Source: Agapetus fuscipes (lineage: Eukaryota > Arthropoda > Insecta > Trichoptera > Glossosomatidae). Taken from it: a stretch of 64,000 nucleotides of DNA. This document shows, one piece after another, positions 1-64,000 of the stretch. The position numbers were made by a program, and so were the translations under genes. Position 1 is the stretch's first letter. Every line of letters starts with the position of its first letter. The notes below the pieces were generated by a model. It worked only from the letters and a program-made list of their open reading frames with translations, ran no database searches and was not told where the DNA came from. The DNA is taken from assembly GCA_951799405.1 (NCBI GenBank), contig OX637357.1:248001-312000 (forward strand). The letters run 5' to 3'.

Positions 1-19
1 TAATACACTTTGTACAAAA

Positions 20-168
20 CACCGGTGCCCAAAGAACCATTCAGCGTTACATCAACTGCGTCTTGCTTGACAATTGGCGCTTTGTATAGCGATGATCAAG
101 CTCGCAGAGAGCTCTTGACGTGTGATTCACACAAAAATTGCGCTCACCAAGTAAATCATCCTAATATA
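20..168 (+). mobile_element. SINE-B, 3' part
   Basis: The stretch has the 3' body of SINE-B: the ACTGxGTCTTGCTTGA block, GGCGCTTTGTAGCGA, the GAGAGCTCTTGACGTGTGA hairpin and the CACCAAGTAAATCATCCTAA tail. The tRNA-like head is missing, so the copy is cut by the window edge or 5' truncated. Confidence 0.75.
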
Positions 169-239
169 ATTATTAACACAGCACTACGCAGCTAGCAGCC
201 ATGCTACAAAGGATCAGGACATCAGTTGCCTCATCACCA

Positions 240-325
240 ACACCTCTGCGGCGCTACAGCAAGAGTCATAGACCTCTAGATTCTCTGAAATCTAGGGAGT
301 CTCCCGAACAGGAGTCCTTAAAAAC
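240..325 (+). mobile_element. SINE-B alternative 3' end fragment
   Basis: It contains CACCTCTGCGGCGCTACAGC, GTCATAGACCTCTAGATTCT and AGGGAGTCTCC. The same 3' end is seen on SINE-B copies near 22100, 35600, 39690 and 46600, so this is a second 3' variant of the family. Confidence 0.6.
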
Positions 326-813
326 AAAATTAAAAAGTCTGTCTCTCAAACATTTGCCATTCATTGCTTTTTCAGTCGCACGACGGCGCCGGAAAACATC
401 ACAATTCTGTTCCCGATCTATTGAGACGTGAAATATGGGGCAGGCTAATTGCTCGTTTGGCGCCTTATTGTGAGGAAAAATTGCCTCAACTTCCCGCGGG
501 GCACTAAGTACTACAAATATAGCCTGAAGTTCACACACAACTACGGCGTTTCAACCAAGACTAATACTCTCAGTAGAGGCGCTGATCTGGATTTAGAGAT
601 ATTTCCTGTAACGCAGTTGTTGAGTTGGAGAGTTTGGTTTATACTTACAGTGAAGGCCCGGCATTCAAGCCCACGCCTTGCAAACGAGACGTCATCAAAC
701 TCTGAGATTTAAGTCAAAATCACATTTGACAGAGCAACTCACAATATGCCGCATGTTTCGGCAGAAGAAAATAAAGCGTAGAAGTTATAAAAATAATGTA
801 TCCACGCACTAAC
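326..813. other. Unassigned sequence
   Basis: No recognisable gene or repeat. The short ORFs here have no recognisable domain. Confidence 0.5.
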
Positions 814-955
814 TTCTCAAAGCGTTGTCTCCGTAGAAGTCGCATGTGGCGTGTGGAACCCACACTTTCTAATGTTGGTAGAACGCTTGCATTAAAAACC
901 AGAGGACTGTGGTTCGAGCCATATTAGACATATTTCCCGTTTCAGTCTGTTTCTG
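814..955. mobile_element. SINE-A fragments, rearranged
   Basis: Positions 814-866 resemble the SINE-A 3' region in minus orientation (TCGCATGTGGCGTGTGGAAC). Positions 873-955 resemble its tRNA-like head in plus orientation (GTTGGTAGAACGCTTGCATT, then TTTCCCGTTTCAG). Two fragments in opposite orientation appear joined. Confidence 0.5.
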
Positions 956-1089
956 CAATTCATATTATAGCCTATTATTTTAATTTTCAACTCAATGACT
1001 GTCTCTCACAGTTTTCTTTTCAATACTAGTCTATTTGTATGCAGTTTCATGTATTTTATATATGTTTTCCTCGACTTATGGTTTTATAT

Positions 1090-1145
1090 TATGTCACCCC
1101 TGTTTCAAGGACAGACGGCAAGAGTCTCAGCGCTTTTGTTCATTT
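1090..1145 (+). repeat. Rep-C fragment
   Basis: Shares GTCACCCCTGTTTCA, CGGCAAGAGT and TTCATTTGAGATTGG with the centre of Rep-C. Both ends are missing. Confidence 0.6.
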
Positions 1146-1177
1146 GAGATTGGTGTGTATTTCACTCACTACGCGCT

Positions 1178-1396
1178 ATTAAGCTACACATATAGTGTAA
1201 TTTCTTGCCTTGTTCTCGCATGTGGCGATAAAACCTATTATTTTTTACAGGTAAGGGGGCCAACCTTACTTTTACCATTTCAGTTGCAGGGGGTTTCCCA
1301 GCTCTCGAGGGTGCTGCTGGTACTCATTTCTTGAGAAGCCTCTCGGCGGGATTCGGCATGGAATGCAAGCACTCTACCAACTGAGCTATTGACCGG
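1178..1396 (-). mobile_element. SINE-A, internally deleted
   Basis: The minus strand reads a tRNA-like head (CCGGTCAATAGCTCAGTTGG, GAGTGCTTGCATTCCATGCC), then the body and the end (TACACTATATGTGTAGCTTA). The middle, including the B-box side of the head, is partly deleted. Confidence 0.75.
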
Positions 1397-1924
1397 ATTT
1401 TCTAAGGCGTTTTTTTTTTGTTGTGTCAAAACTTCAGCGATATTGTTTACTCGTCCACCCATCCATACTCAGTCAGAAGGCAGTGGGTACTGATGTACAT
1501 CAGTACATACATAAGTATGTATACACAAGTATACGTATATACATGTAAGAGGGCGCCAGCTCTACTGATTGAATGAACCACTGACAAAATCACACTGCCT
1601 ATATCTGTATACTCAAGTAGGACACTTCACGGTCATACTCACTCATAGCGTTACACAGTAAATGCAGGGAACATACAACTGTCACTAGAGCCGCTGCTTT
1701 GCTTCCCATATCGTTATTATCACGCCATGGCTGAGTTTACAACGTATATTTTTTATATTCTAAATGTAGAAGAGAGTTCACTCCCTCTTGGATTTGTTGT
1801 AATTTAAAGGCTTTGTCAAGAAAATTATAAGACGAAAAAATAGATTGAAAAAATGAGAATTGTGGAAAATAATACTGCATGATATGGCGCAACTTATTAC
1901 TTCATTGTCCCCAAGAAGTCGCAT
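1397..1924. other. Unassigned sequence with simple repeats
   Basis: Contains a TA/ACAT-rich simple-sequence patch at about 1495-1545. Nothing else was recognised. Confidence 0.5.
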
Positions 1925-2206
1925 ACGCAACTAAGCTGCACAAATAGTGTAATTGCGGCGTATTAAATCATTTTCAGTTTTTGCAGATAAGCGGCTGACT
2001 TCACCCCCCCCCCCCCCTTCAGTTGAAAAAGGGTTTCCCAATGCCCGAGGAGGCTGGTACTCATTTCTTGTGAAGACTAAGAAAACTTTGTCAAGATTTT
2101 ATTTTAAGGTTTGAAATAAACACCTAAAAATGAAATCATTGGTGGAATTCGATATCGAGCTCACGGCATGGAATGCAAGCACTTTACCAACTGAGCTATC
2201 GACCGG
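1925..2206 (-). mobile_element. SINE-A copy
   Basis: The head on the minus strand (CCGGTCGATAGCTCAGTTGG) is at 2187-2206 and the AACTAAGCTGCAC end at about 1926. A poly-C run near 2005 interrupts the body. Confidence 0.8.
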
Positions 2207-2213
2207 ACTAATG

Positions 2214-2482
2214 GCAAATGGCGTGTAAAATCATTTTTAGTTTTTGCAGGTAAGGATTGCTTCACGTGAACCAATTTAGTTGAAATGGTGGTTTTCCAAC
2301 TCCCGAAAGGGCTGGTTCTCATTTCTTGTGAAGGCTGAGTACACCATGGCAGTATTTTTGTTTTGGGTCTGAAATAAAAAACGAAATGGGAAATCATTTC
2401 TGCCGCAATTGATGTAGGTCGAACAATACCTAGTCTTCTGGCATGGAACGCAAGCGTTCTACCAACTGAGCTGTCAACCGTA
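2214..2482 (-). mobile_element. SINE-A copy, diverged
   Basis: The head is on the minus strand near 2482 (GACAGCTCAGTTGGTAGAAC), the body includes AAATGATTTCCCATTTCG, and the end is truncated. It lies in tandem with the copy at 1925. Confidence 0.7.
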
Positions 2483-2582
2483 TCGATAATAAGCAAGCTC
2501 AAACACATATTGTATTTTCCATCAATAAATGTGTCAGGAAGACCTAAATAATACATTATAAATATTTGTAATACAAGTCTGG

Positions 2583-2796
2583 TCACCAGCTCAGTTGGTA
2601 GAACACTTGCATTCCATGCTAGAGGGCTAAAGTTAGATCCCCACCGAGGGTGTCAGAAAGGAAAGGAAAATAAATAAGGACAAGGTTTACTCAGCCTTCA
2701 TAAAGAATGAGAAAGAGCCCCTCAGAAGCTAGGAAACCCCCCTTTAAGTGAAGTATGTAGTTAGCAGAAGTCCAGCCCCTTTACAGCAACGCAAAA
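2583..2796 (+). mobile_element. SINE-A copy, 3' truncated
   Basis: The head reads CAGCTCAGTTGGTAGAACAC and CACCGAGGGTGTCAGAAAG, followed by the body up to the GTAGTTAGCAGAAG region. The terminal UUCG hairpin and tail are missing. Confidence 0.7.
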
Positions 2797-2818
2797 CAAA
2801 GTGTATTATTTTGTAATG

Positions 2819-3097
2819 TCCGATCCGCAGTCTAGTAGTTAGTCCTTCGGACTCGTAAATGTAAGGTCGTGGGGTCGAATCCCGGAAGCACAAAAAATAT
2901 ACCATTTATATTTTTAAATATAATCTTTGCTGTATTGCAAAATTCACTTACATTCACCAAAAAGACCGGTAACCAAAAGTCATCCAGCCTTACAGCGACT
3001 GTGTCTCGCTTGAGATTTGGCGCTTTCTATAGCTCGCAGAGGGCTCTTGAGGTGTGATTCCCACAAAAACAGCGCTCACCAAATAAATGATCCTAAT
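2819..3097 (+). mobile_element. SINE-B, near full length
   Basis: The tRNA-like head has A-box (GCAGTCTAGTAG) and B-box (GGGTCGAATCCC) matches. The body (AAGACCGGTAACCAAAAG, GGCGCTTTCTATAGC) and the 3' hairpin with the CACCAAATAAATGATCCTAA tail are present. There is no 5S head. Confidence 0.85.
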
Positions 3098-3165
3098 GAA
3101 AGAAGTATGCAAGGATCGAAAGAAATGGCGGTTGATCTGTAATGCTGGCGGTTAAAGCTGAGGCT
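3097..3165 (+). mobile_element. LINE-Z 3' fragment
   Basis: GAAAGAAGTATGCAAGGATC and AGAAATGGCGG match the LINE-Z C-terminal region (VCKDR..W). It directly follows the SINE-B tail. Confidence 0.5.
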
Positions 3166-3267
3166 TTTAAATTTTAAAAATAAATGTGTTGTAGTTTTTT
3201 ATTTTTTTACTGTTTAATTGCTTAGAATTTATTTGTTTTATATATTTGATTGTATTAATTGCTTGTA

Positions 3268-3525
3268 CTCCTTGACTGATAGGTTGGTATGCGGCTGACC
3301 ACCCATACTGTAAAAAATGGTTCACTTTGCCAATGTCACCCCTGCTTCAGGGAAGGTCGGCAAGAGTTGCAGGGCTTATGTTCATTTGAGATTGGGGTTT
3401 TATATTGTAGGTCCACATGCAGCATGTGTAAGCGCGAAATTATGCATGTCTGCTTGTGGGAATGCATTTAATATGAATCTCAAATGATACATATCTTTGC
3501 AGCTTAGATTTAGATTTAGATTTAG
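3268..3525 (+). repeat. Rep-C, near full length
   Basis: Begins CTCCTTGACTGATAGGTTGG and runs through GCTGACCACCCATACTGT, GTCACCCCTGCTTCAGGGAA, TGCAGGGCTTATGTTCATTT, the GTCCACATGCAGCATGTGTA hairpin and GGGAATGCATTTAATATGAA. It ends in (TTTAGA)n. It encodes no lasting ORF. The microsatellite tail is typical of LINE-mobilised retroposons. I cannot identify the pol III boxes convincingly, so the class is left open. Confidence 0.85.
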
Positions 3526-5013
3526 ATGTAATTATTTTGTAATGTGTTTGCTTATACGGAATGCCCGCCCCTGCTGCCAGTAATCAATACGTCAGGTAAT
3601 GAGGCCGGCACTAGGAGCGATGAGGAGCAGCCGCGTGCACGGAGACCCAGCGAGACGTCGGCAGGATGATGATTGATTGATGTGCCGTGACGTCACCGCA
3701 TCAACTGCATCTACCGCATGATGGATCTCTGTCCCGCACTCGATTAGTGTATGTAGGTCCGCACTATAGACTATAGAGCAACAGAATGTGTAGTGATGAA
3801 TCGATGTAGGAAGCATGGCCAGAAAATAGCTGTTACTGTGGCGTTACACTGGGTGTGGCATACAAGGCTGGTGCCAGCTCGGAAATTGTAGATTCTATTA
3901 TCGGCGGAGAACAAAAAATATTGTAGTGAACATTTTTTTTTGTTAATAGATTTGTGAATACGAATGCAATTCATCAACCTATTTTGACTTCAATTCTTGG
4001 AAGGGGGGAGTTCCTTAGAGTCATGCAATAGCCTCTGATCTGTAGGACTTTATTTTCTTTGACACGAATAGAGTTACACTAGCTGATTAACTTCATCGGG
4101 AAGGCCCTCAGCCACTTGAAAAAATATTGTAATGTTGTTCACCGAGTGAAGCAATGAGTTGTATGAACTGGGTGGGAGGTGCAGGGAGAGTGGCCAGAAA
4201 ACAGGTATAATCAATAAATATTTTTTTTTTGTGATTGAATTATTGATTTATAATTCAACATTTAAACTTCAATGAAAGATATATAGATACTCGTAGATAC
4301 ACTGAATTTTCGTAGCCAATGCCATCAAACCATTGTAGTACAGTTGACTTGTTTCGGAATCACCATTACGAAATGACCTGCAGTTTTGTGTGATCGTTTG
4401 AGATGTAGTATCGAGTATTGTTATGTTTTTAGTAGGTTCTATTTAATTTGCACAGTTTATTTATTCACTTTCGGTTCCGACAGAGCTTTCACATGTTAAT
4501 AGTACGACGACTGACTCACTTTTGACTCCCCAGGTGATTCTGGCCCTAATTTAGATAGTTTATTAAAAACATTCTCGAAATATGGAGATTCGTTACATAC
4601 CACCTTGCTAGACTTCACCAGAAGATTTGATTCAACACTTAATTCATCTTGAACAAACACAAATTATTATCATTTACCTACCTAAGTTTCTACTCATTTC
4701 TAGAGACTTCATAGACTTATTACCAAACCAACACAGACCAACTAAACACAACTACCAATATCCTGCATACACGCAACAGTAAATTATCGCATGTGAGTAG
4801 AATAACCTGTAAACAGCATCTGTAGGTAATTATTCAACGTCATTTTGCAGTGGCGGACACATGCTCTCGCATAGAACTGCTCATGTGTTCTGCGCCGCCG
4901 GTTATGTTCGTGTAAATGACAACTGCAAGAGCTGTTATCCCCTTTCATTATTTCACCGCAGGGTACAAATTGTTTACTGGGAACAGTAGGGAAGGGCAAA
5001 TAAAACGCTAAAC
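3526..5013. other. Mostly unassigned sequence
   Basis: Only one repeat was recognised: about 4105-4195 (AAATATTGTAATGTTGTTCA, GAGTTGTATGAACTGGGTGG) recurs at about 30548-30652, where it interrupts a Rep-C copy. A GC-richer island at 3600-3760 has no recognisable product. Confidence 0.5.
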
Positions 5014-5203
5014 GAAACTAAGCCACACATGTAGTGTAACTTCTTGCCGCGTTATCCCCGAAGGGTTTCGCATGTGGCGAGTGGAAGCTATTTATTTTTA
5101 CAGTTAAGAGGGCCGGCCTTACGCCAACCACTTAAGTTGAAGTGGGGGTTTCCCAGCTCCCGAGGGGTATGGTACTCATTTCTTGTAAAGGCTGAGTAAA
5201 ACT
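5014..5203 (-). mobile_element. SINE-A 3' half
   Basis: Minus-strand order: GTTTTACTCAGCC, GAAATGAGTACCATACCCCT, CCACTTCAACTTAAGTGG, TTACACTACATGTGTGGCTT. The head is missing and a poly-T run borders the truncation. Confidence 0.8.
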
Positions 5204-5565
5204 TTTTTTTTTTTTTAACAAACAACACAAATACATAAAAATCCTTTATTATATTGCCCTTCGTCGTCGTCATTCGTCGTCGAGTTTCGATTTTCAAAAT
5301 CAATGCCATCACAGCAGATGAAACACATTCATGCTCTATAGCAAATTAATTTTTGTATATATGCTGCAATGCGGCGAGCTTACGCGTGTGTGTTTTGAAA
5401 TGTATGAAAACTTTTAGGAATTAATCTGTTTGTTCATACTAAAAATGTATGGAACAATATTGACATCTAGCGGCAAAACGTAAAAGTTTTTTTTACATTT
5501 TCTTTTATTTCATGCAAATTAAAAATAAAAAAAAAGCCAAATAAAAATGGATTTCAATCTGTAAT
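5204..5565. other. Unassigned AT-rich sequence
   Basis: No gene or known repeat is recognised, apart from homopolymer runs. Confidence 0.5.
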
Positions 5566-8500
5566 CTAAGTTGCAAACATATATAACATTTGAGATTCAT
5601 ATTACATGCATTCTTACGAGCAGACATGTATAAGTTCTAATCTAATCTAATCTAAGCTGCAAAGATATATATCATTTAAGATTTATATTAAATGCATTTT
5701 CACAAGCAGATATGTATAAGTTCCCGCTTACATATGCTGCATGTGTACTTACAACATAACAGCCCATTCCAAATGAACATAAGCCCTGCAACTCTTGCCG
5801 ACTTTTCCTCAAACAGAGATAAAATTTTCATTGTAAACCATTCTTACAGTATGGGTGGTCAGCCACATACTAACCTATAAGTCAAGGAAATTATTTTATT
5901 AAGTTCTATAATCTAAGTTGCAACGATACATACCATTTGAGATTCATATTAAATGCATTCCCACAAGCAGACAGGTATAAGTTCGCGCTTACAAATGCCC
6001 CATGTGGACTTATAAAATAAAAAACTAATCTCAAATGAACATAAGCCCTGCAACTCTTGCCGACTTTTCCTCAAACAGAGATAAAATTTTCATTGTAAAC
6101 CATTCTTACAGTATGGGTGGTCAGCCACATACTAACCTATAAGTCAAGGAAATTATTTTATTAAGTTCTATAATCTAAGTTGCAAAGATACATACCATTT
6201 GAGATTCATATTAAATGCATTCCCACAAGCAGACAGGTACAAGTTCACGCTTACAAATGCCCAATGTGGACTTGCAAAATAAAAAAAAACTAATCTCAAA
6301 TGAACATAAGCCCTGCAACTCTTGCCGACTTTTCCTCAAACAGAGATAAAATTTGCATTGTGAACCATTGCTTACAGTATGGGTGGTCAGCCACATACTA
6401 ACCTTTTAGTCAAGGAAATTATTTTGTTTAGTTCATTAATCTAAGTTGCAAAGATACATACCATTTGAGATTCATATTAAATGCATTCCCACAAGCAGAC
6501 AGGTATAAGTTCGCGCATACAAATGCCCCATGTGGACTTATAAAATAAAAAACTAATCTCAAATGAACATAAGCCCTGCAACTCTTGCCGACTTTTCCTC
6601 AAACAGAGATAAAATTTTCATTGTAAACCATTCTTACAGTATGGGTGGTCAGCCACATACTAACCTATAAGTCAAGGAAATTATTTTATTAAGTTCTATA
6701 ATCTAAGTTGCAAAGATACATACCATTTGAGATTCATATTAAATGCATTCCCACAAGCAGACAGGTATAAGTTCGCGCTTACAAATGCCCCATGTGGACT
6801 TATAAAATAAAAAACTAATCTCAAATGAACATAAGCCCTGCAACTCTTGCCGACTTTTCCTCAAACAGAGATAAAATTTTCATTGTAAACCATTCTTACA
6901 GTATGGGTGGTCAGCCACATACTAACCTATAAGTCAAGGAAATTATTTTATTAAGTTCTATAATCTAAGTTGCAAAGATACATACCATTTGAGATTCATA
7001 TTAAATGCATTCCCACAAGCAGACAGGTATAAGTTCGCGCTTACAAATGCCCCATGTGGACTTATAAAATAAAAAACTAATCTCAAATGAACATAAGCCC
7101 TGCAACTCTTGCCGACTTTTCCTCAAACAGAGATAAAATTTTCATTGTAAACCATTCTTACAGTATGGGTGGTCAGCCACATACTAACCTATAAGTCAAG
7201 GAAATTATTTTATTAAGTTCTATAATCTAAGTTGCAAAGATACATACCATTTGAGATTCATATTAAATGCATTCCCACAAGCAGACAGGTACAAGTTCAC
7301 GCTTACAAATGCCCAATGTGGACTTGCAAAATAAAAAAAAACTAATCTCAAATGAACATAAGCCCTGCAACTCTTGCCGACTTTTCCTCAAACAGAGATA
7401 AAATTTGCATTGTGAACCATTACTTACAGTATGGGTGGTCAGCCACATACTAACCTTTTAGTCAAGGAAATTATTTTGTTTAGTTCATTAATCTAAGTTG
7501 CAAAGATACATACCATTTGAGATTCATATTAAATGCATTCCCACAAGCAGACAGGTATAAGTTCGCGCATACAAATGCCCCATGTGGACTTATAAAATAA
7601 AAAACTAATCTCAAATGAACATAAGCCCTGCAACTCTTGCCGACTTTTCCTCAAACAGAGATAAAATTTTCATTGTAAACCATTCTTACAGTATGGGTGG
7701 TCAGCCACATACTAACCTATAAGTCAAGGAAATTATTTTATTAAGTTCTATAATCTAAGTTGCAAAGATACATACCATTTGAGATTCATATTAAATGCAT
7801 TCCCACAAGCAGACAGGTATAAGTTCGCGCTTACAAATGCCCCATGTGGACTTATAAAATAAAAAACTAATCTCAAATGAACATAAGCCCTGCAACTCTT
7901 GCCGACTTTTCCTCAAACAGAGATAAAATTTTCATTGTAAACCATTCTTACAGTATGGGTGGTCAGCCACATACTAACCTATAAGTCAAGGAAATTATTT
8001 TATTAAGTTCTATAATCTAAGTTGCAAAGATACATACCATTTGAGATTCATATTAAATGCATTCCCACAAGCAGACAGGTACAAGTTCACGCTTACAAAT
8101 GCCCCATGTGGACTTATAAAATAAAAAACTAATCTCAAATGAACATAAGCCCTGCAACTCTTGCCGACTTTTCCTCAAACAGAGATAAAATTTTCATTGT
8201 AAACCATTCTTACAGTATGGGTGGTCAGCCACATACTAACCTTTTAGTCAAGGAAATTATTTTGTTTAGTTCATTAATCTAAGTTGCAAAGATACATACC
8301 ATTTGAGATTCATATTAAATGCATTCCCACAAGCAGACAGGTATAAGTTCGCGCTTACAAATGCCCCATGTGGACTTATAAAATAAAAAACTAATCTCAA
8401 ATGAACATAAGCCCTGCAACTCTTGCCGACTTTTCCTCAAACAGAGATAAAATTTTCATTGTAAACCATTCTTACAGTATGGGTGGTCAGCCACATACTA

Positions 8501-9268
8501 ACCTTTTAGTCAAGGAAATTATTTTGTTTAGTTCATTAATCTAAGTTGCAAAGATACATACCATTTGAGATTCATATTAAATGCATTCCCACAAGCAGAC
8601 AGGTATAAGTTCGCGCTTACAAATGCCCCATGTGGACTTATAAAATAAAAAACTAATCTCAAATGAACATAAGCCCTGCAACTCTTGCCGACTTTTCCTC
8701 AAACAGAGATAAAATTTTCATTGTAAACCATTCTTACAGTATGGGTGGTCAGCCACATACTAACCTATAAGTCAAGGAAATTATTTTATTAAGTTCTATA
8801 ATCTAAGTTGCAAAGATACATACCATTTGAGATTCATATTAAATGCATTCCCACAAGCAGACAGGTATAAGTTCGCGCTTACAAATGCCCCATGTGGACT
8901 TATAAAATAAAAAACTAATCTCAAATGAACATAAGCCCTGCAACTCTTGCCGACTTTTCCTCAAACAGAGATAAAATTTTCATTGTAAACCATTCTTACA
9001 GTATGGGTGGTCAGCCACATACTAACCTATAAGTCAAGGAAATTATTTTATTAAGTTCTATAATCTAAGTTGCAAAGATACATACCAATCGAGATTCATA
9101 TTAAATGCATTCCCACAAGCAGACATTTATAAGTTCGCGCTTACACATAATGCATGTTGACTTACAACATAAAAACCCAATCTCAAATTAATATAAGCCC
9201 TGCAACTCTTGCCAATCTTCCCTGAAACACAGCTGAAATCTTCAAAGTGAACCATTTTTTAAACTATG
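5566..9268 (-). repeat. Tandem array of Rep-C, about 14 units of 262-266 bp
   Basis: Each unit is a whole Rep-C body (minus orientation) plus a short A/T linker. Unit starts, read from AATCTAAG, are 5648, 5910, 6172, 6438, 6700, 6962, 7224, 7490, 7752, 8014, 8276, 8538, 8800 and 9062, so the period is 262 with two 266-bp units. Two linker types occur: ACCTATAAGTCAAGG with TTATTAAGTTC, and ACCTTTTAGTCAAGG with TTGTTTAGTTC. A higher-order period of 1052 bp is visible: the unusual 266-bp units at 6172 and 7224, with AAAAAAAAC and CCCAATGTGGACTTGC, are almost identical. The outer units (5566-5910 and 9062-9268) are more diverged. This points to expansion from one dispersed copy by unequal exchange. 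Confidence 0.95.
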
Positions 9269-9374
9269 GGTGGTCGATTTTCTTTTACAAAGGCTGCATG
9301 TTTTTATTTTACATGTTTTCCGAATTTTAACGCGAGGAAACTATGCGCAATATACACATTCACCAAATGTTAAG

Positions 9375-9424
9375 GGGTTGGGCTGCGTAGCAGCCAGGGG
9401 CAACGCCCCTAGTTCTAGTATATA
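9375..9424 (+). mobile_element. Possible Helitron-like 3' terminus
   Basis: Two adjacent perfect hairpins (GGCTGCGTAGCAGCC and AGGGGCAACGCCCCT) are followed by AGTTCTAG and T. Helitrons end in CTRR after a short GC hairpin, so the shape fits. I saw no matching 5' end, Rep/helicase ORF or second copy, so this rests on structure alone. Confidence 0.4.
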
Positions 9425-9694
9425 TAATTTTAAGAAAAATGAAAAAAATATATATAGCGTACTGTGTCAATTAGATGTTAAAACTAATAATAAATGTTTA
9501 AAAGATTACATAGAGATTAAAAATATGGAGCTTAAATAATATTAAAAATAGGAAAACAAAAAAAAAAAACAAAAAAAAAGACAAGAAAAGAAAAAGGAAA
9601 AGGAAAACAAAACACCAATCATTTAAAAAAAAAAAAAAAAAAAAAGTCAATCTTCTAAGTTTCTACAGTCAGTGCCTTATTCTTTGCCTTCTCA
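9425..9694. other. A-rich low-complexity sequence
   Basis: Dominated by A-rich tracts (AAACAAAAA-type) from about 9540 to 9645. No gene is recognised. Confidence 0.7.
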
Positions 9695-9812
9695 AACTTC
9701 CCGGTATTTTCTTATGGGGTTTGAAATAAACACTGAAATGGGAAATTATTTCTGACACCCTCCGTGGGATTCCAACCCAAGCTCTCGTGGTGGAATGCAA
9801 GCACTCTACCTC
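9695..9812 (-). mobile_element. SINE-A head and 5' body
   Basis: The minus strand shows GAGTGCTTGCATTCCACC, a B-box-like GGTTGGAATCCC and GTGTCAGAAATAATTTCCCA. The 3' half is absent. Confidence 0.75.
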
Positions 9813-9925
9813 GATATTTTCGATAATTTCGAACACTATCGAAGTATATTGAGGACAAAATATCGGTATTTCGATAGACCGATAAAAAATATCGGTCGGG
9901 GGGTAGAAACGCGTTGCAAAAAACT

Positions 9926-10385
9926 GGATGGTTTTGGTATGTGGAAATAATGAATGATGATTTTTTTTTTTTTTTTTTTAACCAAGCTACACATATAGTG
10001 TAACTTCTTGCCGCGTTATCCCCGAAGGGGTCGCATGTGGCGAGTTGAACCTATATTACCTATGAACTTATTATGGTTTTGGTATGTGGAAATAATGAAT
10101 GATGATAGACTGACAAAATACGTATACAGAGGAAGTGTGAGAGGAAAAAGATGTAAGCGACGACCGAAAAAAGTATGAAGTGATCAGATTGAGGAGATTG
10201 TGAAAGAATGGGATATACATTATACAAAGTGAGTGTAAATGAAAAAAACGTATGAAAAAGGTGATAAATATGAATGAATTGAAAAAGGTTTTTAAGGATA
10301 GGAAGAAATTGAAGCAGATCTGCAGAGGCTCTAGCCCCTCTAGCGGAACGGTGACAAAGTTACAGTTACAGCTAGTAGAGAACAT
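9926..10385 (+). mobile_element. LINE-Z 3' fragment, interrupted by a SINE-A insertion
   Basis: The plus strand encodes decayed pieces of the LINE-Z C-terminus (MNDDRLTKYVYRGSVRGKR, then IEEIVKEWD, then LKQICRG), ending with CTAGCCCCTCTAGCGGAACG. It is split at 9960/10073 by a truncated SINE-A copy, and 33 bp of the LINE is duplicated on both sides. Stop codons show it is dead. Confidence 0.75.
9961..10072 (-). mobile_element. 5'-truncated SINE-A with a 33-bp target-site duplication
   Basis: A T run at 9961-9979 begins the insert (a poly-A tail on the minus strand), followed by the SINE-A 3' end with its CCCCTTCGGGG hairpin. Identical 33-bp copies flank it at 9928-9960 and 10073-10105, starting ATGGTTTTGGTATGTGGAAA. 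Confidence 0.85.
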
Positions 10386-10639
10386 CTTCAAAAAAAAAAT
10401 TTCGCACCAAAACCCCGTCGTGGGCGAGGGGGGAGGGGGGCACGTTGGAAAAAATATATCATTTTTGATTCTCCAAAAATAATATCGAAATATTGGTATA
10501 TGGATATTCTTAATTTAGAGGAAAATATTGATCTCTTTCAAAAGAAAATATCGCAACTTTTAATACATCGATCGGTATCTATTTCGCCCATCCCTTGAGA
10601 AAAGTACTCGCAGTATAAAATATTCCGTTTAAAATCAAC

Positions 10640-11140
10640 CCTAATAATAATAATAATAATACAGTATTTTTATAGCGCCTTTTCATGACTCTTGGTCATC
10701 CCAAAGGCGCTTGCTCATATGAGCGCGCGAACAGGTGGGTCTTCAACCCCTTTCTAAAAGTACTCTCCAGATCCATTTCGCGCAGGTCATCTGGGAGGCC
10801 GTTCCATATCGTTGGAGCAGCCACCTTGAAGGCTCGATCTCCAAAAACGGTCTTCTTTTTCCTTCTTGGAAACTCTAGCCGACTGCGACATGATGCTGCT
10901 GATCGCAGTGTTGCTGTTCTGCTGCTTGTGGTGGCTGGAGTTATCATATCCTTTAAATATTTCGGTGCGGTCCCACGGCAGGCACGCAGCGTTCGCCAAA
11001 AAAATGTATGACATCTACACAGCGACTCTCGGTGAGCGTTTAACTTTCCTTGTATTTTGTACAAAACACTACGGTTCAGTTCAGTAGTTGGGTTCAAGAG
11101 GAATTGAAAACTGTTGGTGACAATAACTTCCAAAATGAGT
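10640..11140 (-). mobile_element. LINE-D (CR1/L2-like) 3' end, RT C-terminal fragment
   Basis: The minus strand encodes a C-terminal RT region typical of CR1/L2-like LINEs: TAPKYLKDMITPA, then FGDRAFKVAAPTIWNGLP, then STFRKGLKTHLF and a stop. After the stop comes a stem-loop (GCGCCTTTGGGATGAC with GTCATGAAAAGGCGC) and a (TTA)n tail at 10641-10661. The copy is 5' truncated and carries no endonuclease or RT core. Confidence 0.8.
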
Positions 11141-11352
11141 TACTGTGCTATAAAATGAGAACGGGATAAATGTTCGTAGTCTAGTGGTAACACTAGACTA
11201 CTAGTGGCATTGATTTAAATAAAATATATATATTATTAATGTATATTATTTATATCGATGACTAGTGGTAACTCTAGTGGTAACACTAGACTACACTAGA
11301 CTAACACTAGACCAGTCCATCCAGCTTTACAGTAACTGAGTGACGCATGACA
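11141..11352. other. Short unassigned sequence with CTAGTGGTAAC repeats
   Basis: Several copies of TCTAGTGGTAACACTAGAC lie between 11173 and 11310. They look like duplicated tRNA-like D-arm sequence of SINE-B, but the rest of a SINE-B head is not present. Confidence 0.4.
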
Positions 11353-11572
11353 GCTAAGCTGCACATATACTCCAACTCCTTACCGCGTTGTCGTCAAAGG
11401 GGTCGCATGTTGCGTGTGGAACCTATCTATTTTCACATGTTCAGGTTCGGGCCTTACCCCGCCCACTTCACTTAGAAATGTGACATTTTAAGCTCCTGAG
11501 GAAGCTGGTTCTTATTTATTGTGAAGGCTGAGTAAGCCTTGCCGGAAACCGGAAATTGTTTCTGACACCCTT
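11353..11572 (-). mobile_element. SINE-A body, head missing
   Basis: The end TAAGCTGCACATATA is at 11353 and the body is TCGCATGTTGCGTGTGGAAC through CAAGGGTGTCAGAAACAA. It abuts the plus-strand copy at 11574 head to head. Confidence 0.75.
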
Positions 11573-11573
11573 G

Positions 11574-11866
11574 GTCGGTCGATAGCTCGGTTGGTAGAGT
11601 GCTTGCATTCCATGCCATACCGACGGTGTCAGATATTATTTCCCGTTTCAGTATTTACTTCAAAAAATACCGGCAAGATTTACTCAGCCTACATAAGAAA
11701 TGAGTACCAGCCCTCTCGGGAGCTGGAAAACCCCCACTTTAAATGAAGTGTTTAGCGCAAGACCAGCTTTCTTACTTGTAAAATAAATAGGTTCCTCTCG
11801 CCACATGGGAAACCCTTTGAAACGCGGCATGAAGTTATACTATATGAGTAGCTTAGTTGTGTTTGC
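11574..11866 (+). mobile_element. SINE-A copy
   Basis: Head CGATAGCTCGGTTGGTAGAG, GTGCTTGCATTCCATGCC; body GTGTCAGATATTATTTCCCG; end TAGCTTAGTTGTGTTTGCG. The B-box part of the head is deleted (ATACCGACGG). Confidence 0.8.
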
Positions 11867-11932
11867 GTTGCGTTGGTAGGGAACGAATCCTAGCCCTCTG
11901 ACCTTAAATGAATGTATGTTTTCTGTACTCAC

Positions 11933-12060
11933 TGCGCCTCTCTGAGGGACTTGTAGAACTCTGTCTCTTCCTCCAGCTCCTCCTCCGCCTCCAGGTCCTT
12001 GAAGACGAAGGCTTCCTCGTCTCCGTCTGGCTGCGGCTCTCTCTTCAGCACGTACTGGAA
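11933..12060 (-). CDS. Probable internal exon of an unidentified host gene
   Basis: Read on the minus strand, a pyrimidine-rich acceptor (TCCTCTTGTCTCCCACAG) precedes a 128-nt open stretch starting FQYVLKREPQPDGDE. It is followed by AFVFKDLEAEEELEEE and EFYKSLREA, and ends at a strong donor (GTGAGTAC). The exon is GC-rich in AT-rich surroundings, acidic (a Glu/Asp-rich stretch of about 20 residues, possibly helical), and has start phase 0 and end phase 2. I do not recognise the protein. No neighbouring exon is joined to it with confidence; the minus-strand exon cluster near 52.6-53.0 kb could belong to the same or another gene. The splice sites and codon-like composition make it more convincing than the random ORFs around it. 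Confidence 0.55.
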
Positions 12061-12500
12061 CTGTGGGAGACAAGAGGAGGCCATGAGAAGTGCCGGCAGT
12101 ACTGACAGTGTCATCATGGTTATGGAAAATAAAAGGAACACTGGTCTAATTTAAATTGGTTCTGTAATCTACAATCTAAGATTCATATTGTTCCAAACAT
12201 ATGAGTTCGTGTGGACGTGAGCCTAGGCACGCTGATTGGTGTATGTGATGTCTCTGGCATAGTATCGAACAGTCTGGTATAGTGTGGAACAATGTTCTAG
12301 TATAATTCATTATGGAAGTATAGAACATGCAAGAATCGTCTTCCACCCATATATACGAGCAAAGATTATGTGGGACAGATAGAGTCACAGTTATTATTAT
12401 TATACTATATCAGGGGCGTGCATCCCAGACAGACACATACGCCTAATATGTAGGCAATATATGGCTATCGAAAACGTTTTGTAATTTAATAATTTACCGT
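12061..12500. other. Unassigned sequence
   Basis: No gene or repeat is recognised. It would be intronic if the adjacent exon is real. Confidence 0.4.
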
Positions 12501-12832
12501 CCGGTTGATAGCTCAGTTGGTAGAGTGCTTGCATTCTACCCCGTGAGCTCGGGTTCGAATCCCACCGAGGAGGGTGTCAGAAATGATTTCCTATTTCGGT
12601 GTGTATTTCAAACCCCAAAATATAAATACCGGTGAGGTTTACTCAGCCTTCACAAGAAATGAGTACCAGCCCCCTCGGGAGCTGGGAAATTCCCACTTCA
12701 ACTGAAGTGGTTGGCGTAAGGCCGGCCCCCTTACCTGTAAAAATAAATAGGTTCAACTCGCCACATGCGACCCCTTCGGGGATAACGCGGCAAGAAGTTA
12801 CACTATATGTGTAGCTTAGTTGCGTTGAGTTG
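12501..12832 (+). mobile_element. SINE-A, full length
   Basis: Good reference copy. Head: CCGGTTGATAGCTCAGTTGG with B-box GGGTTCGAATCCC. Body: TTTCCTATTTCGGTGTGTAT, GAAATGAGTACCAGCCCCCT and CTTCAACTGAAGTGG. Then the CCCCTTCGGGG hairpin, TACACTATATGTGTAGCTTA and a TTGCGTTGAGTTGCG tail. Confidence 0.95.
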
Positions 12833-15423
12833 CGTACCGTGGTTTAAAACAATGTTTAATTCTGTTTGTTTTTTCTAAATATTATTGTATATTTTTTAAG
12901 TATATGAAATTCTTTTGGAATAAATAAACGTGTCCTTTATAAAATATTTCTAAGGTGTTGAGATTTATACCATGTTGTCCTCCTCAGTGCTTGCTTGGCT
13001 TATCTACCATTTGATTCACAGCTGACCTTTCAATGAAATTTTCTTAAGAATAACAGTCTACACAAGAGAAGAAAAAAGCGTACAACATGACAATGTGAAA
13101 GAGTTGTTTTAAATATTTTTTAATTCAATTAACAGTTTTCATAAGACACATTGGTCCAGTACCATCGATATAAATAATATACATAGATGGAGCGCGTGAG
13201 TGTTTTCCTATACAAACGGTTGTGCCACAAAATTGTAGAAAGAAAGAGAAAGAAACATTAGAAATTTTGTTATGTTTCTGTCTCTTTCTGATCTCCATGA
13301 CAACATCAGGGGCCGTACTCAACATGGGTTTGTAAGGACTAGATGGGCTGAGAAAGCAATCCTTTGTGAATTAGAAATGCGCTACCCCACTCATCATACA
13401 AAAATCCAAATTCAGTCTATCGGTAACCTTCCAACTATTAACAGGTGTGTTTCCTAACTGGAAAGAAAAATCATCAAAATGCCAAGCCACAAATTTTCCA
13501 AATGCATAAACAATACGAGAAATTGTAATAAAAAGTCTGGAGTAACTTTTCACTCGTAATTACCAGTGAATATTAATATTTAAGTAAATTCAATTGATAT
13601 TTTATCTGCCGATGCCTTTAGCCACAAAACAATAGCCCCGCTGTCAAACCGTCGGCCATTTTTAGTGATAGAGATGTGATGATGATAAAATATCGTATCT
13701 GATACCGTCACGTGAGAACATTTTTTTTTTGTGAAATGTATGTATTTGAAGTGGTCTGTATTTCAAAATTCAAAATTTCAATTTCTACCCTACACTTTTT
13801 GTTTCATTTATTCTTTTATATTTCAAGGAAATTGGATTAAAAAGAATATTTTTTTTACTTCGTCTTCTATAGGTATTACTCCTAACATCATTGAAAAAAC
13901 TTAAAATTAAAAAAATGTAATTGAAATAATTTTCACAAGTAATTATGTAACATTAAGTAAAATATTTACGTTTATGGAACAGAAGCATTAAAAAGTATCA
14001 GATATTGTCAAAACCTTTGACAACACTAAATTATGTTGTCAACGAAAATAACATCAACAATTCGTTGCTAAGCAATATTACCTGCTTACATAAATTAACG
14101 ACGGAGTAGAGACGCATAACGTGATAGAAAAGGACAACAACAAAAAACGTATGTTGTGCGAGCGAGACAAAACAAGGGACAAAGTCTGGCGAAATTAGAT
14201 TTCAGTGACTGTATGGAACACAGTGTTACTAAATCAAATAAATAGCCTCTCCATTTAATAGAACTCCATGGTACTCAAGCCGAAGTGAAGAAAACCTAAC
14301 AAGTGACATCTGAGGCTGACGTCTCACAACATACGTTTCCCAAAATGTAAGGAAAAATAACTTAATACGAATAAATTCACATTAAAAAAAAAAAAACAGT
14401 ACATCATATTTAAAGTTGTGTAGGAACTAAAAAATCTTACTTTTATGTAATAGAGTATTTTTTGATAATTTTATGAATATCAGCAGATTTTTTTCTCCGT
14501 TATTTTAAAGGAGCATCTCTGAAAGTTGTCTTATATGCTTATTTACATTTTAATATCTTTATTTCTTTTGTATTTATATCTAAATAAACCTTAAAAAATA
14601 CGATTAATGCGTCTAATATAAGAAAAAAAATCTATCGTCAAATAATGGGTATAAGTATGAAGAACTGGGTTTTTTTTTATATTTTGTGGTTTTTTACTGT
14701 ATGCTTTTGTTTGTAATAATGCATCATGCGCTTATCATGAGTTTTATTTCATTAAATTAACTTATTTCTATTATATGGGGAAATTTAAAATTTTTATGAA
14801 ACTGTCAGGCTATCTTCGCATGATAGTTGTCTTCAATTTACATGTAGGTACCAATGAGGTACCTCGATGTTTCCTTGCCGACGCTTGGTAAACAACTGAT
14901 TGCAAATGGGGCATACACTATCATTTAGGGCAACCATGATGTGGCTCGGATATATACGCTAATGCTCCATCTATATATTTTATTTAGATCAATGTCCAGT
15001 ACACATACCAATATTGCTCATGTGATATTACCTCTGAAGGGCATAAGACGAACAAGCACTAAGGGAAAGCTGTTTTAATTTGACGTGGAATGACTCGCTC
15101 ACTTTCATTAAAGCTATACTATTAAATTTTCGATTATGCTGGGATCGTGGAAAGGTTAAAATATGTGCTTATAATTCATTTGTTATTAGGTGGATCACTG
15201 GTTTGGTAGTTTATTATAATTTGATGAAGATTGGCCGTGTCTGTGTAAGCAGACACCCTCGCGTTATACGGAAATTTCAAATCTATTGGGCCCCACGCAT
15301 AATCTACCATCTTTCACACTCCGATACTTTCGGATACCTAGTGCCGGGTTCTCAAAAATAAATAAAAAACGAAGCCCTAAAATTGTTTTTTTTTTGTTTT
15401 TTGTAATTCTGTTATTTTATTTT
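12833..15423. other. Unassigned AT-rich sequence
   Basis: About 2.6 kb with no recognisable family, exon-like island or RNA gene. Homopolymer A/T runs are frequent. This is the longest stretch of the window in which I see nothing. Confidence 0.6.
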
Positions 15424-15545
15424 CCGGTCGATAGCTCAGTTGGTAGAGTGCTTGCATTCCATGCCGAGAGCTCGGGTTCGAGTCCCACCGAGGTGAGGGT
15501 GTCAGAAATGATTTTCCGTTCCGTGATTACTTCAAACCCAAAATA
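15424..15545 (+). mobile_element. SINE-A head and 5' body
   Basis: CCGGTCGATAGCTCAGTTGG, B-box GGGTTCGAGTCCC and GTGTCAGAAATGATTTTCCG. It stops at AACCCAAAATAAATAAATAA, so the 3' half is absent. Confidence 0.9.
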
Positions 15546-15957
15546 AATAAATAAATCCTCACAGCGGTACAGTAGTTTGTTGGTTGTGAATTGCCTATGC
15601 ATTCGGCGCTATAAGATTTCTTAAATCTCCCTATAAATTTGTTTTAAATGCGATGTTTTATGTTAAACTTCGGCAAGGACTATTTGCCTCTAGAAAATGC
15701 ACGCTACTGTTGTATATCTCTCTTTAATAGTATTGTCGACAGCAGAAACATGATTGCCTTACTTTAAAACAATATCATTGTCGTTTAACGTTTATTACAT
15801 AAACCATACAACATTTTATACAGTTCAACAAAAGTAGGTACCAACCAACTTTGTAATCTATGATCTATTATCTAAGAATAAAATACAAATTAACGTCCAA
15901 GATTAATATTTTAAGCTCACCCACAAGAAAAAAAGCCTAAATTTGAACTCACGCATC
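15546..15957. other. Unassigned sequence
   Basis: Nothing recognised. Confidence 0.5.
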
Positions 15958-16575
15958 TGTACTGTACTGTATCCTGCCGCCGTTCCACTAGGGGGGGGGC
16001 GGTACCTCCGCAGATGCGCCTCCACTTTTTTCGGTCCTTACAAACCACTTTTATTTCCTTAATATTCATCACCTTTTTCATACATACTCTTCTCTTATTC
16101 TCACTCTGCAGGTTCCATTCTTTCGCAATCTCACCTATTTGGTCTAACCATTCTTTCCTCGGCCTTCCCCTTCCGCGCTTTCCTCTGACATTTCCTTTGT
16201 ACACTTTCTTCGTTAGTCGTTCATCATCCATTCTTTCGAGATGTCCGAACCATCTCATCGTACTTTTTTGTACTTTCATTCTCATATTCTCTTTTATACC
16301 ACACTCTTTCATCACCCAATCATTACGTACTCTTATCATTCAGTGTCTTTCCGGCCATTGCTCTCAGGTAAGCCATTTCAACCGTACATACTTTACTCAG
16401 CTCACATTCATTAACTGTCCACGCCTCACTTCCATACATCAATGTCGGAACCAATATGCCATTGTGGACCGCCAATCTCATATTCTTCGTAAGTTTCCTA
16501 TTTCTTGCAATTCTTCCAATCGTTCCCATTACACTTCTTCCTCTACTGCATGCTGCAAACAAAATAAGACCATAA
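15958..16575 (-). pseudogene. LINE-Z 3' half: post-RT region and C-terminus
   Basis: Two overlapping minus-strand frames, broken by a frameshift near 16330, give the region after the RT palm. The upstream part has IGRIARNRKLTKNMRLAVHN, ILVPTLMYGSEAWT and VEMAYLRAMAG. The downstream part has KSTMRWFGHLERMDDERLTK, GKRGRGRPRKEWLDQIGEIA and CKDRKKWRRICGG. The order MYGSEAWT, RWFGHLERM, GRPRKEW is typical of non-LTR retrotransposon C-termini. It continues the RT fragment found at 28325-28812 (which ends GAFGRIAK), so both belong to one family. The 3' end is at CTGTACTGTATCCTGCCG. The copy is 5' truncated and dead. Confidence 0.85.
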
Positions 16576-16645
16576 AATCTCAAATGAACATAAAACTTAT
16601 AATTCTTGCCGATTTTTCCTGAGACATGGGTAACATTAGCAGAAG
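16576..16645 (-). repeat. Rep-C fragment
   Basis: AAATCTCAAATGAACATAAA, ATTCTTGCCGATTTTTCCTG and ACATGGGTAACATT match the centre of Rep-C. It directly abuts the LINE-Z fragment. Confidence 0.7.
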
Positions 16646-17509
16646 TGGGCCAATTTTACTGCATATAGCTTATTTACTGAATTTTTAAAAAACGGGTCCC
16701 AAAATTATCACTATTCCGTTCAAAAAAATAATAGCAATCAAATCCGCCTCTGCGCCTTTAAAGGGTATTCTTCAAAGAAAATATCCCCACTCCATTTCTT
16801 TCAATATAAAACCATTGCGATATCCAAAATATATACGGAAACTGGAATAGCGCCTCTCTTGAGCGATTCAGTTTTGATACATTTTTGGTGTGACGCTATG
16901 GACGGGTGATCCAGAAAAGTTGAGTAGTGAGTTAGAAGGCCCAGGCCTGTGTTCCCTCTCCCTGATAGGGCATGGGCCTCCTTTGTGCGGGTCCGCAGGC
17001 GTGCTGGCGGCGTGATGGGACCAATAAGGAGTAATATGGAACGAGGTCGTTAGTATAATGCGATCGCCTCCTTAAAGTGAAGAGAAAAACTGGGATCGTG
17101 CGCCTTTTAACGGTGTAATCTAAGCTGCAAATATGCACGAATAGGGTCACTATGGAAAATATAATAAACTTACAACACAAATCACGGACTATTAATATAA
17201 CGTTGCGATTTATTTGGGTTCCATTTAATAAAAGTTGGATCACTTTATTGTAGGATTCACTCACTCAGCGCCTATACGTGTCTGCCTTCAAAGCATCGCG
17301 ATCTTTATTTATAGGTTTACTCGTACAAGGGTTACTCTGGCAAGACCATGTTACCAATTAAGAATATTCTTAATTTTATTATTTTATGAGAAGAAATTCT
17401 TTAATTAGAAGCTTTGAGCGAACACTAGTACAACCATCCAAATACCAACATCTAGAAACACTCTCACACGAGTAAGTAAAAACGCAAAGATACACCATCA
17501 CACATTTTA
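16646..17509. other. Unassigned sequence
   Basis: Nothing recognised with confidence. Confidence 0.5.
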
Positions 17510-17752
17510 ATCTAATCTAATATAAGTTGCAAAGATATGTAACATTGGGGATTCACATTACATGCACTCTCACAAGCAGACACGTACAAGTTCGCGCTTG
17601 CGCATGCCGCATGTGAACCTACAACATAAAAACCAAATCTCAAATGGACATACTCCTGCCGACCTTGCCTGAAACAGGGGTGACATTGGCAAAGTAAACC
17701 ACTTTCTACAGCATGGGTGGTCAGCCGCATACCAACCTATGAGTCGAGGAAC
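17510..17752 (-). repeat. Rep-C, near full length
   Basis: Starts with the tail TAATCTAATCTAAT and ends at ACCAACCTATGAGTCGAGGA. It includes the central deletion CATACTCCTGCCGACCTTGC. Confidence 0.9.
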
Positions 17753-17869
17753 ATACACAACAAATAACAGTTTAGACTTAAACAAATGGATACACATTAA
17801 AATCAATACCAAATGCACAATTATAATTTAAAATTAACAAAAATTTGGAAAACTTGAGAAACCCTAGCC

Positions 17870-17908
17870 CTAGCCGCCAACATTACAGATCAACCGCCGT
17901 AACAACAA
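17870..17908 (-). mobile_element. LINE-Z 3' fragment (short)
   Basis: The minus strand shares ACGGCGGTTGATCTGTAATG with the LINE-Z fragment at 3130. Too short for more. Confidence 0.35.
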
Positions 17909-17971
17909 TATAAATACATAGTTGATAAAAATAAGGCACTAAGTATCAAAGTATTTCGTTTCCAGCAATCG

Positions 17972-18062
17972 AAATTATACATGTCTGCTTGTGGGAATGC
18001 ATTTAATATAAATCTTAAGTGATATATATCTTTGCAGCTTAGATTAAATTAGATTAGATTAG
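17972..18062 (+). repeat. Rep-C 3' end
   Basis: ATGTCTGCTTGTGGGAATGC, TTTAATATAAATCTTAAGTG and GCAGCTTAGATTAAATTAGA with a (TTAGA)n tail. Confidence 0.85.
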
Positions 18063-18116
18063 ATTAAACAGTTTGGTTCTTAATATTACATGGCATGGGA
18101 AATATAGCAAACACTG

Positions 18117-18170
18117 AGAGGTCGATAGCTCAGTTGGGAGAGTGCTTGCATTCCATGCCGAGAGCCGGGG
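18117..18170 (+). mobile_element. SINE-A head only
   Basis: AGGTCGATAGCTCAGTTGGG, GTGCTTGCATTCCATGCC and GAGAGCC, cut before the B-box. Confidence 0.8.
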
Positions 18171-18171
18171 G

Positions 18172-18755
18172 TTTATGTACCTTTGCAATTTAAATTATAT
18201 TCAAATATAATGCATTCCTATACGTAGACACGTATAAGTTCACGCTTACACATGATGCATGTAGACTAACAACATTAAAAAACAATTGCAAATGAACGTA
18301 AGCCTGTCCGGTGAGTCCGGTCGATAGCTCAGGTGGTAGAGTACTTGCATTCCATGCCGAAAGCTCGGGTTCGAATCCCACCGAAGGTGTCAGAAATGAT
18401 TTCCCGTTTCGGTGTTTATTTCAAACCCCAAAATAAAATACCGGCAAGCTTTACTCAGCCTTTACAAGAAATGAGTACCAGCACTCTCGAGAGCTGGGAA
18501 ACCGCCACTTCAACTGAAGTGGTTGGCGTAAGGCCGACCCCCTTACCTGTAAAAATAAATATGTTGAACTCGCCACATGCGACTCCTTCGGGGATAACGC
18601 GGCAAGAAGTTACACTATATGTGTAGCTTAGTTGCGTTTTTTTTTTTTTGCGCTGCAACTTTTCTTCTCTGAAACAGGGGTGACAATGGCACAGTGAACC
18701 ATTTTTATTCGAAACAAGGGTGGTCAACCGCATACTAACCTATAAGTCAAGGATG
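18172..18755 (-). repeat. Rep-C split by a SINE-A insertion
   Basis: The first part (18172-18306) ends AATGAACGTAAGCCTG. The second (18648-18755) resumes at GCTGCAACTTTTCTTCTCTG and runs to AACCTATAAGTCAAGGA. In the consensus these pieces are contiguous (CATAAGCCCTGCAACTCTTG), so the SINE-A copy between them was inserted later. Confidence 0.85.
18317..18640 (+). mobile_element. SINE-A, full length, nested in Rep-C
   Basis: CCGGTCGATAGCTCAGGTGG, B-box GGGTTCGAATCCC, complete body, end TAGCTTAGTTGCG followed by a T run. Its insertion inside Rep-C shows that SINE-A was active after this Rep-C copy landed. Confidence 0.95.
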
Positions 18756-19082
18756 ATAAAAGATATAATATGCCAAAGTCTTTAAAATTGTAGAAGGTTC
18801 ACCGCATTTCATGAAAATGAGTTGGAAGAGTGAGAACCTTCAGCAGCGCAGGAAGCCAGTCAGTGTATGGGAGCACAGGTGGCCAATTAAATGCTCCTCC
18901 AAGGTCCACAAACTTCTGCGTCGCGGGCTTGTGGGGAAGTAGACCAACAGGGAGAACTCGGGTGGAGACGAAACCAAGGCAACGAGGTCCAAACAACTAC
19001 TAACATAGACAAAGTTGGGACGTCGCATGGGCGTGTTGCTACGGCATGAAAAAACGCATGTTTCATTTTGCCCATGCCACTC

Positions 19083-19245
19083 CGGGTTTGGGGAGAGATA
19101 GCAGGAGTTGCAAAGTTTATGTTCATGTGAGGTTTGGTTTATTTTGCATGTACATGCAACATGTAGCATGTGTAAGGATTTACACGGGGGTATGAATTAA
19201 ATGTGAGCCTGAAATGACAATATATATTTTCAACATAGATTATAC
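19083..19245 (+). repeat. Rep-C, diverged
   Basis: GCAGGAGTTGCAAAGTTTAT, GTTCATGTGAGGTTTGGTTT, GCATGTACATGCAACATGTA and ATGTGAGCCTGAAATGACAA. More diverged than most copies and similar to the copy at 26978. Confidence 0.7.
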
Positions 19246-19415
19246 ATTATGAAAGTTTATTAAAGTGACGGAGCCATCATAACTAGTTAAATCCCCTGAT
19301 TATCGGGAATCCATTTTTATAACTACCTATGGATAACGTCACATAGTCGTGAGATATTTTTATTGTGCCGAGCCTATTGTCACAGTCATTCGAATACAAC
19401 ATTATCCATATATTT

Positions 19416-19682
19416 AAAATAAAATTATTTTTTTCTAAAACGTAGTTTTATTTTCACAATAACATTTTCTACCTCAAGTACTTTCGACCTTCAATACTCA
19501 GGTCATTATCAAGAGTCATTACTCGGGGCATTATTAGACTCTTGATAATGACCTGCGTATTGAAGGTCGAAAGTACCTACTTGAGGTAGAAAATATTATT
19601 GTGAAAATAAAACTAAGTTTTAGAAAAAAAAAAAAAAAAAAAATGAATTTTCACTGTGTGAATACACAAACCCTACAAAATC
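19416..19682. mobile_element. Inverted hammerhead-bearing element (Penelope-like), 14-bp TSD
   Basis: The two arms (about 19427-19517 and 19537-19632) are inverted repeats with a 19-nt spacer. The flanks repeat TTATCCATATATTT at 19402-19415 and 19683-19696. Outward in each arm lie a hammerhead-like block (stem AGGTC, GAAA, GTAC) and a GTGAAAATAAAACTAAGTTT block shared with the elements at 37790 and 60731. One side only has an extra tail (about 19640-19682) with TTCACTGTGTGAA. The hammerhead core is degenerate (TTGATAA), so cleavage is unlikely. Inverted or partial terminal repeats with a one-sided extension are known for Penelope-like retroelements; I saw no RT or GIY-YIG ORF. Confidence 0.7.
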
Positions 19683-19696
19683 TTATCCATATATTT

Positions 19697-20665
19697 TGAT
19701 CTTTCACTTGGTTTTGAAGCATGGAAGTTTTATAGTTCATTTGTACACATTGCGAGTTCTATATGTTGGCGTACCTCCTTTCCCTCGGCTATTATATATC
19801 ATTTCAGTCTGACGCCTCCTAAGATAAACGACTGCCGCCCAAATTTATCAATGTTACTTCTCCCGCAGACCATCACTCCGCATGCAACATTCCTGCGTGT
19901 AGACCCGGATTAATCCCATCGAGGTGTCCACAACTACATTTTTATTTTACTCTTCATGAAGCTTGTTGTATTCCTTGGCTTACATATATATAAGTTTCTA
20001 TGAGATCTGAGATCCACCATTCGTACTGTAAAAAAAATGGTTTACTTTGTCAATGTCAGTCTAATAATTGTTAGGCTTGTGTTCATTTTTAATCTTTCTC
20101 TTTCCATCAGACTATTTTTATCTACTCGCTGTTGCACTACGAATAAACTTGCTTCAAATATGTTTTATGATCTGCTGGAGACAACTTCAACGAAACCCGT
20201 TGATTCTGTGACATGATCTATTTTTAATATTCTCACGCAAGAGTGTTGAATGTGGAATGGTCGTTGCAAGAGACGTAACGTTGAAAAAAGGTTCACCGCC
20301 AACTTTCAATCCACAATTTAAGTTTTTCAATTACAGGATGTGTTGTCTCGGGAGTTGGCGTAAGGACGGGTGACAAGAGAGTCGGGCACACTCGGGAAAT
20401 GATATCGATGGCTTACCTACTCCCCACGAGGCAAGGGGGCGGAAAGCATTTATTTAGTTTAGAAACTTTCTTTAACTAAAATGTTGTGAGTAGGGATGCT
20501 TTAATTTTCAAAATTTGGAATTCGTCGAATAAGCATTTTTATTGTTACAGATAAACAAGCGAGCGTTACGTCAAAAACTTGACCAAGCAGTAACCTCACT
20601 TTGCCGGGTTTTCAGAAAGATGGCCAACTAATCGTTGGTTATTGGTTGCTAAGGATCTTAGTCAC
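19697..20665. other. Mostly unassigned sequence
   Basis: Only a weak Rep-C fragment (about 20012-20095, CCACCATTCGTACTGTAAAA and TTTACTTTGTCAATGTCA) is recognisable. Confidence 0.5.
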
Positions 20666-20850
20666 ATACGGGGCTATTCTTAGACATTTTGGTCGTCGGT
20701 TGAGCCCACGCTTTGACAAACTAATGATGCCTGCGCTGAAAGTTTCATAGCCACGGCCATTCTTACCTACCGAATTTTGGTAATATTTGTATGAAAACTA
20801 ATCAGCTGTTCACTTGCGGCAATCTTGGATTGACCAAACCTTTATACAAC
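20666..20850 (+). mobile_element. MITE-like element, one end
   Basis: GGGGCTATTCTTAGACATTT, GTCGGTTGAGCCCACGCTTT and AATATTTGTATGAAAAC match the complete element at 34218-34456. The second terminal repeat is missing. Confidence 0.75.
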
Positions 20851-21221
20851 CATAAATAGAAATCGAGATGCTTTGAAGGGAAACTTGTATCAGAGCCGTC
20901 GAGCTGGACAGTTAAAGAGCCATTCTGTATTTGAACCAAGTGTACTCTAATTTTAAAACATAACAGTGTTCCATGATATTGATGTACGTGTACACTGTTA
21001 AGGCTGTAGTGTCTGTTAGTAATTAAGGCTGGCTTGTGTAAGTAAAGTGTTCCCTTTGTTTGATAATAATTGAGTAATCTCATTCAATTAGTGCGGAGAG
21101 CGCTGAGGGCGGCACTGTCACTGTGACAGCGCTAACGTGAACTGACAGCTGGGAGGACACGTTACTGAAGGAAAATTTCATTATGTTAAAAAAAAAAAAT
21201 TACGAAATAAAGACTCATGTC
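20851..21221. other. Unassigned sequence
   Basis: Nothing recognised. Confidence 0.5.
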
Positions 21222-21462
21222 TTGACTTATAGGTTGCTATGAGGCTGACCACTCATACTGTAAAAAATGGTTCACTTTGCCAATGTCACCCCTGTTTCAG
21301 GGAATGTCGGCAAGAGTTGCAGGGCTTATGTTCATTTGAGATTGGGTTTTTATATTGTAGGTCCACATGCGGCATGTGTGAGCGCGAAATTATGCGTGTC
21401 TGTTTGTGGGAATGCATTTAATATGAACCTCAAATGATACATATCTTTGCAACTAAGATTTA
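21222..21462 (+). repeat. Rep-C, near full length
   Basis: Starts CTTGACTTATAGGTTGCTAT and ends GCAACTAAGATTTAGA. Very close to the copy at 3268. Confidence 0.95.
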
Positions 21463-21499
21463 GAAGACTTCTTTTTTTGTAGGTGTGGATGAGTTTCTT

Positions 21500-21722
21500 A
21501 AGGTTGCACAACCCATCCTCATACCCGTTCCGTTGGCACACTTACATCTGGTATCACAGAACGGAGCTTATCACAGAACGCTCATGCAATGCTATATTTT
21601 TTTCAGCGGCGGAAGGCCTTCCCGATGGTCGTGACCCGACCCAGCAGTGATTCTAGATCTACTTGTTCGTCCACTAGAGAAAAAAGGCAAGAGGATGTAT
21701 GTATTACGATGAACGTATGTGT
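21500..21722 (+). repeat. Unnamed dispersed repeat
   Basis: ATCACAGAACGCTCATGCAA, GCGGAAGGCCTTCCCGATGG and ACCCGACCCAGCAGTGATTC recur at about 35390-35508 (plus) and 47555-47700 (minus). Here the repeat lies immediately upstream of the 5S-headed SINE-B. No terminal structure or ORF is seen. Confidence 0.65.
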
Positions 21723-22130
21723 CAATGACGATACCATGTTGAAAGCACTGGTTCTCATCAGATCACCAAAGTTAAGCAACATTGGGCGCAGATAGTACTT
21801 GGATGGGTAACCGCTTAGGTACACCGCGCATCGTTGGCATTTCTTGGACCGGTCCGTAGTCCAGTGGCAACACTTCGGACTCATAAATAAAGGTTGTGAA
21901 TTTGGATCCCGGCGGAGCACACAAAATATACCATTTACATTTCCAAATATGCTCTTCGCTGGGTTGAAAAAAATCATAAAAACCTTTACCGAAGACCGGT
22001 GACTAAAGGTCCATCCAGCCTTACAGCAACTGGATCTTGCTTGAGTATTGGCGCTTTGTAGCGACGACCAAGCTTGTAAACACCTCTGCGGCACTACAAC
22101 AAGTGTCATAGACCCCTAGATTCTCTAGAT
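21723..22130 (+). mobile_element. Composite SINE: 5S rRNA head plus SINE-B
   Basis: Positions 21723-21840 are a 5S rRNA-like sequence: GATCACCAAAGTTAAGCAAC (A-box region), GTACTTGGATGGGTAACCGC (box C region), and complementary ends around CAATGACG and ATCGTTGGCAT. After a short TTCTTG linker the tRNA-like head follows at 21847-21921 (GTAGTCCAGTGG, GGACTCATAAATAAAGG, GGCGGAGCAC), then the SINE-B body and the alternative 3' end (CACCTCTGCGG, GTCATAGACCCCTAGATTCT). Two more copies on the minus strand (27866-28281 and 35595-36008) have the same junction. 5S-derived SINEs are known; a 5S head followed by a second, tRNA-like promoter is a composite design. Not a functional 5S gene: it is diverged and embedded in a repeat. 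Confidence 0.9.
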
Positions 22131-22854
22131 ATTGAGTCTAGTAGAAAGCAAGATGACGTTCGTTGACTATCTGCATATCTCACGATCATTCCTAGTTTCG
22201 CCAGCGCCAGCGCCAGAGAGAAAACCTGGGGGATGCAGATTTTTACATCTTTTGCCAATTTCCCCCTGTCCTCCTCTACCGGTACATTTGTCATGCGAGA
22301 GTAAACCAACAGACTGTTCTGCCGCTTTTTGCGCGGGAAACAATCCCCCACCTGCGTAACACAAACGTTCGTTATAGCGAGATGCTTATCAAATTTACTC
22401 AGCAGCTTCATCGGCATCATCGCCACGACGTTGACATGATTTCTACTCCAGTTCCACAATCTTTTACCGTGTATTGAAAACGATAGTTTCATTAAACTAA
22501 AGCTTACCGGCGCTCCTTGAATCACAAATAACCAAAAATAGGGGTTTTACCTACCATTAAAACTCTTATTATGTTTCTATAGATGTCTGGATTCCATATT
22601 ATGAGAGAAATAATCACTTTTCCCCTTTCATGTGGTTTTTAGTCTATTCCTGGGTCTTTGGTTTGCACTTTTTTACTCTAAAGTCACTTTTCTACTCTAT
22701 GGTCGCTTTTTCTCCATTTCCTGTTTCCCTATTTCCAGTTCCCCCATAAAATAACCTAAAATAAGCTTAATTTGAATGAAACTATCGTTTTCAATACACA
22801 GTGAAGGATTGTGAGACTGGAGTTTTAATCAAGTCATCGTCAGTCGGTCATTGA
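22131..22854. other. Unassigned sequence
   Basis: A 139-codon minus-strand ORF (22106-22525) has no recognisable domain and overlaps the SINE-B 3' end, so I do not call it. No other feature. Confidence 0.5.
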
Positions 22855-22975
22855 CCGGTCCGTAGTCTAGTTGTTAACAGTTCGGACTCGTGATTGGAAG
22901 GTAGTGTGTTCGAATCCCGGAGGAGCACAAAAAAATATTTCATTTTTCAAATTTGCACTTCGCTGGATTGAAAAA
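22855..22975 (+). mobile_element. SINE-B head and 5' body
   Basis: GACCGGTCCGTAGTCTAGTT, B-box TGTTCGAATCCC, GAGGAGCACAAAAAAATATT and CTTCGCTGGATTGAAAAATT, truncated at the Rep-C junction. Confidence 0.9.
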
Positions 22976-22982
22976 TTATTCT

Positions 22983-23228
22983 AATCAAATCTAATCTAAT
23001 CTAAGTTGCAAAGATATGTTACATTGGAGATTCACATTACATGCCAGACACGTACAAGTTCGCGCTTGCACATGCCTCATGTGAACCTACAACATAAAAA
23101 CCAAATCTCAAATGGACATACACCCTGCAACTCTTGCCGTCCTTCCCGGAGACAGGGGTAACATTGGCAAAGTGAACCATTTATACAGCATGGGTGGTCA
23201 GCCGCACACCAACCTATAAGTCAAGGAA
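22983..23228 (-). repeat. Rep-C, near full length
   Basis: Tail TCAAATCTAATCTAATCTAA, body, and ACCAACCTATAAGTCAAGGA. The (TTAGA)n tail abuts SINE-B. Confidence 0.95.
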
Positions 23229-23830
23229 CATACTAATAATAATAATAATAATAATAAGTTCATTTGTATGGCGCCTTTTCATGATCCTTAGTCATCCCAA
23301 AGGCGCCGGTTGTGGAGGTGGGAAGTGGTGGGTCTTCAGCTGCCTCCTGAAAACCGCCTCACTATCTATGGTCCGCAGCCTGTCAGGCAGCGAGTTCCAG
23401 GCCGCGGGCGCAGCGACACGAAAGGCGCGCTCCCCGAACACCGTGTTGGGGCTTCGTCTCGGGATCTCCAGAAGGTTGCCGCTTGTTGATGCCGATCTCA
23501 GCGTTAGTCCCCTGGTACTGATTGTTGCTGGTGTGATGAGCTCTCTGATGTATTGTGGAGCTCCTCCATGAAGAGCTTTATGTACTATCACACACAGTTT
23601 AAATTTGATGCGCTCGGGTACGCGAAGCCAGTGAAGCCTCTGAAGAAGTGGTGAAATGTGGCAGAATTTGGAGGAGTTATAGATCAACCTCGCTGCCGCA
23701 TTTTGTAGGGACTGCAGCCTGTGAAGTTGACTAACTGGCTGACCTGCAAATATCACATTGCAGTAGTCCATTCTGGACACCACAAAGGCGTTCACCAGGC
23801 TCCTGGTGGCCTCTACACGACAAATTACAT
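23229..23830 (-). mobile_element. LINE-D (CR1/L2-like) 3' end
   Basis: The minus strand encodes a 167-residue open stretch: FVVSRMDYCNVIFAGQP, NAAARLIYNSSKF, ISPLLQRLHWLRVPERIKF, VIVHKALHGGAPQYI, TVFGERAFRVAAPAAWNSLP and FRRQLKTHHF. This is the segment after the RT palm in CR1/L2-like LINEs. The 3' UTR forms a stem-loop (GGCGCCTTTGGGATGAC paired with GGATCATGAAAAGGCGCC) and ends in (TTA)n at 23231-23257. The copy is 5' truncated. It is the best reference for LINE-D here. Confidence 0.85.
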
Positions 23831-23879
23831 TTTATACATCACTAAATAATAATATCTATAGACAACAAACAGAAAACAA

Positions 23880-24028
23880 AATCCAATCAACCGCCATTTC
23901 TTTCTGTCTTTACATACATCTTTCATTTCCTCCAGAGTCATAATATGGTCATAACCTTCTTCATACAGGCTCTTTTTTTCTGACTTTACCAAAGACCGGT
24001 CACTGTAGGTTCATCCAGCCTTCCAGAT
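23880..24028. other. LINE-Z fragment and SINE-B middle fragment
   Basis: Positions 23880-23945 (minus) resemble the LINE-Z fragment at 3097 (AACCGCCATTTCTTTCTGTC). Positions 23982-24028 are SINE-B body (ACCAAAGACCGGTCACTGTA). Confidence 0.5.
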
Positions 24029-24029
24029 T

Positions 24030-24298
24030 GACCGGCCCGTAGTCTAGTGGTAACGCTTCGAACTCGTAAATGGAAGGTTGTGGGTTCGAATCCTTGAGGA
24101 GCACAATAAAATGTCGCTTATATTTTCCAATGCTCTTGGCCTTTGATGACTCACCGGTCACCAAAGGTCCATCCAGCCTTACAGCAACTGGGTCTTGTTT
24201 GAGATTTAGCGCTTTTTGTAGCGACGATAAAGCACACAGAGGGCTCTTGAGGTGTGATTCACACAAAAAACAACGCTCACCAATAAATCATCTTAATA
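24030..24298 (+). mobile_element. SINE-B, near full length
   Basis: GACCGGCCCGTAGTCTAGTG, B-box GGGTTCGAATCC, body, the GAGGGCTCTTGAGGTGTGAT hairpin and a CACCAATAAATCATCTTAAT tail. Confidence 0.9.
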
Positions 24299-24307
24299 TT
24301 TCTATTA

Positions 24308-24380
24308 TTGGTATGAGGCTGACCACCCATACCGTAAAAATTGCTCCACTTTACCAACGTCACCCACGCTTTATCGAAGG
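24308..24380 (+). repeat. Rep-C 5' fragment
   Basis: GGTATGAGGCTGACCACCCA, CCGTAAAAATTGCTCCACTT; truncated where the 161-bp tandem begins. Confidence 0.7.
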
Positions 24381-24412
24381 GCTGAACTTAAATACCGATA
24401 GTTTTTATTAAT

Positions 24413-24796
24413 AAGTATGCATGCAGCATGTGCCTGTCTGTGGGCTTGAATAAGATGTTGATATACATGTGCAGCCGAGTTCCCTCCCCGCCCTGCTGCT
24501 GGTGTTTGAGTTGGCCAATATCCTGGTGGGCTGTGGGAGCTGAAGAAGCAGAACAGCGAAGAACCAATATTGTAAGTATGCATGCAGCATGTGCCTGTCT
24601 GTGGGCTTGAATAAGATGTTGATATACATGTGCAGCTGAGCTCCCTCCCCGCCCTGCTGCTGGTGTTTGAGTTGGCCAGTATCCTGGTGGGCTGTGGGAG
24701 CTGAAGAAGCAGAACAGCGAAGAACCAATATTGTAAGTATGCATGCAGCATGTGCCTGTGTGTGGGCTTGAATAAGATGTTGATATACATGTGCAG
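24413..24796 (+). repeat. 161-bp tandem repeat holding two degenerate copies of the next exon
   Basis: Three units start at 24413, 24574 and 24735. Each unit consists of a 64-nt intron-like part (GTAAGTATG donor at its start, TATACATGTGCAG acceptor at its end) and a 97-nt exon-like part (CTGAGCTCCCTCCCCGCCCT). In units 1 and 2 the exon-like part lacks the ACTCTGGGAGGCTATGGACT segment of unit 3 and reads into TGA after about 22 codons, so they are non-coding relics. The first unit lacks the G of its donor (ATAAGT). Unit 3 continues into the exon at 24797. Confidence 0.85.
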
Positions 24797-24964
24797 CTGA
24801 GCTCCCTCCCCGCCCTGCTGCTGGTGTTTGAGTTGGCCAGTACTCTGGGAGGCTATGGACTGTGGGAGCTGAAGAGGCAGAACAGCGAAGAACCAATATT
24901 GGCTCAGGGGGCAAACCGCCCTAACGACATTACAGTGCCAGCCATCACCAACCAACGGAGCTGA
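24797..24964 (+). CDS. Probable 3'-terminal exon of an unidentified membrane protein
   Basis: After a good acceptor (GATATACATGTGCAG) the frame is open for 55 codons to TGA. It begins with a hydrophobic segment (LPALLLVFELASTLGGYG, likely the end of a transmembrane helix), then WELKRQNSEEPILAQGAN, and a polar C-terminal tail (PNDITVPAITNQRS). This layout, last membrane helix plus short cytoplasmic tail, is common in transporters and tetraspan proteins, but I cannot name the family. The two upstream tandem copies have lost the frame, while this one keeps it, suggesting selection. Upstream exons are not visible in the window. It could also be a captured gene fragment. Confidence 0.5.
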   Translation: MSSLPALLLVFELASTLGGYGLWELKRQNSEEPILAQGANRPNDITVPAITNQRS

Positions 24965-25059
24965 TCTTCAGTTGAATTGCTGGCGTCACCCTCGGCAGAA
25001 GAAGCTTCACACTACACTGGCAGAAGCCGGAGCCAAGTCACGTATTGAAAAGCCGATCA

Positions 25060-25200
25060 CAAATGTAAGCACAATTATATTTTTTGTTGATTGTAATCCT
25101 ACCTGATGATAACCTACATATGTATAGGGTCGAAAACGTTAGTAATCTATAATTGAAATAAATTGATATAATATTATTGAGTGAAAAGAAACAGTGTTTA
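25060..25200 (+). mobile_element. Solo hammerhead-bearing Penelope-like end
   Basis: Positions 25100-25144 carry the hammerhead-like core. Downstream GAGTGAAAAGAAACAGTGTT corresponds to the conserved block that follows the hammerhead in the elements at 19416, 37790 and 60731. No inverted partner is seen. Confidence 0.55.
25100..25144 (+). ncRNA. Hammerhead-ribozyme-like motif
   Basis: CTGATGA (25103-25109) is an exact CUGANGA core. It is followed by a foldable stem II (25110-25131, CCTA with TAGG around CATATG), GAAA (25132-25135) and a minimal stem III ACGTT, with UUA as the NUH cleavage triplet. Stem I is short (TAC with GTA). Core complete, stem I weak. Confidence 0.5.
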
Positions 25201-25246
25201 TTGATAATTTGTTTTTAAGAAAACATAAATAATCAATCAGTAAACA

Positions 25247-25435
25247 CAATGTTTGGAGAGTGTGCATTTGCAGTTGCTGGTACTCTGGTCTGCAACTACC
25301 TGCCTCATCATGTGAGAGAGCTAGAGGACCATGGAAAGTTCCGAAATGATTTGAAGACAAGCGAATTTCTGGCATCACATGCACAAGCGCCCTTGGAGTG
25401 ACTACATCACGAAATGGTACTATAAAGAAATCACC
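25247..25435 (+). mobile_element. LINE-D 3' end
   Basis: TGCCTCATCATGTGAGAGAG, CATGGAAAGTTCCGAAATGA and the 3' stem-loop AAGCGCCCTTGGAGTGACTA with CATCACGAAATGG, ending TCATCATCATT. It is inverted relative to the copy at 25770. Confidence 0.75.
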
Positions 25436-25514
25436 AACTCGTCATCATCATTTTTGAGATAAAAGAGCGAGGTACAGCGCAGCTTCTTCCTTAGTGCTTA
25501 ATAATCTAATAATT

Positions 25515-25745
25515 ATAATAAACTTAGTTGCAAATATATATTACATTTAAGATTTATATTAAACGTATTCCCACAAGCAGACGCATTTAAGTTCGCACCT
25601 AAACATGCCGCATGTGAGCCTACAATATAAAACACAATCTCAAATGAACATAAGCCCTGCAACTCCTGCCGACCTTCCCTGAAACTGGCTGAACTATTTT
25701 TTACAGTATGGATGGTCAGCCACATACCAATGTTTAAGTCAAGTA
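25515..25745 (-). repeat. Rep-C, internally deleted
   Basis: ATTCCCACAAGCAGACGC, CAACTCCTGCCGACCTTCCC, then a deletion of the GGGGTGACATTGGCAA block, and ACCAATGTTTAAGTCAAGTA. Confidence 0.85.
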
Positions 25746-25769
25746 GCTGATAGTAATAATAATAATAAT

Positions 25770-25982
25770 ATTAGGATTCATATTGTGGTGATGATTTCCT
25801 TATAGCGCCGTTTCGTGATGTAGTCACTCCAAGGGCGCTTTTGCATGTGATGCCAGATATTTGCTTGTCTTCAGAGCATTCCGGAACTTTCCATGGTCCT
25901 CTAGCTCTCTCACATGATGAGGCAGGCGGTTCCAGGCAAGAGGATCAGCAACTGCAAACAAACGCTCCCCAAACACTGTTTA
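25770..25982 (-). mobile_element. LINE-D 3' end
   Basis: The minus strand encodes VFGERLFAVADPLAWNRLP-like residues, then the stem-loop GCGCCCTTGGAGTGACTACA with TCACGAAACGGCGC and a (TTA)n-type tail at 25751-25772. It faces the copy at 25247 tail to tail. Confidence 0.75.
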
Positions 25983-26005
25983 ACTCTTCTTAACGGCTCT
26001 TCAAT

Positions 26006-26280
26006 TTGTGAGCGCTGTTTATGTGTGAAGTACACCTCAAGAGCCCTCTGCGAGCTTGGTCGTCGCTATAGAAAGCACCAACCTTCAAGCAAGAACCAGC
26101 TACCGTAAGGCTGGATGCTCCTTTCGTGACCGGTCATTGGTAAAGGTATGTGAATTTTTCAACCCAGCTTAGGGCACGTTTGAAAATATATATGAAATAT
26201 TGTTTGTGCTCCGCCGGGTTAGAACCCACAACCTTCCATTTACAAGTATGAAGCATTACCGCTAGACTACGGACCGGTCG
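26006..26280 (-). mobile_element. SINE-B, near full length
   Basis: The minus-strand head GACCGGTCCGTAGTCTAGCG with B-box GGGTTCTAACCC, body, and the 3' hairpin near 26035 (GAGGGCTCTTGAGGTGTAC). Confidence 0.9.
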
Positions 26281-26663
26281 AAGTTTAATTATTATTAAAG
26301 TAGCGCCAGTTTAATGTAGATTTGATATAAAAGGTTGCGTGCAACTGTCTTTGTCAGCAATAGAAGGAAGAATAATTATAATTGATGAATTAATAAAGTT
26401 CCGTCTACGATCTACATTCTGCTCCCTCTGCAAAACCGCCCATCTGCATGCAAGCTGGCAATCCAAAATATATCTTATAGCACACTTACATATGGGCTAC
26501 ATTTGAACGCTTTGCAATTAAAGATAAGGTCTGTTTTACAAAACCCGTAGAAAATCAAGGAAGTCCTATCTCTTTGCATTGTGCCAAGGAAAAAAGGTTC
26601 TTATAAGGCATAATATTAAAAGCCAATTGTGAATGCTTTGCAATGAAAGATATGTACCTATGT
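26281..26663. other. Unassigned sequence
   Basis: Nothing recognised. Confidence 0.5.
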
Positions 26664-26966
26664 CCGGTCGATAGCTCAGGTGGTGGAGTGCTTGCATTCC
26701 ATGTCGCGAGTTCGGGTTCAAACCCCACCGAGGCAAGGGTGTCAGAAATAATTTCCCTTACGTCAAATACCGGTAAGGTAGCCTTCGCATTAAACGAGTA
26801 CCAGCCCCTTCGGCAGCTGGGAAACTCCCACTTCAACTGAAGTTGTTGGCGTAAGGCCGCCCCCCTTACCTTTAAAAATAAATAGGTTCTACTCGCCACA
26901 TGCGAAACCCTTCGGGGATAACGCAGCAAGAAGTTACACTATATGTGTAGCTAAGTTGCGTTGCGT
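26664..26966 (+). mobile_element. SINE-A, full length
   Basis: CCGGTCGATAGCTCAGGTGG, B-box GGGTTCAAACCCC, body, CCCTTCGGGGATAACGCAGC and a TTGCGTTGCGTTT tail. Confidence 0.9.
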
Positions 26967-26977
26967 TTAATTATTGC

Positions 26978-27225
26978 ATGTTCCTTGACCAATATGTAGG
27001 TATGAGGCTAATCCCCCATGCTGTATAAACTTGGTTTACTTTTGCAAATGCCACCAGTTTCAGGGAAAGGCAACAGCAGTTGGAAAGTTTATGTTCATTT
27101 AAAATTTGGTTTATTTTAAATATACACATGCAGCATGTGCAAGCGTTAACTTGCATACGTGTCTGCTTCTTGGAATGCATTAGGTATGAGCCTTTTATGT
27201 CAATATGTCTGTGCAACACATATTA
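26978..27225 (+). repeat. Rep-C, diverged
   Basis: TTCCTTGACCAATATGTAGG, AGTTGGAAAGTTTATGTTCA, CACATGCAGCATGTGCAAGC and TGGAATGCATTAGGTATGAG. Same diverged subtype as 19083. Confidence 0.8.
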
Positions 27226-27650
27226 AAGAATGATTAAATGGACCATCACTGTACAAACCACAAAAATAGACAACACATAAAATATTTTTTCAAAGCAAAT
27301 ATATATAAACTCTGCAACTATTGCAGCCTTTCTCTGAAACATGAGTATCATAATATTGATGCTAAAAATGAACTTCATCTTTAATTCGTCGAATTTCAGA
27401 GGTTGTTTTATTAGTACTTGCTATTCATCTCCAATAATAATCAGGCTAATCGTGGGACTTGGTGATTTTATTTTCCTTGCGGAATCGAACCCTGACGTTG
27501 GGCAGAACTAAAGTTCTCTCACCGCCTTAATTAGTTTATACAACTCTAATTATTCCATCCATCCCATTCGGGAGCAGGGGTAAAACCGCCCACCTCCTGA
27601 GTAGTACGTCAGTAGGTTTAAGCATTAAACTAACATTCTACCTACACACT
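27226..27650. other. Unassigned sequence
   Basis: Nothing recognised. Confidence 0.5.
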
Positions 27651-27720
27651 GACCGGTCCGTAGTCTAGTGGTTACCGCTTCGGGCTCGTAAAATGTCGTG
27701 GGTTCGATTGATGGGTTTGA
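27651..27720 (+). mobile_element. SINE-B head only
   Basis: GACCGGTCCGTAGTCTAGTG and TGGGTTCGATTGATGG; cut just after the B-box. Confidence 0.85.
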
Positions 27721-27865
27721 TATTGTTATGTAAATGACAAGTGCTATAAATGTTAGGTAGGTGTAGTATAGCCGAGTATAGTCGGCCGTGTAGTATAGTT
27801 GGAATAATTATTATAGGTACCTACCTAGGTTAAAGAAATCATCTAAGTTATGTACCTACTCGAAT

Positions 27866-28281
27866 ATTAGGATGATTTATTTGGTGAGCGCTGTTTTTGT
27901 GTGTATCACACCTCAAGAGCCCTCTGTGAGCTTGGTCGTCGCTGTAGAAAGCGCCAATTCTCAAGCAAGACCCAGTTATTGTAAGGTTGGATGGACCTTT
28001 CAGTGACCGGTCTTTGGTAAAGGTTTATGAATTTTTCAACTCAGCGAAGAGCACATTCGAAATATAAATGGTATATTTTTGTGCTCCGCCGGGATGCGAA
28101 TCCACAACCTTCCATTTACGAGTCCGAAGTGTTGCCACTACGGACTACGGACCGGTCCAAGATGCCAACGACACGCGGTGTACCTGAGCGGTCACCCATC
28201 CAAGTACTGTCCGCGCCCAATGTTGCTTAACTTCGGTGATCTATGGGAACCGGTGCTTTCAACATGGCTAACGTCGTTGAC
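27866..28281 (-). mobile_element. Composite SINE: 5S rRNA head plus SINE-B
   Basis: The minus strand starts with the 5S-like head (28281-28162: GTCAACGACG, then TCACCGAAGTTAAGCAACAT, then CTTGGATGGGTGACCGC), passes GGACCGGTCCGTAGTCCG into the tRNA-like head, and ends with the standard SINE-B hairpin and tail (CACCAAATAAATCATCCTAA at 27868). The junction agrees with 21723 and 35595, but the 3' end is the standard rather than the alternative type. Confidence 0.9.
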
Positions 28282-28324
28282 AAAGCAACTAAGTAACTAG
28301 AAATCATAATTACTATGTAACTAC

Positions 28325-28812
28325 TCGAAGTTTATTTCGCTATTCTACCAAACGCTCCTATCACGCATCTTCCTTTGCTGGCACGCTTCTCTAATTCTTT
28401 CGTCATCTTACCATTCGCCTCAAACTTACTTCCTAAATAGTCAAACTCATTCACTACTTCAACTTTTATTCCATTCAAATTAATTGTAAGTTCCTCACAT
28501 ACTTCATTCCTGTCAAAAACTAATACTTTTGTCTTATTCGCATTCACTTTCAAGCTATTCTTACAAAACGCATCATTCAGTTTGGTTAGCATCGCTTGGA
28601 GTTCCTCCGCCGAGTCAGCTAAAACTATAGCATCATCAGCATAAGGAAGTACTCCAACTCTTGTTTCACCCACTTTCCCTCCGCTCTCTGATATTCCAGC
28701 TTCTTTTATGCAACTGTCCATGATTATATTAAACAACCATGGACTCATCACGCAGCCTTGCCTCACTCCCTTATATACATCAAACCAGTCACTATATCTC
28801 CCATCCACTCTT
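28325..28812 (-). pseudogene. LINE-Z reverse transcriptase fragment, downstream of the RTE insertion
   Basis: A minus-strand open frame encodes the RT palm: VYKGVRQGCVMSPWLFNIIM (motif B), YADDAIVLADS (catalytic YADD), LKVNANKTKVLVFDR and FDYLGSKFEANGKM, ending GAFGRIAK. It joins with 29999-30090 across the RTE insertion: the 12-bp duplicated target encodes RVDG in both halves. No endonuclease domain is left. It overlaps in family with 15958-16575, which starts at the same IGRIA motif and carries the missing C-terminus. Confidence 0.85.
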
Positions 28813-29986
28813 CTTCTTGTGCCACTTCTAACGAAGATCGGCGATCATCATAGCTATTTTGAGTTTTCATGCTGCGGCTCGAAATAGGGACTTGGTGCTT
28901 CTGCCGAACCACTGTCGCAGGTTCTTCAGCCACGATGTCCTTCGGCGTCCCTGAGATCTTCTCCCCTCAATCTTACCCTGAATGATAAGATGAAGGAGAC
29001 GGTACTTCTCATTTCTCATAATGTGACCGAAGTACATTAGCTTTCTCTGCTTAATGGTAGGCAGGAGCTCCTTTGTAGTGCGCATTCGTTGAAGGACTTC
29101 TTCATTGGTGACTCGATCACGCCAAGAGATCCGAAGCATTTTTCGGTATAGACACATCTCGAATGCTTCAATACGTCTCTCCAGTGCCTGCGTGAGAGTC
29201 CATCCCTCCATACCATACAGAGCGATTGGGAAAACGTAGCACCTCACTATGCGCTTCCGGAGTTCAAGGCTTAAATTTCGGCACAACAGTAATTTGCTCA
29301 TTTTAGCGAAGACATTTCGGGCTTGCTCTAGTCTGCTTCTGACTTCTTGACACATGCCCCACTTTTCGTTGACCACACATCCCAGGTACCTGTAACTAGT
29401 GCATCTTTCAATGCTTTCGCCATCTAGTTCTACATGTACGGAGGCGTTTGTGTTTCTGCTGATAACCATGACCTTGGTCTTCTTAAAGTTTATGTTAATG
29501 CCAGCTTCTTTGCTAGCGACATTTATTCTAGTCAACAATGTTTGCAGATCCGCCTGAGTGTCAGCGAGTAGGACTGTGTCATCGGCATACCGCAGGTTGT
29601 TTACCAGCTGCCCGTTGACAACAATGCCTTCCCTAGCCTCATGAAGTGCTTGCGCCATGATCCTTTCTGAATATAGGTTAAAAAGTGTTGGTGACAGTAC
29701 GCATCCCTGTCTAACTCCTCTTCTGATGGGTATTTGTCTGGTCTCTGAACTCTCTACAAGCACTGAAGCAGTTTGCTGCCAATATATATTTGCAATAATG
29801 CGAGTGTTTTTATCGTCTATCCCAATGTCTTTCAGTATACTAATCAGCTTGTCGTGTCTCAATCTGTCAAAGGCCTTTTCGTAGTCAATAAAGCAAACAT
29901 AAACATCTTTATTCATATCGAGACAACGTTGTACTAAAACCTGTAATCCAAACAGAGCATCTCGTGTGCCAAAGCCGTTCCTAAAA
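28813..29986 (-). mobile_element. RTE-clade retrotransposon, 5' truncated, 12-bp TSD
   Basis: Open on the minus strand through nearly all of its length, in frame with the flanking LINE-Z (the combined frame spans 28867-30186, 439 codons; residues 68-439 are RTE). Visible motifs: VYVCFIDYEKAFDRLRHDKL (motif A), IRRGVRQGCVLSPTLFNLYS (motif B), NLRYADDTVLLADT (catalytic YADD), FKKTKVMVISR, YRYLGCVV, FPIALYGMEGWTL, YRKMLRISWRDRVTNEEVL and MYFGHIMRN. These match RTE-like endonuclease-reverse transcriptases. The endonuclease and RT fingers are missing (5' truncation). The 3' end after the stop is about 50 bp. Target-site duplication CCATCCACTCTT lies at 28801-28812 and 29987-29998. The intact frame suggests a recent insertion. 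Confidence 0.9.
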
Positions 29987-29998
29987 CCATCCACTCTT

Positions 29999-30090
29999 AC
30001 ACATGCCGAACTATTTTCATAGATGGCACGTATCACATTCAGAAGATTATCATTCACACCGTACTTCCTGAGAACATTCCACAACATACA
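29999..30090 (-). pseudogene. LINE-Z RT fragment, upstream of the RTE insertion
   Basis: Encodes LWNVLRKYGVNDNLLNVIRA and IYENSSACV, the segment before motif B in LINE-Z. It continues at 28812 after the RTE insertion. The copy is 5' truncated near 30090. Confidence 0.8.
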
Positions 30091-30371
30091 TCTGTAATTT
30101 TTATATTTTTGTATGTTTTTTTTTAAATTAAAATGCTTATACTGTAGTATACTAATATTTTGTGCATATATTTCACATTCCTCCATATACTGTTATTTTA
30201 CATGCATGGCCGGCAGCGCAGACAGCGGAGGTTTTAACCAGATAGATTTGGAAAACGAATTTCCAGTAAAAAAATGTTGCTTTACGCGCGATCGTTCTGA
30301 GGGAAAATGGAGCCCGGAGCCCCAAGCAAAGCAAATATTTTTTTAATGTCGCAAAGAATAGTTTTGTGTAT

Positions 30372-30742
30372 CTATCTTTAATCTGTAATCTAAGTTGTAG
30401 AGATGTATTACATTTCAGTTTCATATTACATGCATTCTCATAAGCAGACACTTATACGTTCGTGCTTACACAATACACATGCCGCATGTGGACTAACCAC
30501 ATAAAAACTCTACCTTAAATGAACATAAGTCCTGCAATTCTTGCCGACGAAGGCCTTCAGCTACTTAAAAAAATATTGTAATGTGTTCACCGAGTGAAGC
30601 AACTCCGCATGAGTTGTATGAACTGGGTGGGAGGTGGTGGGAGAGTGCCTTCCATGATACATATATAGGTGACATTGGCAAAGAATATCATTGTTTACTG
30701 TATAGGTGGTCAGCCTCATACCAGCAAATAAGTCAAGGAATT
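30372..30742 (-). repeat. Rep-C split by another repeat
   Basis: The first part, 30372-30545, ends TCCTGCAATTCTTGCCGACG. About 30548-30652 is the repeat also seen at 4105. The second part, 30668-30742, resumes at GGTGACATTGGCAAAGAA and ends AAGTCAAGGA. Confidence 0.8.
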
Positions 30743-30767
30743 ACCGTTATGGGATATGGGATAAGGG

Positions 30768-30966
30768 AATAGGTAAGCGTGAAGGGAAAGACCTAGGAAA
30801 GAATTGATTGATCAGATAAGTTGTATCAGAAAGAGCGTGCATGAAAAGAGTGATGAAACTAGATGAGATGAAAGAAGTATGCAAGGACAGAGTCAAGTGG
30901 AGGCACTTGTGTGGAGGTACCGGCCACCCCTAGAGGAATGGCAGCAGGATACAAGACAAGACAAGG
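30768..30966 (+). mobile_element. LINE-Z 3' end with (ACAAG)n tail
   Basis: GACCTAGGAAAGAATTGATT, GCATGAAAAGAGTGATGAAA, GTACCGGCCACCCCTAGAGG and a tail ACAAGACAAGACAAGG. Decayed frame. Confidence 0.85.
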
Positions 30967-31221
30967 GAGAACTAACATCCAGTTCATCCTCAATCGTCGA
31001 GAAGAGAGGGTGTATCCTGAAGACGGTAGCTACGTCGACAACAAAACGTCGAGAGTGATGTTAGTTCTCTCATAACGGTTCGTCTAATATCCAAATAGTT
31101 TAATTACCCAAGTGTGTAGATTATAGATTATATTATAGATAGTGTGGTAATTATATTCGGTAAAAAACGTATTTCTTAAAAAAACTGAATGACATCCGTT
31201 CGTTGATAAAGTAAGGGGAGG

Positions 31222-31368
31222 CTCTTATTTATTTTGAATGTTGAGTAAACCTTGCCGGTATTTTTCATTTTTCGTCTGAAATAAAATTCGGGAGTACATT
31301 TCTGACACCTGTGGTGGGGATTGAACCTAAGCCCTCTGGCATGGAACGCAAACATTCTACCAACTAAT
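31222..31368 (-). mobile_element. SINE-A fragment inside the foldback element
   Basis: Minus-strand GTTGGTAGAATGTTTGCGTT, GGTTCAATCCCCACC, GTGTCAGAAATGTACTCCCG and CCGGCAAGGTTTACTCAAC. Confidence 0.75.
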
Positions 31369-31709
31369 CGACTGTACAACATGCATGCCCTAGTTGAAAT
31401 CGACGATTACACAAACACCCTTAGACGGTCCTGTGTTCTGGTATGACGCTTGCTTGTCCAATAGGTTTCCGGAGTTTCACATCCGGCCCTGTAAATATTG
31501 CTGTCTATTCCCCAGGGCCTGGCAACACCCTGAATACGTACAGATACAAGGCGGATACAAAATAATGCACTTTACTATTTTTTATTTTAAGTAGTTAGTA
31601 ACATTAACCACTAGACTAAGTCCCGGTATTTATGTGTAGTTATATTATATTTTGACAATTATATTAATTTTCGGATATTTAACGAACCGTTCGGTGAGAA
31701 CTTACATTA

Positions 31710-31753
31710 TTCTCTACGTTTCGTCAGCGACGTAGCCGACGTCTTCAGGAGAA
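31710..31753 (-). ncRNA. Hammerhead-ribozyme-like motif
   Basis: Minus strand: stem I TTCTC (31749-31753) pairs with GAGAA (31710-31714). The core CTGAAGA (31742-31748) fits CUGANGA. Stem II GTCGGC with GCTGAC and GAAA (31719-31722) are present. Stem III is minimal, with GUA as the NUH triplet. One unpaired C lies between the core and stem II. Confidence 0.55.
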
Positions 31754-31981
31754 CATCCTATCTGTACGGCGACTGAGGATGAACTGACCCCTTCGAGAAA
31801 CAACGCAGAAAGCTACGCATACAATACACTCTATTGTTTTATTCTCAAACAGCAAAGCCAAGGCTCATCCGCAGCCTACACTGAATTTTCCATACGAAAA
31901 ATCGATGGCCCGTAGATCAGCTATGGATCCAATGATTTATGAATAGCACTGTGTGAACTAAAATTGCATTTTAGTTCCTCA

Positions 31982-32365
31982 GGGTGAGTAGAATGAGAAA
32001 CGAATGGGTTTGGAATGAACGTGGAGTAAAAGAAAGCGTGAAAGTGAAAGTTCAAAGAAGTGTGATGCAATGGTTTGGACATATTGAAAGGACGAATGAA
32101 GACTGACTGACAAAAAAAGTGTAGAAAGGGAATGTAATAGGTAAGCGTGGAAGGGGAACCTAGGAAAGAATGGATTGATCAGATAAGTGAGATTGCGAAT
32201 GAATGGAATTTACAGAGTGTAAACAAGAGAAGAGCGTGCATGAAAAGAGTGATGAAACTAGATGAGATGAAAGAAGTATGCAAGGACAGAGTCAAGTGGA
32301 GGCACTTGTCTGGAGGTACCGGCCACCCCTAGAGGAATGGCGGCAGTATACAAGACAAGACAAGG
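31982..32365 (+). pseudogene. LINE-Z 3' end
   Basis: Decayed frame: QRSVMQWFGHIERTNED, GKRGRGT then RKEWIDQISEIANEWNLQS, KRRACMKRVMKLDEMKEVC and KWRHLSGGTGHP, ending ACAAGACAAGACAAGG. Stops and a frameshift near 32105 and 32150. Confidence 0.85.
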
Positions 32366-32689
32366 GCCGGTTAAAATGTGCTTCTTACATAGACACACGA
32401 GTCACCCTGTATTTGAAAAAAGCTGTTCAACACTTTGTAAAAAGGGAAATAACACAACCCAGGGCTTCTGTATGTGCGCGCGTACACAGAGTTTGGTTCT
32501 GGGTGACGTTTGATGTATGGACGTCAGTGTTGGAGGAAGGATACGTCTAACGCAAGTCCGGATTGTTTACTGAGACAAATACACAGAGAGGGGAAACAGC
32601 TTTTCCAATGGGCACTGAAAAATATCTAAAATATATAGAACGTCAGGGGTTCGATTCCCGCGTGGAGCAAAAATTATCATTTCTATAAA
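32366..32689. other. Unassigned sequence
   Basis: A short B-box-like GGGGTTCGATTCCCG at 32646 resembles a tRNA-like T-arm, but no A-box is visible. Confidence 0.4.
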
Positions 32690-32912
32690 CTATAATCAAA
32701 AATGCAAGGATATATTCATTTAAAGCTCTCAAATGTATGCCCACAACAAACAGGTGTAGTTGGCGCTACAAATGCTGAATGTGTACTAAAAAATAAAATC
32801 CAAACCTCAAAAGCCCTACAACTTTTGCCGACCTTCCCTGACACAGGGGTGACATTGGCAAAGTGAACCATTTTTTACAGTATGGGTGGTCAGCCTCATA
32901 CCAATTTAATTA
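32690..32912 (-). repeat. Rep-C, subtype with CAAACAGGTGTAG
   Basis: GCATACATTTGAGAGCTTTA-type 3' part, CTACAACTTTTGCCGACCTT, ACAGGGGTGACATTGGCAAA and GTATGGGTGGTCAGCCTCAT. Close to the copies at 34852 and 57640. Confidence 0.9.
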
Positions 32913-32917
32913 TCAAA

Positions 32918-32985
32918 TATGCTCTTCGCTGGTATGAAAATTCATCTATGTATATTTGTACCAAAGACCAGTCACCAAAGGTCCA
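32918..32985 (+). mobile_element. SINE-B middle fragment
   Basis: AATATGCTCTTCGCTGG, GTACCAAAGACCAGTCACCA and AAGGTCC only. Confidence 0.7.
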
Positions 32986-33034
32986 AAACGTGAAAAAATG
33001 AACATTTATCTGATAAGCCCATGTTAGCTTCTAA

Positions 33035-33375
33035 AATCTAAATCTAAATCTAAGCTGCAAAGATATGTATCATTTGAGATTCATATTAAATGCATTCCCA
33101 CAAGCAGACATGCATAATTTCGCGCTTACACATGCCGCATGTGGACCTACAATATAAAAAACCCAATCTCAAATGAACATAAGTCCTGCAACTCTTGCCG
33201 ACCTTCCCTGAAGCAGGGGTGACATTGGCAAAGTGAACCATTTTCTACAGTATGGGTGGTCAGCCGCAAACCAACCAACTCTTGCCGACCTTCCCTGAAG
33301 CAGGGGTGACTTTGGCAAAGTGAACCATTTTCTACAGTATGGGTGGTCAGCCGCATACCAACCTATCAGTCAAGG
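33035..33375 (-). repeat. Rep-C with a partial internal duplication
   Basis: Full copy (33035-33275) followed by a second 5' portion: ACTCTTGCCGACCTTCCCTG, TTCTACAGTATGGGTGGTCA and CAGCCGCA occur twice, about 91 bp apart. Tail AAATCTAAATCTAAATCTAA. Confidence 0.9.
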
Positions 33376-33493
33376 AGTGCATAAGCAGTTAATACGAGTA
33401 TCTCACTAATTCAGTTTTACCTTCAAGGTATCGATATAATCTTTGGTGTAGAATGAAAAAAAAACAATGATTAATGACGATTCAAAAATGAGT

Positions 33494-33808
33494 CCAGTGG
33501 ATAGCTCAGTTGATAGAGTGATTGCATTCTATGCTGAGAGCTCGGGTTCGAATCCCACCGAGGATGTCAGAAATCATTTCCCGTTTCTGTGTTTGTTCTA
33601 AGCCCAAAAATAAATATTATTACTAAGCCTTCACAAAAAAATAGTACAAGCTCCTTTTGGAGCCGGGAAACCCCCGCTTCAGCTGAAGTGTTTGGCGGAA
33701 GACCGGCCCCCTTACGTGTAAAAATAAATAGGTTTCATTCGCCACATGCGAAACGCTTCGCGGATAATGCGGCAAGAAGTTACACTTTATGTGTATCTTA
33801 GTTGTGTT
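33494..33808 (+). mobile_element. SINE-A, full length
   Basis: CCAGTGGATAGCTCAGTTGA, B-box GGGTTCGAATCCC and a complete body. The terminal hairpin reads CGCTTCGCGG instead of CCCTTCGGGG, a paired change that keeps the UUCG hairpin. Confidence 0.9.
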
Positions 33809-34217
33809 TTTTTTTATTCTATCGTTTTGATAACAAAGTGTATTTGGCCAACTTCCGCATTTTAATTCACACCGCCCGTGATATATTGTGAGGAGATAAT
33901 AATTCACCTCCCGATGCTTGTATAGCCAGAGTTGGCGCGTCTGCCGGCAGGATTGCCTACAACAAAGGCGCGTCTCCATAGCGCCGCGCGGAAACAATAC
34001 AGGCCACATTTTTCAAAGCAAATTAGGGCAATTAGACGCTCAAATACCGAGGAGCCGCCATCTTGGATGTGCTTTTTATACAGACAATCATTAATATTGT
34101 AGCTGTGGCCTTAGCTCCGTTAGCACTGACATACCTGGCGGAGCGCACCGTGTAAAAACAGGTAATAGAAATCAAAAATAACAATGAAAATCAACATTTC
34201 AAATTTAAAAGCCTATC
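33809..34217. other. Unassigned sequence
   Basis: Nothing recognised. Confidence 0.5.
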
Positions 34218-34456
34218 GGGGCTATTCTTAGACATTTTAGTCGTCGGTTGAGCCCACGCTTTGACAAACTAATGATGCATTTGTATGAAGACCTATCAAT
34301 CCAAGATGGCCGCAAGTAAACAGCTGATTTGTTTTCATACAAATATTACCAAATTCGGTAAGTAAGAATGACCGTGCTGATGAGACTTCCAAAGCAGGCA
34401 CCATTAATTTGTCGAAGTGTGGGCTCAACCGACGATTAAAATGTCTAAGAATATCC
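34218..34456. mobile_element. MITE with about 57-bp terminal inverted repeats
   Basis: GGGGCTATTCTTAGACATTT, GTCGGTTGAGCCCACGCTTT at the left, and the same in reverse complement at the right (GGGCTCAACCGACGATTAAA, GTCTAAGAATATCCCC). An inner inverted repeat (TTTGTATGAAGAC with TTTTCATACAAA around CAAGATGGCCGCAAG) is shared with 20666 and 50876. No ORF. Confidence 0.8.
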
Positions 34457-34511
34457 CCGTAAGCCGCCAACATTGCTAAAAAATCGCCATTTTCGGCTGT
34501 ATAAAAAAACG

Positions 34512-34803
34512 CAACTAAGCTACACATACAGTATAACTTATTGTCGCGTTGTCCCCGAAGGGAGGAATATGCATATGGCGAGTGAACCTATTTATTTTTA
34601 CAGGTAAGGGGCCGGCCTTACGCCAACCACTTCAGTGAAGTGGGGGTGGGGGTGGGGATTTCTTGTGAAAGCTGAGTAAACCTTGCCGGTTTTTTATTTA
34701 AGGTTTGAAATAAACACCGAAACGGAAAATCATTTCTGACACCCTCGGTGGGATTCGAACCCGAGCTCACGGCATGGAATGCAAGCACTCTACCAACTAA
34801 CTA
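34512..34803 (-). mobile_element. SINE-A copy
   Basis: The minus-strand head TTAGTTGGTAGAGTGCTTGC has B-box GGGTTCGAATCCC. A GGGGTGGGGGTGGGGA stretch replaces part of the body. Ends AACTAAGCTACACATACA near 34512. Confidence 0.9.
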
Positions 34804-34851
34804 TGGTTGAGTTTAAACGTAAGGTCGTATATTCGCCGTGCTATCTCTATC

Positions 34852-35095
34852 TATAATCTAAGTTGCAAAGATATATTAACATTTAAAGCTCATATCAAAT
34901 GCATGCCCACAAACAAACACATGTAGTTCGCGCTTACAAATGCTGAATGTGTACTTACAAATAAAATCCAATCCTCAAATTAACATAAACCCTACAACTT
35001 TTGCTGACCTTCCCTGACACAGGGGTGACATTGGCAGAGTGTACCATTTTTTACAGTATGGGTGGTCAGCCTCATACCAACCTATAAGTCAAGGA
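34852..35095 (-). repeat. Rep-C, near full length
   Basis: AATCTAAGTTGCAAAGATAT tail side through ACCAACCTATAAGTCAAGGA. Same subtype as 32690. Confidence 0.9.
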
Positions 35096-35508
35096 ATGAC
35101 TGAACAGTAGGTACTAGGTAGTATCCATTGGCGTATCCGAACATTTATCACGATTACCCGGAGCGCTGCAGGATTGACTTTGACGGCCGGGAAGACAAAC
35201 GTATGTACTCTGCTAGTAGATACAAATCCATACCCTCCCCCTAAACCGACTCAGTTGTCATGGTTACGCCACTGGGTCCAAGATAACGATGATGTATGGA
35301 GAGCGGAATGCTGAAGATATAAAGCTACTCACAGAGAGATGTATCGGCATGTGTTAAAAAAGGAAATGCATATCGACGGTTACATTGCTAAAACCCACCT
35401 CATACCCATTCCGTTTATACACTTCTATCTGGGGAAGCGTATCACAGAACGCTCATGCAATGCTACAATTTTTTTTCGTGGCGGAAGGCCTTCCCGATGG
35501 TAAAAGGA
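35096..35508. other. Unassigned sequence ending in the unnamed repeat
   Basis: 35390-35508 repeats the sequence at 21500 (CATACCCATTCCGTTTATAC, ATCACAGAACGCTCATGCAA, GCGGAAGGCCTTCCCGATGG). The rest was not recognised. Confidence 0.5.
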
Positions 35509-35594
35509 AGTAGGGCATAAGCGACGTTTTTGTCAAAAATGAGTTATGAATGCTATCCTACTTTAAATTTTCCGCTCTTTCTAATGCGCTAACT

Positions 35595-36008
35595 CCTACA
35601 TGTTCTAAAGACTCTAGGGGTCTATGACACTTGTTGTAGTGCCGCAGAGGTGTACGAGCTTGGTCGTCGCTACAAAGCGCCAATACTCAAGCAAGACCTT
35701 AGTTGCTGTAAGGCTGGATGGACCTTTGGTGACCGGTCATTGGTAAAGGTTTTTATGATTTTTCAACCCAGCGAAGAGCACATTCGAAATATAAATGGTA
35801 TATTTTTGTGCTCCGCCGGGATCCGAATCCACAACCTTCCATTTACGAGTCCGAAGTGTTGCCACTACGGACTACGGACCGGTCCAAGATGCCAACGACA
35901 CGCGGTGTACCTGAGCGGTTACCCATCCAAGCACTGACCACGCCCAATGTTGCTTAACTTCGGTGATCTATGGGAACCGGTGCTTTCAACATGGCTAACG
36001 TCGTTGAC
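35595..36008 (-). mobile_element. Composite SINE: 5S rRNA head plus SINE-B
   Basis: The minus strand reads 5S-like (36008-35888: CACCGAAGTTAAGCAACATT, CTTGGATGGGTAACCGCTC), the joint TGGACCGGTCCGTAGTCCG, the tRNA-like head, the SINE-B body and the alternative 3' end (CACCTCTGCGGCACTACAAC, GTCATAGACCCCTAGAGTCT). Confidence 0.9.
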
Positions 36009-36279
36009 ATGCCCAAGCAAACAACTGTGTTTTCGAAGTATTGTTTTGGTGTAACCGTCCAGTCCAGTGGCTCAAACGGACGCGGGTTTTATTTCAAAAT
36101 AGATCAGAATGATCGCCCTGGCCACTCGGCCATAATCAAGTCGGCACAAATTCGATACGTAAAAAAAACATTTGGCTGGGTTGCTACATAATATTTTGTT
36201 ACAAGTTACTAAGGGCCTCAGTCGCATAGAACTGCGACAGATTTTTTTTTAACCTCAAGCCAAGTTCATCCTAATCTAA
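36009..36279. other. Unassigned sequence
   Basis: An open stretch at 36010-36190 (plus) has no recognisable domain. Confidence 0.4.
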
Positions 36280-36478
36280 TCTAAGTTGCAAATATATGTT
36301 ACATTGGAGATTCACATTACATGCATTCCCAGAACCAGACACAAGTTCGCGCTTGCACATGCCTCATGTGAACTCACAACATAAAAACTAAATCTCAAAT
36401 GGACATACACCCTGCAACTCTTGCTGTCTTTCTCTGTAACAGGAAAGTGAACCATTTTTACAGCATGGGTCAAGGAAC
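36280..36478 (-). repeat. Rep-C, internally deleted
   Basis: ATCTAATCTAAGTTGCAAAT, CACATTACATGCATTCCCAG and CTCTTGCTGTCTTTCTCTGT. It lacks GGGGTGACATTGGC and the CAGCCGCATACCAACC segment. Confidence 0.85.
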
Positions 36479-36747
36479 ATACCGACTCAATTTCTTGCTA
36501 GATTTCGATGGGCGTGCATAGTGTGTAAGGTTCTTTGGTAACAGCTACAGATCTCCCTGTATTCGCAGGACCTTGGCGACAGATGACAGACTCCTCGGTT
36601 GTCATACAAACAAGTGTAAATGACAATTCTAACCTAACAATGGCATTACAAACGTATGGACGTGGGCATGTACTCATTACAAAGCAGTGATAATAAACCC
36701 TAACGCATATTTCAACATGACAAACTCGATTCGATTTGACAGATTTT

Positions 36748-37047
36748 CCGGTCGATACCTCAGCTGGTGGAGTGCTTGCATTCCATGGCGAGAGCACGAG
36801 TTCGAATCCCACCGAGGGTGTCAGAAATGATTTCCTGTTTCGGTGTTTATTTCAAACGGCAAGGCTTATACTCACTACTCAGCCTTCACAAGAAATGAGT
36901 ACGAGCTTTTTCGGGAGCTGGGAAACCTCCACTTTAACTGAAGTAGGTGGAGTAAGGCCAGCCACCTTACCTGTAAAAATAAATAGTTTCATTCGCCACG
37001 TGCGGAGAACGCGGCAAAAAATTACACTGTACGTGCAGTTTAATTGC
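36748..37047 (+). mobile_element. SINE-A copy
   Basis: CCGGTCGATACCTCAGCTGG, B-box GAGTTCGAATCCC, a complete body and TGCAGTTTAATTGCGG. The UUCG hairpin is deleted (CACGTGCGGAGAACGCGGC). Confidence 0.85.
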
Positions 37048-37135
37048 GGTACAGACTCTATTTTCATTGTTAAAATGTACTTTATTATTTTTGTTTCAAA
37101 GCAAAGGTACAATTTACCGGAAAAAATGGATTTTT

Positions 37136-37220
37136 TACACATTGCACATATGCAGCATGTGTAAACGCAACCTTACACGTGTCTGTTTGACGCTTTTATA
37201 CATGCATCTAATAATATTTC
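37136..37220 (+). repeat. Rep-C 3' fragment
   Basis: CACATATGCAGCATGTGTAA, CACGTGTCTGTTTGACGCTT and CATGCATCTAATAATATTTC; diverged. Confidence 0.55.
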
Positions 37221-37789
37221 TTTGTGACTGAAATTTTAGACTGTAGATGGCATTTTGGTCAACCATTGAAAGAAAGAACCATCGATGAGTAAAAATTGAA
37301 AGACATTTTATTTCTTGAGAAGCGTGTTTTAAAAAGGTTGAGGATGAATGCAGAATGAAGAATGAGACACGTGTGAGTGTGTGCGTGTATGAGTCAGATA
37401 GTTGGCGGGAAACTTAACATTATCAGATTCATAATATGTAAGGAAAGGGCGTCGCATGGAACCAAAGGCGGCGATGTAGGGTTTGTTTACTTACATGAGA
37501 TAAGTTTGGAGAAAATGGTTTACAGAATTTCCATATATGTATTTTATATTCGGTAAAAAAATCCTAATTTGCCGTATCTGATTCTACATACACGACTCAT
37601 ATAATGTATGGATAGTGAAGCCTAGCCATGTTAATTCTGGTGACAGGATAGAACAGCACAGCGACAAAACAACACATGACATAACATCGCACGACTTAAC
37701 ATCACGTCGATAGTAAACATCACAATGACAAAACAACACAAGGACAAAGCATCGCATGAGAAAACATCACAAACGATACAAACATTTAT
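37221..37789. other. Unassigned sequence
   Basis: 37640-37775 is rich in ACAACAC/ATCGCA(TGA)-type imperfect repeats (AAACAACAC, AACATCGCA). No gene. Confidence 0.5.
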
Positions 37790-37919
37790 AAATTTTGAAA
37801 AGATTTTTGTGAAACACTGTGGAAATTCATTTTAAAAAATTGATTATTTTTCAATAAAAATTAAAAAATAAAAGAAATTAAAAACTTTGTTTTATTCCAC
37901 TTTTATTGTTTTTGAGTAT

Positions 37920-37959
37920 GTTACAAACGTTTTCGGAATACCTTCCATCATCGGGTAAC
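37920..37959 (-). ncRNA. Hammerhead-ribozyme-like motif (left arm)
   Basis: Mirror copy of the motif at 38296-38335. Confidence 0.5.
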
Positions 37960-38295
37960 AACAATTACTAAAATCAAACTTAAAAATTAAGACATGGGTG
38001 TGGGATCTATTGGTGGTAAGGGAGGGGGTAGCAAGGTAGGTATGTGGGGACGGACGGACAAGGTAGGTATGTGGGGGAGGACATATTAGAAATATTAGAG
38101 ATAAATAAACATAGAAATAAAAGTAATATGCTAAATATTCAACTTCCCGCCATTACGTCTCCTCTCCTAACAATATTAGCTCCGCCCCAAAACTCACCAT
38201 CTCCCTCCCACATACCTACCTTGCTACCCCCTCCCTTACCACCAATAGATCCCACACCCATGTCTTAATTTTTAAGTTTGATTTTAGTAATTGTT

Positions 38296-38335
38296 GTTAC
38301 CCGATGATGGAAGGTATTCCGAAAACGTTTGTAAC
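38296..38335 (+). ncRNA. Hammerhead-ribozyme-like motif (right arm)
   Basis: Stem I GTTAC (38296-38300) pairs with GTAAC (38331-38335). The core is CCGATGA, one change from CUGAUGA (U4 to C). Stem II GGAA with TTCC and a GGTA loop, GAAA (38321-38324), stem III ACGTT, and UUU as the NUH triplet. The core change at a conserved residue makes activity doubtful. Confidence 0.5.
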
Positions 38336-38420
38336 ATACTCAAAAACAATAAAAGTGGAATAAAACAAAGTTTTTAATTTCTTTTATTTTTTAATTTTTA
38401 TTGAAAAATAATCAATTTTT

Positions 38421-38691
38421 CAAACATTTATTTTGCCTTTAATGAGAAGGCTGGCGTAAGGCCCTTACCTGTAAAAATAAGTGAACTATTCTGGGGATAA
38501 GATTGTTAAGATAAGAAGTTGCTATTTATTGATAATTATTATCTAATATTGTAAATAATCGGTGGCGCAATTTTTTTGTAAAAACTTTATCAAATAATAT
38601 TTGCACGATTTCCATTTACACAGCCTTCTGTTTACGAGTCCGTAGCTTTAACCATTAGGTAAGAAAACAGTATTCATAGTAAAATAATATT
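38421..38691. other. Unassigned sequence
   Basis: A scrap of SINE-A body (GGCGTAAGGCCCTTACCTGT) at 38453 is the only match. Confidence 0.4.
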
Positions 38692-38992
38692 AGGATGATT
38701 TATTTGGTGAGCGCTGTTTTTGTGTGAATCACACCTCAAGTACCCTCTGCAAGCTTGGTCATCGCTATAGAAAGCGCCAACTCTCAAGCAAGCCCCAGTT
38801 GCTGTAAAACCTGATTGACCTTCGTTGACCGGTCTTTGGTAAAGTTATATGAATTTTTCAACCCAGCGAAGAGCATATTTGAAAATATAAACGGTTTATT
38901 ATTAGTGCTCCGCTGGGATTCGAACCCACAACCTTGCATTAACGAGTCTGAAGCGTTATCTTTAGACCACGGACCGGTGATGTTTAAATATA
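38692..38992 (-). mobile_element. SINE-B, full length without 5S head
   Basis: Minus-strand head ACCGGTCCGTGGTCTAAAGA, B-box GGGTTCGAATCCC, a complete body, the hairpin GAGGGTACTTGAGGTGTGAT with TCACACAAAAACAGCGCTC, and a tail CACCAAATAAATCATCCTAA followed by TATTATT. Good reference copy. Confidence 0.95.
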
Positions 38993-39390
38993 TAGATTTT
39001 TTGCAACACCTGATTTCCCAGCAATTTGTATTAAAATAAATAAATTTGACCTCAATTTTTTTCAACTTTAATTTCCTTCCCACCATACATTTTCACTCAC
39101 AGACAGAATATATGAAAATCTAGAAAATAAAATCAACACGACGTTTTATCCATCACTGGAAAAGGAAATGAGTCTCTAACTGAAGGGGAAATAACGTCTA
39201 TTTTCCGTTGCATGGAAATACGGAGAAATGGCAGTTATACTTTAGTCTTGCTTGTTTTCTTGCATGAGTCGAAGCCATTACTCAAAAGAATCGCATGTTA
39301 CTAAAAACTAATATTTTAGTATTTTGTTTAAGGTTCTAGTTTTTCACATGTGTTTAATCAAAGCTGCAAATTGCCATCTTAAAGATCTTG
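38993..39390. other. Unassigned sequence
   Basis: Nothing recognised. Confidence 0.5.
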
Positions 39391-39612
39391 TATCCTGCCG
39401 CCATTCCTCTAGGGGTGGCCGGTACCTCCAAACAAGTGCCTCCACTTGACTCTTTCCTTGCATACTTCTTTCATCTCATCTAGTTTCATCACTCTTTTCA
39501 TGCATGTTCTTCTCTTGTTTCCACTCTGTAAATTCCATTCATTCGCAATCTCACTTATCTGATTAATCCATTCTTTCCTAGGTCTTCCCCTTCCACGCTT
39601 ACCTAAGACCAA
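39391..39612 (-). pseudogene. LINE-Z 3' end
   Basis: Minus strand: LGKRGRGRPRKEWINQISEI, NEWNLQSGNKRRTCMKRVMK and CKERVKWRHLFGGTGHP, then CTAGAGGAATGGCGGCAGGA. Frame open, 5' truncated. Confidence 0.9.
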
Positions 39613-39679
39613 CGTAGATATCAAAGGTACAAAATATAAATGTATTTATAAGTACTTTTTTTAAGAAATCCTAAACGCG

Positions 39680-39860
39680 GGAGACTCTAGGGGTCTATGA
39701 CACTTGTTGTAGTGCCGCAGAGGTGTTGTTTACGAGCTTGATCGTCGCTACAAAGCGCCAATACTCGCGAAGAGCATATTTGAAAACATATTTTTTGCGC
39801 TCCGCCGGGATTCGAACCCACAATATTCTATACGAGTCCGAAGTGTTTCCACTGGATTTC
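39680..39860 (-). mobile_element. SINE-B, alternative 3' end, internal deletion
   Basis: GACTCTAGGGGTCTATGACA, CGCTACAAAGCGCCAATACT, then a jump to CGCGAAGAGCATATTTGAAA and the B-box GGGATTCGAACCC region. Confidence 0.85.
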
Positions 39861-40207
39861 TGGACAAAATTATGATCGTGAAATAGTGTTTCACGTTAGA
39901 AAACGTAAATTTTTTATTTGTTTTTTTTTAAGTCTAACAAATAATTGTTTATTCTGGCCTGTGTGCGCTGCAATGCGATGCACGTACCTGGAAACAATGG
40001 CCACATTCATGAAGTATGTTTTTGTGAGTAAAATTCCACATAAGGAATATAATGGGCGAGCGAGTACCTACATACATAAGTGCATGAAAACCTTCAAACA
40101 CTCGTGGCGTGACGTCACTGTTAGAAAAAAAATCACGAATGCAAAATTTTCAATGCATTCATTTTTTAAGTATTTAAAGTGTCTACAGAAAAAAAATGTA
40201 ATTTGTC
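39861..40207. other. Unassigned sequence
   Basis: A 119-codon plus-strand ORF (39886-40245) has low-complexity, Phe/Lys-rich content and no domain; it runs into Rep-C. Not called. Confidence 0.5.
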
Positions 40208-40470
40208 GTGTATGTTCCTTGACTTATAGGTTGGTATGCGGCTGACCACCCATACTGTAAAAAATGGTTCACTTTGCCAATGTCACCCCGGTTTCAGGGA
40301 AGGTCGGCAGGAGTTGCAGGGTGTATGTACATTTGAGATTCGGGTTTTTATATTGTAGGACTACATGCTGCTAAGCGCGAAATTAAACATCTCTGTTTTG
40401 TGAAAATGCATATAATGTGAAACTCTAATTTACTTATATTTTGCAACTTAGATTAGATTAGATTAGATAG
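40208..40470 (+). repeat. Rep-C, near full length
   Basis: TGTTCCTTGACTTATAGGTT through GCAACTTAGATTAGATTAGA. Confidence 0.95.
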
Positions 40471-40494
40471 ATTATAGAACGATTTTTTTTTCTT

Positions 40495-40550
40495 CTGCTC
40501 CGCCGGGTTTCGAACCCACAGCCTTCTGATTACTAGTCCGTAGCGCTATT
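40495..40550 (-). mobile_element. SINE-B head fragment
   Basis: Minus-strand CTACGGACTAGTAATCAGAA, GGGTTCGAAACCC and GGCGGAGCAG. Confidence 0.75.
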
Positions 40551-40788
40551 TATTTGGCTCCACACCCCAGCGAGACAGATAGAACGCAATATTTCCTCAG
40601 ATAATTGTTTATAGCTTTAACTTTTAATTGGACTTTTATTATGACACCAAACGTTATTATGAAAATCGCTCTGTTCGTAGGCTTTACCTCATAATCAAAT
40701 TTTGTAATAATTACCACCGGAACCTCAATATACGACAGTTGTGATAAACGAGGATTTTTTAAAGCATGAAGTGTGAGTATATCTTGCT

Positions 40789-40914
40789 GGTATTTATTTT
40801 GGGTTTGAAATAAACACAGAAACGGGAAATCATTTATGACATCCTCGGTGGGGATCGAGCCCTTGCTCTCGGCAAGGAATGCAAGCACTCTACCAGCTGT
40901 GCTATCGACCAGAC
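40789..40914 (-). mobile_element. SINE-A head and 5' body
   Basis: GGTCGATAGCACAGCTGGTA, GTGCTTGCATTCCTTGCC, CGAGGATGTCATAAATGATT and TTCTGTGTTTATTTCAAACC. Confidence 0.85.
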
Positions 40915-40915
40915 C

Positions 40916-41147
40916 TTTAACAAACTTAGTCGTCGCTACAAAGCCTAATTCTCAAGAAAGACCCAGTTTCTGTAAGGTTAGATGGACATTTGATGACCGG
41001 TCTTTGGTAAAGGTAAATGAATTTTTCTACCCAACGAGGAGCATATTTGAAAATATATATATTTTTTTATTTTGTGCTCCACCGGGATTCGAACCCACAG
41101 CCTTCCATTTACGAGTCCGAAGTGTTACCACTGAACTACGGACCGGT
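40916..41147 (-). mobile_element. SINE-B, 3' end missing
   Basis: Head GAACCGGTCCGTAGTTCAGT with B-box GGGTTCGAATCCC; body to GGCTTTGTAGCGACGACTAA. Confidence 0.9.
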
Positions 41148-41383
41148 TCAACTTAAGAAAACAGCGATTAAATTTATTTTAGGAGCTTTCTCACATTTGC
41201 TTTACAGTTTATACTTTTGTACTTGTCGCTTAATTAACGACTTGGGTACTAATGCCCTCCAAAGCACTGCAATACGTATTTATAGATGACTAAAGGCTAT
41301 TCTAGCATACACCAGACCATGCCAGAATTGCCTCGAGCAGGATATGCTCTAGCAAATACGAGTAGATACAACGCAACTAAAAC

Positions 41384-41706
41384 GCAACTAAGCTACACAT
41401 ATAGTGTAACTTCTTGCCGCGTTATCCCCGAAGGGGTCGCATGTGGCGAGTTGAACCTATTTATTTTTACAGGTAAGGGGGTCGGCCTTACCCCAACCAC
41501 TTCAGTTGAGGTGGGGGTTTCCCAGCTTCCGAGGGGGCTGGTACTCATTTCTTGTGAAGGCTGAGTAAACCTTGCCGGTATTTTTATTATGGGGTTTGAA
41601 ATAAACACCGAAATAGGAAATCATTTCTGACACCCTCCTCGGTGGGATTCGAACCCGAGCTTACGGGGTAGAATGCGAGCACTCTACCAACTGAGCTATC
41701 GACCGA
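41384..41706 (-). mobile_element. SINE-A, full length
   Basis: Head TCGGTCGATAGCTCAGTTGG, B-box GGGTTCGAATCCC, full body, and the CCCCTTCGGGG hairpin. Ends AGCTTAGTTGCGTTTTAGTT. Confidence 0.95.
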
Positions 41707-42307
41707 ACAACCATTCAAATATTTACGTCTAGACACACATACGAATAGACTCGTATGCAAGTAAGTAAAAACATACAGACACAGAATCATTAGTAAGCAT
41801 ACACAGACATAAACGCATAGTAACATTACTTACGTTTTGACTTAGACTGCGATCGGTTTCAAAGTCCGCATTGTGAGGTACACTCATAGGTATTGTTTTA
41901 TATGGCAGTGACGAAGTTAATGCGAAAAACTTTTTGACTTCATTATCTTCGGCGAACAGAGGCGGCCGATGGAGATGATTAAAATAAATTTAATAGCAGG
42001 CTGGGGGGCCCAGGGGGGGCACAACCTCTCAAATCACGGAAAAAACAAATCCACAATTAATTCCATTTATTATTGTAATTTAATGAAAAGTTAATGGCCA
42101 CTTAGGAGGCGGATCTCAGAAGGAAATTTATTTATTTATTTTACGGCATAAGCCTTTTACAAAATAATCAAATATTTATTTAATCAATAATTTTAAGAAA
42201 TAATCAAATCGAGATAGAAATTTTGCACGTTTTTTGGTAACACATAAAATTTCATAGACAAAAAAGTTGTGCTACCACTCGGCTGGAATACTAGATTGTC
42301 TGTCCCA
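41707..42307. other. Unassigned sequence
   Basis: Contains a G-rich GGGGGGCCCAGGGGGGGC run near 42005. No gene. Confidence 0.5.
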
Positions 42308-42385
42308 GAATGGCTAAGACGCTTACTTTGACTATCATGTTTAAAATAAAAACAAAGCTGGTTCGAGTCCTGTTGGGCCCCTTGG
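42308..42385 (+). other. tRNA-like sequence next to the LTR element
   Basis: AGAATGGCTAAGACGCTTAC (A-box-like) and GCTGGTTCGAGTCCTGTTGG (B-box-like) are spaced about 45 nt apart. It may be a degenerate tRNA gene or SINE head. The LTR element begins 17 bp downstream. Confidence 0.4.
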
Positions 42386-42402
42386 CGATATCTTTGACCC
42401 TG

Positions 42403-43032
42403 TGTTATGTTATTTTAAATAACATATTATAAAAAAACAATCCCGAAGTGTGCAGTGTGTGTTTGTGGGTCGAGCGGAGCCGAACGGTCACGGAAGCGGC
42501 CGAACTGCACCGTGTGAACTTATCAGGCCGTCGTTCGTTAGTTCCCGGCGAGATGTGAAGTGAGTCAGACGTTAGCGACCAAGCACCAAGCGGTGCAGGA
42601 GGAGGCACTACGATGGAGCTCCCTCCCCCCCCATCTACTTGGATTTCCTGCCAGCAAGGCACCCGCCTTGTGGACCAGAGGCATAGGAGCGCCCACCCAG
42701 AGGCTCTCACGTGTGGAGGCGTCCACCTTGTGAACCGCCGCTAGCCTGGGGCGCTGCCCCAGGCCTTCCGTTTAGAACTCCAGCCAACGGAATAGGGAGT
42801 GTTCTAGTGACAACCTGTAGGTCGTGCCAATCCCTAAATTCCCCTTTATCCCCATATTAGTAGATTAAATAAACCCTTATTTGTTCATGTCAAACTTATC
42901 TTTTAATTATAAAACCCTTCCCAAGATACAAGTAAGCAATGCCGAAGAAAGACCCCCACGCCCTGAGAGTGATGCTGATGAGAGCTAGCCGATGTAAGTA
43001 TCCTGGAGATACCTTTCAATCTAAACATAACA
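42403..43032 (+). repeat. 5' LTR
   Basis: 630 bp, TG...CA. It opens with a near-palindrome (ATGTTATTTTAAATAACAT), has a hairpin CCTGGGGCGCTGCCCCAGG at about 42747 and AATAAA at 42868 as a probable polyadenylation signal. Near its end ATGCCGAAGAAAGACCCCCA starts a short frame that reaches a donor-like GATGTAAGTATCC. Confidence 0.92.
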
Positions 43033-43033
43033 C

Positions 43034-43051
43034 TGGCGCATCCAACTGGGA
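43034..43051 (+). promoter_or_regulatory. Putative primer-binding site
   Basis: TGGCGCATCCAACTGGGA begins 2 nt after the LTR and starts with the TGG expected for pairing with a tRNA 3'-CCA end. The tRNA is not identified. Confidence 0.65.
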
Positions 43052-45237
43052 TTCTTTCGATATTGCGAACTTTTATTTTGGGAATTGTTTTGTGAAGCTC
43101 TGTTTTTTTAGTATATATTTTTTTGCTTTCATTATGACGTCATATGTTTTCTTGCCTTGATTTTGGAGTGAATTGTTTTTGTTTTGATTGCTTTTGCATT
43201 TTGCTGTAATGTCCTTTTGACGATTAAAAATTATGATAGAATTTTTATATCAATATAAATTGACATGCAATCTTTGAGAAGCCTGAAAAATAAATCATTA
43301 AATCTTGTATCATTTGCTAAGAAACCTTGTCATATTTTATTTTTTTATGCCAAATTTCATTTTGTCTTCAACATTTAGTATTTCTGTCTATTTTGATCTA
43401 ACACTATTTTGTTTGCTTCTTTTGTTTGTTTTTTGCATTTGCGTAAATGTGCTTTGACGATTTAAAATTATGAGAAATTTTAATATCAATAAAATGTACA
43501 TGCATTTTTGAGAATTCATTCGAGAAAGCATCATTATTTTGTTTTATTTTTTTCACAGAAATCTAGCTTTGTTTATTTTACATAAGTACCTACCTTGAAA
43601 TTGATGCATTAAGTATTTGTTGCTAGGCAAATAAACTTTCACTTTATGTTTTTTTTTCATAAAAGCTTTTAACAATCTTTTTTCCACATTAAAGGATTCT
43701 CAGAAGTATTTTATTTAATGTAAGGATTAAGTGTTTGGTAATTCATGATGTTTTTTTCCCCCATTTGGTTTTTTAATGTGCTATTCTCAAAAACATTTTA
43801 CAATATTTATTTTTTCGGGGTAAACTGGTGATTAGGTCCTTTCGGAAATTTACTACGAACTATGGCTATTCTGTTGGCTGCCATTGTAAATAATTTTATA
43901 GATTAGCTTTAGGTACTTTTGTGTGTTGTCAGGGAACATTGAAATCGTTCCAAGAACCCTCAAAAAACGATAGAGGATTGTAATTTTTGTAAAAAGGTAG
44001 CTTAGGATTCATTTTAGTTTAATATTTACGATGGTTTTATTTCTTGCAAGCCAATAGCATATCACTTTTGTGCGATGTTTGACTGATATACGGGTCACTT
44101 GGAGAAATGTAAACTTGATCGGTTCTCAAAAAACATCGGAGAAATTTTGTTTTATAGTGTACAAATAGGTAATTTAGTTAGAATTAGGATTTCTTGACTA
44201 CATTTGTTTTTATGTATGTAAATATCTTCAACAGTTTTTTTTTGTGTAAAATTTCAATGGTTTTCCGAATTAACCTTTTGGAAAAAGATTGAATAATGAA
44301 GTTTCTTTATTCTTCTAAAAAATGAAGTGGCGCCATTGAGAAAGAGTGGGAAAATGTGGTCCTTTGGGAAAGGGAAGCCGTTTTCCGGGATTCTACTTTC
44401 GTAGGTCCGTGTGTGGATTTTCCACGGTATGTTGATGTAGGGATGAAATTATCACTGCTTTGAGTGGAAATTGATGTAAGGGGAAGAAATGCTGGCCTTT
44501 TTCTTGGAAAAGGGAGCGCATTTTCTTGAGATGTTACGTTTCGTAAATCTGGGATCTGATATGCACTTTTGTGTATAAGATGACACTTAAAGCCTTGTTC
44601 ATTTTGTCGAAGGGGGAAAATGTCTGTGAGAACAGACGTGTTTGAGGCTCGAAAGAGCTGGTGTATTTGTAATATTTTGTTTGTGTATTCCATTATCACT
44701 TTAAGATGTTTTATATGGAATGTTCCACTCTTTTTTCGAGTGAGTTCGTAGTGGATTTTACGCACTAACATATTAAATATTTTGAGCGAGTCTTGGATGT
44801 TGTCTCTATATGTATTTTTTAGTATTCAGCTCAGAACTTATTGTTGTATAATAGTCGACTCCTGTAACGAGTTATGACTTGGTTAATATAAGTACCAGTG
44901 TAAAATATGTTTTGATTGCTGTGATTATTATTTATTGTTTAGAGTTTTCGACATGTTTTGGTGAAGAAAAAAGGCCTTGTTACAAGATCGCTTTTAATCC
45001 GCGTCTTGTCGGTTATTGGAACCACCTTGAAATTTCCCAAACCAAATCGATAATTCTCACAGCCACCAGTTTTCTTCTTCCTTCTTTCTGGTGTGTTGAT
45101 AGGATAGAAGGATGTTCCTGTAAATCCCCTTTTCCTTTTTGTGTTCCCATAAAATTTTCAATTTTCTTAATGGCCAAAGACCTGGTGTTGTGTGTGAAGA
45201 CTGTTGTGTTGCTCCTGGTTTTCTTTCTTTATTTTTG
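43052..45237 (+). other. Internal region of the LTR element, no retroviral genes
   Basis: AT-rich and T-rich. No recognisable protein domain in any frame. Confidence 0.75.
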
Positions 45238-45250
45238 TGAGAAAGGGGAA
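45238..45250 (+). promoter_or_regulatory. Polypurine tract
   Basis: TGAGAAAGGGGAA abuts the 3' LTR start. Confidence 0.8.
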
Positions 45251-45881
45251 TGTTATGTTATTTTAAATAACATATTATAAAAAAACAATCCCGAAGTGTG
45301 CAGTGTGTGTTTGTGGGTCGAGCGGAGCCGAACGGTCACGGAAGCGGCCGAACTGCACCGTGTGAACTTATCAGGCCGTCGTTCGTTAGTTCCCGGCGAG
45401 ATGTGAAGTGAGTCAGACGTTAGCGACCAAGCACCAAGCGGTGCAGGAGGAGGCACTACGATGGAGCTCCCTCCCCCCCCATCTACTTGGATTTCCTGCC
45501 AGCAAGGCACCCGCCTTGTGGACCAGAGGCATAGGAGCGCCCACCCAGAGGCTCTCACGTGTGGAGGCGTCCACCTTGTGAACCGCCGCTAGCCTGGGGC
45601 GCTGCCCCAGGCCTTCCGTTTAGAACTCCAGCCAACGGAATAGGGAGTGTTCTAGTGACAACCTGTAGGTCGTGCCAATCCCTAAATTCCCCTTTATCCC
45701 CATATTAGTAGATTAAATAAACCCTTATTTGTTCATGTCAAACTTATCTTTTAATTATAAAACCCTTACCAAGATACAAGTAAGCAATGCCGAAGAAAGA
45801 CCCCCACGCCCTGAGAGTGATGCTGATGAGAGCTAGCCGATGTAAGTATCCTGGAGATACCTTTAAACCTTAAACATAACA
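45251..45881 (+). repeat. 3' LTR
   Basis: Nearly identical to the 5' LTR; visible differences are CCCTTACC for CCCTTCCC and a small change just before TAAACATAACA. Confidence 0.92.
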
Positions 45882-45897
45882 CCTGAATTAATAGATG

Positions 45898-46040
45898 TCT
45901 TGTCTTGTCTTGTATCCTGCCGCCATTCCTCTAGGGGTGGCCGGTACCTCCACACAAGTGCCTCCACTTGACTCTGTCCTTGCATACTTCTTTCATCTCA
46001 TCTAATTTCATCACTCTTTTCATGCATGCTCTTCTCTTGT
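45898..46040 (-). mobile_element. LINE-Z 3' end with (ACAAG)n tail
   Basis: The plus strand begins CTTGTCTTGTCTTGTATCCT, then CCTCTAGGGGTGGCCGGTAC and CATACTTCTTTCATCTCATC. Short 5'-truncated copy. Confidence 0.9.
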
Positions 46041-46047
46041 CTATAAT

Positions 46048-46140
46048 CTATAATCTTTATAATCTAAGTTGCAAAGCTATATTACATTTGAGATCCAGGT
46101 TAAATGCATTCTCACAAGCAGACAAGTATTAGTTCATTAA
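46048..46140 (-). repeat. Rep-C 3' part
   Basis: AATCTAAGTTGCAAAGCTAT, GGTTAAATGCATTCTCACAA and GCAGACAAGTATTAGTTC. Confidence 0.85.
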
Positions 46141-46275
46141 ACGTATATTTTCATTTATTTATTTAAAGAAATTGCACGGTTTTAGTTCACTTTTTAAAAT
46201 GTTTTTTTTAGCTCGAATATTTTCGCCTCAAAAAGGCATCCTCAGGAGCAGTCATTCTCAAAGCATCCTCAGTAT
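46141..46275 (-). mobile_element. Solo hammerhead-bearing Penelope-like end
   Basis: On the minus strand a perfect hammerhead motif (46211-46249) is followed by AAAAAAAACATTTTAAAAAG and GTGAACTAAAACCGTGCAAT. The latter corresponds to the GTGGAATAAAACAAAG block of related elements. CTGAGGATGC occurs twice (46239-46245 region and about 46261-46270). Confidence 0.6.
46211..46249 (-). ncRNA. Hammerhead ribozyme motif, best match in the window
   Basis: Minus strand, 39 nt. Stem I GCTC (46246-46249) pairs with GAGC (46211-46214). The core CTGAGGA (46239-46245) exactly fits CUGANGA. Stem II is GCCT with AGGC, with one unpaired U before it. GAAA is at 46221-46224. Stem III is two A-U pairs with a UA loop (A-A..U-U), and UUC is the NUH triplet, so cleavage would fall between 46215 and 46214. 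It is type I (closed by stem I) with a minimal stem III, the form reported in Penelope-like elements and metazoan retrozymes. Confidence 0.7.
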
Positions 46276-46335
46276 ATTTTCGTGTCATTTGGTTATAATG
46301 AATTAATACTTCATTTAAAAAACGATCGGTTCTTG

Positions 46336-46633
46336 GACCGGTCCGTAGTCCAGTGGCTACACTTCGGACTCGTAAATGGAAGGTTGTGGATTCGAATCCC
46401 GGCGGAGCACAAAAATATACCATTTATATTTCCAAATGTGCTCTTCGCTGGGTTGAAAAATTCATAATTCTTACCAAAGACCGGTCACTGAAAGGTCCAT
46501 CCAACCTTACAGCACCTGGGTCTTGCTTGAGTATTGGCGCTTTGTAGCGACGACCAAGCTCATACACCTCTGCGGCACCACAAGTGTCATAGACCCCTAG
46601 AGTCTCTAGAATCTAGGGAGTCTCCCACACAGG
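46336..46633 (+). mobile_element. SINE-B with alternative 3' end
   Basis: GACCGGTCCGTAGTCCAGTG, B-box GGATTCGAATCCC, GACCGGTCACTGAAAGGTCC, CACCTCTGCGGCACCACAAG and GTCATAGACCCCTAGAGTCT. No 5S head: the upstream sequence is unrelated after TTCTTG. Confidence 0.9.
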
Positions 46634-46777
46634 ATTTCTTAAAAAAAAAGATGAATAATCAATTCCTTAAATTAATACCTGTTTCTGGACACGCAAAAAT
46701 AGGCTGGTGAATTGAATTGCTGTTCTCAAATTTATCTTTAAAGAAAAAGCTTACTAATGTTTTGTTATCGTTCCTTC

Positions 46778-46830
46778 ACTTATAGGTATGAGAATAACCA
46801 CCCATGCTGCAAAAAAATGATAACTTGAAT
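46778..46830 (+). repeat. Rep-C 5' fragment
   Basis: TCACTTATAGGTATGAGAAT and AACCACCCATGCTGCAAAAA. Confidence 0.55.
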
Positions 46831-46844
46831 GTTGTACCAAAATG

Positions 46845-47114
46845 TACCAAAATAAGCTGCACCCTTAGTACGAGTTGCAAAACTTGAGAAAAGTAAAGTT
46901 TACGGAAAGTATAAAAGAGCAATTTCTCCCAAAATCTGCCGTTTTTGTTTCTTACACTTTATGGTCTTAGCAAAAGAGTTACAGTGATGAAGAAAATCAA
47001 GTTCAAACAAACAAAAACGGCAGATTTTGGGGGAAATCACTCTTTAATAATTGTCGTAAACTTTACATTACTCAAGTTTTGCAACTCGTACTAACGGTGC
47101 AGCTTATTTTGGTA
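46845..47114. mobile_element. MITE with about 105-bp terminal inverted repeats, TA ends
   Basis: Starts TACCAAAATAAGCTGCAC and ends with its exact reverse complement. Imperfect pairing runs to CAAAATCTGCCGTTTTTGTT on both sides with a spacer of about 55 nt. TA at both ends suggests a Tc1/mariner-type target. No ORF. Confidence 0.85.
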
Positions 47115-47404
47115 GTGAAACGGAGAAATAAAAAGGGTTGGATAACAAAGTGTATGATAAATACCTACACGCTCTCAACAGCTGTTTTTTTTTTTGTTTT
47201 TTTTTTGGAATTTTTAATTTCGTCTCCTTTATGTCGTCACGTCCGCCATTTGCATTTCCGTTGTTTACTTTTAGCGCCGACGCGTGACTGGGGAAAGCTT
47301 ACAAACGTATGAACAAAATAATTAATTACTTTTAGTAAAATTTCTGATGAAAATCATGCTTTTTAATAATGCCTTGCAATTAGATAAAATAGAAATAATA
47401 ATTG
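47115..47404. other. Unassigned sequence
   Basis: Nothing recognised beyond a T run at 47187. Confidence 0.5.
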
Positions 47405-47460
47405 GTAATTTTTTTGTAGTGCCGTTTAGTGGTTTTAGCCACCCATAGGGGGCTACCGGA
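47405..47460 (-). mobile_element. LINE-D 3' stem-loop remnant
   Basis: TAGTGCCGTTTAGTGGTTTT with AGCCACCCATAGGGGGC resembles the LINE-D 3' hairpin at 58510. Confidence 0.5.
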
Positions 47461-47554
47461 CTGGATCTCCTCCCAGTCGATTGAGGACGCCATCAGCACA
47501 TCCTTTGTGATTGGCACGAAGTAGTAAGAAGCGCATCTCGATGACATTGCACCA

Positions 47555-47700
47555 AATCAGTAACTTCGGGTTTTTGCTGTTTTCTCTAGTGGACCAACAG
47601 GTAAATCTAGAATCTCTGCTGGGTCGGGTCACGACCCTCAGGAAGGCCTTCCGCCACAAAAAATTATAACATTGCGTGAGCGTTCTGTGACATGCTTCCC
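47555..47700 (-). repeat. Unnamed dispersed repeat
   Basis: Minus-strand copy of the sequence at 21500 (AAGGCCTTCC, GTCGTGACCCGACCCAGCAG, AGATTCTAGATTTACCTGTT). Confidence 0.65.
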
Positions 47701-47731
47701 GGATGAAAGTGTAAAAGTGAAGATGGAATAA

Positions 47732-48000
47732 GGCACTGCCTTAACAAGAGGATGGCGAACAGCAGAGACAAATGGCTAGCACAGCAAGGCACTGCCTGAA
47801 CAAGAGGATGGCGACCAGCAGAGACAAATGGCTAGCACAGCAAGGCACTGCCTGAACAAGAGGATGGCGACCAGCAGAGACAAATGGCCAGCACAGCAAG
47901 GCACTGCCTGAACAAGAGGATGGCGACCAGCAGAGACAAATGGCCAGCACAGCAAGGCACTGCCTGAACAAGAGGATGGCGACCAGCAGAGACAAATAGC
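47732..48000 (+). repeat. 56-bp tandem repeat, about 4.8 copies
   Basis: Units start at 47732, 47788, 47844, 47900 and 47956: GGCACTGCCTGAACAAGAGG, ATGGCGACCAGCAGAGACAA and ATGGCCAGCACAGCAA. Copies differ at a few positions (CTAGC/CCAGC). A single unit occurs in reverse at about 50811-50860. A minus-strand ORF through it (47741-48067) is repetitive and not called. Confidence 0.95.
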
Positions 48001-49114
48001 AATATAGTGACAGATTTACAGCTAGAGCGATAACCAGTAGACCACCGACAGGTTGATCATTATTCATTGGTTTCTAGTATAATCAGGATTTCACTAATTA
48101 ACTACACCCGCTATTGCATTGATTACCCCCCTGCGCAGTAACCCAGGTACCAAAAAATATATGGAAACGGAAATAGCGCCTCTAATGATAGTTTTATTTT
48201 ACATACATATTGATAAAACGCTATTCGCTAGTACAGTTGGTTTACACTTGGAATAACTGACTATTGTCAGTAATTTTGTTTCAAATGCAGCAGTAGAAAT
48301 CATTTCGTTATTTGACTTGCGCTTCCCGAGTATTACCATTGCGTAAATTCTCTACAATCACGTAAACGGAAAAACTAATACAAAATACAACAGAGCCTCT
48401 AGTGAAAATTTCAGTTCACAAACATTTATTCTACTAACGAGATGTTTGAATATTTACACACTATTTTATACTCGGAGTAAAGTATTTAAACTACACAGAC
48501 TGGCCGAAATTATTCTTAAATTCGAATTTCGAAATTTAAAACTCTCTCATGCAAAGGCTATCTATCAATTTGTTATTGGTTGCCATGGGGTCTAGTTACA
48601 TAGACGCATGCCGTTTATCCGACGAGAAAAAAACGATTTTGAAAATCCATCCAAAAAACGTTTCGGCTCAATGGGTAATTACAGTAGTGGAATATAGTTT
48701 AAAATACTATGGTTGTGTATAGTAAATTTCAAGGAGAAGGATTTTTTAAGTATCTTGTAAAAATAAACATATCATTGATAATTTTCAAAAATAAAATGCC
48801 GAGAATTTGAATTCCGCCAAAACGCAGCGGGGCCGGCTAGCGACGCAGTGACGTCAAAATGACGTAGATGGATCCGTCGGTCTTCGAAGGCCTAATGGTA
48901 CACTACATAGATCCGAAGATCCGTCGACGTCACATCCGCCTAAATAAATAAAATGATCTGTTTTACCGGAAATCGAAAATGCGCAAATTTTAAAGAGCTC
49001 TAATTTAAAAATAAGCCAGATATATTATATTTTTAAAAACGGAAGCGCACTTTTTAAAATGTAGTTATCACTTTATGAAATCAAAAAAATATGTGAAATT
49101 ACCCTAATGTGAAT
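48001..49114. other. Unassigned AT-rich sequence
   Basis: Nothing recognised. Confidence 0.55.
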
Positions 49115-49245
49115 GAATGGAATATTCCTGAATGTAAAATAAGTACCTAAAGGTGTGAAAAAAGTGATGGGTATGCATTAATCAATGGAGGTATGAAATG
49201 AAAGGAAGAAATGGAGGCAGCTCTGCAGAGGCTCTGACCTCTACA
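49115..49245 (+). mobile_element. LINE-Z 3' fragment, diverged
   Basis: GTGAATGAATGGAATATTCC, GAAAAAAGTGATGGGTATGC and GAAATGGAGGCAGCTCTGCA fit the LINE-Z C-terminus; it ends AGAGGCTCTGACCTC. Confidence 0.6.
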
Positions 49246-49269
49246 CATCCAAACCTAATTGTATTGACA

Positions 49270-49385
49270 TTGTGAAGATTAATTTTAAATTGATAATTTA
49301 AAAAATAAATATCACCATGTTTTTCTTTACGAGTTAATTCATTGCCTCGAGCGCTTTCGATGTTCTCACATCATTACGAGTATCA
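49270..49385 (-). mobile_element. Hammerhead-like Penelope end, decayed
   Basis: Minus strand 49380-49344: CTCGTAATGATG, a GATGT/ACATC stem, GAAA, GCGCTC and GAGGC. Stem I and GAAA are kept, but the core reads GTAATGA instead of CTGATGA. Downstream CTCGTAAAGAAAAACATGGT matches the conserved following block. Confidence 0.45.
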
Positions 49386-49661
49386 AGCGGACAACTTTAT
49401 TATTTATTTCGATTTACTTTTTTTCAATTCGAGTAATACTTCCATCTCTAGCCCAGGTGCATTGTGCAGTTAATAATAGAGGAGGTAGTGATGTGATAAT
49501 TGGTTTGTTTGTTTTGTGTCTGTAATTTAGTTTCAGGGCATTATCCGCTTATATCGCATAGACAATAACTGTTACTGTTACTGGACGAGATAGTATTAGC
49601 GTGTGGACCTAGTACGTACTTTATTTCTCGTATGGCCGGTAAGCACAACAATTTTTTTGGC
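49386..49661. other. Unassigned sequence
   Basis: Nothing recognised. Confidence 0.5.
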
Positions 49662-49892
49662 CATTGGGTGCGGCTGACAACCCATGCTGTAGAAAATGGT
49701 TCACTTTGCCAATGTCACCCCTGTTTCAGGGAAGGTCGGCAGGAATTGTAGGGTGTAGTCCATTTGACATTTGAATTTTATGTTGTAGGTTCACATGCGG
49801 CATGCTCAAGCGCGAACTTGTACGTGTCTGCTTGTGAGAATGCATGTAATGTAGATCCCCAATGTTACATATCTTTGCAACTTAGATTAGAT
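49662..49892 (+). repeat. Rep-C, near full length
   Basis: GGTGCGGCTGACAACCCATG through GCAACTTAGATTAGATTAGA. The extreme 5' end is missing. Confidence 0.9.
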
Positions 49893-49911
49893 TAGATAGA
49901 GATTAGGGCCA

Positions 49912-50165
49912 CGTCAAGTGAACCAATTTTTACAGCACGGGAGGTCAGCCTCATACCAACCCATCAGTCAAGGAGCACAAAAAATTATAAATAAGTAGCA
50001 AAATAAACTTAAAAACAACTTAGGAATTAAATTAAAAATTAATTAACATGATAAAAGTAAAACCCTAACCTCAATGAACCCTGCAACTCTTGCCGTCTTT
50101 TTATTAACGAGGAATGGCACAGGCGAAAGTAAACAATTTTTTTAAATATGAGTGCTTGTCGATTA
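49912..50165 (-). repeat. Rep-C fragments
   Basis: 49912-49975 (GTGAACCAATTTTTACAGCA to AACCCATCAGTCAAGGAG) and 50070-50165 (AACCTCAATGAACCCTGCAA, CTCTTGCCGTC) are separate pieces. Confidence 0.65.
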
Positions 50166-50875
50166 ATTTGTAAAAAAAAGTATCGTATCGCTTAAAAAAT
50201 ATTTATTATGAATAGAATTATCTCCGCAACACAAATTTCGCGCAAACTTTCGGCAAAATGAAGGCAGGGTGTATATTTTGGACAGCCCTGTTTACGTTCC
50301 GGTAGGGCTGCCGAAAGTATGTTTATGTACTGCCTACAAAAACATCATCATTTCAAATCATACAGCCCTGTGGAGTAAATAGAATGGCGGTAAAAATACG
50401 AACAAAGAGACGAAAAAAATAATGGCTTGATTATATTAATAAATAATATAATTTTTAAAAAAGATATGAAAAAGTAATGGGTTTTTACGTATGTATAAGT
50501 TCAGATCTATGTATGTGTTTTTATGATTGTGTGTCTAGGCGTATTTACTTGCTATAAGTATGTGTATCGACGTAAGTGTTTGACACTTTGAACTGTTGGT
50601 ACTTTTTGTACTCTCTGGAAACATCCATTCGAGAGGCGTCTCGTATGGTCTGGAAAATGCGATATCCGACCTTGGGCATGTATAAATACGGACTGCAGTT
50701 CTGTGAATCATCAGTAACCCATTAACACCCAAGCCGCCTATGTAATCGATTTGCCAAAAATAAATAAAGTAAAAAAATTAACCCGACATAAATCATAATA
50801 GGATACTAACAGTGCCTTGTTGTGCTGGCCATTTGTCTCTGCTGGGCCGGAAGTCTCATCATCACGGTAATTGTT
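50166..50875. other. Unassigned sequence with one 56-bp-repeat unit
   Basis: 50811-50860 is a reverse copy of the 56-bp unit found in tandem at 47732 (GCCATTTGTCTCTGCTG). Confidence 0.5.
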
Positions 50876-51008
50876 CCCTACCGTACATCGGTAATATTTG
50901 TATGAAGACCTGTCAATCCAAGATGGCCGCAGGTGAACAGCTAATTAGTCTTCATACAAATATTACCGATATATTCGGTAGGTAAGAATTACCGTGGTGA
51001 TGAGATTT
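50876..51008. mobile_element. Palindromic MITE-like element
   Basis: CTCATCATCACGGTAATT at the left pairs with AATTACCGTGGTGATGAG at the right; inner GGTAATATTTGTATGAAGAC pairs with GTCTTCATACAAATATTACC. The core CAAGATGGCCGC matches the interiors of 20666 and 34218, so this is the inner palindrome of that family without the outer GGGGCTATTC repeats. Confidence 0.75.
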
Positions 51009-51582
51009 CCAGTCGCCTTGTTGTGCTAGCTGTCTACTCCTCCAGTCTACTCCTCTGCTATAAGCGGTGTATTGTCTATATCAGCATCCACCTAGCCCTC
51101 CCCACTATGTACTCCACCCGGCGCGGCGTGTTTCCGTGAGATTGCATATTTTGGGAAATAACGCAGCAATTTTAATAAACACACAAACCGTCAAATCAGA
51201 AACACGTACACGTTTATTACGCATCCATAATCTAAGTTGCAAAGATATGCTTATAACCATTATTTTCATTGTAAAGACTGTTCTTTTTAATAGATTTGTG
51301 GAAAGGAATGCAAGTCTTCAAGCGAAAGCAGAAGCTTGTGTGCATGCAATGGCATCTGTTGAACCAGGGTCGAAGTTGTGGTCAAGTGGGCCAGACGCAG
51401 ATTTGAACCAACGTTATTCTGTTACAAATACGCTAGTCGAACATGCGCTTCTACCCCATCACCCATAACACCGACATACTGTAGATAAATACGATTCACT
51501 GACCTATTTCGCCTGGCTTGAAACAGACATTAATACATTGATTTATTGAAGAATCATATTTTATTAATGTTCAAAAGTAGAC
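51009..51582. other. Unassigned sequence
   Basis: A 133-codon ORF (51067-51468, plus) has no domain. A Rep-C scrap (ATCTAAGTTGCAAAGATATG) sits at 51229. Confidence 0.5.
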
Positions 51583-51730
51583 GCGTGTGAATTCGCCCTA
51601 AATATACCACATGTGTACCTAATTACAAAATAAACATCAAAATTTCGGTCGTTTTTTGATTAAGGATGACATTGACAAAGTGAACCAATTTTCAGAGTAC
51701 AAGTCAGCCCCCCAATATATTAAGTCAACG
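51583..51730 (-). repeat. Rep-C, diverged fragment
   Basis: GTAGACGCGTGTGAATTCGC, CCACATGTGTACCTAATTAC, GATGACATTGACAAAGTGAA. Confidence 0.65.
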
Positions 51731-52194
51731 AAGCACCATCATCATCATTTGCCCTACAACCCGAGGTGAGCCAATGAGTCCTCCTTTATCAACCACTGCC
51801 AACTCTGTCATCCATCGCTCTCCTCCTCCAGTTTATACTCGTGCGTTAGAAGTATGGGACTGGAAGTTGAAGGCGTTTTACAGACAACGCTGGCTGCGGT
51901 TGATCAGGGAGACCACGGTCTACCCCAGTGTGTAGTGTTCGTGGTGATGATTAAAGTAAACAATAGATGTCATTACATAGAAGGTACAAGTCATTACTCA
52001 AAGCAACAATTATTTTTGTATTTAGGGTCGTCGCTCCCAAGTCGACCACGTAATCGTCAAGGTGACATCATTAAAGTAGACACATACAAAGTTTACTCTA
52101 GATTTACTTTAAAATATGTGTACTCTCCAATATTATCATTACGTCTCCCCAGTGCCCGTTTGGCTAATCGAACATTTGATTCAAAGATAAGCTT
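51731..52194. other. Unassigned sequence
   Basis: Nothing recognised; the 121-codon ORF at 51854 lacks a domain. Confidence 0.45.
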
Positions 52195-52345
52195 TGAGAA
52201 AAGAGAAGAGCGAGCATGAAGAGAGTGAGGAATGTCGAGGAGATGAAGGAAGTGTGCAAGAACATAACAGAGTGGAGACACGTCTGAGGAGGTATTAACC
52301 ATCCCTAGTAGAATGGCGGATAAATAGAAAACAAGACAGTTGATG
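52195..52345 (+). mobile_element. LINE-Z 3' end, diverged
   Basis: AGAGAAGAGCGAGCATGAAG, GAAGGAAGTGTGCAAGAACA, CCATCCCTAGTAGAATGGCG and AAACAAGACAG. Confidence 0.7.
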
Positions 52346-52634
52346 GAAGGTTTGCGTTCAAAGACAGAGGGATAGGGTTCGGATTAGGGTATTCCAAGAC
52401 CATAATCAAAATACAGGCTGGAAGGTTTCTGGATAAATGGAATGTATTTTGCTTTCTTGCTTCCACATGGGGTTCAACCACTAGGATCCCTTTTTATGCC
52501 CCAAGGGCGGGTTTCTGGTTACGCCAACAGAATCAAAAGGTAACTGCAGGGACTTAGCTGGAGCTGCTCTGGTTCATGAAGGCGAATCCAGCGTTCGCGA
52601 AGCGGGTGGTTTGTTTGTGGCAATATTTACTCAC
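52346..52634. other. Unassigned sequence, possibly intronic
   Basis: It lies downstream of the donor that ends the exon cluster (minus strand). No repeat is recognised. Confidence 0.4.
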
Positions 52635-52697
52635 TTTCACTAGAAATAAAAACCAGCTGGGACACCACCATTTCAAGTGCACCAGCTGCTTGCTGAT
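52635..52697 (-). CDS. Possible exon C of the 53-kb exon cluster
   Basis: Minus strand: after TCATCTTCAG, 21 codons (ISKQLVHLKWWCPSWFLFLV plus K) run to a strong donor GTGAGTAAA. It keeps phase 0 with exon B if the 23-nt GT..AG spacer (52698-52720) is removed. Its first six codons copy those of exon B. It may be intron sequence read by chance. Confidence 0.3.
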
Positions 52698-52720
52698 CTG
52701 AAGATGAGTTAGGGAGTCAC

Positions 52721-52816
52721 CTGCACGTCCTTGTTGCCGACGTGCTGGTGCCCCCACTCCACCCTGGCGTGGCTGCCCCAGGCCGCGCTCACCCAGGGCA
52801 CCAGCTGCTTGCTGAT
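52721..52816 (-). CDS. Possible exon B: duplicated 3' half of exon A
   Basis: A 119-bp tandem duplication copies the last part of exon A plus 23 nt. Minus strand: ISKQLVPWVSAAWGSHARVE then WGHQHVGNKDVQ, 32 codons, flanked by CTCATCTACAG and GTGACTCCC. It is in phase 0 with exon A only if the 23-nt spacer (52817-52839) is skipped. That is far shorter than normal animal introns, so the copy could simply be a non-functional duplication. Confidence 0.35.
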
Positions 52817-52839
52817 CTGTAGATGAGTTAGGGAGTCAC

Positions 52840-53007
52840 CTGCACGTCCTTGTTGCCGACATGCTGGTGCCCCCACTCCACCCTGGCGTGGCTGCCCCAG
52901 GCCGCGCTCACCCAGGGCACCAGCTGCTTGCGCGCTATGGCGGCGCTGCGGTGGCTGCCGTACTGGATGCGCACCGTCCACGTGTACGCCAGCTCCTTCA
53001 GGAAGAT
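52840..53007 (-). CDS. Probable internal exon A of an unidentified host gene
   Basis: Minus strand: acceptor CTTCCTCTTGTTGTGTGCAG, then 56 codons in phase 0: IFLKELAYTWTVRIQYGSHR, SAAIARKQLVPWVSAAWGSH and ARVEWGHQHVGNKDVQ, then donor GTGACT. It is strongly GC-rich in AT-rich DNA, with no stop codon, Trp/His/Arg-rich, and has no hydrophobic stretch long enough for a membrane helix. I do not recognise the family. Its last 80 or so bases are tandemly copied downstream (52680-52839). It may belong to the same minus-strand gene as the exon at 11933-12060, about 41 kb further on, but nothing visible proves it. Confidence 0.55.
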
Positions 53008-53207
53008 CTGCACACAACAAGAGGAAGCTTAGTATTAGAAACAGGGACGTTCACAGCATTTCGAACATTGGTAGGCAACCATATGAAGTTTTCCGGTGTA
53101 AAACAACGTAGGTACTGTAATCAATTTGTTTTTTTTTTATGACGCCCAAGAGAAGGGTGGCAAGAGTTACAGGGCTTCTGTTCATTTTCGTAATTTTTTA
53201 GCATTCA

Positions 53208-53499
53208 TACTTCGCAACAAATATAGTGGAAATTCATGCCGCGTTTTCCCCAAAAGGGTCGCATGTGGCGAGTTGACATGTTTATTTTTAGAGGTAATTG
53301 GACCGACCCTACGCCAACCACTTCATTTGAAGTGGGGTATCCCAGCTCCGGTAGAGCTGGTACTCATTTCTTGTAAAGGCTAAGTATACCTTGCTGGTAT
53401 TTTATTTTGGGTTAAAATAAACAACGAAACGGTAAATCATTTCTGGCACCCTCGGTGGGGTACGGACCCATGCTCTCTACCAACTGAGCTATCGACCGG
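53208..53499 (-). mobile_element. SINE-A copy
   Basis: Head GTCCGGTCGATAGCTCAGTT with a partial deletion of the GCTTGCATTCC segment; body complete; CCCTTTTGGGG replaces the UUCG hairpin. Confidence 0.85.
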
Positions 53500-53766
53500 A
53501 CGTCTCTGATCGAAAGAAATGACGACATTGGTTCCCGGTCCAATAAATGATATTTCTATGAGTTGTTTGATGAAGTTACCATAATGTAGGCCGGGCCACG
53601 TCCATCTTCCACAAATACCTCACATCGCGTGCAAGACATTGATTTCCTGAAATATTCACGCGTCTAGAGCTGGTAGATACATCTAACAGCTGGTGGTAGC
53701 TAGGTCTAACGTGTACAAGAGCGGACATACTGTACATTCAATAAACCTCAATATGCAAACAATATT
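53500..53766. other. Unassigned sequence
   Basis: Nothing recognised. Confidence 0.45.
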
Positions 53767-53958
53767 GTCACCCCTGCTTCAGGGAAGGTCGGCAAGAGTT
53801 GCAGGGCTTATGTTCATTTGAGATTGGGTTTTTATATTGTAGGTCCACATGCGGCATGTGTAAGCGCGAAATTATGCATGTCTGCTTGTGGGAATGCATT
53901 TAATATGAATCTCAAATGATACATATCTTTGCAACTTAGATTTAGATTTAGATTTAGA
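53767..53958 (+). repeat. Rep-C, 5' truncated
   Basis: GTCACCCCTGCTTCAGGGAA through the (TTTAGA)n tail. Almost identical to the copy at 3268. Confidence 0.95.
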
Positions 53959-54590
53959 CCTTGGAGTACGTGCGACTGTGTCATCATACTAGTGCAACAG
54001 TCTGGCACTAGTACGATGATGATAGTCTTACGAACTACGAAATCAAAGTACCTACGCCCACCTACACAAGTACGTTAGTGTGGGTAGAACCATCTGGGAG
54101 TAGTCCATGATGGTGGTAGTGCGTAGAATGACGTTCTTGTGTGAGCGAAAGATCGAAGAATGATCTGGAATATGCTAGAAAGATGTATGTTGCACCTATA
54201 TAAGAGGTGTCAGAGTGTCGATAAAACATTGAGCCGTAAAGTTCGAAAGCCAGAGCTAGAAATCAGTTGCAGTTGTAAATTGTGAACTAAATTGTGTCAA
54301 ATTAATTATGTTAAAATAAATAATTGCAGTTTAATTAAAAGAGAGCTCAGTAAAAACATAACACTATCCTCATCATCTTGTGCTAAGGGCAGTACCTTGT
54401 TGTAATAGCTATTTTCAATAGTATATTTTCAATAGTATATTTTCAATAGGATAGCAAAAGTTTATGGTTGAAAAACTAGCTAAATTGCTGCAGCTATGCT
54501 CGAGTGGTGCGGCTATCAACGAATGACATGTTCATCATTCAGTACACGGATGGACCGACGATCGTAGAGTATTGTAAAATTACTACATAA
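53959..54590. other. Unassigned sequence with one imperfect inverted repeat
   Basis: GTGTCATCATACTAGTGC near 53996 pairs with GCACTAGTACGATGATGA near 54005-54022. A TATTTTCAATAG triplet occurs at 54413-54450. No gene. Confidence 0.5.
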
Positions 54591-54880
54591 TAAGCTCAGT
54601 TGGTAGAGTTCTTGCATTCCATGCCGACAGCTCGGGCTCAAATTTCCCGAGGGTGCCAGAAATGATTTTCCGTTTCGGTGTTTATTTAAACCCAAAATAA
54701 ATTACCAACGAGGCTTACTCAGCCTTCACAAGAAATGAGAACCATCCCCCTCTTCAACTGGAAGTGGTAGGTGTGAGGTCGCCTCTTACCCGTAAAAAAT
54801 AAATAGGTCCCGATTCGCCACATGCGGATAACGCAGGCAAGAAGTTACATTATATAGCGACATAAACTAAATTGTTCAGG
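54591..54880 (+). mobile_element. SINE-A, 5' head partial
   Basis: TAAGCTCAGTTGGTAGAGTT, GAAATGATTTTCCGTTTCGG, CTCAGCCTTCACAAGAAATG and GCCACATGCGGATAACGC. The UUCG hairpin is deleted. Confidence 0.85.
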
Positions 54881-55439
54881 AGAGCTGAGATTGCAGAAAA
54901 ATGGCATAGCTTTTTTATTTTAGATCATATCGTTAAATTCGAAACAGCCCTATAATTAAAAAAAATAAAGGCATTTATTGGCATTTCTATTAATGTGGTT
55001 TTACGATTTTTTTATGTCACAAGCGCCTTTAGGACAAAAAAGGCCAAAATTTTGTCGGTTACACCAAAATCATACTTCGGAAACGCAGTTGTTTGCTTGG
55101 GCATACACAACGCATTATCGTAGAGCTATGGGAGTCAGCGCATTAGAAAGAGCGGAAAATTTCAAGTAGGATAGCATTCATAACTCGTTTTTGACCAAAA
55201 TGTCGCTTATGCCCCACTGCCTTTTAACCGTCGATATGTAGATTAGTTGCGTTACGTTGGCTACTTGTTACTTTGCTCGTTGACCAAAGCAGTCGTACAT
55301 GGAGGCCCCCCGGCTTCAGTGTGTGGGGGAGTATGTGGATATGCAAACCCCAGCATACGTCATGTTTGCTCCGACTTCCTAACCCAAACAATGGAAATCG
55401 CTACAATTATTCATACATACACAACCATTCCGATAACTA
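54881..55439. other. Unassigned sequence
   Basis: The last 30 bp (ACATACACAACCATTCCGAT) belong to a repeat also seen at 58207, which is the target of the Tc1-like insertion. Confidence 0.5.
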
Positions 55440-57142
55440 CAGTGGGTTGCCATATTAATAGGGACACTTCAAATATTTCGTATTTTTTGTGTTTACACTG
55501 CTATTACTTCTAAATAACGGTCATGTGATGGCCAAATCTTTTTTATTTTTACTACTGGTAGCACTACTGACTCATTTAAAACGTAGTAACACATGCAAAG
55601 TGTCACACCTTTAAAAAATGTAAGGTTGATCCCATGCCGTCATCATTTTTGTGAAAACGAGCGATCGAAAGCGTCATAAGTAAGCATACATTACAATTAA
55701 TTTAGTGAATTTTAGCAGCATTTTTATACGAAAACTTAAGTAAATATTAACTATGTATTAGATTAACTTAGTTTTTTGATCATTACTAATTAAAATTAAG
55801 AGTTCTCCAAGGTTGAGTAAAAAAATTGTGTTTTTTCAGTATGGACGGGTCCTAAGACCCGACTCCTAGAAAATATGAGGAAGTAAAATATTTTTTTTTA
55901 CACTGAACATTTTTTAGGCGATATAAAAGACATTGTAGGTGTTTTGAAGTGTTTTTAAAACAAAAATTTAGAAAAAAACCATCAAAATCTTGCATGAGGT
56001 TGGAAAAAGTAGCAAAAAACGAGTCACCACACGTCGTACTGACCAACAAATCAGAGATAGCTGTCTTCAAAATCGAAAAAAAAGTGTGTCTCGTCTCACC
56101 TTGATAATCAAGGAAAAAAGTCTTGAAATATCTTAGAAGACAGTCCAGAGGAGGCTGGCTGAGAAGAGACTCATTGGTATGGTCGAGCTGCGAAAACTCA
56201 CCTTTTGGTAGCCATGAAGAAAAAGTGATAGCAATGGGCCAAAGCACATCACCACATGACTACAAATGAGGGCAGAAGTTAGGTGATTGATATTTTTATG
56301 GGCTTAAACCCATTAAAAAATCCTAACGCGTGATTATCTCTTTTATGGATGTGCTTCTCTGATGAAGCCATTTTTCAAATTTTGGTTAAAAATTCATCAT
56401 CCGTTCAATGGCACCTGGGAGAGAAATTCCATAAGGAGTGCCTTTTGAAATCAAGCAAACAGATTACCAGTATCATGGTTGTGATCAATCATCGCTTCCA
56501 AGTGGATGGGTCACTTCCACATCAAGCAATGGACAATGAAGCGGGATCAGTATAGACAAATACTGAAAAATTGACTGCTACCTGAAGTCGGAGAATGGTT
56601 CCCTGATGGCCAAGAGTACATATTTATGCATACTTCCGCATTATTCCATAAAACCAGTAGTGCCACTGCATTTCTGGCTGAAAAAAATCTGCAGATTTTA
56701 CCTTGGCCAGGGGATTCCCTGACAGAACCCAATCGAAACCCTGTGGGAGCTCACGAAGAAAGCGATTGCTCAGGAGGTGATCACAACCAAGCAGCAGCTC
56801 ATCAAAACCCTCACTCAGGTGTGGTATCATACCTCTGAGATAAAATCCAGTGCACAAAAATTGCATTGAGAGCATGCCACGACTCATATAAGCCATCAAC
56901 GCAGCTTAAGGCAATGCCACAAAATATCGTTTTTTTTTAATCAAAAATGTTTAAATATGATATAGCAATCAAAATAAATGACAATTAACAAGAAATGCGG
57001 TGTCAAAATGTTTCCAATAAAGTGTTTTTGTCATTAAATAACAAAAACATCACAATTTATAATAAAAATATATGTTTTCTGAATACCAAAGTAAGATAAA
57101 TACGTTTTTCACAAGTGTCCCTATTAATATGGCAACCCACTG
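55440..57142 (+). mobile_element. Tc1/mariner-family transposon, decayed
   Basis: 1703 bp with perfect 30-bp terminal inverted repeats (CAGTGGGTTGCCATATTAAT at the outer end) flanked by TA on both sides. The plus strand encodes a Tc1-like DDE transposase in pieces. The HTH part at about 56020-56240 shows RRTDQQIRDSC and SVSRLTLIIKE, broken by stops. The catalytic part starts with CFSDEAIFQILVKNSS (56349, first-Asp region). Then come FPDGQEYIFM, TAFLAEKNLQILPWPGDS (third-residue region) and ITTKQQLIKTL-like pieces to about 56910. Several frameshifts make it inactive. Confidence 0.9.
56010..56910 (+). pseudogene. Tc1-like transposase pseudogene
   Basis: Fragments in three frames, in family order: HTH/recognition helix, linker, SDE block, QYRQILKN-like, LPWPGDS and the C-terminal arm. 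The longest intact piece is 56349-56555. Frameshifts near 56300, 56440 and 56720 break it. The usual length would be about 340 residues. Confidence 0.85.
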
Positions 57143-57639
57143 TATATAGACCCGACCGCTCCGTAGTCTAGAGCAGGGGTCTACAACAGGGGCGAAGGGT
57201 CCGAATAACACGATTCCCATCGGCTTCCCTTTTGAAGCTACGCAAAAATTAATGTATAAAAGTATTTCTTTCATTTGTGACAATAAACAAACAATCTATT
57301 TTTCTCATACCGCGCGAAATTTATTCGATCACGTGTAAAATAAAGCTGCAGACTCACGAACATTTCCGAGTATGCTCCCGAGTCTTGATTCCCGATGCGA
57401 TCACCGGCTTCTAGTTCCGACAGACTATGGTATCAGAGGGGAACAAGTCGGAGGCGCGGGAAGGGGCCGGTTGACGCGCGGGCTCGTGGTAATAATGATC
57501 AAGATAAGCCGGTATAACATCGAGTTACTCTGTAGTCTAGACGCGCGCCGTGAGTGAGAAATCTTAAAAATTTGTATATTTATGGAAATACACAATATTT
57601 TTAATAAAATAAAATTAAATAATTATAATAATAATAATA
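57143..57639. other. Repeat flanking the Tc1-like insertion; hAT-like end
   Basis: TATAGACCCGACCGCTCCGT and GAGCAGGGGTCTACAAC (57172-57189) match 58235-58275. The CAGGGGTCTCCAAC-type sequence resembles hAT termini. GATTCCCATCGGCTTCCCTT at 57210 recurs at 60355. No gene. Confidence 0.5.
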
Positions 57640-57872
57640 ATCTAAGTTGCAAGGATATATTCATTCAAAGCTCTCAGATGTATGCCCACAAACAAACACG
57701 TGTAGTTCGCGCTTACAAATGCTGATTGTGTACTTACAAATAAAATCCAAACTCAAATGAACATAAGCCCTGCAACTCTTGCCGACATTCCCTGAAACAG
57801 GGGTGACATTGGCAAAGTGAACCATTTTTTACAGTATGGGTGGTCAGCCTCATACCGACCTATAAGTCAAGG
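57640..57872 (-). repeat. Rep-C, near full length
   Basis: AATCTAAGTTGCAAGGATAT through GACCTATAAGTCAAGGAA. Subtype of 32690 and 34852. Confidence 0.95.
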
Positions 57873-58496
57873 AAAATTATTAATGAATTAAATACTTGAT
57901 GAATATATATTTCTTGAAATATTAACCATTATTCTTGTTTTTTTTTTAATAAAATATGTTTTTATTGTACATTTATTTCAGATACTCGCTCTTTTGATGA
58001 TTTCCTTAATTTCGGATTTCAAGTCTTGTATGACAATTTAAAGATACGGATTTCAAAGTCACTTGTATTTACTTTAAATGTAAATTGCAAAAGTCGAGCT
58101 ATTTTTTTAGAAGTAATATTTTAATTTCCCCATGAAATTTTGATGTTCGATGGCTTTATCTTTCTCCATCGAGTTACCTTCTGAGAAAAATCCCCCTTCG
58201 CCACTGCTACATACACAACCATTCCAATAACTGTATAAACCTGACCGCTCCGTTGTCTAAAGCAGGGTCTCCCAACTATTTTACCCAAGGGCCGTATCGA
58301 ATTTTTGAGGCGGTATGGCGGGCCAACAGGGTCATTTGACACTTGGAAACGTGTACTTAGAGCGCTGGGGTGACAGCGTATGCACGTTTTACGTTGCTAG
58401 TTCGCGCAGCCGATCTTAGCGTTCTCAATATCTAAAACAAAACCTTTTTATTGGTGTCTGCGAGCCGGACCAAATCCTTTCGCGTGCCGTAATAAC
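57873..58496. other. Unassigned sequence with hAT-like end
   Basis: 58205-58345 contains the unoccupied counterpart of the Tc1-like target (CCAATAACTGTATAAACCTG) and AAGCAGGGTCTCCCAACTAT, like a hAT terminus. No transposase. Confidence 0.5.
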
Positions 58497-58835
58497 AATA
58501 ATTGGCCAATTTTTATATGGCGCCGTTTAGTGGCACTAGCCACTCCAAGGGCGCTTTTATATGTTGAAGCTTCTGTTAAACAAATGTGTCTTAAGCAACT
58601 TCCTGAAACTGCCAACACTGGTCTCTGTTCTCAACTCCTGAGGTAGACTTTTCCAGCAGGATGGACCAACCGAACTAGAAGCCCTGTCTCCAAATTCCGT
58701 TCTGTTCCGTCGAGGTAGCAGTTGACGCCTGTTTACGGCGTCACTCTGTGCAGAAAGGAGAGTTCGTCGTTTTCCACCTATCTGGTCGACTCTGCACAAT
58801 TCACACAAGTATGATGAGGCCATTCCTCTGAGGGT
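58497..58835 (-). mobile_element. LINE-D 3' end
   Basis: Minus strand: FGDRASSSVGPSCWKSLP and SFRKLLKTHLFNRSF, then the stem-loop GCGCCCTTGGAGTGGCTAGT with GCCACTAAACGGCGCC (inner GTGGC/GCCAC). 5' truncated. Confidence 0.8.
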
Positions 58836-58847
58836 GTAGTTTGAAGA

Positions 58848-58915
58848 CCCGTGATCTAATGGTTAATGCTTTGCAAGCGAAAAGTTGTGGGTTGCGATTC
58901 CCGACAAAAAAATGT
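58848..58915 (+). mobile_element. Divergent tRNA-like head
   Basis: AAGACCCGTGATCTAATGGT and GTTGTGGGTTGCGATTCCCG look like a decayed SINE-B head or tRNA pseudogene. Confidence 0.45.
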
Positions 58916-58983
58916 ATTGAGAAAACATGTGGGAAAGGTCTATATATATATATATATATCAGGCTTATTTATTTTTAATTGCA

Positions 58984-59600
58984 CATGATAAGAGAGCGCC
59001 GTTTTTGTGTGTGTCACACCTCAAGGGCCCTCTCCGATCACGGATAAGACTTTTTGAAAAGGTGCGTCTTAAGAGCTCCGCGAAATATGCCCATAGATTT
59101 GGAGTTCTTCACTCCGGGTGGCAGTCTGTTCCACTCCACCGGACCCGCAACACAGAAAGCACGGTCTCCAAAATTTGTACGGATCTGACGGTGCGGCTGA
59201 ACCAAATTGATCGCACCATCGCCCGCAGATCTGAGTGTCTGCCTCCTCACACCCATCTCAACAGGCGAAATCATGTCAGTCAGATAAGGTGGAGCCACGC
59301 CATTGATGGCTTTATATACCATCAGACAAACACGGTAGACCACCCTCTCCGGGAAACGAAGCCAGTGTAGTTTTTTTAACAGCGGAGTGATGTGAGCGAA
59401 TTTGGATATCCCGAATATGAGCCTTGCTGCTGAATTTAACACGGATTGAAAGCGGTTGAAATGCTTCTTTGGCTGCCCACTATAAAGCGTTGTAATCAAT
59501 CCGAGACATCACAAACGCACTCACCAGGGTCTTAACCGCATCTGACGGAAGACATTTTCTAATCGCCTTTATTTGGCGCAGTGAAAAATACATACAAAAT
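58984..59600 (-). mobile_element. LINE-D 3' end whose terminus matches the SINE-B tail
   Basis: Minus strand: LIFGISKFAHITPLLKKLHW, VYRVCLMVYKAINGVAPPYL, FGDRAFCVAGPVEWNRLP and RGALKTHLFKKSYP, then a stop and the 3' end GAGAGGGCCCTTGAGGTGTG with CACACACAAAAACGGCGCTC. That end is closely similar to the SINE-B 3' hairpin (GAGGGCTCTTGAGGTGTGAT, CACAAAAACAGCGCTC). 5' truncated near 59600. Confidence 0.85.
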
Positions 59601-60007
59601 ACTATACAGCTTTACAGCAACTGGGTCTTGCTTAAGCATTGACATTTTCTATGTTTCTAATTGTTTTCGATAGTTCATTACCACTGGTATACAACATTGC
59701 GAAAAATCTTCACGAGAGGGGTGATATTTGATTGTCCACACTTTTTTTAAAAAAATGCAAAATTTTACCTGACCAGGCAAAAGTATCAAAATTATCAATT
59801 AATAATTTAATATGTATATTTTAATGAATTACCAATAAATAATTGCCCAATGATATCTGTTGAACTAGGGTCAAAGTAACTGTCGATAGAATACGGCGGG
59901 GTTCAAACTTGCTTTATCCGCACAACCATACCAACGCTCTTTCCATACAATGTGTGTAATCAACGCAATGTTTTATATGTAAGTGCATCTGGCGTAGAAG
60001 ACACACG
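59601..60007. other. Mostly unassigned sequence
   Basis: 59608-59645 is SINE-B body (CTTTACAGCAACTGGGTCTT). Nothing else. Confidence 0.5.
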
Positions 60008-60115
60008 TCTCCTGAAGACGTCGGATACTAGTATACGACCACGATGAAACGTTGAGAAATCCGTTATTTTCTACAACGCGGTTCGTAAACTTCGATTAAC
60101 CGGCTATAAAAGGGA
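60008..60115 (+). mobile_element. Solo hammerhead-bearing end, same subfamily as 30981
   Basis: 60008-60057: stem I TCTC with GAGA, core CTGAAGA (60012-60018), a long stem II (GTCG with CGAC and GATAC with GTAT), GAAA (60046-60049), CGTT; NUH triplet GUU. Extra CACGAT before GAAA departs from the normal fold. Downstream GCGGTTCGTAAAC matches the foldback arms. Confidence 0.5.
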
Positions 60116-60393
60116 AACTCCTCCAATTTTTTGTTTGACCGGATTCCTTTTAAGGGGTGAGTCCATAAACCTGTTCCACTCTGCTCCTCGCCTCACTACA
60201 AACAACCCCGTTTAATAAAGATCTAGGTTTTTATTGCGCTTTGTGTCGGTCCAGCATTAATTGCTCGCCTTTCTGGGAATGCGAGTTCCTTCGTGCTCCT
60301 CGGTCACTTCCCTTATTACACTACAGGTACCAGTGGCGCAGGGTCCCAATGACACGATTCCCATCGGCTTCCCTTTTGAAATTACGAAAAAAG
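60116..60393. other. Unassigned sequence
   Basis: 60152-60172 (AAGGGGTGAGTCCATAAACC) is the reverse complement of the left end of the insertion at 62016. 60345-60385 repeats 57200-57240. Confidence 0.45.
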
Positions 60394-60708
60394 TCCGGTA
60401 GATAGCTCAGTTGGTAGAGTGCTTGCATTCCATGCCGTGAGCTCGGGTTCGAATCCCACCGAGGGTGACAGAAATGATTTCCCGTTTCGGTGTTTATTTT
60501 AAACCCCAAAATAAAACACCAGCAAGGCTTACTCAGCCTTAACAAGAAATGAGTACCAGCCCTCTCGGGAGCTGGGAAACCCCATTTCAACTGAAGTGGT
60601 TGGCGTAAGGCCGGCCCCCTTACCTGTAAAAAATAAATAGGTTCAAATCGCGGGAATAACGCGGCAAGAAGTTACACTACATGTGTTGCTTAGTTGTGTT
60701 TAGTTGCG
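60394..60708 (+). mobile_element. SINE-A, full length
   Basis: CCGGTAGATAGCTCAGTTGG, B-box GGGTTCGAATCCC, body, TTGCTTAGTTGTGTTTAGTT and a TTGCGTTGCG tail. The UUCG hairpin is deleted (AATCGCGGGAATAACGCGGC). Confidence 0.95.
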
Positions 60709-60856
60709 TTGCGTACCAGCGATCTAATTAATAAGAGTTCAAATTTGTTTAGTGAAACACTGTGGTAAGCCATTATAAAGATTTATTTTTAAAAAAACAA
60801 TAAAAATTATTTTCTAAAAATTAAACAAAAAACTTTGTGTAATACCACTTTGAGTA

Positions 60857-60910
60857 CATATTTTAATTCAAGAGTACTTTCGGTGTTATACCATCGTCAG
60901 TTGAAAATAT
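60857..60910 (-). ncRNA. Hammerhead-ribozyme-like motif (left arm)
   Basis: Exact mirror of 61269-61322. Confidence 0.55.
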
Positions 60911-61268
60911 ACTAAAACTTAAAATTAAAGACATTGCAGACAGTGTGGGGGTGGTAGGAAGGGGTAGGGGAGGAGTCTAATGAGCTAGGTTCTTTAATGA
61001 GTGGAAGTGGGAGGAGCTAGGAGGATGATTTATGGTTTGGTTCTGGGTTTACAAATTATATTTAAAAGAGGAGAAGTTATATTTGGATGCATCCAAATAT
61101 AACTTCTCCTCTTTTAAATATAATTTGTAAACCCAGAACCAAACCATAAATCATCCTCCTAGCTCCTCCCACTTCCACTCATTAAAGAACCTAGCTCATT
61201 AGACTCCTCCCCTACCCCTTCCTACCACCCCCACACTGTCTGCAATGTCTTTAATTTTAAGTTTTAGT

Positions 61269-61322
61269 ATATTTTCAACTGACGATGGTATAACACCGAA
61301 AGTACTCTTGAATTAAAATATG
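61269..61322 (+). ncRNA. Hammerhead-ribozyme-like motif (right arm)
   Basis: Stem I ATATTTTCAA (61269-61278) pairs with TTGAA..AAATAT (61308-61322, small bulge). Core CTGACGA (61279-61285) is exact. Stem II GGT with ACC (one unpaired U before it), GAAA (61298-61301), stem III G-C plus A-U with a UA loop, and NUH triplet CUC (cleavage after 61307). Stem II is short. Confidence 0.6.
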
Positions 61323-61402
61323 TACTCAAAGTGGTATTACACAAAGTTTTTTGTTTAATTTTTAGAAAATAATTTTTATTGTTTTTTTTAAAAATAAATC
61401 TT

Positions 61403-61841
61403 GATCTAATTAAATTAAGTAAAATAAAAATCTAAATACATTAGTGCCTTCTTTAATTTGGCCATTCATATAGTCTATGGACAAATGGTTCCTAACGTTT
61501 CCACAAGCCAGTGGGCATTAATCCAAGTAATTGAAAAGAAACTTTATTTTGTTAAAAAATATTTTTATGGTTTTAGACCATGGATGTTAGACCATTGTGT
61601 GATTGCAGCTTTTTTATCTGCCCACGTTTCGCTTTCACGAGCAGAAAGCATTCTCAAGGCGAGTTATCAAAGCGACGCCGACGTGATGGTTTTCGTTGTC
61701 TACACTCTGCGCGGTCGCTCACTCTTCACGACTCTTTATTTTTGTCGACGTTGTTGTTCAGTATTGTCTAACAATTGTATTCTCCAACACAGAAAAACGT
61801 TCATGAAAGATAAACACAAATAAACCTTAGGCTTCCATCGG
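61403..61841. other. Unassigned sequence
   Basis: A 121-codon plus-strand ORF (61458-61823) has no recognisable domain. Confidence 0.45.
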
Positions 61842-62500
61842 CAGAGCAAAGAACAAGCAGCATTTTTCATTAAAGTGAAAATGTTGACTAACAGAAATCT
61901 GAAATGCGAGCTACGTCTGCAAACGGAGAGATGTTACAACTTTCCTATTGTACTCTATGGCATGGAAGGGTGGACATTACCACAGTGCCTGGATAACAAA
62001 ATCACTGCCTTTGAAGTTTATGGACTCACCCCTAATTTTTCTATATTATTTTCCGCCTCTAGGTGGTTGGCCACTTAGTCAGGAGAGCGCCTCCCGGTAG
62101 TAGTATCTCGAATTCTAGGCCTTAAGTCATATGTTAAGACGCTCAGAATCAGTTTGCATTTTTGTTTTTAAATTTAAAGTCCTCGAGCTCTAAACCCTCA
62201 CGGCTATAATCTTTCAGTGATTTCTGAGCCTCCTTTGCTTTGTGTAAACACCTGGGAAAGTGTAGCTTCACGGGAGAGCCTTCTGCCACTCGCATCTCAC
62301 ATAACTTTTGCATGCGAGTCCTGTGACACATCCCCGGATGGGATGGATATACAGGGTGTGGGTCAGTGGAGGGAGTCTGCCTTTGAAATGCGGGTGTACC
62401 GTCGGATGCTAAAAATCTCTTGGATGGATCGACCCACAAACGCCGAGGTTCTTTCCCGTATGAGTACCAGAGGCGAACTCCTGATTGAATTGATGTGCGT
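61842..62500 (+). pseudogene. RTE-clade RT fragment interrupted by an insertion
   Basis: Left part (to 62015): LTNRNLKCELRLQTERC, FPIVLYGMEGWTLPQCLDN and KITAFE. Right part (from 62377): AFEMRVYRRMLKISWMDRPT, NAEVLSRMSTRGELL. Both align with the RTE at 28813 (FPIALYGMEGWTL, YRKMLRISWRDRVTNEEVL). A 361-bp insertion separates them. Confidence 0.85.
62016..62376. mobile_element. 361-bp insertion of unknown class with 11-bp TSD
   Basis: CTGCCTTTGAA occurs at 62005-62015 and 62377-62387. The insert starts GTTTATGGACTCACCCCTAA and ends GGGTCAGTGGAGGGAGT, with no clear inverted ends. The left end also occurs in reverse at 60152. No ORF of known type. Confidence 0.65.
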
Positions 62501-62560
62501 GAACTTGCACATGCCTACTTGTGAATATGCATGAAATATGAATCTTATCTGTTTATATCT
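62490..62560 (+). repeat. Rep-C 3' fragment
   Basis: GCGTGAACTTGCACATGCCT, ACTTGTGAATATGCATGAAA and TATGAATCTTATCTG. Confidence 0.6.
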
Positions 62561-62592
62561 CTTTACATTCATAGATTAAATAACATTGTAGA

Positions 62593-62785
62593 TGCGCAAC
62601 TAAGCCCCACATAAAATGGAACTTCTTACCGCGTTGCGCCCGAAGGAGTCGCATGTGGCGTGTGGAACATATTTATTTTCACAGGTAAGGAGGGGCAGCC
62701 TTACGCCAACCACTGCAATTGAAGCAGAGGATTGAAGCAGGGGGCTGTTTCTCATTTATGTTTAGGACTGAGTAAATTCTGCCAG
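62593..62785 (-). mobile_element. SINE-A 3' half
   Basis: AACTAAGCCCCACATAAAAT, GTCGCATGTGGCGTGTGGAA, GCCTTACGCCAACCACTGCA and TGAGTAAATTCTGCC; cut before the head. Confidence 0.8.
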
Positions 62786-62794
62786 TATTTTCTA

Positions 62795-63025
62795 TAATCT
62801 AAATTGTAAAGATATATTACACTTGAGATTCATTTTAAATGCATTCCCATAAGCAGACACCTACAAATTCGCGCTTACACATGCCGCATGTGGACTAACA
62901 TAACATAAAAACTCTTTCTCAAATGAGCATAAGTTCTGCAACTCTTGCCAACCTTTCCTGAAACAGGGGTGACATTGGCAAAGTGAACCATTTTTTTTTA
63001 CGATATGGGTGGTCAGCCTCATACC
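62795..63025 (-). repeat. Rep-C, near full length
   Basis: AATCTAAATTGTAAAGATAT through GGGTGGTCAGCCTCATACCA. It sits between two SINE-A halves. Confidence 0.9.
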
Positions 63026-63035
63026 AACTTTGATT

Positions 63036-63146
63036 TTAGAAATAAACACCGAAACGGGAAATCATTTCCGACACTCTTGGTGTGGATCCAACTTAGCTCT
63101 CGGCATGGAATGCAAGCACTCTACCAACTGAGCTATCGACCGGACA
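63036..63146 (-). mobile_element. SINE-A head and 5' body
   Basis: TCCGGTCGATAGCTCAGTTG, GAGTGCTTGCATTCCATGCC, GAAATGATTTCCCGTTTCGG. Together with 62593-62785 it may be one SINE-A copy into which Rep-C inserted (62786-63035). Confidence 0.85.
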
Positions 63147-63499
63147 GCTGAGTGTACATCAGAAGAGAGCCCTTAAAAAGAACAGCATAAAATTTTAAAT
63201 TTTAAATTTGGAAGCCTGCACCTACCTAGCCTCCTGTGATTGGCCGGCATTGTCTGTTAGAGAGCCTTTATTGTTTCCTCTGATACTTCAGGTGAGTGTA
63301 TTTTAAAAGCATTCATCGAGAGGCACTCCCAGCCGTCTCCATTGTTCGCGATTCAAGGCGAAGTAAAAAAATCGACGTTCTATAATCATTTATTTTTTGT
63401 ATGCTAGTAGGCTGGCGCGGAAATGCATACTTTAATTAAAATATAAATGTATACTCTTGTCACCTTTTCCTGAAACGGATATTTTTATGCTGTCAATAA
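63147..63499. other. Unassigned sequence
   Basis: Nothing recognised. Confidence 0.45.
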
Positions 63500-63715
63500 A
63501 TTATCTAAGTTGCAAATATATATTGCATTCAGGATTAATTTTAAGTGTATTCCAACACGCAGACACGTATGAGTTCGCGCTTACACAATACAAATGTCGC
63601 ATGTGAACATACGACATAAAATCTCAAATTAACACAAGCCCTCCAACTCTTGCCGACCTTCCCTGAAACAGGGGTGAAATTGACAAATTAAACCATTTTT
63701 TACGAACACATAAAT
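63500..63715 (-). repeat. Rep-C, diverged
   Basis: TTATCTAAGTTGCAAATATA through CAAATTAAACCATTTTTTAC; 5' end incomplete. Confidence 0.85.
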
Positions 63716-63737
63716 TAAAAACAATTTATAATTATTG

Positions 63738-63985
63738 CTCCTTGACTGATAGGTTGGTACGAGGCTGACCACCCGTGCTGTAAAAATCTATACACTTTTG
63801 CCAATGTCACACCTATTTCAGGGAAGGACGGAAAGAGTTGCAGGCTGTATGTTCATTTGAGATTCGGGTTTTTATATTGTAGGTCCACATGCGGCATGTT
63901 TAAGCGCGAAATTCTCCGTGTCTGCTTGTGAAAATGCATATAATGCGATATTTTAATGTTACATATGCAACTTAGATTAGATTTG
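63738..63985 (+). repeat. Rep-C, near full length
   Basis: CTCCTTGACTGATAGGTTGG through GCAACTTAGATTAGATTTGA; opposite in orientation to the preceding copy, head to head. Confidence 0.9.
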
Positions 63986-64000
63986 ACTAGACATTGGTAA

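Follow-up and report, generated by a model that had tools for sequence, protein, structure and literature searches.

Probable dimer-type hammerhead motifs in the pseudo-LTRs of Penelope-like elements of Agapetus fuscipes

A 64,000-nt stretch of the Agapetus fuscipes genome (contig OX637357.1, positions 248,001 to 312,000 of the forward strand), referred to here as the window, contains recurrent motifs that are quite probably minimal, dimer-type type I hammerheads carried in the pseudo-LTRs (pLTRs) of Penelope-like elements (PLEs). The reading that we favour joins the anatomy of the motifs and the patterns of insertion ends to a putative transcription start at an A before the core, a partner copy with which the ribozyme would dimerize, a predicted cutting step and an RNA template that would be uncut. 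A first-pass annotation of the window had proposed such a hammerhead family, and this interpretation is right. The class is not new, because minimal type I hammerheads of PLEs are already in print; the motifs described here represent further PLE hammerhead families.

The window was searched with a covariance model, a check of the kind that the annotation had proposed for the genome; the model was trained on eight copies, all from outside the window. Eight of the ten copies that had been listed, at six distinct loci, were recovered above background with E-values of 8.6e-10 to 0.018, those of the copies at 38296, 46211 and 31710 being not fully independent because three of the eight training rows (from loci L055, L012 and L034) represent families related to them. 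The strongest matches lie in the two arms of a PLE insertion, A. The left-arm motif (37920-37959, minus strand) has a CCGAUGA core, an inserted U and the stem III segment AACGUU, and the right-arm motif (38296-38335, plus strand) has the same sequence; both scored at E 8.6e-10. Cleavage is predicted between 37925 and 37924 in the left arm and between 38330 and 38331 in the right arm. In a second PLE insertion, B, the left-arm motif (60867-60905, minus strand) has a CUGACGA core, an inserted U and stem III AGUACU, and the right-arm motif (61274-61312, plus strand) has its predicted cleavage site between 61307 and 61308; the E-value was 9.4e-7 for each.

The remaining copies are solitary. The motif at 46210-46250 (minus strand; E 1.3e-6) combines CUGAGGA, an inserted U, stem III AAUAUU and the stem I pairing GCUC/GAGC. 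Those at 31710-31753 (minus strand; E 1.2e-6) and 60007-60058 (plus strand; weaker stem II; E 0.0025) share CUGAAGA, an inserted C and stem III ACGU, and constitute one sub-family. A weaker motif at 25098-25146 (plus strand; E 0.018), with CUGAUGA, an inserted U, stem III AACGUU and a 3-bp stem I, was missed by a strict descriptor scan of the window. The two copies that had been called decayed scored at noise: the covariance model found no significant hammerhead at 19471-19517 (minus strand), where the core is degenerate (E 1.5), and the degenerate hammerhead-like sequence with the palindrome AGCGCT at 49344-49382 (minus strand) gave E 7.9, both amid background matches. A block following the motif, GTGGAATAAAACAAAG, had been described as common to most copies; by eye, it is exact in the 38296 family alone, similar in the 61269 family and weak elsewhere.

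The window copies consist of a CUGANGA-type core, one inserted pyrimidine (mostly U), stem II, GAA, a self-complementary stem III segment of the form A...U, an H nucleotide and stem I. The CUGANGA...GAA(A) core and the H nucleotide before the cut are those of type I hammerheads, save in the 38296 and L055 families, which have CCGANGA (CCGAUGA in the 38296 family). A change of U4 to C is expected to weaken hammerhead cleavage. Stem II does not directly adjoin A9 of CUGANGA; one base intervenes. The annotation had remarked on this unpaired pyrimidine, and one inserted base was present in all seven strict matches in the window and in 61 of 61 strict matches across 59 sequences, a count in which overlapping loci are recounted, 38 matches belong to one family and a regular stem I is demanded by the descriptor.

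The strict descriptor matched the window seven times (five distinct loci), versus a mean of 0.33 and a maximum of two in 40 first-order Markov sequences. It was written after the copies had been seen, and genome-wide counts with reversed-pattern controls are therefore the better test. In the genome (618 Mb, 148 contigs), the pattern with an inserted pyrimidine, CTGANGAYGSN{3,12}SCGAAA, matched 8,014 times versus 30 times for its reverse, and the pattern CTGANGANGGN{3,12}CCGAAA matched 1,889 times versus 11. With the start of the stem fixed to G-S, which excludes all other stems, among them the GTC stems that accompany an inserted C in the 31710 and 60008 copies, an inserted C was found 61 times (21 reversed), a purine 139 times (27 reversed) and no insertion 93 times (41 reversed). 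By subtraction of C, the inserted base was U in 7,953 of the 8,014 pyrimidine-insertion matches. About 39 of the 93 insertion-free matches were one repeat, CTGATGAGGGCTTGATGCGAGCC, and close variants of it, for which a reading with an inserted G is also possible. Because the counts with an inserted pyrimidine far exceed those with a purine or without insertion, we conclude that the one-base insertion before stem II is the rule in the A. fuscipes genome. A published account implies that known alignments contain insertions of up to one or two bases at that position (PMC10085705). Search models that lack the extra base may miss such motifs: the 4,227 models of Rfam detected no hammerhead in the window at E≤5 and none in 15 related loci at E≤10, a result that also counts against the hammerhead reading.

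The inserted U also creates an AUG (A9-U-G10.1), which could be read as a start codon. For the 38296 family this reading was discarded, since 124 nt separate the beginning of the core from that of the ORF; in the copies read by eye, the frames opened by this AUG had no shared length. Among the places listed, the commonest hammerhead-like core with a purine at the inserted position was a repeat, CTGATGAGGGCTTGATGCGAGCCGAAA, at loci L033, L039 and L044. At L039, a tRNA-like match just under the Rfam cut-off lies about 230 nt upstream on the opposite strand.

Three insertions in the window identify the carrier. Insertion A (37790-38420) comprises two 5'-truncated copies arranged head to head, the left arm with a long tail that reaches into the start of the ORF and the right arm with a short end, between 11-bp target duplications, CAAACATTTAT, at 37779-37789 and 38421-38431. 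Upstream of the arm A hammerhead, positions 38059-38265 (plus strand) encode the C-terminal end of a PLE protein (residues 778-844; tblastn, 93% identity, 8.5e-31). Insertion B (60732-61402) is a near-perfect head-to-head palindrome centred at 61089/61090, with its long tail on the left (ORF start MAYHSV...), its short end on the right and target duplications GATCTAATTAA at 60721-60731 and 61403-61413. By eye, no AATAAA-type signal, a candidate for marking where a terminal redundancy ends, followed the ribozyme in the 61269 family. Insertion C (19416-19682) is a decayed head-to-head pair with the long tail on the right (ORF start MNFHCV...) and target duplications TTATCCATATATTT at 19402-19415 and 19683-19696. 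The ORF-start tails of A, B and C (MNFHSV, MAYHSV and MNFHCV, respectively) are each on one arm. The stretch at 19476-19590, at noise as a hammerhead, is nevertheless part of a PLE insertion.

The pair at 37831-38424 is a member of a young PLE family. When its 218-bp arm (38207-38424) was used as a query, 41 of the 45 genomic matches listed (from the best 40 of 952 candidates scored) were 99-100% identical. One member of the family (L051) carries an intact 844-aa ORF between hammerheads in direct orientation, 2,691 bp apart, with an inverted copy at its 5' end. The layout of the family is pLTR-ORF-pLTR, with an ORF of the reverse transcriptase/GIY-YIG type; between successive ORFs, the core starts 33 nt past the upstream stop codon and 124 nt ahead of the downstream start codon. 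At a threshold of 1e-3, the 844-aa protein matched a single Pfam family, RVT_1 (2.6e-14). It also matched PLE-type proteins: PF01541 is annotated in some of its homologues, the consensus of a 22-sequence alignment of homologues contains SGVY...YIGQTGR, and the named PLE homologues among 120 listed are mostly from arthropods. In two divergent families (L040 and L049; L045), homology to the PLE C-terminus ends about 56 nt before the hammerhead. The elements thus have reverse transcriptase and GIY-YIG in one ORF, direct and inverted pLTRs, the tail and the target duplication (about 11 bp) that are characteristic of PLEs, and the proposed PLE-type family is supported by the 38296 copy in particular. 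The 25100, 31710, 46211 and 60008 copies have no inverted partner and no adjoining match to the 844-aa protein; for these, the motif itself suggests a PLE origin. A scan of viral contigs for relatives returned four remote reverse transcriptase matches, none with a hammerhead by model R1, and a scan of genome contigs of other organisms returned none.

The pairing of the stems was analyzed in 12 rows drawn from 17 distinct strict matches and selected for stems with three or more pairs; those left out of the 17 were the 60008 copy and four near-copies of the L023 row, and the 25100 and GGCC-type families were absent from the 17 because they fail the stem rules of the descriptor. In stems I and II, 83 of 83 cells were paired versus a shuffled mean of 61%, a percentage that holds by construction, given how the rows had been selected; the information lies in the diversity of pair types. 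Covariation in these stems was 0.955, versus 0.214 in shuffled rows and 0.206 in the top slid control. All four pairs of stem I had changes on both sides. Stem II was closed by G10.1-C11.1 in 12 of 12 chosen rows, partly by construction, and the 25100 copy departs from this. These families retain the core, H17 and the A15.1-U16.1 pair, and their stems covary.

An unchosen sample comprised the 31 distinct pattern matches at the centres of loci L021-L050 (the first in genome order of the 1,889), unselected for stem I or III. Stem II had at least three pairs, two of them set by the pattern, in 31 of 31. Stem I adjoined the core with at least three contiguous pairs in 12 of the 31 and was offset or missing in 19; in GGCC-type families, it has four to five pairs only past an offset of 2-3 nt, or fewer. 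The annotation had stated that the stems keep pairing while their sequences differ; stems I and II covary in the chosen rows, but among unchosen matches stem I is regular in just 12 of 31.

Stem III had been described as 1-2 bp. A better description is a self-complementary segment that separates GAA from H, with the sequence AATATT, AGTACT, AACGTT or ACGT in window copies and frequently ACCGGT elsewhere. Such 4-6-nt palindromes were present in 24 of the 31 distinct unchosen matches (26 of 33 with duplicates), and the background of palindromes after GAA was 11%, a figure inflated by the ribozymes themselves. In the 12 chosen rows, 33 of 34 stem III cells were paired, and two of the three pairs had changed on both sides. 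A segment that is too short to serve a monomer and is self-complementary can hardly close within one molecule but can pair between two, and the palindromic stem III therefore suggests that these hammerheads would act as dimers. Co-folding did not favour the proposed dimer and did not discriminate.

The ends of retrocopies were sampled in two families. The query for the young family was confined to the 136 nt that follow the predicted cut, which gave copies beginning there an equal chance of detection. It yielded 57 matches (from the best 40 of 1,105 candidates scored), from which 30 loci with 51 arms were read. Relative to the predicted cut, 15 arms started at −43 to −45 and one at −47. None started within 4 nt of the cut; one started at +5 and one at −9, and the remainder from −22 to beyond −1,400, three of the arms being one tandem array. 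The −45 point is the A of TTTTAGTAAT, which is initiator-like and lies 15 nt before the core. At the other end, all 20 inverted pairs combined a long 3' end (+136 to +140) with a short one (+43 to +102), the 136-nt query favouring at least one long end per pair. Short retrocopies either reached into the beginning of the ORF or stopped about 45 nt before that point. A composite on contig C7, with a long tail at both outer ends, is an exception, and at two loci of the first search (L002 and L004) the partner arm ends still earlier. Target duplications of 11-14 bp, with boundaries that can be shifted by a few bases, flanked 19 of 19 tested pairs; 2 of 342 mismatched flank pairs reached 11.

Since the CCGAUGA core of the young family may not cut, we also sampled the GGCC family, which has CUGAGGA (47 matches from the best 40 of 559 candidates scored; 20 hand-chosen stretches, 24 arms). 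Fourteen of its 16 single arms ran at least 80 nt upstream, the limit of the sequence examined, and two started at −5 and −9. The paired arms started at −37, −36, −37, −35, −41, −27, −11 and −26, four of the eight thus lying at −35 to −37. Position −37 is the A of TTCAGTTT, about 7 nt before the core, and TATATA is located about 30 nt further upstream. Overall, none of the 75 arms of the two families started within 4 nt of the predicted cut and four did so within 9 nt (+5, −5, −9 and −9). Because the 5' ends cluster upstream and avoid the cut, the retrocopies seem to have been made from uncut RNA. Neither family is a fully regular ribozyme, given the CCGAUGA core of the one and the offset stem I of the other, and the lack of retrocopies that begin at the cut could therefore be due to weak cutting alone. 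An intact core and a regular stem I are combined in other families, such as the GGAAAC family (L023 and L040). A TYAGT whose A lies 6-20 nt ahead of the core was present in 10 of 18 representatives, not all independent, versus 3.3% of window positions.

These data are consistent with a scheme in which transcription would start at the initiator-like A before the core, which would make the ribozyme the first folded element of the RNA. Read-through into the next pLTR, or a tandem transcript, would give an RNA with two ribozyme copies, and their palindromic stem III segments could pair, which would yield the active dimer. A cut after the H nucleotide would release monomers from tandem read-through RNA and would also take off the capped leader. 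Reverse transcription would start inside the ORF and copy RNA that is uncut at the 5' ribozyme, and extension of both target ends would produce the head-to-head inserts.

The main alternative, which we consider rather unlikely though deserving of weight, is that the motifs are inactive fossils or structural RNAs whose fold is kept for binding by the PLE protein, or as a mark of the 5' end, and not for cleavage. The absence of retrocopy starts at the predicted cut in all 75 arms fits such a view, as do the U4-to-C change in the young family examined, the irregular stem I of 19 of 31 unchosen matches and the base inserted into the core nearly throughout. Passages on an Anolis PLE also describe insertion that is independent of cleavage (PMC11167929). 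However, the retention of the core, H17 and the A15.1-U16.1 pair in the chosen families while the stems covary is hardly required by binding alone, and the same passages describe cleavage by the Anolis relative when the PLE protein is present (PMC11167929).

A more specific proposal departs from cleavage as a maturation step. It holds that PLE ribozymes would have a hammerhead geometry of their own, in which a bulged U between A9 and stem II is obligatory, would be placed at the first nucleotides of the transcript by a TYAGT/TATA promoter, and would act as a 5'-end mark or a protein-controlled switch, in which cut RNA is spent, uncut RNA is the template and only the latter is copied. We regard this as tentative and improbable as a whole.

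It is very unlikely that the copies are non-autonomous retrozymes, that is, small tandem repeats with hammerheads and circular RNAs, rather than PLEs. Metazoan retrozyme repeats of about 150-300 bp are described in passages of PMC7761336, and one array on contig C15, of three 295-bp hammerhead units, has the form of such short non-coding tandem repeats. By contrast, insertions A, B and C do not; they carry PLE ORF-start tails, inverted pLTRs and target duplications, and A belongs to a family with an intact PLE ORF. Moreover, retrozyme ribozymes are described, in the portions of the literature concerned, as canonical with loop contacts and those of PLEs as minimal. The C15 array (L071-L073; G000:C15:4591387-4592112) is arranged head to tail and belongs to the PLE family of copy A; each unit is a pLTR, the first two with about 120 nt of the ORF start, such that the array is retrozyme-like and derived from a PLE. 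Finally, an origin of the motif by chance or from low complexity in a genome rich in AT and repeats, with which the background scores of the two decayed copies would agree, has a negligible probability against the covariance-model E-values and genome-wide counts of 8,014 versus 30 and 1,889 versus 11.

The dimer-type PLE hammerheads favoured here resemble several known systems. The small hammerhead variants that cleave as dimers (Lunse, Weinberg & Breaker 2017) are reportedly alike in PLE association and small size, and the palindromic stem III points to dimers here. Three published accounts describe minimal type I hammerheads without helix III or loop contacts in the pLTRs of PLEs, present in thousands in many metazoan genomes and with an unknown role (PMC6155905, PMC7761336, PMC7229834). 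By these descriptions, the minimal PLE hammerheads of Cervera & De la Pena 2014 share with the present ones the pLTR location, tandem copies, little or no helix III and thousands of copies. Two of these sources, in the parts concerned, report dimeric cleavage for newt and viroid hammerheads with a weak helix III and suggest it for those of PLEs (PMC6155905, PMC7761336).

The Anolis PLE PAc (Frangieh et al. 2024, PMC11167929), as portrayed in part of that account, is alike in its pLTR-ORF-pLTR tandem, its hammerhead at the pLTR/ORF junction, its start of reverse transcription inside the ORF at two sites that give an optional tail, and its use of unprocessed RNA as the main template. Its ORF starts at ribozyme stem II, whereas that of the young family starts 124 nt past the start of the core. 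Penelope families of the bdelloid rotifer Adineta vaga likewise have head-to-head inverted pLTRs, one with an optional 31-bp tail, and target duplications of 8-10 bp versus about 11 bp here; the portion of that account concerned does not mention a hammerhead, and in A. fuscipes each of the 20 pairs has the tail on a single arm (PMC3846280). Set against published PLE hammerheads as they are described, three features may be new: a U inserted in nearly all motifs, the putative position of the ribozyme at the very start of the RNA and the apparent absence of cut templates. Retrocopy 5' ends provide a cheap test in a genome with thousands of motifs: in two families, the template start lay upstream of the ribozyme, with no peak at the cut.

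Several other features were observed in the window. Reverse-transcriptase-like frames at 28332-30192 (minus strand), which by eye look LINE-type, lie downstream of the 31710 copy on the same strand. Beside the 46211 copy, positions 46340-46412 (plus strand) form a tRNA-like stretch (GGTCCGTAGTCCAGTGGCTA...GATTCGAATCC) that is perhaps the head of a SINE; ARAGORN reports no tRNA. Three 5S-rRNA-like sequences over the Rfam gathering score, at 21721-21839 (plus strand), 28163-28281 (minus strand) and 35890-36008 (minus strand), are perhaps the heads of 5S-derived SINEs. A tandem array at 5550-9300 comprises about 13 units of 262-266 bp, related copies of which are dispersed in the window. Finally, positions 12499-12826 and 41381-41708 constitute a 328-nt inverted repeat, 95% complementary, whose arms are 28.5 kb apart.
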